DNA from: an uncultured Bacteroidota bacterium
GTDB taxonomy: Bacteria; Bacteroidota; Bacteroidia; B-17B0; Aurantibacillaceae
Reading direction: 5' to 3'
Assembly: GCA_903928655.1 (NCBI GenBank)
Contig: CAIYSA010000279.1
Span: forward strand, 1 to 38,832
DNA length: 38,832 nucleotides
Position numbers and translations under genes: made by a program. This document shows positions 1 to 38,832 of the stretch, one piece after another (positions within the stretch are counted from its first letter, which is position 1; each line of letters starts with the position of its first letter). The notes under the pieces were generated by a model, which saw nothing but the letters and a program-made list of their open reading frames with translations, did no database searches and was not told the DNA's origin.

Positions 1-352
1 GAATGGCTTCCAAAATTCTTAAGGTGCCAATTCCATCTGCATTTGCAGTGTATTCAGGAGTATCAAAACTCACTTTTACATGTGACATTGCCGCTAAATT
101 ATAAATCTCATCTGGCTGAACTTCTTGTACAATTCTAATTAGATTGGTACTATCCGTTAAATCACCATGGTGTAATTTAAAATTAATATGTTTTTCGTGT
201 TGATCTTGATATAAGTGGTCAATTCTATCCGTATTAAACAGAGAGCTTCGGCGCTTAACACCATGTACGATATAGCCTTTGCTTAATAATAATTCTGATA
301 AATAGGCTCCGTCTTGACCCGTTACGCCTGTAATTAATGCTACTTTGCTCAT
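1..352 (-). CDS. gmd: GDP-mannose 4,6-dehydratase, N-terminal part (truncated by window edge)
   Basis: My minus-strand translation from ATG at 352 reads [50 protein letters not shown]..., with the GxxGxxG Rossmann motif and GMD signature; runs off the left edge. Confidence 0.93.
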
Positions 353-520
353 AAATATAATAATAGTAAAGCAATGTTACGAAAAATTAGGCAATTTATC
401 AGCTAAAACTGTACTTTTTTACCTACTAAAAACTAATATTTACCTACCGATTATTAAGAGAGCGTTTTTTATCATAAATGATTTAATGTTGCCACTAATT
501 AATAAAGGCTCTGTAAATTA

Positions 521-3500
521 TTACATATTCCTTCTATACTGACCTCCAACTTCAAACAATGCTTTTGTAATTTGTCCGAGCGACATATATTTAACCGCTT
601 CCATTAATTCATCAAAAATATTTTGATTTTGAATCGCAGAATGTTGCAATATTTTTACAAATTCATCATGCTTTTCTTTGTGAGAATTATGAAGTTCTTT
701 TAGCATTGTAATTTGATATTCTTTTTCTTCAGGAGTAGATCGAATAACTTCTGAAGGAATTACAGTTGGACTTCCTTTGCTTGATAAGAATGTATTTACT
801 CCGATAATTGGATATTCGCCATTGTGTTTTAATGTTTCATAATACAAACTTTCTTCTTGAATTTGTCCGCGTTGATACATTGTTTCCATGGCTCCTAAAA
901 CACCACCACGTTCCGAAATTCTATCGAATTCGGTTAATACAGCAGCTTCAACTAAATCAGTTAACTCTTCAATTATGAATGCGCCTTGTAATGGATTTTC
1001 GTTTTTTGCTAAACCTAATTCTCTATTTATAATTAATTGAATGGCCATTGCTCTACGAACAGATTCCTCTGTTGGCGTTGTAATCGCTTCATCATAGGCA
1101 TTTGTATGTAATGAATTACAGTTATCATATATTGCATATAACGCTTGCAGGGTTGTGCGTATATCATTAAAGTCAATTTCTTGCGCATGTAATGAGCGAC
1201 CAGAAGTTTGAATATGGTATTTCAACATTTGACTTCTTTCATTTCCATTGTAACGCAACTTCATTGCTTTAGCCCATATTCTGCGACTTACACGGCCAAT
1301 TACACTATATTCCGGATCAATACCATTACTAAAGAAGAACGATAAGTTTGGCGCGAAATCATCGATATTCATTCCTCTGCTTAAATAATATTCAACAAAG
1401 GTGAAACCGTTAGCTAAGGTAAATGCAAGTTGTGAAATTGGATTTGCACCAGCTTCAGCAATATGATAACCACTTATACTTACTGAATAAAAGTTACGTA
1501 CTTTTTTATCAATGAAATATTGTTGAACGTCACCCATTACGCGTAAACTAAATTCTGTACTAAAAATACAAGTATTTTGAGCTTGATCTTCTTTTAAAAT
1601 ATCTGCTTGTACAGTACCACGAACTTGTGTTAACGTTTTAGCTTTAATAGTTTCGTAAACATCTTTTGGTAAAACCTGATCTCCAGTAACACCTAATAAC
1701 AATAAGCCTAAACCATTATTCCCGTCAGGTAATTCGCCCTGGTAAGTTGGTCTAACGGTTCCTAGCTTTTTATAAATTGCTGCTATTTTAGCTTCAACTT
1801 CTTTTTCTAATTTATTTTCTTTAATATAAAATTCACATTGTTGATCAATGGCAGTATTCATAAAAAAGGCAGCTAAAGTTGGCGCTGGCCCATTAATAGT
1901 CATTGAAACTGATGTTTTAGGATCAGCTAAATTAAAACCACTGTAAAGTTTTTTTGCATCATCCAAACAACAAATACTCACGCCACTATTTCCAACTTTA
2001 CCATAAATATCTGGACGGTAATCAGGATCGTTTCCATAAAGGGTTACACTATCAAAAGCAGTACTTAAACGAGCAGCTGGCAAACCTTTACTTACATAAT
2101 GAAAACGTTTGTTGGTTCTCTCTGGCCCACCTTCACCAGCAAACATACGAGTTGGATCTTCACCTTCGCGTTTGAATGGATAGATTCCGGCAGTGTAAGG
2201 AAAATCACCAGGAAAGTTTTCTTGTAAATTCCATTTTAAAATATCGCCCCATGATGTATATTTTGGGGAAGCAATTTTTGGAATTTTTGAATGTGATAAT
2301 GATTCGTAATGCGTTTCAATTTTTAAAACTTTATCACGCACTTTAAATTCGTAAAATTCGTTCGAATATAATTTTTTCTTGGCTTCCCAATTTTCAATCA
2401 CTAATAAATTACGTGGATCTAAATCTAATTTTGTTTTTTCAAAAGCTTCTTGCAGACCTTTAATTAATCGGTCTTTATCTTCCATTTTAGATTCAGAAAT
2501 GGTTTCGATGGTTTTTTGAATCCCGTATAATTTTTGAGCAACTTCACTTTGTTGGCTCGCTCTTTTATCGTAGCTGCGATTATTTTCAGATATTTCGCTT
2601 AAGTAACGCGTTTTAGAAGGAGGAATAATGTAAATTTTTTCGCTCATTTCTTCTGTTATAAAAAACTGAGAAGCTAAATTTTTATTTCCTGTTTTCTCAA
2701 CCATTTTATTCATTACCGCTTTATACAAACGGTTCATGCCTGGGTCGTTAAATTGAGAAGCAATGGTGCCAAAAACTGGAATGTCTTCATCCGCAATTTC
2801 CCACAAATTGTGATTGCGTTTGTATTGTTTTTTAACATCACGAATAGCGTCTAAAGCACCTCGTTTGTCAAACTTATTTAAAGCAATAATATCTGCAAAG
2901 TCCAACATGTCAATTTTTTCTAATTGAGTAGCAGCGCCGTATTCAGGTGTCATTACGTAAAGACTCATGTTAGAGTGTTCAATAATTTCAGTATCTGATT
3001 GTCCAATACCAGAAGTTTCTAAAATAATTAAATCAAAATTGGCTGCTTTACAAATATTAACAGCATCCTGCACATATTTACTTAATGCTAAATTACTTTG
3101 ACGAGTTGCTAATGAACGCATATATACGCGATCATTATTAATCGCATTCATACGAATTCTGTCACCCAATAAAGCGCCACCTGTTTTTCGTTTTGAAGGG
3201 TCAACAGAAATAATAGCAATTTGTTTGTCTTTGAAATCAACTAAAAAACGACGAACTAATTCATCCACTAAGCTCGATTTTCCTGAACCCCCAGTTCCTG
3301 TAATTCCTAAAACGGATGTGGAGGATTTTTCTGCTTTTGTTTTTAGCTCATTTAATAAAGCTAAATTATCCTCATTAAAGTTTTCTGCAGCAGATATAAT
3401 ACGTGCAATTGATTTATAATTTCTGTCAGCAATCTTAGCAACATCATCTTTAATATTTGTTCCAGTAGCATAATCACACTGACGCAACAAATCATTAATC

Positions 3501-3901
3501 ATCCCTTGTAAACCTAAAGAACGGCCATCATCAGGAGAATATATTTTTGTAATTCCGTAAGCATGTAACTCTTCAATTTCTGTAGGAAGAATTACGCCGC
3601 CTCCGCCACCAAATAATTTGATATGCTCACAATTTCGTTCTTTCAACAAATCGTACATGTATTTAAAATATTCAACGTGTCCACCCTGGTAACTTGTTAC
3701 CGCAATAGCATTTGCATCTTCTTGTATGGCACAGTTTACAACCTCTTGCGCACTTCTATCATGGCCTAAATGAATAACTTCAGCTCCGCTCGATTGGATA
3801 ATTCGGCGCATAATATTTATTGCTGCATCGTGTCCGTCAAATAATGCCGCAGCGGTTACAATACGTATTTTGTGTTTTGATTGATATGGCGTAGTTTCCA
3901 T
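521..3901 (-). CDS. icmF: Fused isobutyryl-CoA mutase (IcmF): B12-binding domain, MeaB-like G-protein domain and mutase domain
   Basis: 1126 aa; N-terminal B12-binding region ([14 protein letters not shown]), central P-loop [18 protein letters not shown]-terminal mutase (RMFAGEG...[17 protein letters not shown]). The F/Q positions match the IcmF rather than the MCM (Y/R) pattern. Confidence 0.93.
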
Positions 3902-3992
3902 CGGGAAATAGGTTTAAAATTATAGTTGTCTAATATAATATTTTTTCTGTTGAAGAACCAAGAAATTAGACGAGTTTTATTACCAATAAAAG

Positions 3993-4337
3993 CTAAGAAA
4001 TATTCTTTTTATTTATAAATAGCTTGTAGTAATAAAGTCCAACAAACAGAAAACCTAATCCAAATGGAATAGATGAAACCAATTTGTTTTCGCCTGAATT
4101 AAAAAACTCGCAATACATCCAAAAACTATTAGCCGAAATCCAAAAAAGAATGGCTAAATTTAGAAATACGTCGATTGTTTTTCGAGAGATGTAAACAATG
4201 ATAATAGCAATCGTAATGGTTGGAATAACCATTAAAATACCCATCCACCGCCACTCAAGCATCCAACAACTGTCTTTTATAAGCCAAAAAACAATGTGTA
4301 AACTTTCAAATTTTTTTATTTTTTCAAATAGTTCCAT
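3993..4337 (-). CDS. Small hypothetical membrane protein
   Basis: 114 aa with several hydrophobic segments; no recognised family. Confidence 0.6.
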   Translation of the reverse strand: MELFEKIKKFESLHIVFWLIKDSCWMLEWRWMGILMVIPTITIAIIIVYISRKTIDVFLNLAILFWISANSFWMYCEFFNSGENKLVSSIPFGLGFLFVGLYYYKLFINKKNIS

Positions 4338-4366
4338 AAAACAGAATTTAAAAATAAGATTTTTTT

Positions 4367-4500
4367 AACCACATAGATTTACATTGATTTCAAAAGGGAT
4401 TAAAAGAAGCTTTGCTTTTCCATAGGATCAACTATGCGAAAAAACGTGTTTTCTATCCTGCACTTTTTAGCTTTATATGACTCTATGTTTCTATGTGGTT
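4367..4500. repeat. Small intergenic element with 11-bp terminal inverted repeats (AACCACATAGA...TCTATGTGGTT)
   Basis: aaccacataga at 4367-4377 and its exact reverse complement tctatgtggtt at 4490-4500; non-coding spacer between divergent genes. Confidence 0.55.
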
Positions 4501-4568
4501 ATTTTTCTACAATAATATAAGAATTAATCCCTTTTTAGTATCTTTAAACATATTTATTTTCAAAAAAC

Positions 4569-5807
4569 ATGATCCACTTCGAAAAGTTTAAACTTAAAAA
4601 TAATCTTACCGTAATAGTTCACCAAGATAAAAGTACGCCACTAGCTTGCTTGAATATTATTTTTGATGTTGGCGCTCGCGATGAAGACGAAAGCAGAACA
4701 GGGTTTGCTCATTTGTTTGAACATTTAATGTTTGGTGGAAGTGTAAATATTCCTAATTACGACGAGCCTTTACAAATGGTTGGGGGCGAAAATAATGCTT
4801 TTACAACAAACGATATTACTAATTATTACTGTACAGTTCCTTCCGAAAATTTAGAGACAGCGTTTTGGTTAGAAAGCGATAGAATGTTGAGTTTGGCTTT
4901 TGACAAAAAAAGTTTAGATGTACAGCGCAATGTAGTTATTGAGGAGTTTAAACAAAGGTATTTAAATCAACCATATGGAGATGTTTGGTTATTATTAAGG
5001 CCTTTAATTTATAATGTGCATCCTTACAAATGGGCAACTATCGGTAAAGAAATAAAACACATTGAAGAAGCCACAATGGAAGACGTAAAAGCATTTTTTA
5101 AAGCACATTACAATCCAAGTAATGCCGTTTTAGTTGTAGCTGGTGATGTGGAGTTAGATAACGTTAAAGCGCTTTGCGAAAAATGGTTTGCGCCAATTGA
5201 GCCAGGAATTAAATTGAAAAGAAATTTACCTGTTGAGCCCGAACAAACTGAATACCGCAGCTTAACAGTTGAACGTGATGTGCCAATTAATAGCATATAT
5301 AGAGCTTATCGCATGTGTTCTCGAGTTGATGAAGAATATCACACTATTGATATGCTTTCTGATATTTTATCTCGCGGAAACTCATCACGTTTATATAAAA
5401 GCTTAATAAAAGATAAGCAATTGTTTTCTGATATTAATGCTTATGTGATGGGAGATTTTGATAAAGGGTTGTTTGTTATTTCCGGAAAGGTAAATGATGG
5501 AATCACAATCGAACAAGCAGAAGCAGGTATTGATGCGGAGATTTTAAAAATTCAAACAGAATTAGTTAGCGATGAAGAGTTACAAAAGTGTAAAAACAAA
5601 ATAGAATCTACCGTTACTTATAGTGAAGCTGATGTATTGAATAAAGCTACAAACCTTGCTATTTCTCAGCTTTTGGGTGATGCTAATTTAATTAATCTAG
5701 AAATAGAAAATTATGAAAAGGTAAGGGCTGAACAAATTAAGGAACAAGCAAACATAATTTTACGAAAAACAAATTGTAGCACTTTATTTTATTTAAAGAA
5801 AAAATAA
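4569..5807 (+). CDS. M16 family zinc metallopeptidase (pitrilysin-like)
   Basis: HxxEH motif in GFAHLFEHLMFGG; downstream Glu region NVVIEEFKQR; 412 aa M16 layout. Confidence 0.92.
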   Translation: MIHFEKFKLKNNLTVIVHQDKSTPLACLNIIFDVGARDEDESRTGFAHLFEHLMFGGSVNIPNYDEPLQMVGGENNAFTTNDITNYYCTVPSENLETAFWLESDRMLSLAFDKKSLDVQRNVVIEEFKQRYLNQPYGDVWLLLRPLIYNVHPYKWATIGKEIKHIEEATMEDVKAFFKAHYNPSNAVLVVAGDVELDNVKALCEKWFAPIEPGIKLKRNLPVEPEQTEYRSLTVERDVPINSIYRAYRMCSRVDEEYHTIDMLSDILSRGNSSRLYKSLIKDKQLFSDINAYVMGDFDKGLFVISGKVNDGITIEQAEAGIDAEILKIQTELVSDEELQKCKNKIESTVTYSEADVLNKATNLAISQLLGDANLINLEIENYEKVRAEQIKEQANIILRKTNCSTLFYLKKK

Positions 5808-6413
5808 ATGATAAATTTTTCTTCTATAAATCCAAATTCTTCATTTGCTGAATTGCTTGAATTAGAGCGAAATGAGTTTTCTATAAATCAGCATGTTGAT
5901 TTTTTGGAATATCAAAAACAACGATTATTGTTTTTAGAAAGTCAAACGTCTAATCCAAATGTAAAAGCATTATATGATTATGTAAAAACAAACAAGCCAA
6001 GTATTGCTGTTTTTGCAGGGAGCTTTAATCCGTTTCATAAAGGGCATTTTAATGTTTTGAAAAAAGCAGAAAAATTATTCGATAAAGTTATTGTTGCATT
6101 TGGTAAAAACCCAGACAAATCAATTAGAAATTGGCCAATCCCTCAAACCATTGGCAACAGACAACACACTGAATATTACGGCTTGTTAACTGATCATATT
6201 GATTCTTTTGGTTATGATGTTACTGTTGTAAGAGGTCTAAGAAATTCAACGGATTTTCAATACGAACAAAATCAATACCGTTACATACAAGAATTAAAGC
6301 CAGATATTAAAATCATTAATATATTTTGCGATAAAGAATTTGAACACATAAGTTCTTCAGGCATTCGCACCTTAGAGAAATACGATAAGCATAAAGGTTA
6401 TTTGTTGCCTTAG
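5808..6413 (+). CDS. coaD: Pantetheine-phosphate adenylyltransferase-like nucleotidyltransferase with about 65-aa N-terminal extension
   Basis: AVFAGSFNPFHKGHFNVLKKAEKLFDKVIVAFGKNPDKS, VVRGLRNSTDFQYE and HISSSGIRTLEKY match the CoaD motif order; residues 1-65 are outside the domain. Confidence 0.75.
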   Translation: MINFSSINPNSSFAELLELERNEFSINQHVDFLEYQKQRLLFLESQTSNPNVKALYDYVKTNKPSIAVFAGSFNPFHKGHFNVLKKAEKLFDKVIVAFGKNPDKSIRNWPIPQTIGNRQHTEYYGLLTDHIDSFGYDVTVVRGLRNSTDFQYEQNQYRYIQELKPDIKIINIFCDKEFEHISSSGIRTLEKYDKHKGYLLP

Positions 6414-6515
6414 AATTTTGCTTTTTTATTGTTTTTTTTGTATCTTTAATAAAAAGGATAATAGTTGTTTGAAAAGGCTATTGACTTTTTGAAACAAACT
6501 GAAAACAATAGAATT

Positions 6516-9311
6516 ATGAAAAATCATTTTTACTTTATTTTAGCATCAATTTCTTTTATTTCAATGTCTGCTCAAAACATTGTTCATACTGATAATGGAG
6601 ATTATATTGCTAATACAATTATAATTAAGGTTAAACCGTCATATGAATCAATATGCGAAAATAATAAGATTAATAACGCATTATTTTCTTCATACGCTAC
6701 CGCGCTTGGTGTTTCAAACCTGCATAAGAAATTTCCATCAGATAAAACACCACAAGAGCCGTTTAATTCAGTTGGACAAGCATTTGCTGATCTATCACTT
6801 ATTTATGAATTAAATTATTCTTCTAACATTACAGTCGAAAAAGCTATTAATAAATTATTGGCTACTGGAATTTTAATTTATGCAGAACCTCACATGGTTC
6901 CAAAATCTTTGTATGCGCCAAACGATCCGTTAGGAACAGCGGGTAGCCAATACCATTTATTAAAAATAAACGCATTCAATGCATGGAATATAAATAAAGG
7001 TGATTCAAGTATTGTAATTGGAATCACTGATACAGGAACTGAACCAAATCATCCTGATTTATTTAACGCAACAAAGAGAAATTATGGTGATGTAATTGAT
7101 GGAATCGATAATGATGGCGATGGTTATGTGGACAATTACAAAGGATGGGATTTAGGAATGAATGATAATAATCCAACATATCAAGCTAATGCGCACGGTG
7201 TTCATGTATCTGGTATTTCGGCAGCAAGCACTGACAACAGCATTGGTGGCGCAGGAGTTGGGTTTAATTGTAAGTTTTTACCAGTTAAAATTTCTGATGC
7301 AACAGGAAATTTAATTATGGCATTTGAAGGAATAAAATATGCTGCTGATCACGGTTGTTCTATAATTAATTGTTCTTGGGGCGGTGGCGGAGCTACACAA
7401 TACGGTCAAGACATGGTAACGTATGCAACTATAAATAAAAATTGCTTAGTAGTTGCTGCTGCAGGGAATAATGGGGTAGATGGAGAATTTTTTCCTGCAG
7501 CCTATAATTATGTTATTGCAGTAGCAAATACAACGAGTGGTGATGTAAAACACTCGTCGTCCAACTATGGTTATTTTATTGATGTGGCTGCACCAGGTGA
7601 TAATATAAATTCAACGTGGACAGGAAGTTCTTATTCATTACTTACTGGCACATCAATGTCATCGCCAGTTTTTTCTGGTGCTGCGGGGATTGTAAAGAAA
7701 CAATTCCCTTCATATAACGGATTACAAATCGGAGAAAGACTTAAAGTTACAGCTGATAATATTTATTCTCTTAATCCTACTTATATAAATAAATTAGGAA
7801 CAGGTCGAATTAATTTATTCAGAGCATTAAATGATCCTGCTTCACCTAGTGTTGTTTTTACAAATAAAATTGTAACTGACCATAATGATGAATCTTATAT
7901 TAGCGGAGATACACTTTTTATTTTCGGAACCTTTATTAATTATTTAGATCCAACTTCCGCACTAAATGTTACGGTTACTCCTTTATCAGCTTTAGTAACG
8001 GTTATTGATAAAACAACAACTTTAGGTGTAATAAATACGCTTGCAAGCAAAACAAATAGTTTAGATCCTTTTACTTTTAAATTAACAGGTGTTATCCCAA
8101 TTAATCAATCAATAGATTTTGAAGTTCTAATTAAAGATGGAGCATACCAATCTAAACAATACTTTACATTAAATGTAAATGTTGATTATATTAATATTAC
8201 TAATAATGATATTCAAACTACAGCAACTAGTAGGGGCAGAATTGGATTTAATCAATTCGGGCAATTACAAGGTTTGGGATTTAAATATTTAACTACCGAT
8301 TTAATGTATGATGCAAGTCTAATGATTGGAAAAGATAGTATAAGGGTTTCTGATTGCACTAGAAACACTACTGGAACTGCAGATGATAATGATTTTTCAG
8401 TCATGACAAGAATTTCTAAACAAACCTTAGCCCCGTTTTCCGATTTTGATACTAAAGCTAAAATGAAAGATAATTTAGCTGTATATCCTTTAAATATTCA
8501 AGTAGACCAGAATACGTATTCTTGGAGCACTGTTCCAAATAAACAATTTGTAATATGGGAATACTATATTAAAAATACGCACGCAACTGATACTATTAAA
8601 AAAATGTTTGCTGGTATTTTTGCTGATTGGGATATTGACGGAGGAACCTTCACTCAAAATAGAAGTAATTATAATGCTGGAACTAAAATGGGGTATAGCT
8701 TTTATACTGGCGCTAGCGGCAAATATGCGGGCATTAAATTATTAACAAGTTCGGCTCCACCTAATTTTTATGCAATAGATAATTTGGCCGGCGGTGCTGG
8801 TGGTGTTGATCCTACTACTGGTGGATTTGACACAAAAGAAAAGTATAAAACATTATCTACACAACGTTTAATTGCTGGTGCAACGGGTTTTGGATCAGAT
8901 GTTTTAAATGTGATGAGTAGTGGGCCGTTTGTTGTGCCACCAAATCAAACTGTAAAAGTTGCCTTTGCATTAATTGCTGGCGATAGTTTGTCTGGATTAA
9001 TTTCCGCGGCTAATCAAGCCCAAATTAAATATGATGGGATGGCGACCGAATTGTCAGGTAATAATTTTGAAGGTGACGAGTCTGTTTTAATTTATCCAAA
9101 CCCAACAAATAACACTTTTAATATTTCGCAATTAAATATGAATTTTAATATTCTTGAGATTTATAGTTTAAGCGGAACCTTAATTTTTAAGTCAGAATTA
9201 TCACTCACTTCCGAGTCTATAAATTTGGAGGGTTATTCAAAGGGAATGTATGTTGTTAAATTAAGTAATGGCAAGAAATCAATTTTCAAAAAAATTGTAT
9301 TAGCAGATTAG
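6516..9311 (+). CDS. Secreted S8 (subtilisin-like) serine protease with T9SS type A C-terminal sorting domain
   Basis: Catalytic motifs ITDTGTEPNHPDL (Asp), NAHGVHVSGI (His), LTGTSMSSPVFSG (Ser); C-terminus YPNPTNNTFNI...SKGMYVVKLSNGKKSIFKKIVLAD. The ORF track starts at a TTG at 6465; ATG at 6516 begins a signal peptide (MKNHFYFILASISFISMSAQ). Confidence 0.92.
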   Translation: MKNHFYFILASISFISMSAQNIVHTDNGDYIANTIIIKVKPSYESICENNKINNALFSSYATALGVSNLHKKFPSDKTPQEPFNSVGQAFADLSLIYELNYSSNITVEKAINKLLATGILIYAEPHMVPKSLYAPNDPLGTAGSQYHLLKINAFNAWNINKGDSSIVIGITDTGTEPNHPDLFNATKRNYGDVIDGIDNDGDGYVDNYKGWDLGMNDNNPTYQANAHGVHVSGISAASTDNSIGGAGVGFNCKFLPVKISDATGNLIMAFEGIKYAADHGCSIINCSWGGGGATQYGQDMVTYATINKNCLVVAAAGNNGVDGEFFPAAYNYVIAVANTTSGDVKHSSSNYGYFIDVAAPGDNINSTWTGSSYSLLTGTSMSSPVFSGAAGIVKKQFPSYNGLQIGERLKVTADNIYSLNPTYINKLGTGRINLFRALNDPASPSVVFTNKIVTDHNDESYISGDTLFIFGTFINYLDPTSALNVTVTPLSALVTVIDKTTTLGVINTLASKTNSLDPFTFKLTGVIPINQSIDFEVLIKDGAYQSKQYFTLNVNVDYINITNNDIQTTATSRGRIGFNQFGQLQGLGFKYLTTDLMYDASLMIGKDSIRVSDCTRNTTGTADDNDFSVMTRISKQTLAPFSDFDTKAKMKDNLAVYPLNIQVDQNTYSWSTVPNKQFVIWEYYIKNTHATDTIKKMFAGIFADWDIDGGTFTQNRSNYNAGTKMGYSFYTGASGKYAGIKLLTSSAPPNFYAIDNLAGGAGGVDPTTGGFDTKEKYKTLSTQRLIAGATGFGSDVLNVMSSGPFVVPPNQTVKVAFALIAGDSLSGLISAANQAQIKYDGMATELSGNNFEGDESVLIYPNPTNNTFNISQLNMNFNILEIYSLSGTLIFKSELSLTSESINLEGYSKGMYVVKLSNGKKSIFKKIVLAD

Positions 9312-9319
9312 TATAAATT

Positions 9320-10300
9320 TTATTGGATTATAATTTTTTTATGAATAGTTCCCTTTTCGGTTTCTATTTTTAGGATATATAATCCTGAATTGATTGCTGG
9401 CAAATGAAGTATAGAACTTTTTGCGTTTTCAATAATATTTCCTGACGCATTAAATAAGGTATATTCTTTAATTTTTTCAGCAGAATAAATATGTAATGTT
9501 TCATTGCTATTTATAGGATTTGGATACAGCACAATTCTGTTCTCTAGATTTTCAAATTCATTAACTCCAATAATGGTATTTTGATTAATAACACCAATTG
9601 CATCTAAATCAAAACCAGAACTCCCAAAAGGTGTTGGCCAAGGCTCGTTTACTTTATTATTGTAACTGTCGCGGGTTGCATAACTATTATTTATTGAACC
9701 AACACAATCAATAACCTTAACATGCGTGATGTTGTTTTTATTTAGTAAAGCATTATTAGCAACGTCGTTTAAATCAAAAGGAGTTCCATAACCAGCTTGA
9801 TATTTTCCTGCTAAATTATTTATTTTTGTTGCATCAGTATATCCAAAGGAGCCGACTTGAATGTTTGTATCTATCAATGAATGTGAAGGGAAGCGAAAAA
9901 AATGTTCGCCATCGCTGCTTACTTCCACGAAAGCAAGCTCTAAAAAAAGGCCGTCAAAACTATTTTCAAAAACGGCAAAATCATTTCCGATACCATCTTT
10001 TATTGGAAACGGAAACTTACAAATTGCAATACCGCCATCTCCTAAACTTACCACGCCATTGCTAAGAGCTATTCCAAAAACTAGCGAACTATCGCCAACA
10101 TCTGCAAGGCCTAATCCAACATTTGAAATATCTTGATAACCTCTTATTATTTTGCATTCACTTACCCAATTTACAAAAACCAAACTATCTTTGTAAATAG
10201 CATCAGAGCCAGGTATTCCTGCTTGAGGAGCGTAAATCTGTGCTTGTATCGAATTAACAATCAAGAGAGAAAAGCAAATATATAAAAATAGATTTTTCAT
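9320..10300 (-). CDS. T9SS-secreted protein (signal peptide, GIGNDFAVFEN/ELAFVEVSSDG...GFDLDAIGVIN region, C-terminal sorting domain), second gene of the riboswitch unit
   Basis: Signal peptide MKNLFLYICFSLLIVNSIQAQ; C-terminal VLYPNPINSNETLHIYS...NSGLYILKIETEKGTIHKKIIIQ typical of T9SS type A domain; starts 3 nt after the end of the upstream ORF. Confidence 0.8.
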   Translation of the reverse strand: MKNLFLYICFSLLIVNSIQAQIYAPQAGIPGSDAIYKDSLVFVNWVSECKIIRGYQDISNVGLGLADVGDSSLVFGIALSNGVVSLGDGGIAICKFPFPIKDGIGNDFAVFENSFDGLFLELAFVEVSSDGEHFFRFPSHSLIDTNIQVGSFGYTDATKINNLAGKYQAGYGTPFDLNDVANNALLNKNNITHVKVIDCVGSINNSYATRDSYNNKVNEPWPTPFGSSGFDLDAIGVINQNTIIGVNEFENLENRIVLYPNPINSNETLHIYSAEKIKEYTLFNASGNIIENAKSSILHLPAINSGLYILKIETEKGTIHKKIIIQ

Positions 10301-10303
10301 GAT

Positions 10304-10654
10304 TTAATTTTTATTTCCATAAGCACAATGTTTGCAACTATTCCCGCAACACGAACCCTTTAAATAATGATATAATTCGGTGAATACAAAAAGCCCATCT
10401 TCTTTGTAAAAATGTACCCCTTCTAATAAATTTTGCGGATTTAATGTTCTTCTTAAATTGTGATTGTCATTTACTAAAGATTCCAATTCTGTTAAGCAGT
10501 TTGCACAAAGACAATTATAATTTGTTTCACCCATAAATGTTTTGGTTTTCTCAGAAAGGGTAATTTCATTACATTGACAATTGGAAATATCATTAGCGTT
10601 GCACTTAAAAGTGACATTACAGCGTTTGCAATATGTGATTTCATTTTTATTCAT
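10304..10654 (-). CDS. Cys-rich small protein: CWC-like zinc-ribbon N-terminus plus DUF5522-like C-terminus
   Basis: N-terminus YCKRCNVTFKCNANDISNCQCNE...NCLCANCL; C-terminus LLEGVHFYKEDGLFVFTELYHYLKGSCCGNSCKHCAYGNKN. ATG at 10654 preferred to the TTG at 10663 used in the ORF track. Confidence 0.72.
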   Translation of the reverse strand: MNKNEITYCKRCNVTFKCNANDISNCQCNEITLSEKTKTFMGETNYNCLCANCLTELESLVNDNHNLRRTLNPQNLLEGVHFYKEDGLFVFTELYHYLKGSCCGNSCKHCAYGNKN

Positions 10655-10661
10655 AATACAC

Positions 10662-10680
10662 AATCTTTTTCGCGAAGATT
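10662..10680 (-). promoter_or_regulatory. Small hairpin between riboswitch and start codon (AATCTT-CGCGAAA-AAGATT)
   Basis: Perfect 6-bp arms with a 7-nt loop, directly upstream of ATG 10654; possible expression-platform element. Confidence 0.4.
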
Positions 10681-10694
10681 ATCGTGTTTACTAT

Positions 10695-10850
10695 TTAGGC
10701 AGGTCTCCTGACTTATTCCTTTATTTTTGAACCTTCTCGTTAAACAGATTAACAATGGTATTTTCAAAAATGTTACAGAACATACAGTTGCGCGACAGTT
10801 GTAGATTTTAACTACATTCCCTTTTAATTTTAGTGTTAACCAAAAACCAA
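10695..10850 (-). promoter_or_regulatory. Cobalamin (AdoCbl-class) riboswitch
   Basis: Minus strand reads ...GGTTTTTGGTTAACACTAAAATTAAAAGGGAATGTAGTTAAAATCTACAACTGTCGCGCAACTGTATGTTCTG...GAGAAGGTTCAAAAATAAAGGAATAAGTCAGGAGACCTGCC: AAGGGAATG, CWACWGTCGCGCAACTGTA (B12-box region) and AGTCAGGAGACCTGCC are hallmarks. Confidence 0.95.
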
Positions 10851-10858
10851 TAGCATGC

Positions 10859-10866
10859 CAAATTTA
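10859..10866 (-). promoter_or_regulatory. Putative Bacteroidota -7 promoter box (TAAATTTG, consensus TAnnTTTG) preceding the riboswitch
   Basis: Exact match to TAnnTTTG on the minus strand, a few nt before the expected 5' end of the riboswitch; -33 element is weak (T-rich tract only). Confidence 0.55.
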
Positions 10867-10911
10867 AGCATTATAAGTTAAATCTCATAAAAAACACACA
10901 CTTAAAAAATC

Positions 10912-13284
10912 TTAAAATGTTAATCTATATTGTGGAATTACAAAAAACTTTAACTGATAATCAGTTTTAATTTTTTGAGTGTTCATATCGTATTGTTGTT
11001 GAAATATATTATTGTGTTTAGTTACATTTTGTATGTCGACACTTATTTCATGAGTAAATCGTTTTGTATTTATTTTATAAGAAGGCTTCACATCTAACCT
11101 AACATAAGGATCATATTGTGGCTGATAAGCAAGTAAGTCATTTCTAATTTCATTATTTGCTATTATTGATGAAGTTAAATCTATGGGAACATAACGCTTT
11201 CCCCCTGCATAAGTAAATTTAACATCCAACGCAAAAATATGTTTTTCTTTTATTTTAAATTCTTTTCCTGCCAAAGCATTAAAAACATAATTACCATTAA
11301 AGGCAGTATTTCTTATAATGCCATCACTTGCTTTGTATTTACTTTCAAATAGTGAGGCAGTAACTAAAAAATAATACCCTTTACTATAAAATTTTTCGAG
11401 CGTTACTTCAAAGCCATAATTTTCGCCAGTACCATTGCTTTCCAAACTATCTAAATTAGGACTATTGAAATCAGCACCTAAGTTTGCCGCACTAAAATAA
11501 TCGCTTCTTGATTTAACTGGTATTTTATATAAATATTGATAATATAATTCAGTTTTAATTCGCACACTATTGAAAAGGTTTACATCATATGCTATAACCG
11601 CATGGACAGCTTTTGTAAAATCCAAATTCCTGTTTGTTTCTTTTACTGCGCCATTTCCTAAATTGGCAGTTGCAAAATAAATGTAAAGTGGTTGAACTTG
11701 GCTATGCAAGCCTGCTCCAAAACTAACAGATTGTTTTTTATTTATTTCATATTTTAATCCTAATCTTGGTTCTGGTGATTTAGATTTATTGAGCAATAAG
11801 TATTGGTATGTAAAACCTGTGTTGAGCGAAAGCTTTTCACTAAAATGATGTTTCCATTGAATAAATCCTCGTGACAAAGATGTTTGTCCTTTATAATTTC
11901 TTAATGTTACAAAGCCTGTTCCATTTACGTCTGTGCTATCAACATAGGATGTGTTGTATATATCAATATATACGCCTGCATTTATAAAGTTTCGCGAATT
12001 TATTTTTTTGTTATAAGTTGTATTAGCTGTGTAGCGAGTTGTATATGATTCGTTTCTGTATTCTGGTCTAATGTTTTGTTGGCTGGCGCTTGTATCAACT
12101 CTATCTGAAGTGATATAATTAGATTGACCCGTAATGCCAATATTTGTTTTTAAATACGAAGAACTATTAATTAAATAAGTGTGTGAAATTCCACCGGCTC
12201 CAACATTTGATTTAAAGGAAGTGTTTCGGCCGCTGTAACCATATAAATTATTGTCTTTAGATTGTTGACTTTGTAATAATTCCGCTTTGCTTAATCCTCC
12301 AATTCCCCAAACTGAAAATTTGCCAGCTTTTTTTGTTGGCATATCAATTTTAAATGTAACATCTTGATATTGCGGAACCGCGCTTCCTGTTCCAAAATCT
12401 AAGCCAAGGTATTTAAAAACGGATAGAGTTGAGTAACGGTAATTAACCATGTAAGAAGCGTTTTTTTTCTTTTTACTAAATGGGCCTTCGGCGCCAACTT
12501 CAAAACCATTAAACCCAACCATTCCTAAAAACTCGCGTTTTTCATTATTACCAGTTCTCATTTTTAAATCAAAAACTCCTGCAGTTGCATTTCCATAATC
12601 TGCCGGAAAAGCACCAGTCATAAAATCCGAATTGTCTAATGTATTATTATTTAAAATAGAAATTGGTCCGCCCGATGAGCCCATAGAGCCAAAGTGATTA
12701 GGATTCGGAATATCTAAACCATTAAGTCGCCACAAAACACCAAGTGGAGAATTTCCTCTTACAATAATATCATTTCTACTATCATTTGCTCCACTTACAC
12801 CTGCAAAATTTGCTGCCATCCGTGCTGGGTCGCCTCTGCTTCCCGCATATCTGTTAGCTTCTTCGGTGCTAAAAACACGAGAACTTACAGTTGCCATTTT
12901 GTTATTTGTTTTTGTTTTATCAATTTCAGCTGTTATCACTATTTCTTCGCCCTGCAATATACTTTCTTCTAATTCAATATTTAATACCATTTCTTTACCA
13001 CTTGTTAGTACAACGGTTTGTGCCTTTTCTTTATAACTTACAAACGATACTTTAATTTGTTTTCTTCCTAAAGGAACGTTATCAATTCTAAATTTTCCAA
13101 GTTCATTGGTTGAGGTTACCAAAAGTGGATCTGAATTTAAAATGCAAATGATTGCTCCCGGCAATAGACTCTGCGTTTGTTTATCCACAACAGTTCCTCG
13201 AATGGTTTGTGTTAATTCTTGCGCATAGTTTTGCATATGCGAAATGAAAATTAGGAATAAAAGAATGTGTTTCATTTTAGGCAT
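10912..13284 (-). CDS. TonB-dependent receptor with N-terminal CarboxypepD_reg-like domain
   Basis: Signal peptide; TIRGTVVDKQTQSLLPGAIICI...LGKFRIDNVPLGRKQI; plug-like RGDPARMAANFAGVSGANDSRNDIIVRGNSPLGVLWRLNGLDIPNPNHF; C-terminal strand ends in F (FFVIPQYRLTF). Confidence 0.9.
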   Translation of the reverse strand: MPKMKHILLFLIFISHMQNYAQELTQTIRGTVVDKQTQSLLPGAIICILNSDPLLVTSTNELGKFRIDNVPLGRKQIKVSFVSYKEKAQTVVLTSGKEMVLNIELEESILQGEEIVITAEIDKTKTNNKMATVSSRVFSTEEANRYAGSRGDPARMAANFAGVSGANDSRNDIIVRGNSPLGVLWRLNGLDIPNPNHFGSMGSSGGPISILNNNTLDNSDFMTGAFPADYGNATAGVFDLKMRTGNNEKREFLGMVGFNGFEVGAEGPFSKKKKNASYMVNYRYSTLSVFKYLGLDFGTGSAVPQYQDVTFKIDMPTKKAGKFSVWGIGGLSKAELLQSQQSKDNNLYGYSGRNTSFKSNVGAGGISHTYLINSSSYLKTNIGITGQSNYITSDRVDTSASQQNIRPEYRNESYTTRYTANTTYNKKINSRNFINAGVYIDIYNTSYVDSTDVNGTGFVTLRNYKGQTSLSRGFIQWKHHFSEKLSLNTGFTYQYLLLNKSKSPEPRLGLKYEINKKQSVSFGAGLHSQVQPLYIYFATANLGNGAVKETNRNLDFTKAVHAVIAYDVNLFNSVRIKTELYYQYLYKIPVKSRSDYFSAANLGADFNSPNLDSLESNGTGENYGFEVTLEKFYSKGYYFLVTASLFESKYKASDGIIRNTAFNGNYVFNALAGKEFKIKEKHIFALDVKFTYAGGKRYVPIDLTSSIIANNEIRNDLLAYQPQYDPYVRLDVKPSYKINTKRFTHEISVDIQNVTKHNNIFQQQYDMNTQKIKTDYQLKFFVIPQYRLTF

Positions 13285-13882
13285 ACTGTAATTTCAAGTC
13301 GTTTATTTTTTTTAATTTTTCTTCACACACCTCACTTTGAGATTTTCTAATACTAAAACTGATTTCACAATCTGTATCAAATTGTTGTTGTTGTATTTGA
13401 CAATCCAATTGTTTTAATAATTTCATCACATCATTCAATTGTATATAAGGAAATTTAATTTCGTATTTAAACAGAATTTGTTTTTCAATTATCGATGCAC
13501 TTTTTATAACGTCAGATGCTGAGGTTTTATATGCATTTATTAAACCACTCACACCTAACAAAGTGCCTCCAAAATAACGAACAACTACAATTAATACATT
13601 AGTTAAATCATGAGATTGTATTTGTCCTAATATTGGTTTGCCTGCTGTATAAGAAGGTTCTCCGTCGTCATTCGCTCGCACGTTTTGTTTATCTGCCCCT
13701 AAAATATAAGCATAACAATGATGGTTTGCTGTTGGATGTTCTTTCTTTAAAACCAATAGGGTTTCTTTTACTTGCTTCTCAGTTTCTAAAGGATACGCAT
13801 ACGCAATAAATTTGCTTCCTTTATCTTTAAAGATAATTTGTGAAGCAGATTCAATAGTAAAATATGTATCGCTAAATAACAG
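13277..13882 (-). CDS. YigZ/IMPACT family (UPF0029) protein, probable CTG start
   Basis: ORF track begins at a TTG at 13756, but in-frame upstream translation gives the family N-terminus LLFSDTYFTIESASQIIFKDKGSKFIAYAYPLETEKQVKET joined to LVLKKEHPTANHHCYAYILG; the start is inferred as CTG at 13882. Confidence 0.8.
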   Translation of the reverse strand: MLFSDTYFTIESASQIIFKDKGSKFIAYAYPLETEKQVKETLLVLKKEHPTANHHCYAYILGADKQNVRANDDGEPSYTAGKPILGQIQSHDLTNVLIVVVRYFGGTLLGVSGLINAYKTSASDVIKSASIIEKQILFKYEIKFPYIQLNDVMKLLKQLDCQIQQQQFDTDCEISFSIRKSQSEVCEEKLKKINDLKLQYA

Positions 13883-13926
13883 GGATTTGGTATTTTGAAA
13901 ATTATTTTCTGTGATTTAGCAATTTG

Positions 13927-14394
13927 CTATTGTGGCAAATGTTTATTTATTAAACATGGAAAACGATATGCACATGCTGGATATATTAAGTTATTTACAA
14001 TAGTATTTTTTTTAGCTACTATAATAATTAAATCTGCTTTTGCCCATTCAGCTGCTATACAATCCATTTTAATATTACTTTCGGTTTCTCCGTTTGGAAT
14101 TTGTTTATAGTATTTCCAAGGTTCAAAAAAGTTATATTTTCCCTGAGGAAGCTTTGTTTTTAAGCAACCATTTTTATCAGTAGTTATCGTATCAACTTTG
14201 TTGTTTTCCGAAACATAAATTAATTTTTTGTTAGCATATGGTGTTGCAATTTTTAATTTCGCTTCCATTTCGTGGGTTGGACGAGCGCCACCGCAATACG
14301 GGATAAATTGTTCTATTTTTAAACACACTTTTTTTGTTTGAGAAAATCCTGTTGTAAAAGATAGGATTGCTAGTATTAAGATTGTTTTTTTCAT
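13927..14394 (-). CDS. Secreted hypothetical protein
   Basis: Signal peptide MKKTILILAILSFTTGFSQ; CGGARPTHEME motif followed by a likely Ig-like/CarboxypepD_reg-like segment (VDTITTDKNGCLKTKLPQGKY). Confidence 0.65.
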   Translation of the reverse strand: MKKTILILAILSFTTGFSQTKKVCLKIEQFIPYCGGARPTHEMEAKLKIATPYANKKLIYVSENNKVDTITTDKNGCLKTKLPQGKYNFFEPWKYYKQIPNGETESNIKMDCIAAEWAKADLIIIVAKKNTIVNNLIYPACAYRFPCLINKHLPQ

Positions 14395-14402
14395 AATTTT
14401 TT

Positions 14403-15086
14403 TTAAGGAGTTGATAAAGATACTGGTAAAATTTTTCCGTTATAATAGTGATGACCTTTTGTTGTAAAATCAAATATATATTCAGCCATTTGAAATGGTT
14501 TAATGGGAGCCTCATAGCCAGGAAATGCTTCAGCTAGCATTTCTGTTTGAACGGCGCCTAGTGCTAAGCAGTTAACCGTTATGTTTTTTTCTTTAAATTC
14601 TTCTGCCATACATTCTGTTAAACCAACAACTGCAGACTTAGAGGAACTATACGAAGAAAGTCCTGAAAATTTTACACTACCTTGAAAGCCACCAATACTA
14701 CTGATGTTAACAATGTGCGCTTTTGATTTTTTTCCTAAAACACTAAGTAGTTGTTGTGATAAATAAAAAGGCGCAAATACATTTACCTGATATGTTTTTT
14801 CTAAATCAGAATATAGTATATCCTCGAAAGGTTTGTTTACCAAGGTCCCCGCATTGTTAATTAAAAAATCAATAGTTTGGCGTTTTTCTTTAATGGCAAA
14901 AACAGCTTTATCAATGCTGATTTTAGAACTTAAATCGGTTGCAATGATTTGTAAATTTGAATTAGATAATGCTTCAAGTGTTTCTGTATGTCTTGTTAAA
15001 GCAATTACTTGATAATTGGCATTTAAAAATAATTTAGTGAGTTCAAAGCCTATGCCTCTGCTTGCTCCAGTTATAATAACGGTCAT
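14403..15086 (-). CDS. SDR family NAD(P)-dependent oxidoreductase
   Basis: TGASRGIGFELTKLF, NNAGTLVNKPF, SYSSSKSAVVG (YxxxK replaced in phase as Y-SSS-K), Rossmann SDR layout. Confidence 0.92.
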   Translation of the reverse strand: MTVIITGASRGIGFELTKLFLNANYQVIALTRHTETLEALSNSNLQIIATDLSSKISIDKAVFAIKEKRQTIDFLINNAGTLVNKPFEDILYSDLEKTYQVNVFAPFYLSQQLLSVLGKKSKAHIVNISSIGGFQGSVKFSGLSSYSSSKSAVVGLTECMAEEFKEKNITVNCLALGAVQTEMLAEAFPGYEAPIKPFQMAEYIFDFTTKGHHYYNGKILPVSLSTP

Positions 15087-15099
15087 GTGCTTTGCTTTT

Positions 15100-16251
15100 T
15101 TAATAATTTATTACTTGTTCCATAATTTCTTTTGGAACTGGTCTTTCCTCGTATTGTTGTGTTCTTAATTGTGGTTCAAAACCCGCTTCAGTTATTGCAT
15201 CCTGAATTGTTTTGTAAGTAAAGCGATGTGGCGCACCAGCAACACTAACAACATTCTCTTCAATCATTATACTACCGAAATCATTGGCGCCAGCATGTAA
15301 ACAGATTTGTGCGGTTTGTTTTCCTACCGTTAACCAAGAGGCTTGAATATTTTCAATGTTAGGTAACATAATTCTACTTAGGGCTAACATGCGGATGTAT
15401 TCATCATCACTCACATTATTTGTAATTCCTTTTACACGTTTTAATAAAGTGCCATCATCCTGAAAAGGCCAAGGAATAAATGCTAAAAATCCTTTCGCAT
15501 CTTTTGGTTTTTCTTCTTGCACATCACGTATCCAAACTAAATGTTCAAAGCGTTCGTAAATTGTTTCTACATGACCAAACATCATTGTAGCCGATGTGGT
15601 TATATTTAATTGGTGACATGCACGCATTACATCTAACCATTCTCTACCAGTACATTTCCCTTTCGAAATTAATCGGCGAACGCGGTCGTTTAATATTTCT
15701 GCGCCAGCTCCAGGTAAGCTATCCATACCGGCAGCCATTAATGCTTTTAAAACTTCGGTGTGTGTTGATTTTTCTAACTTTGTGATATGTGCAATTTCTG
15801 GGGGCCCAAGTGCATGTAATTTTAAACATGGAAAAAGCGTTTTTAATTCTTTAAATAAATTGACGTAATACCTTAAACCTAAATCGGGATGATGGCCACC
15901 TTGCAACAATAGTTGTTCACCACCTAACTGAAATGTTTCTTCAATTTTTTTCTTATAAGTTTCTATAGAAGTTACATAAGATTCCGGATGGCCAGGAATT
16001 CTGTAAAAATTACAAAATTTGCAGTTTGCAATACACACGTTTGTTGTATTTACATTTCGGTCAATAATCCAGGTTACTTTTTGGGAATTATTTTTTTTAA
16101 TATTTCTAATTTCGTTAGCAACAAACATCAAGTTTGAGGTAGGTGCATTTTCGTATAAAAAAACGCCTTCTTCAATCGATAAAAACTCAAGATTAAGCGC
16201 ACGATTTAATAATGATTCAACGGTCATTTTGTATTCTTTAATATCTATCAA
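15100..16251 (-). CDS. mqnC: Cyclic dehypoxanthinyl futalosine synthase (radical SAM, menaquinone futalosine pathway)
   Basis: Radical SAM CIANCKFCNFYR; GGEQLLLQGGHHPDLGLRYYVNLF; LPGAGAEILNDRVRR; ASWLTVGKQTAQICLHAGANDFGS. The true start may be the internal ATG giving MTVESLLNRAL. Confidence 0.92.
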   Translation of the reverse strand: MIDIKEYKMTVESLLNRALNLEFLSIEEGVFLYENAPTSNLMFVANEIRNIKKNNSQKVTWIIDRNVNTTNVCIANCKFCNFYRIPGHPESYVTSIETYKKKIEETFQLGGEQLLLQGGHHPDLGLRYYVNLFKELKTLFPCLKLHALGPPEIAHITKLEKSTHTEVLKALMAAGMDSLPGAGAEILNDRVRRLISKGKCTGREWLDVMRACHQLNITTSATMMFGHVETIYERFEHLVWIRDVQEEKPKDAKGFLAFIPWPFQDDGTLLKRVKGITNNVSDDEYIRMLALSRIMLPNIENIQASWLTVGKQTAQICLHAGANDFGSIMIEENVVSVAGAPHRFTYKTIQDAITEAGFEPQLRTQQYEERPVPKEIMEQVINY

Positions 16252-16374
16252 AAATAAGCAATTTATAAGAAAAGGACTTAATATTTTATCATTTTAACTA
16301 TAACTGAAAAAAATGGTTGTAACAACTATTACTCAGTATTGTTTATTAAATCCTTTTGCGCAACCAGAAACATA

Positions 16375-16467
16375 CATGAGTTAGGAGTTAGTCCCGAAAA
16401 AGGAAAGCATGTGCTTACAATTACAGATTATTTTGGGAAACAAAGAATATTCATTTCGAGGCGATGA
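16375..16467 (+). pseudogene. C-terminal remnant resembling penicillin-binding protein 1C (pbpC) C-terminal domain
   Basis: Plus-strand frame reads HELGVSPEKGKHVLTITDYFGKQRIFISRR*, resembling the PGKHTLTLVDENGN end of PBP1C; no ATG-initiated full-length ORF upstream. Confidence 0.45.
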
Positions 16468-16484
16468 GTGAAAAAAAGTATGGT

Positions 16485-17210
16485 TTAAAAATTAGAACCA
16501 GTTCCATATTGAATTCCAAATGCATTTATTCCAATTGAATAATTGACACCAAAATACATGACAAAATTTTCCCCCCTACAAATTTTAAATCGTGAAGCAA
16601 TAACTGGCGCAAAACGAAGATTATTATTCCTATCAACTAGTACACTAGCGAGTGGACCTATTTCAAAATCTATTTTAGATTTTTTATCTAAATTAAACTC
16701 TATTAATCTAAAAATTATTCCAGTTCCAAAAGTAGGCGAAGCTCTTTCGTTTATTATTTGACCACCGATAATGTATTGCTTGCTTTCTGTTGCAATATTT
16801 AAAAATATCGGAACTCTTAATGTTTTTTTTGGCCGAAATTCTACTAAAAATAAAATGGCAGTTGTTGGTATTACAATAGCGGCTTGTTGACGAATATTTA
16901 TTTGTCTACTGCTAGAAATAAATAATAAATTTTGTCCAAAACTAATTTCAAGTTTGTCGCCCTTTCTTGTTGAGTCTTCAAAATGCTTTCCAAACCTGAT
17001 ATAAAATGGCTGTTTTGTTTTTACACTATCACTATTTTGCGCTATAATTTTACTTTCAGCAAATGCTAAAAATAATAGAATTATAACTTTTACCAAAACA
17101 ATTTTATGTATAATCAATTCTTTTAAACCCCTTTTTACTCCATTGAGGTAATGCTTTAATTTATTTTTTACAAAGCTAATTTTAATAATTAATGCACGAA
17201 AACCTGTCAC
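16485..17210 (-). CDS. Hypothetical outer-membrane beta-barrel-like protein (start uncertain)
   Basis: Hydrophobic leader (KIVLVKVIILLFLAFAESKIIAQ) followed by alternating beta-type sequence. Confidence 0.5.
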   Translation of the reverse strand: MTGFRALIIKISFVKNKLKHYLNGVKRGLKELIIHKIVLVKVIILLFLAFAESKIIAQNSDSVKTKQPFYIRFGKHFEDSTRKGDKLEISFGQNLLFISSSRQINIRQQAAIVIPTTAILFLVEFRPKKTLRVPIFLNIATESKQYIIGGQIINERASPTFGTGIIFRLIEFNLDKKSKIDFEIGPLASVLVDRNNNLRFAPVIASRFKICRGENFVMYFGVNYSIGINAFGIQYGTGSNF

Positions 17211-17251
17211 ACTTTAACATTCATTAAAACCTGTCAGGATTAAAATTCAAA

Positions 17252-18883
17252 CTAATCAGCTTGTAAAAAAGGATATGTATAATCCAATGCTGGGATTAAT
17301 GTTTCTTTAATTGTACGAGGAGAAACCCAACGCAATAAGTTAATTTTTGCACCAGCCTTATCGTTTGTTCCACTTCCACGTGCACCACCAAATGGTTGTT
17401 GCCCAACTACAGCGCCAGTACATTTATCATTAATGTAAAAATTACCAGCTGCGTTATTTAATTTTTTAGTTGCAAATTCAATCGCATAACGGTCTTGTGC
17501 TATGATGGCTCCAGTTAAAGCGTAAATAGAAGTTGTATCAACTAATTCTAAAGTTTCTTCGAATTTATTTTCGTCGTAAACAAAAAGAGTTAATACTGGT
17601 CCAAACAACTCTTCACACATGGTGATGTATTTAGGATCTTTAGCAACAATTATGGTTGGCTCAATAAAATATCCTTTTGATTTATCGTAATTACCACCAG
17701 CAATTATTTCTACGCTACTATCTTTTTTAGCAGCATCAATGTATTTCGCTAATTTGTCAAAACTTTTTTCATCAATAACGGCGTTAATAAAGTTAGTGAA
17801 ATCTTCAGTAGGACCCATTTTCATTGATTTTAAATCAGCTAAAACATAAGATTTTACTTCAGCCCATAAATTAGAAGGAACATACACGCGTGAAGCTGCT
17901 GAACATTTTTGTCCTTGGTATTCAAAAGCACCACGTGAAATAGCCGTGGATAATGTTTTAGTATCAGCAGATTTGTGTGCCATAATAAAATCTTTTCCGC
18001 CGGTTTCACCTACAATACGTGGGTAAGATTTATATTTATGAATATTGTTTCCTATTGTTTGCCAAATATTTTGAAACACTTCCGTACTTCCTGTAAAATG
18101 AATACCTGCAAAATCTTTATGATTAAAAACAACTTCAGCAGCATCTGGACCGCTTGGGTAAATTAAATTAATAACGCCATCCGGAACGCCTGCTTTTTTA
18201 AATATTTCCATTAATACATTTGCGCTGTAAACTTGTGCATTACTTGGTTTCCAAACAACTACATTTCCCATCATAGCACAACTTGTAGGTAAATTTCCTG
18301 CAATTGCTGTAAAATTAAATGGAGTTAACGCGTAAATAAATCCTTCTAAGGGACGCCATTCGATACGATTCCATACACCAGGGCCAGAAACGGGTTGATC
18401 AGCATAAATTTCACTCATGTATTGCACATTGAAGCGCAAGAAATCAATGATTTCGCAAGCACTATCAATTTCTGCTTGATAAGCATTTTTACTTTGTCCA
18501 AGCATTGTTGCTGCATTTAATTTTGAACGGTAAGGTCCAGCAATTAATTCAGCTGCTTTTAAGAATATACTTGCGCGGTGTTCCCAACTTAAATTTGCCC
18601 ATTGCTCTTTTGCTGCTAATGCTGAGGAAATAGCTTGCTCAACATGAGTTTTATCGCTTTTATAAAAATGACCTAATGTGTGTTTGTGATCGTGAGGTGG
18701 TGCTAAACGAATTTTAGTTTCGCTTGTCACTTCTTTATTTCCAATATACATTGGGATGTCAATTTCCTTACTACGCAATTCTTTAAGCATTGCTTGTAAT
18801 TCTTTTCGCTCAGCACTTCCTGAAGCATAATTTTTTATTGGCTCATTAATAGCTGCTGGTACTTTATAAATTCCTTTTGGCAT
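17252..18883 (-). CDS. pruA: L-glutamate gamma-semialdehyde dehydrogenase (1-pyrroline-5-carboxylate dehydrogenase)
   Basis: 543 aa aldehyde dehydrogenase: ETGGKDFIMAH, EYQGQKCSAASRVY, QPFGGARGSGTNDKAG; N-terminal P5CDH region. Confidence 0.94.
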   Translation of the reverse strand: MPKGIYKVPAAINEPIKNYASGSAERKELQAMLKELRSKEIDIPMYIGNKEVTSETKIRLAPPHDHKHTLGHFYKSDKTHVEQAISSALAAKEQWANLSWEHRASIFLKAAELIAGPYRSKLNAATMLGQSKNAYQAEIDSACEIIDFLRFNVQYMSEIYADQPVSGPGVWNRIEWRPLEGFIYALTPFNFTAIAGNLPTSCAMMGNVVVWKPSNAQVYSANVLMEIFKKAGVPDGVINLIYPSGPDAAEVVFNHKDFAGIHFTGSTEVFQNIWQTIGNNIHKYKSYPRIVGETGGKDFIMAHKSADTKTLSTAISRGAFEYQGQKCSAASRVYVPSNLWAEVKSYVLADLKSMKMGPTEDFTNFINAVIDEKSFDKLAKYIDAAKKDSSVEIIAGGNYDKSKGYFIEPTIIVAKDPKYITMCEELFGPVLTLFVYDENKFEETLELVDTTSIYALTGAIIAQDRYAIEFATKKLNNAAGNFYINDKCTGAVVGQQPFGGARGSGTNDKAGAKINLLRWVSPRTIKETLIPALDYTYPFLQAD

Positions 18884-18968
18884 AATAGTGTTTTTTTAGA
18901 TGTACGAATTTAATCTTTTTGCATGAAATGTAGTAATATTTAAGCTTAATTGTGAATGATTAAATTCA

Positions 18969-19574
18969 TCAAATCATTGTTCTAAAAGTTAAATTAATAC
19001 GTGGATTTTTTATTTTTGTTGAAACGGGTAAGCGATGTGCCCAATAAGCTTGAGTTTCGGCTTTCATTACCAATAAGCTTCCGTTTTCAAGTTGAATAGA
19101 AATTGTCTCTTTAGTTTTTTTATGTTGGAATAAAAATCGTCGTTCGGCACCAAAACTTAATGAGGCAATTGTTGCGTTTTTTCCTAAACTGGTTTCATCG
19201 TCCGAATGGTAAGCCATTCCCTCGTTTCCGTTATGATAGAGGTTTAAAAGACAAGAATTAAAGCTTGTTTCAGTTAGTTTCTCAACACAGGCTTTTAATT
19301 CTAGCAATTCTTTTGTCCAGATTAGTGCTTGCTTTGTTGTATTAGAGTATGTGTAAGAGTAATTTGAATCACCATACCACGCTACTTTTCTGTTGGTTAT
19401 GATACGTTTCCCAAATAGGTTTGCCTCATCATTTCTCCATTCAATGGTGTTGTATAAAGTATTGAAATAGCTTTTAGTTACTGATGGATCTAAAATTTGA
19501 CCGTGATAATTTACAATACCATCACATGACAACAAGTTTGTATTTGGATTAATAAGACTACTAAATAAATCCAT
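18969..19574 (-). CDS. alkB: Alpha-ketoglutarate-dependent dioxygenase, AlkB family
   Basis: MAYHSDDETSLGKNATIASLSFGAERRF (HxD), YWAHRLPVS...PRINLTFR (H and RxNxTFR). Confidence 0.92.
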   Translation of the reverse strand: MDLFSSLINPNTNLLSCDGIVNYHGQILDPSVTKSYFNTLYNTIEWRNDEANLFGKRIITNRKVAWYGDSNYSYTYSNTTKQALIWTKELLELKACVEKLTETSFNSCLLNLYHNGNEGMAYHSDDETSLGKNATIASLSFGAERRFLFQHKKTKETISIQLENGSLLVMKAETQAYWAHRLPVSTKIKNPRINLTFRTMI

Positions 19575-19588
19575 GGTGATTTATTTTA

Positions 19589-20347
19589 TTAAGCCTTTGC
19601 CTTAAACTGGTTAATGGCATTAATTGTAAATTCTGATAGCACAAGAGTTCCACTCATTCCTGCGCGGTCAATTAAAAGCGAATCCCAATTTTCAGTTCCT
19701 TGCCACATTACTTTTTTAAGCATCATCATCGCATCAGGATTACTGTTTGCTAACTTTGTTGAAAGTGCTTTAATGTTTTTGTCCATTTCTGTTGCTGTTT
19801 CAAAAACCTCTGCATATAATCCTTTTTCTTTTGCCCATTGTGCAGTTTGCCATTCGGTTGCATTAATTGTTAACTGACAAAATGCAGATGTTCCAACTTT
19901 ACGTTCAACTGCAGGCCCAACTACAAAAGGACCTATGCCAACAGCTAATTCACTTAACTTAATAGATGCGCTTTCTACTGCAAAGGTATAATCTGCACTT
20001 GCGGTAATGCCAACTCCACCACCAACGGCTTTGCCTTGCACGCGCGCAATAATAAATTTTGGTGCTTTTCGCATGGCATTAATTACCATCGCAAAACCTG
20101 AGAAAAACTTTAAACCAGTTTCAATATCTTTAATTGAAATCAACTCATCGAAACTTGCTCCAGCACAAAATGTTTTTTCGCCTTCACTTTTTAATACGAT
20201 TACTTTGGCATTTTCATCTTTACCTAATTTTTCAATTTCGGCAGCAAGATTTCTTAATTGTTTACCAGGCATTGAATTACTTTGTGGATGAAAAAAAGTA
20301 ATTGTTCCAATTCCGTTTTCGATTGTTGATGTGATTGTTCCTTCCAT
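19589..20347 (-). CDS. Enoyl-CoA hydratase/isomerase family protein
   Basis: Crotonase fold: FCAGASFDEL, ARVQGKAVGGGVGITASADYTFA. Confidence 0.9.
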   Translation of the reverse strand: MEGTITSTIENGIGTITFFHPQSNSMPGKQLRNLAAEIEKLGKDENAKVIVLKSEGEKTFCAGASFDELISIKDIETGLKFFSGFAMVINAMRKAPKFIIARVQGKAVGGGVGITASADYTFAVESASIKLSELAVGIGPFVVGPAVERKVGTSAFCQLTINATEWQTAQWAKEKGLYAEVFETATEMDKNIKALSTKLANSNPDAMMMLKKVMWQGTENWDSLLIDRAGMSGTLVLSEFTINAINQFKAKA

Positions 20348-20415
20348 TAAAAAATAGATTTAAGTTTTTAGAATTCGATTTTTAATTATATTAATTAAAC
20401 TCTTTGAATTAATAA

Positions 20416-22026
20416 TTAAGCTAATATCGTAACAGGATTTTCAATAAACATTCTTAATGTTTGTAAAAATGCTGCTCCAGTTGCGCCATCCACTGTGCGG
20501 TGATCACAAGCTAACGTTAGTTTCATAACATTACCAGGGACTACCATATTGTTTTTTACTACTGGCACTTGGCGGATTGCACCAACTGATAAAATACAAG
20601 ATTCTGGCGTGTTAATAATAGATGTAAATGATTCTATGCCAAACATTCCTAAGTTTGAAACCGTAAATGTATTTCCTTCCCAATCTGCAGGTTGTAATTT
20701 TTTATCTTTAGCACGTTTACCTAAATCTTTTACCTCTGCACTAATTTGTGATAATGATTTTTGATCTGCAAAACGAATTACAGGAACCAATAAACCATCT
20801 TCAACTGCAACAGCAACACCAATATGCACATGATTATAGTAACGGATTTTATCGCCTAGCCAACTTGTATTTACCTTAGGGTGTTTGCGTAAAGCAGCAG
20901 CACACGCTTTAATTACTAAATCATTAAACGAAACTTTTGTATCAGGAATTGCATTAATAGCCAAACGAGAAGCCATTGCGTTATCCATATCTACCTCAAT
21001 GTTTAAGTAGAAATGAGGAGCGCCATTGGTACTTTCTAATAAACGTTTTGCAATTATTTTTCGCATTTGAGACGTTGGTTCGTCTGTGAAGCTTTCTGCT
21101 CCTGGCACAAAATAACTAACGGTTTGAGAGCTATTATGAGTTTGGGCAGAAGGTTTATAATTTTCTATATCTGATTTTGTTACTCTGCCATTATCTCCAC
21201 TGCCATTAACTTTAGATAAATCAATGCCTTTGTCTTTTGCTAATGCTTTTGCTAAAGGAGAAGCTTTTATACGAGAAGCCCCTCCAACCTCCCCAAGAGT
21301 TAGGCTAGCAGAACTTACTATTGATTTAACTTCTTGAGTCACTTTATTCCCTAATATCTCTTTTGTCCCTTCCGTCTTTACAGTCCCTTCAACTGTTGCT
21401 AAAATTGCATTAATGTCTTCACCACCTTTTCCTAAAATAGCTAAAACACTATCAACAGGAACACTTTTTCCTTCAGGAATACCAATATGAATTAATACGC
21501 CATCTTGGAAAGATTCAAATTCCATCGTTGCTTTATCGGTTGCAATATCTGCTAATAATTCGCCACTTTTAACCTTATCACCTACTTTTTTGTGCCATTT
21601 TTCAACAACACCTTCGGTCATTGTATCACTTAATTTTGGCATACGAATAACTTCGACACCTTCTGGTAATGGAGCTACTGATGCATTTGATGGAACTGCT
21701 GTTGCTGGAACAGACTCTGTTTTTGAAACAACTGGCGCTGTTTTAGTTCCGCTATTTGCCTCTGCTAAAATCGCATTAATATCTTCACCTTCTTTTCCTA
21801 AAACAGCAATGATAGAATCAACTGGTACGCTTTGTTTTTCAGGAATACCAATATGTAATAAAATTCCATCTTGAAAAGATTCAAATTCCATGGTTGCCTT
21901 ATCAGTTTCAATATCAGCTAAAAGCTCACCGCTTTTAACTTTATCGCCAACCTTCTTGTGCCATTTTGCAATAACACCTTCGGTCATTGTATCACTTAAT
22001 TTGGGCATTCTTACTATTTCGGCCAT
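20416..22026 (-). CDS. pdhC: Pyruvate dehydrogenase E2 (dihydrolipoamide acetyltransferase) with two lipoyl domains
   Basis: Two tandem lipoyl domains (DIETDKATMEFES / DIATDKATMEFES), peripheral subunit-binding domain (ASPLAKALAKDKGIDLSKVNGSG), catalytic LTLACDHRTVDGATGAAFL. Confidence 0.93.
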   Translation of the reverse strand: MAEIVRMPKLSDTMTEGVIAKWHKKVGDKVKSGELLADIETDKATMEFESFQDGILLHIGIPEKQSVPVDSIIAVLGKEGEDINAILAEANSGTKTAPVVSKTESVPATAVPSNASVAPLPEGVEVIRMPKLSDTMTEGVVEKWHKKVGDKVKSGELLADIATDKATMEFESFQDGVLIHIGIPEGKSVPVDSVLAILGKGGEDINAILATVEGTVKTEGTKEILGNKVTQEVKSIVSSASLTLGEVGGASRIKASPLAKALAKDKGIDLSKVNGSGDNGRVTKSDIENYKPSAQTHNSSQTVSYFVPGAESFTDEPTSQMRKIIAKRLLESTNGAPHFYLNIEVDMDNAMASRLAINAIPDTKVSFNDLVIKACAAALRKHPKVNTSWLGDKIRYYNHVHIGVAVAVEDGLLVPVIRFADQKSLSQISAEVKDLGKRAKDKKLQPADWEGNTFTVSNLGMFGIESFTSIINTPESCILSVGAIRQVPVVKNNMVVPGNVMKLTLACDHRTVDGATGAAFLQTLRMFIENPVTILA

Positions 22027-22086
22027 TGCTTTTTATTTTATTCTAGTAGTGAGTTGTATGGTTAAAATTTATAATGTAGAAAATAA

Positions 22087-23097
22087 CTACTCTTGTATAT
22101 ATGGATAATTTGGTTCAGCATAAACGTCTTTGTATAATTCGTCAGTTTCTGGATATGGGCTTTCTTCAGCAAACTTAACTGATTCGTCAACTAATGCTTT
22201 CACACGCTCTTCGGCTGCCTCAATCTCAATTTCATTTATCCAGTTGTTTTCAATCAAAGTATTTAAAACTTTTTGAATTGGATCTTGTTCTTGGTATTCT
22301 TTTACCTCGTCTTTTGTTCGGTAAGTTTGAGCATCACTCATACTATGACCTTTGTAACGATATGTTTTCATTTCTAAAAATGTTGGGCCATCTCCACGTC
22401 TTGCTCTTGCAACCGCTTCTTCCATTGCTTCATGCACAGCTTCAACATTTAACCCATCAACGGGTTTCGACGGCATATCATAAGCTAATCCTAATTTCCA
22501 AAGTTCGTGTACGTTACTTGTGCGCTCTACAGATGTTCCCATTGCATACATGTTATTTTCAACAATAAAAATTACGGGTAATTTCCATGTCATTGCCATA
22601 TTAAAAGCTTCATGTAATGCTCCTTGTCTAACGGCGCCATCACCCATTGAACAAACACACACGTTATCGTTCCCTGCATATTTATCAGCAAATGCAATGC
22701 CTGCGCCTAATGGAATTTGTCCACCAACTATTCCGTGACCACCAACAAAGTTATGTTCTTTACTAAAAATATGCATCGAACCACCTTTACCTTTGCAGCA
22801 ACCTGTGATTTTAGCATACATTTCAGCCATGATATATTTTGGATGCAAGCCAAGGCCAATAGCATGAGCATGACAACGGTATGCAGTGATGTGTTTATCT
22901 TCTTTTTTTGTTGCGCTAACAGTACCAGCTACAATGGCTTCTTGCCCAATGTATAAGTGACAAAAGCCTTTAATTTTTTGTTGAACATATACTTGTCCGG
23001 TTTTCTCTTCAAACTTACGCATCAATAGCATGCTTTCATACCACTTAAGATATTGTTCTTTTGAAAACTTACTCTTTTTTTCAGCTGATTTAGCCAT
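22087..23097 (-). CDS. pdhA: Pyruvate dehydrogenase E1 alpha subunit
   Basis: GKGGSMHIFSKEHNFVGGHGIVGGQIPLGAGIAFA; thiamine diphosphate motif GDGAVRQGALHEAFNMAMTWKLPVIFIVENN; YRYKGHSMSD. Confidence 0.95.
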   Translation of the reverse strand: MAKSAEKKSKFSKEQYLKWYESMLLMRKFEEKTGQVYVQQKIKGFCHLYIGQEAIVAGTVSATKKEDKHITAYRCHAHAIGLGLHPKYIMAEMYAKITGCCKGKGGSMHIFSKEHNFVGGHGIVGGQIPLGAGIAFADKYAGNDNVCVCSMGDGAVRQGALHEAFNMAMTWKLPVIFIVENNMYAMGTSVERTSNVHELWKLGLAYDMPSKPVDGLNVEAVHEAMEEAVARARRGDGPTFLEMKTYRYKGHSMSDAQTYRTKDEVKEYQEQDPIQKVLNTLIENNWINEIEIEAAEERVKALVDESVKFAEESPYPETDELYKDVYAEPNYPYIQE

Positions 23098-23160
23098 AAA
23101 ACTTTAAATTTAATTTGATACAAAAATATAATTAATTGTGAAATAGTAAAGGTTTTCAGC

Positions 23161-23658
23161 CTATTTTAAATGTTTTTTATTAAACATAAGCGGAAGTAAG
23201 TTTTCGATGCTCTCTGAAACATAAATTTTTCCTGTTTCGCCACTCATAATAATGCGGATTGGCGATTCGTAGCGACTTTCATATTCTGAAATTGCTTGTC
23301 GGCATGCTCCACACGGAGGAATAGGATCATTAATTGTTTGGTTTTTAGAAGTAACCGAAATAGCAATTGTTTTTACGGGCACATTTGGATATAAAGCGCT
23401 TGCATGAAAAATAGCCACTCTTTCGGCACAAAGTCCGGAAGGATAGGCAGCATTTTCTTGATTATTACCAATTTGGGTTTTACCGTTTTGCAACAATATT
23501 GCTGCGCCTACACAAAAATTTGAATATGGAGCATAAGCTGATTTAACTGCTTTTTTTGCTAATTTTAGTAACGCCAAGTCTTCGGCTGGTAAATCCTCCA
23601 TCGATTTATAAACCTCTAAATTTGTAGTTATTGTTAATTTGGTAGCTTTTGATTTCAT
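23161..23658 (-). CDS. cdd: Cytidine deaminase
   Basis: AYAPYSNFCVGAAILL, GLCAERVAIFHA, PPCGACRQAISEY zinc-site motifs. Confidence 0.94.
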   Translation of the reverse strand: MKSKATKLTITTNLEVYKSMEDLPAEDLALLKLAKKAVKSAYAPYSNFCVGAAILLQNGKTQIGNNQENAAYPSGLCAERVAIFHASALYPNVPVKTIAISVTSKNQTINDPIPPCGACRQAISEYESRYESPIRIIMSGETGKIYVSESIENLLPLMFNKKHLK

Positions 23659-23726
23659 TAAAAATAATTTGATTTACAAGATACTAAACATAAATATAAA
23701 AGCAATTGAATCTTTATGTTTCAGAA

Positions 23727-24338
23727 TTAGTCAATAACAACTTTGTCTTTTAAGTTATTGTTTTCAATCCATTCATTTAAGTACTTTTGAAACAGGTGAA
23801 TGTCATTTAAGATGTCGGAACGTAACGTAAATGTGTTTTTATTTTTATCAATAAAATAGGTTAATCCGTGTCTGCTTTCAATTTTTTGAATTGAACCAGC
23901 GTGTAAAATGTCTAATTTATTTGTGCTAACAATTAAAAGTTCTTTGTCGAAAGCAATGTATGATAAACCTTTAACGTACCTAAATATGACAACTAAAATT
24001 TCGGTACCGGCAACTAAAAAACAAACAAAGGCAAAGTATTTTATAATACTTCCCGAAAAATAAAGGAGAACACCGCTGAAACAAAATACAATGACTTTAA
24101 TTAATCGTTTGGCAATAAAACCATAGGTGAAATAGGGGATTTTATTAGCGGATTTATTAATTGTTGAAATTGCATAAGCTTCATATAAACTTGCTATAAT
24201 ATACAAAAACCCAATTCCGCCAAACAAATATCTTATTTCAACATAGCCAATATTATTTGAAAACATAAAGATTAAACTAACGCCAAGTAAAAAAAATAAT
24301 ACGATGTTTTTTAGAATAATAGATAGTGTAGATTTCAT
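23727..24338 (-). CDS. Hypothetical membrane protein
   Basis: Several hydrophobic helices then a soluble C-terminus; PH-like C-terminal segment is only suspected. Confidence 0.55.
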   Translation of the reverse strand: MKSTLSIILKNIVLFFLLGVSLIFMFSNNIGYVEIRYLFGGIGFLYIIASLYEAYAISTINKSANKIPYFTYGFIAKRLIKVIVFCFSGVLLYFSGSIIKYFAFVCFLVAGTEILVVIFRYVKGLSYIAFDKELLIVSTNKLDILHAGSIQKIESRHGLTYFIDKNKNTFTLRSDILNDIHLFQKYLNEWIENNNLKDKVVID

Positions 24339-24403
24339 CGTTTTTTATTTTGAGTGCCTACAAATATAAGTGTTTTTTAAAGAAGAAACATGCTACAAAA
24401 AAG

Positions 24404-25822
24404 CTATCTAATACCAGGAATTGTATTTTTCTTTCTTGGCCTAAACAAAGCATTAAATTTATATTCAATGCCTTCGCTAGGTGCTAAAGCAGGCGATTGG
24501 GCTAATTGCATTTGCTGGTTAATAAAGAAAAACCCAGAGAAAGAATTTATTTGGTAGGCTTGTTTAGCTGTGCTATTTTTTCCTTGGTGTAAGATTATCC
24601 AATTTTGTTTTGGGTTTGCTTTTAAGTATGACAAATATTGCTTCACACTATCATCTAAACACACACTTACAAAAGTCACTTTATCATTAAACTTTTTCTT
24701 CAAATCAATTATTTTTTGCATCTCTTTCATGCTCACATCGCTTTGAGTGGAAAAATAATTTAAGTACACATATTTTCCTTTTAAACTTTGAAGTTCAAAT
24801 ACATTTTCTTTAATGTCATTTGCTTTAAAGTTAGGTGCATTAGCGCCTGGTTGCAATTGGTAAAAACCTTGAAGAGCATTTAACGCTATTTTTTGATGTT
24901 CAACAATCTTTGATTCTCTATACAATTGTTCTAAAATAGTTTTTACTTGTTGTTGATTAATATCGGGACTGTAATAAAAATCGATTAAGCCTTTTAAAAT
25001 TAAAAGATCTTTAAGCGTATCATTTGAGGTTGTTTTGTCAGAGCTAAACTCTCGTTTCAAATCTTGATAGCTACCAAAAGAATTAATGCTATTGTAAATT
25101 GATCCGCCATTTTTTGTAGAAGCATAGGCTTTTAAATACCCTTTAAAATGTGCGTTAAAAAAATCCATATACTCATAGTTAGTATACAAAATTGGTTTAT
25201 GTGCAATAAACTGATTGTATAAAAAATTCTTATTTTTAGAAGTGTTTGTGTAGAAATTGGCAAAAGAATACTCCACGTATTTTTTAAAATAAGGGTTTTT
25301 AACATGTTGGTACCTTTTTTTGGAAGCTAACAAAAATGTGTCGAGTAGCGTATTTATTTTTGTTGGTGTTAAATAGGCATCTTTTGATTTTAAAAACAAG
25401 TTGTTGTATTGTGTATTAAAATCAATAATTAAGGCGTTTAGTTCTGTACTGTCTTTGCCATAAACACTTATGTTTACGGAACTTTCTGTGCCTTCTTGAT
25501 TATTATTTAGAGAATCTTTACCTGGAAAATAAATGCCATATACAAAATTTGGCTGAATGTAAATTTTGCCTACAAGGTTGTCAATGCTAATAAAAATAGG
25601 TTTAGTTGTTTTGCTGTAAATTTTAAATTCAAAATAGCCGTCTTTATCAACGGTATCTGTTTCTTCAATTATTTTTGTGTAGGATACGTAATCTAAATAA
25701 TCACTTAAAATGATTTGTTTACCAATATGAGAAGAATCCGCCTTTCCCTTAATAGCGATGTTTTGTGCAACACTTTGCAATGCAAAAACAAAAACGGGAA
25801 GAAGTATAGTAAATAGTTTCAT
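24404..25822 (-). CDS. Secreted TlpA-like/redoxin-fold protein (DUF4369-like N-terminus) lacking CxxC
   Basis: Signal peptide; PGANAPNFKANDIKENVFELQSLKGKYVYLNYFSTQSDVSMKEMQKI aligns to AhpC/TSA-thioredoxin architecture with WCxxC replaced. Confidence 0.7.
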   Translation of the reverse strand: MKLFTILLPVFVFALQSVAQNIAIKGKADSSHIGKQIILSDYLDYVSYTKIIEETDTVDKDGYFEFKIYSKTTKPIFISIDNLVGKIYIQPNFVYGIYFPGKDSLNNNQEGTESSVNISVYGKDSTELNALIIDFNTQYNNLFLKSKDAYLTPTKINTLLDTFLLASKKRYQHVKNPYFKKYVEYSFANFYTNTSKNKNFLYNQFIAHKPILYTNYEYMDFFNAHFKGYLKAYASTKNGGSIYNSINSFGSYQDLKREFSSDKTTSNDTLKDLLILKGLIDFYYSPDINQQQVKTILEQLYRESKIVEHQKIALNALQGFYQLQPGANAPNFKANDIKENVFELQSLKGKYVYLNYFSTQSDVSMKEMQKIIDLKKKFNDKVTFVSVCLDDSVKQYLSYLKANPKQNWIILHQGKNSTAKQAYQINSFSGFFFINQQMQLAQSPALAPSEGIEYKFNALFRPRKKNTIPGIR

Positions 25823-25931
25823 GGTAATTTATAAGTATAAAAATACAAAATAGTTACAATGTTTTTTGGTAATTCTAACAAACATTAATTTGCTTTTTTG
25901 GCAGGTAGATATATTCTTGTAAAAAATATGA

Positions 25932-26591
25932 CTAATCTTTTGATTCATTAGATTTTGAATCAACTTTTGTTTTACCAAACATATAGCCAATACTTACCTG
26001 AATGCTTTGAGTAATATTATTTTGATATTTATAATAATAATAGTCATTCGGCAAATTTATATTTGTTAAAAACTCTGAGCCATAAGTTGCTAATTCAATA
26101 AATATTCTCCCACTTTTTAAAGGAATATATTTGCCAATATGTATTTCCGCGGCTGCTGAAAATCCAACGGAGCTAATATCATCACCTCCTCGAGTGGAAT
26201 TTATTGTTTTCGGTTCATTATAAAAACGAAATAAGACAGAAGGCCCAAAATCTATATAATATGATTTTATGTTAAAAGAAAACAATAAAGGAATCCTAGT
26301 GTAATAATAAGTGTTTTTGTAATTATATGCAGATTTATTATGATATGCGATGCCTTTATGGCCTGTTATAAATAGAGAAATACCTGTTTTTAAAGTAAGG
26401 TTGTTTTTTAAATTTAGTGTTCGTTTATATTCGCCTGAAATAAAAAAAATTGGTTTAGGATCAATAAAACTTTGGTATTTAGTATATCGTTGAGAATAAT
26501 TGTACGAAATAGCAAAGCCATTTTCAACTTTTGGTAATGTTTGTGAAAAAGAATACCCACTTAATAGTAATAATAATGTCAATCTAATCAT
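25932..26591 (-). CDS. Outer-membrane beta-barrel-like protein, tandem paralogue A
   Basis: N-terminus MIRLTLLLLLSGYSFSQTLPKVENGFAISYNYS nearly identical to the neighbouring ORF; C-terminal QVSIGYMFG. Confidence 0.7.
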   Translation of the reverse strand: MIRLTLLLLLSGYSFSQTLPKVENGFAISYNYSQRYTKYQSFIDPKPIFFISGEYKRTLNLKNNLTLKTGISLFITGHKGIAYHNKSAYNYKNTYYYTRIPLLFSFNIKSYYIDFGPSVLFRFYNEPKTINSTRGGDDISSVGFSAAAEIHIGKYIPLKSGRIFIELATYGSEFLTNINLPNDYYYYKYQNNITQSIQVSIGYMFGKTKVDSKSNESKD

Positions 26592-26633
26592 TTATAATAT
26601 ATTAAAGAGAGTGTTTTTTAAAATTTAAAATAA

Positions 26634-26672
26634 TCTTATATAAATAACCACTATCCTAAGTTACTAAAATTA
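26634..26672. repeat. 39-bp direct repeat copy 1 (ATCTTATATAAATAACCACTATCCTAAGTTACTAAAATT)
   Basis: Exact copy at 27365-27403, offset 731 bp. Confidence 0.9.
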
Positions 26673-26684
26673 AAGTGCTTGAAG

Positions 26685-27329
26685 TCATTTTTTTAATTGA
26701 CCAAACATATAGCCAATACTTAATTGAATGTTTTGACCGTATTTGATTCTGTAAATATTAGTTTCACCGCCATTATAACTATTTAAATATAATTTCTTAT
26801 TAAATTCAGAAACAATCAGACTTAGTTCGACAAACATTCGTCTATTTTTTATAGGAAAATAGTAACCGAAATTTGACTCAAATCCATATGTGAAATTTAA
26901 TTTCGATTCCTTACCCCCTTTTATACTATATGTATTAGAATGAAAAACTCTAATACCTCCTATTATACCTAAATTAACATAGAAATTTTTCAAGTTATAT
27001 GAATACAAAAAAGGAATTTTTAGGTATGTATTTGTTGATTTTGTTACTTCCAAACTACTATCACTATGTGAGTAATTTTTATATTCATAAAATTTATAAT
27101 TATTACCAATATAAAGCAAAGTAATACCAGTTTTAAATGAAAATTTATTTACAAAATTGTAATTTATTTTATATTCCAAATTAGGAAAATATATTCCTGA
27201 GGTTGATTGATGTTTTGGAATATTACGATTAGAATAATTAAAAGAAATAGCAAGGCCATTTTCAACTTTAGGTAATGTTTGTGAAAAAGAATACCCACTT
27301 AATAATAGTAATAATGTCAATCTAATCAT
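26685..27329 (-). CDS. Outer-membrane beta-barrel-like protein, tandem paralogue B
   Basis: N-terminus MIRLTLLLLLSGYSFSQTLPKVENGLAISFNYS; C-terminal IQLSIGYMFGQ; paralogue of 25932..26591. Confidence 0.7.
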   Translation of the reverse strand: MIRLTLLLLLSGYSFSQTLPKVENGLAISFNYSNRNIPKHQSTSGIYFPNLEYKINYNFVNKFSFKTGITLLYIGNNYKFYEYKNYSHSDSSLEVTKSTNTYLKIPFLYSYNLKNFYVNLGIIGGIRVFHSNTYSIKGGKESKLNFTYGFESNFGYYFPIKNRRMFVELSLIVSEFNKKLYLNSYNGGETNIYRIKYGQNIQLSIGYMFGQLKK

Positions 27330-27364
27330 TTATGATAAATTTAGATGAGTATGTTTTTAAAATG

Positions 27365-27403
27365 ATCTTATATAAATAACCACTATCCTAAGTTACTAAA
27401 ATT
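27365..27403. repeat. 39-bp direct repeat copy 2
   Basis: Exact match to 26634-26672. Confidence 0.9.
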
Positions 27404-27429
27404 TAGTAGACCAGCTTCTTAAAGCTTTT

Positions 27430-27972
27430 TTAATCTTGTGCATTCTCAAAAAAACTAAAATGCACGTTTCCATATTTTCTGCACTCTGAGAAGTATTTTT
27501 TTGTGCTTAAATCTGTTCTTGAGCCATGTTCTATAATAAGTATACCGTTTGGTTCTAGGCAGTTTTTTTCAAAAACAAGATCGTAAATTCTTTCAATGTT
27601 TGGTAATTCATAAGGAGGATCAGCAAATATTAAATCATATTGGCTATGAGATTTAGTGAGAAAAGAAAAGACATCAGCTCGTTCGTTAAAAATATTTTTG
27701 AAGCCTAATTGTTTTGCGGCATCTCTAATATAATTTAAACACGGCGAGTGATTATCAACGCCTACAATTTTTTTTGCTCCTCTTGATGCAAACTCTATTG
27801 AAATATTTCCTGTTCCACAAAATAAATCAAGAACAGTTAGTTCATCAAAATCTATCTTATTGTTTAAAATATTAAACAAGCCTTCTTTTGCAAAATCTGT
27901 TGTTGGCCTTACTGGTAAATTTTTTGGCGGCAACAATTGTTTGCCTCTATGCGCGCCTCCTATTATTCGCAA
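27430..27972 (-). CDS. rsmD: 16S rRNA (guanine(966)-N(2))-methyltransferase RsmD
   Basis: MRIIGGAHRGKQL, RPTTDFAKEGLFNIL, VLDLFCGTGNISIEFASRGA, LIFADPPYELP. Confidence 0.94.
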   Translation of the reverse strand: MRIIGGAHRGKQLLPPKNLPVRPTTDFAKEGLFNILNNKIDFDELTVLDLFCGTGNISIEFASRGAKKIVGVDNHSPCLNYIRDAAKQLGFKNIFNERADVFSFLTKSHSQYDLIFADPPYELPNIERIYDLVFEKNCLEPNGILIIEHGSRTDLSTKKYFSECRKYGNVHFSFFENAQD

Positions 27973-28790
27973 AATAGTCTATTTAATAAAGTGTAATTAA
28001 AATGTTGTGGCATCCCTTCAATTTGGCTATAAATTAAATTTTTATGTCCAATTGCCAATCTAATATTTGCTATGTATTTTTTTAAAATTAAAAATAATTC
28101 CGAATTACTTTCAATATTTCCTGTAACACAAACCGTTGTTACTAATGGGTTAAGCTGATGTTGTTCTAAAAGAAACAAAAGGTAATATAACACATCTTGT
28201 TCTGTTTTTATACCAAATTGGTTAGCCATTAGTAATTGAGTATTGTTTTTCACAACTAATTCAATATTAAAATCGTTAACGTTTAACAAAACCATTTCAT
28301 TTGACAAATCTTTTGTGTTAAGCATGAGTTGCGACAAAACACAGGTTGAATGTTTTAATTGATGGTTTGGAAAAGTTTGATCAAGCAATGACTTTAATGA
28401 GGAAGGCATGCTAAATATTAGTTTAATAGTGCTCGAAATATCATTTGTTAAAACAAGATCGTTTCCAATATCTCCGCAATTAAATTGTAATAAATCTTTC
28501 TTATCTGTTTCGGTGTAAAAAAGTGAAGGGCATAATGTAAAACGTTCAGTAAAGTAATTAATATAAACAGCGTTATATTTTTTTTTAGTAAACTGAAAAT
28601 AATTTAAGGCTTTTAAAAGTGATGTATTGGAATCGTTTTCAATTAGGTTACTTTGCGTTATAAAAACTGGTTTAAAAGTGTTTAGCTCAAATTCAGCAAA
28701 TGAAACTAAACCATTCGAAATATCAACAATTAATGCGTCTGCATTATTAGTTTGATTTCCATAATTGGTATGTTTTAGGCTTAGGCTCAT
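27963..28790 (-). CDS. DUF3822 family protein
   Basis: 275 aa overlapping rsmD in the typical Bacteroidota DUF3822-rsmD arrangement; actin-like-fold type sequence. Confidence 0.7.
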   Translation of the reverse strand: MSLSLKHTNYGNQTNNADALIVDISNGLVSFAEFELNTFKPVFITQSNLIENDSNTSLLKALNYFQFTKKKYNAVYINYFTERFTLCPSLFYTETDKKDLLQFNCGDIGNDLVLTNDISSTIKLIFSMPSSLKSLLDQTFPNHQLKHSTCVLSQLMLNTKDLSNEMVLLNVNDFNIELVVKNNTQLLMANQFGIKTEQDVLYYLLFLLEQHQLNPLVTTVCVTGNIESNSELFLILKKYIANIRLAIGHKNLIYSQIEGMPQHFNYTLLNRLFCE

Positions 28791-28807
28791 TAATTGCTCA
28801 AAATTAA

Positions 28808-29572
28808 TTATTTAAAATTTAATTGTCGATGAAATTCGCTACAAATAATGGCACAAGCATTTGCCGCATTTAACGATTCGCTGCCATTTATACTAGCTGA
28901 TGGAATGGTTATTGGCAAGGTAATTTGCTTTAATATGACCTCCGAAATACCATTTGCCTCATTGCCGATAACGATAATGCCTTTTTTTAATTCGGTTTTG
29001 TATATATTTTCACCATTTAAAACTGCTCCATAAACCGGAAGACTTTTGTTTTTTAGTAATAAATTTTCAAAATCAGTATATTCAACATTTACCCGTAAAA
29101 CTGCACCCATTGTTGCTTGTAATGTTTTGGGGTTATAAAGTTCGGTGCATTGTTTTGAACAAAATACCTGATTTATTCCAAACCAATCTGCAATTCTAAT
29201 AATTGTACCCAAATTACCAGGATCTCTGATATCATCTAAATATAAACAAGAGTCTATAAGTTTAGTTTGGTTTTTTAAGGCGGGATCCTGCATTTTAACT
29301 AGCGCTAACACCTGATTTGGCGATTGTTGAGTACTAATTTTTTTAAGTTCGTCTTCTGTTATTTTAGAAAACGGGATATTTTTAGATTCTAATAATTCTA
29401 AATTTAAAGCTATAAAATTAGCGACTCCTAAAACTTCTAAAATTTGATATGTATCACTATTTAGGAATTCAGATACGATTTTTGTGCCTTCAATAATAAA
29501 CATAGCATGTTCATCTCTATGTTTTTTAGAGTGAAGTGTTTGAATATGTTTAACATGGTTTTTACTAATCAT
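28808..29572 (-). CDS. TrmH/SpoU family RNA 2'-O-methyltransferase
   Basis: LDDIRDPGNLGTIIRIADWFG, VIGNEANGISEVIL, ITIPSASINGSESLNAANACAI: SPOUT motifs 1-3. Confidence 0.93.
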   Translation of the reverse strand: MISKNHVKHIQTLHSKKHRDEHAMFIIEGTKIVSEFLNSDTYQILEVLGVANFIALNLELLESKNIPFSKITEDELKKISTQQSPNQVLALVKMQDPALKNQTKLIDSCLYLDDIRDPGNLGTIIRIADWFGINQVFCSKQCTELYNPKTLQATMGAVLRVNVEYTDFENLLLKNKSLPVYGAVLNGENIYKTELKKGIIVIGNEANGISEVILKQITLPITIPSASINGSESLNAANACAIICSEFHRQLNFK

Positions 29573-29614
29573 AATTTAAAGCTAAATTAGTACGCTATAA
29601 ATGTAATAAACCTT

Positions 29615-32146
29615 TTGAGCTTTACCTTTAATATTCAAAGAAATAGTATTATTAAATACGTTATAAAATGTTTAGTCATTTTTGTAGGAGGACTATTTAT
29701 ATCATCTTGTAATATTAATAAGAATTTAAAAGCGGATGAATATTTAGTTGAAAGAAATCAAATAAAAAATAATGGAACCGCTATTGATCATGCCGAGTTA
29801 GAGCAGTTTTTAAGGCAAAAGCCAAATCGCAAAATTTTAAAATTAGTGCCTTTTAATTTGTGGTTATACTTTCAAGTAGATCAACAAAAAATGATTAAAT
29901 ATAAGGCCAAACGAAATTTAAAGTTTGATCGAATTAATGAAAAACGAATCAAAAAGATTGAAATAAAAAACAAACGCAGATTAAGTAAAGGTAAAAGTAC
30001 AAAGACACCAAAACTTAAAAACAAGGAAAAGCTTACTTTTAGGGAAAGTGTTTTGGATGCTGGCGAACCGCCAACTATTTTGGACGCAACCCTTTCTAAA
30101 ATTACCGTAAATCAATTGCAAAAATTTGTTTTTTCGCGTGGTTATTTTAATTCTGTTGTAAGTGATACATTAATTTTAAACCAAAAATTAAAACGTTCAA
30201 AAACTTTTTATAGTATTTCTAAATCTATTCCATATCGAGTAGCTGACATCACCTATAAAATCAGTGATCCATTAATTGAGTATTTTATCTTTAACGACAC
30301 TAGTAATTGTTTAATTAAACAATATGATATTTACAATGAAGATGTTTTTCAAAAAGAAAGAGATCGAATTACCGAAAAATTATTAAATAATGGTTATTAC
30401 TTTTTTGAATCTGAATTTATTAGCTATTCGATAGATAGTAATCTAGTTGGTAACAATGTGAATATTGTGATTCAATTAAAAAAATATGTAGTTCCATTTA
30501 GTGAATCAAATGACTCTTTGGTTTATGTTAACCATCCACGGTTTACTCTAAATAACATTTATATAATACCAGAAACTGTTTTAGATTTTAGAGGTAAATC
30601 GAGTGATGTTTATATGAAAGATACCGCTCTTTATAATGGAATAAAAATCTTACATAATAAAAAACTTAAGTTTAAATTAAATGATTTAACGCGGGACGTT
30701 TCTTTATTTGAAGGGCAGCTTTATCAAAAAATTCTGGCAGAGGAAACGTACAAAGGAGTGGCTTCATTGAAAGTTTTTAAAAGTGTTTTTATGCAATTTA
30801 TCAAAAGCCCATACCATGATGATAAATTGGATTGTTATATAGTTTGTCAACCTTTAATAAAACAATCTATAACCTTAGAAAGCGAAGGAACAAATACTTC
30901 AGGCAATTTAGGAATTGCGGGCAGCTTAGTTTTTCAAAACAAAAACACTTTTAGGGGTGCAGAGTTAGTTGAGTTAAAATTAAACGGTTCATTAACCGCT
31001 CAAAAGCAATTTAACACAACTGAAACAACAGACATTAATAATGTGAGCAGCACATTTAATACTTTTCAATTTGGTCCTCAATTAAATATTTATTTCCCCA
31101 GACCATTATTCCCTTTTACTTTATTTTATTATAAAAAGGATAATAATGAAAAACGTTATTTTTCGCAACCGCGTACCATTCTTAATATTTCGGTGAATTA
31201 TCAAGCTCGTCAAGAGTTTGCTCGTACAATATCTTCTCTTTCTTATGGTTTTAAGTTTAACAATTCAAAAGGATTGTTTAGTTATGATGTTATTCCGTTT
31301 GAAACATATTTAGTAAAAGCTAAGTTGTTTGGCTCTTTTAAAGAAGACCTAATTAACTTAAACGACTATTTTTTGTTAAATTCATTTCAAGACCATTTAA
31401 CCACTCTTTCAAAAATATCTGCAACATATAACAATCAAAGTATTTCGAAAAAGCGAAATTTTATGTATTTAAAAATGAGTATTAGCTCATCAGGAAATAT
31501 ATTAAGAGGAATGTATAATGCTTCTAATCAAGCTAAAGATTCCTTAGGAAGATATTTGATTGCTGATATTCCGTTCTCTCAGTTTGTAAAATTAGACATT
31601 GATTATCGGTTTTATTTAAAAGTGAGAAAAATGGGAAAATTTGTATATAGATTAGCTGGTGGCGTAGGAAAACCACTTTCGAATTTATCAAGTTTACCTT
31701 ACGAACAAAGTTTCTTTGCGGGTGGGCCAAATGGCATGAGAGCATGGCGCGCACGAACACTTGGGCCAGGAAGTTATAAACCATCTGAATCGGACGCCAA
31801 GTACGATAAAATTGGAAATATTCAGATTGAATCAAATATCGAATATCGTTTTCAAATTTTTAAATCAATATATGGAGCATGGTTTGCCGATGCTGGAAAT
31901 ATTTGGTTACTAACTCCAGAAGTTTCTAAACCTGGAGGAGAATTTAAATTGCAAAAGTTTTATACCGAGTTTGCCGTTGGAAGTGGTTTTGGATTACGTT
32001 ATGATTTTAGTTTTTTTGTGCTGCGCCTTGACGGAGCAATAAAAGTAATTGACCCACAATATGATTTAGGAAAAAGATTTATTTTAGGACAAAAAACAAT
32101 TAGGGAGTCTGCCATTTTAAATTTTGGTATTGGTTATCCGTTTTAA
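29615..32146 (+). CDS. BamA/TamA family outer-membrane lipoprotein (TamL-like); TTG start
   Basis: Lipobox-like FVGGLFISSCNINKNLKADEYLV; POTRA-like region; C-terminal Omp85 barrel with FFAGGPNGMRAWRARTLGPGSY. Confidence 0.85.
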   Translation: MSFTFNIQRNSIIKYVIKCLVIFVGGLFISSCNINKNLKADEYLVERNQIKNNGTAIDHAELEQFLRQKPNRKILKLVPFNLWLYFQVDQQKMIKYKAKRNLKFDRINEKRIKKIEIKNKRRLSKGKSTKTPKLKNKEKLTFRESVLDAGEPPTILDATLSKITVNQLQKFVFSRGYFNSVVSDTLILNQKLKRSKTFYSISKSIPYRVADITYKISDPLIEYFIFNDTSNCLIKQYDIYNEDVFQKERDRITEKLLNNGYYFFESEFISYSIDSNLVGNNVNIVIQLKKYVVPFSESNDSLVYVNHPRFTLNNIYIIPETVLDFRGKSSDVYMKDTALYNGIKILHNKKLKFKLNDLTRDVSLFEGQLYQKILAEETYKGVASLKVFKSVFMQFIKSPYHDDKLDCYIVCQPLIKQSITLESEGTNTSGNLGIAGSLVFQNKNTFRGAELVELKLNGSLTAQKQFNTTETTDINNVSSTFNTFQFGPQLNIYFPRPLFPFTLFYYKKDNNEKRYFSQPRTILNISVNYQARQEFARTISSLSYGFKFNNSKGLFSYDVIPFETYLVKAKLFGSFKEDLINLNDYFLLNSFQDHLTTLSKISATYNNQSISKKRNFMYLKMSISSSGNILRGMYNASNQAKDSLGRYLIADIPFSQFVKLDIDYRFYLKVRKMGKFVYRLAGGVGKPLSNLSSLPYEQSFFAGGPNGMRAWRARTLGPGSYKPSESDAKYDKIGNIQIESNIEYRFQIFKSIYGAWFADAGNIWLLTPEVSKPGGEFKLQKFYTEFAVGSGFGLRYDFSFFVLRLDGAIKVIDPQYDLGKRFILGQKTIRESAILNFGIGYPF

Positions 32147-32156
32147 TCGCTTTATT

Positions 32157-32546
32157 TTATTGTCTTTCTTTATTGCCAAAAAGACTATCCAATATACTAC
32201 TAACAATTGAAAGGATTAAACTAAACCATAAGGCTGTCCAGAAACCATTTACCGAAAAACCATCAACTAGTTTATTAGCAAACAAAATAATAAAAGCGTT
32301 AATTGCTAATAGAAATAATCCTAATGTAAAAAAGGTTATTGGAAGTGATAAAAGTGTTAGGATTGGTTTTACAATAGTGTTTAAAAAGGCTAAAACAATT
32401 GCTACCATTAATGCTGTAGTAAAGTGATTTAACTCTTCAGAATCTCCTACATAAAATTGATTGTTGCCGATTGTTACACCACTTAAAAAATATGCGGTAA
32501 TCATTACCGCAAATGTTGAAACCAATAATTTGACTATAAATTTCAT
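32157..32546 (-). CDS. Small membrane protein of the 'phage holin family' (PF04020-type)
   Basis: Four hydrophobic segments; ALMVAIVLAFLNTIVKPILTLLSLPITFFTLGLFLLAINAFII. Confidence 0.88.
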   Translation of the reverse strand: MKFIVKLLVSTFAVMITAYFLSGVTIGNNQFYVGDSEELNHFTTALMVAIVLAFLNTIVKPILTLLSLPITFFTLGLFLLAINAFIILFANKLVDGFSVNGFWTALWFSLILSIVSSILDSLFGNKERQ

Positions 32547-32561
32547 TTTATGATGTAATTT

Positions 32562-32600
32562 ATATTAAGCATGTTTAATTAAATTAAACATGCTTAATAT
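32562..32600. repeat. Perfect 39-nt palindrome (19-bp arms, 1-nt centre)
   Basis: ATATTAAGCATGTTTAATT-A-AATTAAACATGCTTAATAT, 4 nt downstream of the S46 peptidase stop codon. Confidence 0.9.
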
Positions 32601-32604
32601 GTAA

Positions 32605-34767
32605 TTATTTTCTAAGGTCTAATTCGGAAATAATATTTGTTGCACCACCCAACTTTTCAACTACCCAAAGTAGGTAGCGAACATCAAGGTTAATTGTGCG
32701 ATTTAAATCTTTGTCAAATTTAATTTTATGGCTTAATGCCTCATAATTTCCGTCAAATGCTAATCCGATTAATTCGCCTTTTGCATTCATTACTGGCGAA
32801 CCTGAGTTGCCACCAGTAATATCATTTGAACTAATGAAGGAAACCACAATGTCTTTTGCATCAGCATCAGCATACTGCCCGTAATCTTTTGCTTTAGCCA
32901 ATTCAATTAATTTTATTGGAGCATCATATTCGTAATCATTTGGTTTGTATTTTTCAAGCACTCCGTTTAAAGTACAAACATGGCTATATTTTACAGCATC
33001 TCTTGGAGAGTATGATTTTACATTCCCAAAACTTACACGCATAGTAAAATTTGCATCAGGATATAATTTTTTTCCTTTGCTGGTTTCTAAAACACCTTTT
33101 AAATAGGACTTACCTAATGCAAAGTTTTGTGCATTAAAGTCAGCAAATAGTTTAGCGTATTTTGTGTTAAAATTTACGTTGAATGCATTTGCCATCATAA
33201 AAGCTGGGTCATTATGAAGTGTTGCAGTATCTATGTTTGAAATAAATGAATTCCATTTTGCTGTAGTAAGCAATGCTGAATTATTAAATACATAATTAGC
33301 GAATGCTTCGTATGTTGATTTTGATTTTAAATCACCAAATTTTGCATTCAACGTGTTGTAAAATTCTGTTGGATGTTGAGACGCATCAATATCCGAATAG
33401 AATGCTTGAGTAACAAAAGCTAAAATATTTTTGTCTGATGTAACGTTTTCGCTATTAATAAAATTTAGTTGTGCTGTTTTTGCAGCATCTACTACTTTTT
33501 TAATGTCTTCTTTAGTTGCATCTTTTTTACTAAGAATAGCATCTAATTTTTGTAGTGTTGATGCAAAAGCAATTAATGGTGATCCAAAAATGCCTTCTGT
33601 CATATAAACTCTTTGTTTAGCATATGGACGCCAAGCTTTGTAAATTTTTTCGTACTCGTTAAATAAGTTTTCGTATTCGGGTTTTCCTTTTACTAATGCT
33701 AAAAACGCAGCTTCATTAGCTTGTTTTTCTTCAAAGGTTTTAAATTTTAAAAGTTGTTTACTTTCTCCATCAAAAAACTTCCAGTAATTGGCTATTCCTG
33801 CGTAACTACCGGCTAATTGAAGTTTAACAGCTGGATTTTTTTTCATTTCTTCTAACATATATTTCAAACGAACATCGCGTAAACCAACTAAAGATGGGTT
33901 TTCAATATCTGTTTTTAATTTAACTCCAAAAGAAGTTTCGTAACGATTTGTTCCACCAGGGTAACCATAAATCATTGTGTAATCACCATCTTTAACACCT
34001 TTAATTGATACTGGTAATGAATATTTTGATTTTAATGGAATATTATCTGCTGCATAATCTGAAGCTTTTCCTTCTTTATTTGTGTAAACTCTAAATATTG
34101 AAAAATCACCTGTGTGGCGTGGCCATTCCCAGTTATCAGTATCGCCTCCAAATTTTCCAATACTTTCAGGTGGAGTTCCAACTAAACGAACATCTTTATA
34201 ACGCTCATAAACAAATAGTAAAAATTGATTTGCTTTAAACATTGATGCTACTCTTCCTTCGTAACCAGTTCCTTCAGTTTCTTTAGCTCCCATTTCAGTT
34301 AAAATGGCTGGTAATTTTTGAGTTAATTCGTTTGCTGGAATATCTTTTATTTTTTCATTTACTTTATCAGTAACATCTAAAATTTTAATTAAAAATTGAG
34401 CGTGAACTCCAGGAGCATATATTTCTTCAGCTTTTGATTTTGACCAAAAACCATCTCTTAAATAATTATGATCAACAGAACTTGCTGCAGCAATAGCACT
34501 GTAACCACAATGGTGATTAGTAAATATTAAACCTTCTTTACTAACAATTTCGCCAGTGCAACCTCCACCAAAAATAATAATAGCATCTTTAATACATGCT
34601 TGATTCATGCTGTACAATTGCTCTTTTGATATTTTTAAGCCACGTTTAACCATGTCTGCATAAACCTGCTCTCCTAAAAGCATTGGCAACCACATGCCTT
34701 CGTCGGCCTTAATAATATTGTTTGTAAGAAAAGAAAAAATAAAAATAGTAGCGATAATTTTTTTCAT
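32605..34767 (-). CDS. S46 family dipeptidyl peptidase (DPP7-type by S1 residue)
   Basis: ADEGMWLPMLL, TNHHCGY (His), DTDNWEWPRHTGDF (Asp), GGNSGSPVMNAKGELIGLAFDGN (Ser). Confidence 0.94.
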   Translation of the reverse strand: MKKIIATIFIFSFLTNNIIKADEGMWLPMLLGEQVYADMVKRGLKISKEQLYSMNQACIKDAIIIFGGGCTGEIVSKEGLIFTNHHCGYSAIAAASSVDHNYLRDGFWSKSKAEEIYAPGVHAQFLIKILDVTDKVNEKIKDIPANELTQKLPAILTEMGAKETEGTGYEGRVASMFKANQFLLFVYERYKDVRLVGTPPESIGKFGGDTDNWEWPRHTGDFSIFRVYTNKEGKASDYAADNIPLKSKYSLPVSIKGVKDGDYTMIYGYPGGTNRYETSFGVKLKTDIENPSLVGLRDVRLKYMLEEMKKNPAVKLQLAGSYAGIANYWKFFDGESKQLLKFKTFEEKQANEAAFLALVKGKPEYENLFNEYEKIYKAWRPYAKQRVYMTEGIFGSPLIAFASTLQKLDAILSKKDATKEDIKKVVDAAKTAQLNFINSENVTSDKNILAFVTQAFYSDIDASQHPTEFYNTLNAKFGDLKSKSTYEAFANYVFNNSALLTTAKWNSFISNIDTATLHNDPAFMMANAFNVNFNTKYAKLFADFNAQNFALGKSYLKGVLETSKGKKLYPDANFTMRVSFGNVKSYSPRDAVKYSHVCTLNGVLEKYKPNDYEYDAPIKLIELAKAKDYGQYADADAKDIVVSFISSNDITGGNSGSPVMNAKGELIGLAFDGNYEALSHKIKFDKDLNRTINLDVRYLLWVVEKLGGATNIISELDLRK

Positions 34768-34911
34768 GATGTTTATTTAAAGAATTTGATATTTAATGGG
34801 TTTACTAATAAATTTGTTGCCCAAAAATAGTAGAAAATCTGATATAAAAACAGTTTTTTAGATAAAACGACTTTTTTTAGGATGACAAATAGTGTCTTTT
34901 TTCTATAAACC

Positions 34912-34930
34912 GATTATAAGCCTTATAATC
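34912..34930. repeat. Perfect 19-nt palindrome GATTATAAG-C-CTTATAATC
   Basis: 9-bp arms with 1-nt centre in the spacer between the S46 gene start and the lipase stop. Confidence 0.8.
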
Positions 34931-34947
34931 CACTAAAATTTAAATGC

Positions 34948-36039
34948 TTATTTTATGTAATGGAGTTTGGTTAAATAAATGTATGGCTCAAACATATGAT
35001 TAAAGAATACATTTTCTCCATTATATTTGAATAATTGATCGTAGTTTGAGTCTGGCTGCAAAATTATTGGCGTTCCTGCTGGGACATAAAAATTACTTTT
35101 TTCAATTACTGGAGATTTATATTGTGTTAATGATTTTTTTACGAAATGCCCCAATCTTTTTGTTAGGTGTTTTTTGTATTTACGATTTGTTTTACATGCT
35201 GAGCGTTCCATGTCATTTACTGCATGATTTACTATGAGTCTAATTAATGGTTTTTTCACACGCTTTTTCATTATTTCTTTTCTTTTCGAAAACGGATTAA
35301 TAGGATGTAAATCGGATATAATTTGAGTTGTAAATGGAGTTTGTGGCACCCAATCATTTGTGTTTACAATGCGATAACCCCAACCATTTCGCGTAATAAA
35401 ATCATAATCGTAAGAGTAAAATAAATTACCTGGTTTTGGTGCGGCGCTACTGTATACTTTATATATAAGACTTTTAGGAACTATGTTTTCTGGCGCATAT
35501 TCCAAATAAGACCTCATTAAAAATGTAAGAGCGGCTCCTTGGCTATGACCAATAAATATATATTCCTTAATTCCTTTATTTGAATATTCTCTTATTTTTT
35601 CTGTTATGAGTGGCGCAATGTGAGCGATGCCAATTGTCCATCCGTGATGGACTAATGCTTTTTCATCATTACTGAATTTGTAAGAAAAAGTTGTGCTATC
35701 ATTAATTGTTAATTTACCATTAGCTTTTATCATTCCGCTATAAAAGTTTTCTAACCAAGATTGTCCAACTGGAATTGTATATCTAATACAAAAAACTCCT
35801 ACAGAGTCATCTCTCAACCAAAAATCGAATTTATTTTTTAATCCAACTTCTGGCGAGCGATACAGTCTTTTATAATTTGATGGAATATATGGAGGGTAAT
35901 ATTTACCGCTATCTTGATGTGCCCATTCTAAATGTAAAACATCTAAATATTCTTTAGCATCAAATCCTGATTTTAATTTTTGTTGCGAGTAGGAGCATTG
36001 CGCAATTAACAAAAACAATAAAACAATGTGTTTTTGCAT
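34948..36039 (-). CDS. Secreted class 3 lipase-family protein
   Basis: Signal peptide MQKHIVLLFLLIAQCSYSQQ; nucleophile elbow EYIFIGHSQGAALTFL; SSAAPKPGNLFYSY; NDWVPQTP. Confidence 0.85.
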   Translation of the reverse strand: MQKHIVLLFLLIAQCSYSQQKLKSGFDAKEYLDVLHLEWAHQDSGKYYPPYIPSNYKRLYRSPEVGLKNKFDFWLRDDSVGVFCIRYTIPVGQSWLENFYSGMIKANGKLTINDSTTFSYKFSNDEKALVHHGWTIGIAHIAPLITEKIREYSNKGIKEYIFIGHSQGAALTFLMRSYLEYAPENIVPKSLIYKVYSSAAPKPGNLFYSYDYDFITRNGWGYRIVNTNDWVPQTPFTTQIISDLHPINPFSKRKEIMKKRVKKPLIRLIVNHAVNDMERSACKTNRKYKKHLTKRLGHFVKKSLTQYKSPVIEKSNFYVPAGTPIILQPDSNYDQLFKYNGENVFFNHMFEPYIYLTKLHYIK

Positions 36040-36483
36040 TTATAGTTTAAATTTATTTTTTGGAATTATTGAACAAGTAAATCTTGAAATGCAAGTCAAT
36101 TCATTTTGGTCATTATAAATTTTAATTTCCCACACATGATTTTTTCCAATAATATTTAGAGGCTTGCAAACACCTTTTACTTGGCCATCAAAAACGGCTT
36201 TAATATGATTTGCATTAATTTCTATACCAACACCAATAAATAATTCACTATTTACAACCAATAACGACGCTACACTTCCAAGCGTTTCGGCTAATGCAAC
36301 ATTTGCGCCGCCATGCAGTAAGCCAAATGGTTGTTTGGTGCGTTCATCAACAGGCATTGTGGCAACAATAAAATCATTGCCAATTTCAATAAAGTTAATG
36401 CCAAGTGTTTGCCCTAAAGTATTATTATTTAGTAAATTTATTTGTTGTAAATCAGGAGCTGAATGCCAAATAGAAGATTGCAT
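36040..36483 (-). CDS. PaaI/hotdog-fold thioesterase
   Basis: DERTKQPFGLLHGGANVALAETLGSVAS hotdog signature; 147 aa. Confidence 0.9.
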   Translation of the reverse strand: MQSSIWHSAPDLQQINLLNNNTLGQTLGINFIEIGNDFIVATMPVDERTKQPFGLLHGGANVALAETLGSVASLLVVNSELFIGVGIEINANHIKAVFDGQVKGVCKPLNIIGKNHVWEIKIYNDQNELTCISRFTCSIIPKNKFKL

Positions 36484-36507
36484 GTTTAACTTATTTAGAA
36501 CTCGAAT

Positions 36508-37776
36508 CTACAAATATATTTTAAATTTATGGACGCCGTCTTTATGAGAGTAGGCGATTTGCCAATTAAAATAATCAATAATTTTTTTAATTAATGATAA
36601 TCCAACTCCCAATGAAGCAGAAGTAGATGATTTTGTGAATCTTTCATACAAAAACCGCTTATTTATTTCAACCCTATCGCTTGTGTTTTCAATAGAAAAG
36701 GAGTCGTTGTCTAAAATTATTTTTAACGTTCCTCCACTCTCTAAATTGTACTTAATAGCATTAATGAAAAGATTGTTAAATAGTATGTTTGATAAAATTG
36801 GGTTTAAATCTTTGGGTACATTTGAATTAAATTCTTTTATTATTGTGATTTGTTTTGCTTCAATAAAGTCTTCAAGTTCTTCTAATTTTTCTTCAAAACA
36901 AGTAATCAAATCAATTTTTTCGGTAGAAATAAACTGTTTATTTTCTATCCGCGACATTAGTATTAAAACTTGATTTAATTTATATAAACGTTGTGTTGCT
37001 TGAAAAATTTGTTGAATAGAATCGTGCTGTTTAACGCTATAGTTTTTTTCCTGCATCAACAATTCTATTTTTGTGCTTATTATCGATAAGGGAGTTTGCG
37101 CTTCGTGTGAAACGTTTTCAGTAAACTCTTTTAAGTTTCGATAATCAGATTTAATTTGTTGTGTTAAATCTTGAATAGTGTCGTTTAATAAACGAAATTC
37201 TTTAATCTCGGTTTCTTTAAAAGTAAGCGATTCGCTTTTTTTTATATTCCATGATTTAATTTTAGACAATGTATCATAAAAAGGTGAAAAAATATATGCT
37301 GAAATAAATCTATAAACTATAAATAAAACAATAATTGAAATAAAAAGAAATAGTATTACAATGCCCACAACATATTCCCCTATTTCTTGTTTTTTAGATA
37401 CTGAAACGGAAACCGTTATAGCGTATGCTTTATCGTTAATTGAACATTGAAAACTTAGTTCTCTTAAGATTATAGACTCCCCGGCTTTTTCTTCTCCAAT
37501 AATCTCTTGATAATATTCTTTAAAAGAATTTACTGTTGTGGTTTGTTTGTATATCTCAACAATTTGTATTTTTTCTCCAATGTTTGAAGAAAACTGTTCA
37601 ACTGATTTACCCTCTTTTAGTGATTTGATTATTATTTCTTTTGCTGATAAAAGATGTTCATCTTGCTCACTATCAAATTTTAATAAAATAACTTTAAAAA
37701 CAAAAAACACACCTAAAGAAAACAAAATAATTGTTGTTACAGAAGTGTAAATATTTGTTTTTGTAAGTAGTTTCAA
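36508..37776 (-). CDS. Membrane sensor histidine kinase
   Basis: Two TM segments, HisKA ENVSHEAQTPLSIISTKIELL, HATPase N-box NNLFINAIKYN and SLGVGLSLIKKI. Confidence 0.92.
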   Translation of the reverse strand: MKLLTKTNIYTSVTTIILFSLGVFFVFKVILLKFDSEQDEHLLSAKEIIIKSLKEGKSVEQFSSNIGEKIQIVEIYKQTTTVNSFKEYYQEIIGEEKAGESIILRELSFQCSINDKAYAITVSVSVSKKQEIGEYVVGIVILFLFISIIVLFIVYRFISAYIFSPFYDTLSKIKSWNIKKSESLTFKETEIKEFRLLNDTIQDLTQQIKSDYRNLKEFTENVSHEAQTPLSIISTKIELLMQEKNYSVKQHDSIQQIFQATQRLYKLNQVLILMSRIENKQFISTEKIDLITCFEEKLEELEDFIEAKQITIIKEFNSNVPKDLNPILSNILFNNLFINAIKYNLESGGTLKIILDNDSFSIENTSDRVEINKRFLYERFTKSSTSASLGVGLSLIKKIIDYFNWQIAYSHKDGVHKFKIYL

Positions 37777-37782
37777 CGACTA

Positions 37783-38457
37783 TTAATTTTTGAACTTATA
37801 ACCCAAGCCATATACTACTTTTATGAAGTTTGTTAAGCCGGCCTCATTTAATTTTTTCTTTAAATTTTTTATCTGGCTGTAAACAAAATCAAAAGTTGTT
37901 GCCATTTCAGCTTTATCTCCCCAAATGTTTTCTGCTAAAGCTTCTTTTGTAATTAAATGAGTTGGATTACTTGCTAAATAAATTAGAATATCATATTCTT
38001 TTTTTGTAAACTGAAGTTGTATTCCGTTAGCGAGAACCTTTTTTTCTGAAGTATCTATTTCTAAACCATCAAATATTAACGTATTTTTTCCACCAAAATT
38101 TCTTCTTCTTAATACAGAATATATTCTTGCGCTTAATTCTGATAAATGAAAGGGTTTGGTTAAATAATCATCTGCCCCAATTTTTAAACCCGTTAATTTA
38201 TCTTCTAATGAGTTTGCGGCCGTAATAATAATTACACCCATTTCTGGATTTTTGTCTTTAATGTATTCAATAATTTCAATTCCAGACCCATCTGGCAATC
38301 CAATATCCACAAGCGCGCAACTGTATTTATTTTCTGATAATTTTTCAAGGCCGCTTTTTACAGATGATGCGAAATCGCATTTATGACCATTTTCTGATAA
38401 ATAATATATTATATCTTCACGTAATGGTTTTTCGTCTTCAATTATCAATATTCTCAT
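37783..38457 (-). CDS. OmpR/PhoB-family response regulator
   Basis: IIEDEKPLREDI, ALVDIGLPDGSG, DDYLTKPFHLSEL; winged-helix C-terminus VYGLGYKF. Confidence 0.95.
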   Translation of the reverse strand: MRILIIEDEKPLREDIIYYLSENGHKCDFASSVKSGLEKLSENKYSCALVDIGLPDGSGIEIIEYIKDKNPEMGVIIITAANSLEDKLTGLKIGADDYLTKPFHLSELSARIYSVLRRRNFGGKNTLIFDGLEIDTSEKKVLANGIQLQFTKKEYDILIYLASNPTHLITKEALAENIWGDKAEMATTFDFVYSQIKNLKKKLNEAGLTNFIKVVYGLGYKFKN

Positions 38458-38623
38458 GTTGTGCTATTTTTCTTTAAATTACTTATTAAGTTATGTGTGT
38501 GTTAAAATTAGAATTAAAAAAATAAAAATGGAGTGTTTACAAAAATTATCCAATTTAACACCGTTAAATTACTTTACTTTTACCAAAAAAAGTCTTTAAT
38601 TTGAATAAAATTAAATTTTATAT

Positions 38624-38832
38624 ATGAAATACGTAATATTCTCATTATTCATTTTAGTTTTTATAGTTGGCTGCAGACATAAGCCTAATTTTGATAGTAT
38701 GAAACAAGTAAGTTATTCTTTAGATATTCAGCCGATAATTATCAGTAATTGTACCCAAAGTGGATGTCATGGGACTGCTCACAATGAAGATTTCAAATTG
38801 TTAACATATAACGATTTAATTAAACATACTCA
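38624..38832 (+). CDS. Lipoprotein with CX4CH haem-binding-like motif, N-terminal part (truncated by window edge)
   Basis: My translation: MKYVIFSLFILVFIVGCRHKPNFDSMKQVSYSLDIQPIIISNCTQSGCHGTAHNEDFKLLTYNDLIKHT; lipobox VGC and CTQSGCH. Confidence 0.75.
   Translation, partial: MKYVIFSLFILVFIVGCRHKPNFDSMKQVSYSLDIQPIIISNCTQSGCHGTAHNEDFKLLTYNDLIKHT

Follow-up and report, generated by a model that had tools for sequence, protein, structure and literature searches.

What does a cobalamin riboswitch control when neither of the two genes behind it codes for a classical Btu component? This question is raised by a locus on the minus strand of the window, i.e., the whole stretch of 38,832 nucleotides analyzed here. 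The preliminary description of this DNA had read the locus as a candidate undescribed module for B12 uptake or handling, made of a Cys-rich protein and a protein secreted by the type IX secretion system (T9SS). We found its reading of the layout to be accurate in each element. First, on the minus strand, a covariance-model search recovered the cobalamin riboswitch aptamer (RF00174; 10681-10866) over the full model (positions 1-189), scoring 102.1 bits where the cut-off is 31.5 (E = 1.2e-24); this is the sole Rfam match above cut-off within the window. Second, the promoter box proposed to stand before it is a Bacteroidota-type -7 box, TAAATTTG, at the 5′ edge of the aptamer (10859-10866, minus strand), and a TAnnTTTG box holds the equivalent position in 53 of 62 related riboswitches as against 3 expected. 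Third, two ORFs (10654-10304 and 10300-9320) follow with a gap of 3 nt between them, and the unit ends 8 nt from a convergent gene (6465-9311, plus strand) for an S8 subtilase with a T9SS tail of its own.

Bound to cobalamin, the riboswitch would repress the two-gene mRNA. The hairpin before the start codon is without a T-run and, hence, this control may be translational; single-sequence RNA folding of the riboswitch leader gave nothing beyond chance (z = -0.18). A phage collection searched with the leader yielded no match. The TonB receptor gene upstream (10912-13284) was considered as a btuB and rejected, as its product is of the CarboxypepD_reg type and is without a homolog in the related loci.

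The second gene (9320-10300, minus strand) codes for a protein of 326 residues that is predicted to leave the cell via T9SS and to end up on the surface or in the medium. As had been proposed, it bears a signal peptide (judged by eye and from a helix at residues 2-17 of the AlphaFold2 (AF2) model) and a T9SS type A C-terminal sorting domain (9323-9529, minus strand), which exceeds the cut-offs of both TIGR04183 (49.7 bits versus 23; E = 2.8e-13) and PF18962 (36.3 versus 27; E = 6.8e-9) and matches the T9SS C-terminal domain 8glk_D in Foldseek. Besides this tail, no family in Pfam or NCBIfam matched the protein; the N-terminal 240 residues gave no Pfam family even when 16 homologs were scanned singly, and searching the PDB by sequence or by profile returned the T9SS tail or noise only.

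The preliminary description had proposed a survey of whether homologs recur downstream of RF00174 or beside btuB, and those of the secreted protein do. They occur in 38 of 60 related genomes. Of the 38 copies, 34 follow an RF00174 match on their own strand at a distance below 5 kb (about 0.05 expected by chance, with one to three such matches per genome where present), 18 of those 34 within 120 nt of it. Three of the four unlinked copies are near contig ends. A scan of the genomes of 84,980 species recovered at least 556 relatives, including records titled Ignavibacteria and Chlorobiota. Among the best 80 of these loci, a covariance model built in this analysis detected a riboswitch in 62, on the same strand as the gene in all 62. 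With neighbor-gene seeds checked against Pfam before counting, the same 80 loci feature a BtuB-type receptor in 45 cases, DUF5074 (BtuG-like) in 42, DUF4465 (BtuJ-type) in 25, CWC within 10 kb in 12, and CobT/CobS in 5—lower bounds, since several of the contigs are short. The common order is riboswitch, btuB, DUF4465, the secreted family, and a DUF5074 lipoprotein. Even among the distant members (approximately 30-40% identity), 12 of 20 loci contain a riboswitch, and several of the loci show the order btuB, family member, DUF5074.

Some of these neighborhoods hold further genes of potential interest. One locus codes for a 492-residue T9SS-tailed, apparently propeller-like protein between the riboswitch and the BtuH-like gene (L076:3518-4996(+)); it has no Pfam match besides the tail and is a possible T9SS counterpart of BtuG. 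Similar radical-SAM genes (MqnC-like, by eye) adjoin a secreted-family gene elsewhere (L069:6076-7203(+)) and lie about 5 kb away in the window (15100-16251, minus strand), which may be chance. A further locus (L055:1946-2133) has a pair of Flavo-1 RNA matches, one on each strand, with about 40 nt between them.

The first gene (10304-10654, minus strand) codes for a protein of 116 residues when the ATG at 10654 is taken as the start codon; the program-made ORF list prefers a TTG at 10663. No signal peptide is apparent by eye and the product is predicted to be cytoplasmic. Its proposed likeness to CWC and DUF5522 proteins is borne out by Pfam: a CWC domain (10493-10630, minus strand; PF14375, 38.0 bits versus a gathering threshold of 24, E = 2.2e-9) is followed by a DUF5522 domain with the motif CCGNSCKHC (10307-10441, minus strand; PF17653, 66 bits versus 25, E = 3.1e-18), and the 12 cysteines divide into 8 in the former and 4 in the latter. 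The most economical guess is that it binds metal and plays an accessory part in the B12 response.

That this gene is instead incidental, i.e., an unrelated zinc protein that has come to lie in the operon of a few genomes, is a rather unlikely alternative, and one that concerns the first gene only. It would account for CWC being present in a minority of the secreted-family loci (the 12 of 80 above), and for the DUF5522 family being near-universal in the relatives while mostly unlinked to riboswitches. Likewise, CWC genes in several other families are not near a riboswitch. Of the CWC loci surveyed, 0 of 20 had one within 1.5 kb, and 5 of 18 had one when larger regions were considered; we accordingly rejected CWC as a generally riboswitch-linked gene. 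Against it stands the independent recurrence of CWC in B12 units. It lies behind a riboswitch and metE in two loci (L216 and L225; metE by sequence inspection), behind a riboswitch and btuB in a third (L217), and behind a riboswitch, btuB, and a propeller gene in a fourth (L218). In a fifth (L227), BtuC/BtuF adjoin a series of CWC/DUF5522, CobU, CobT, CobS, riboswitch, and btuB (names other than CWC by inspection in these last three), and CWC is close to CobT/CobS in L121. The metE product is the B12-independent methionine synthase, and the placement of CWC downstream of a riboswitch and metE suggests that the CWC protein is wanted when B12 is absent. Further, DUF5522 is fused in frame to a secreted BtuH-like domain, a distant member of the family, between btuB and DUF5074 in two loci (L237:5727-6761(-) and L238:3587-4651(+)). 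Finally, a Sulfurospirillum protein with the same domain by annotation, SMUL_1567, is encoded in a cobamide gene cluster and co-induced with it (PMC7755780); it is described as a CWC (PF14375) protein, to which the protein in the window adds DUF5522.

The preliminary description had viewed the Cys-rich protein as a cobalt/corrinoid or B12-status factor. This holds to the extent that the protein recurs in B12 units (with btuB, metE, cobTS, and as DUF5522 fusions); it is not confined to them, and the connection is one of genomic association. A bolder version, in which the CWC-DUF5522 protein is a new cytoplasmic cobamide- or cobalt-handling factor (a metal donor, a partner in cobamide trafficking or decyanation, or a B12-status sensor) working with the secreted capture protein, is speculative and in our view unlikely. 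Were it true, the in-frame DUF5522 fusions would represent a direct coupling of cytoplasm and surface.

Several other observations touch on these domains. DUF5522-fused secreted domains are also found in L088, L092, and L104; in these fusions, as in those of L237 and L238, DUF5522 precedes a hydrophobic export-like segment, and it is odd for a protein that is exported to carry a cytoplasmic Cys motif. In a genome of the same genus (G001, contig C332:1527-2086(-)), a DUF5522 ORF directly follows the other cobalamin riboswitch. A 70-residue Cys-rich ORF with no Pfam match lies between a lipoprotein gene and a secreted-family gene (L246:5712-5924(+)), where CWC/DUF5522 sits elsewhere. In two genomes of 2-3 Mb (L228 and L229, family f38), the gene next to CWC probably codes for a glycerol kinase, and the vicinity holds no riboswitch.

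We then examined what the globular region of the secreted protein might be. A full-length AF2 model built from 61 sequences (pLDDT 92) was of little use in Foldseek: glucuronidases led with spurious multi-domain matches at an rmsd of about 15 Å, and 7biz appeared only at rank 45. As these matches were swamped by the T9SS tail, the search was rerun with a model of the domain alone (residues 22-241; 9578-10237, minus strand; pLDDT 94.8, pTM 0.92). Ranks 1-3 among 350,542 PDB chains were now 7biz_B, 7biz_A, and 8blw_B (probabilities of 1.00, 1.00, and 0.99; TM 0.45-0.47), the structures of BtuH2 with B12 (7BIZ) and of BtuGH (8BLW). The similarity to BtuH is moderate only, with a TM-score of about 0.46 and an rmsd of 7.5 Å, and carbohydrate-binding modules and F5/8 type C domains appear among the lower ranks.

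Profile comparison independently points to BtuH. A profile of near and distant family members, aligned using hhalign to a four-sequence BtuH profile (whose membership was checked against 7BIZ and 8BLW), gave a probability of 95% and a score of 58; controls run with the same query (DUF4465, DUF5074, BtuB, CobS, CobT, a reversed and 60 column-shuffled profiles) scored at most 20. A profile of the distant members alone scored 62, with controls at most 25. The significant alignment covers a core of 52-96 columns, with the rest of the domain outside it, and pairs the family signature SLGxGG...DFxVFENxF with SLGxFGG...YDFxxxGNxF of BtuH. The BtuH profile searched directly against the own genome of the window gave no match; thus, the relation is distant and becomes visible only from profile to profile or by structure.

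The profile alignment with BtuH2 includes the motif DFAVFENSF (residues 107-115; 9956-9982, minus strand). Its N113 and F115, kept in 89 of 89 and 88 of 89 aligned homologs, align with Asn399 and Phe401 of BtuH2 (numbering deduced from the alignment, with W577 being chain residue 477 of 7BIZ). BtuH2 binds B12 with a picomolar Kd; Asn399 contacts the B12 phosphate, and Phe401 lies close to the lower ligand (PMC8941943). The residues with which BtuH2 contacts the corrin ring, Tyr510, Trp511, Trp577, and His476, have no clear counterpart in the secreted domain, and the equivalent of Gln333 is uncertain. We conclude that the secreted domain is distantly BtuH-type, with a pocket that differs in part, and that it most likely binds cobamides.

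The divergence at the ring contacts also bears on a second alternative, namely that the secreted protein serves B12 acquisition without binding B12, as a scaffold or lid partner of BtuB, BtuG, or BtuJ or as a BtuL-like factor. There is precedent in B. thetaiotaomicron, whose lipoproteins BtuL and BtuK2 are encoded in B12 operons although no B12 binding by them could be detected (PMC12751083). Nevertheless, the best structural matches of the domain are B12-binding BtuH domains, and the phosphate-contacting residue falls in its most conserved motif, which makes this alternative quite improbable. Capture of something other than a cobamide when B12 is scarce (a B12-carrier complex, a glycan, or another metal chelate), with a jelly roll like those of carbohydrate-binding modules and F5/8 domains acting as a generic binder, draws on the lower Foldseek ranks and is very improbable, as BtuH structures rank above all such matches and the family is linked to btuB, BtuG-like, BtuJ-like, and cobTS genes rather than to glycan genes.

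The assembly has two cobalamin riboswitches in total. The other one, on contig C315, precedes a gene for a BtuB-type receptor and then one for a T9SS-tailed DUF4465 protein (L003:1-966(-), at the contig end). We therefore regard the unit in the window, which is not adjacent to btuB in its own genome, as the second transcription unit here to carry such a riboswitch, and its surface proteins probably serve the pathway of the C315 unit; two T9SS-sorted families of B12 proteins thus coexist in this genome. Further, a B12-dependent enzyme, a Mutase-MeaB-B12-binding fusion (IcmF-like; 521-3901, minus strand), is encoded 5.4 kb downstream of the unit.

Taken together, we consider it likely that the locus is a B12-repressed scavenging unit, in which a T9SS-exported, divergent BtuH-type capture protein feeds BtuB and the CWC/DUF5522 protein is a metal-binding accessory. 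Several results speak against this reading: the structural match to BtuH is moderate, the profile alignment is confined to the core, the ring contacts have no clear counterparts, the unit is apart from btuB in this genome, and the BtuH profile did not match the genome directly. In this mechanism, scarce cobalamin would cause the riboswitch to permit expression of the two-gene mRNA. The secreted protein would leave the cell via Sec and the type IX system and be anchored on, or released from, the surface, where its BtuH-type β-sandwich would bind cobamides, the DFxVFEN motif probably gripping the phosphate of the nucleotide loop. The cobamides would then be handed over to the BtuB of contig C315, behind which the T9SS-sorted DUF4465 B12-binder is encoded, and the CWC-DUF5522 product would remain in the cytoplasm as the metal-binding accessory. 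The earlier idea of a surface or released corrinoid-binding protein that uses T9SS is thus strongly supported by the riboswitch linkage, the operons with btuB, DUF4465, and DUF5074, and the homology to BtuH by structure and profile, with the binding itself predicted from these.

Other parts of the preliminary description need qualification. It was right that the two products are not classical Btu components, but the secreted one is distantly related to the accessory protein BtuH. The module is likewise not wholly new, in that the secreted protein is a variant of this accessory type, and the surface B12 binders BtuG, BtuH, and BtuJ are already known. BtuH had been reported as being without known structural homologs (PMC8941943) and was surveyed in gut Bacteroidetes only; our search of the literature available to us found no paper tying the secreted family to B12 or taking BtuH beyond the gut Bacteroidetes. 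Our results suggest that the BtuH fold belongs, as one branch, to a large family of at least 556 relatives, T9SS-tailed and found in the B12-uptake operons of environmental Bacteroidota. This provides a testable function for an unannotated, Pfam-less family and brings CWC/DUF5522 proteins into B12 physiology. Given the riboswitch linkage and the relation to BtuH, many environmental Bacteroidota probably release a B12 catcher of their own, implying that T9SS-sorted B12 catchers are common outside the gut.

Finally, the secreted family may be compared with the known accessory proteins of B12 uptake. BtuG/DUF5074 proteins are surface β-propellers for accessory B12 capture in the same operons (PMC6143338, PMC10404256), whereas the secreted protein is of a different, non-propeller fold. 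BtuK was tried as the closest relative and rejected: at L295, which resembles locus 1 of Bacteroides, the presumed BtuK homologs lack the secreted domain and have a PKD domain instead, accompanied in one of them by DUF5074. BtuJ/DUF4465 proteins (PF14717; PMC12751083, PMC13398666) are B12-binding jelly-roll proteins that are likewise exported and encoded in B12 operons, and many with T9SS or PEP-CTERM tails were already noted (PMC12751083); membership in this family, marked by PF14717 and an NTPAY loop, was rejected, as there is no PF14717 match and hhalign gives a probability of 0.2%, i.e., a sequence or profile relation is absent. The closest parallel is BtuH of Bacteroides thetaiotaomicron (BtuH1, BtuH2, and the H-domain of BtuGH; PMC8941943, PMC10404256), with which the family shares the predicted fold of the globular domain, the phosphate-binding Asn, export (here predicted), and residence in cobalamin-riboswitch/btuB operons. 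In contrast to BtuH, its sequence identity is unrecognizable without profiles, and the domain is shorter, without the C-terminal GW(L/M)GExSTEV segment that carries the ring-contacting Trp. Whereas BtuH is held by a lipoprotein anchor and belongs to gut Bacteroides, the secreted family features a T9SS C-terminal sorting tail and extends across environmental Bacteroidota and beyond.
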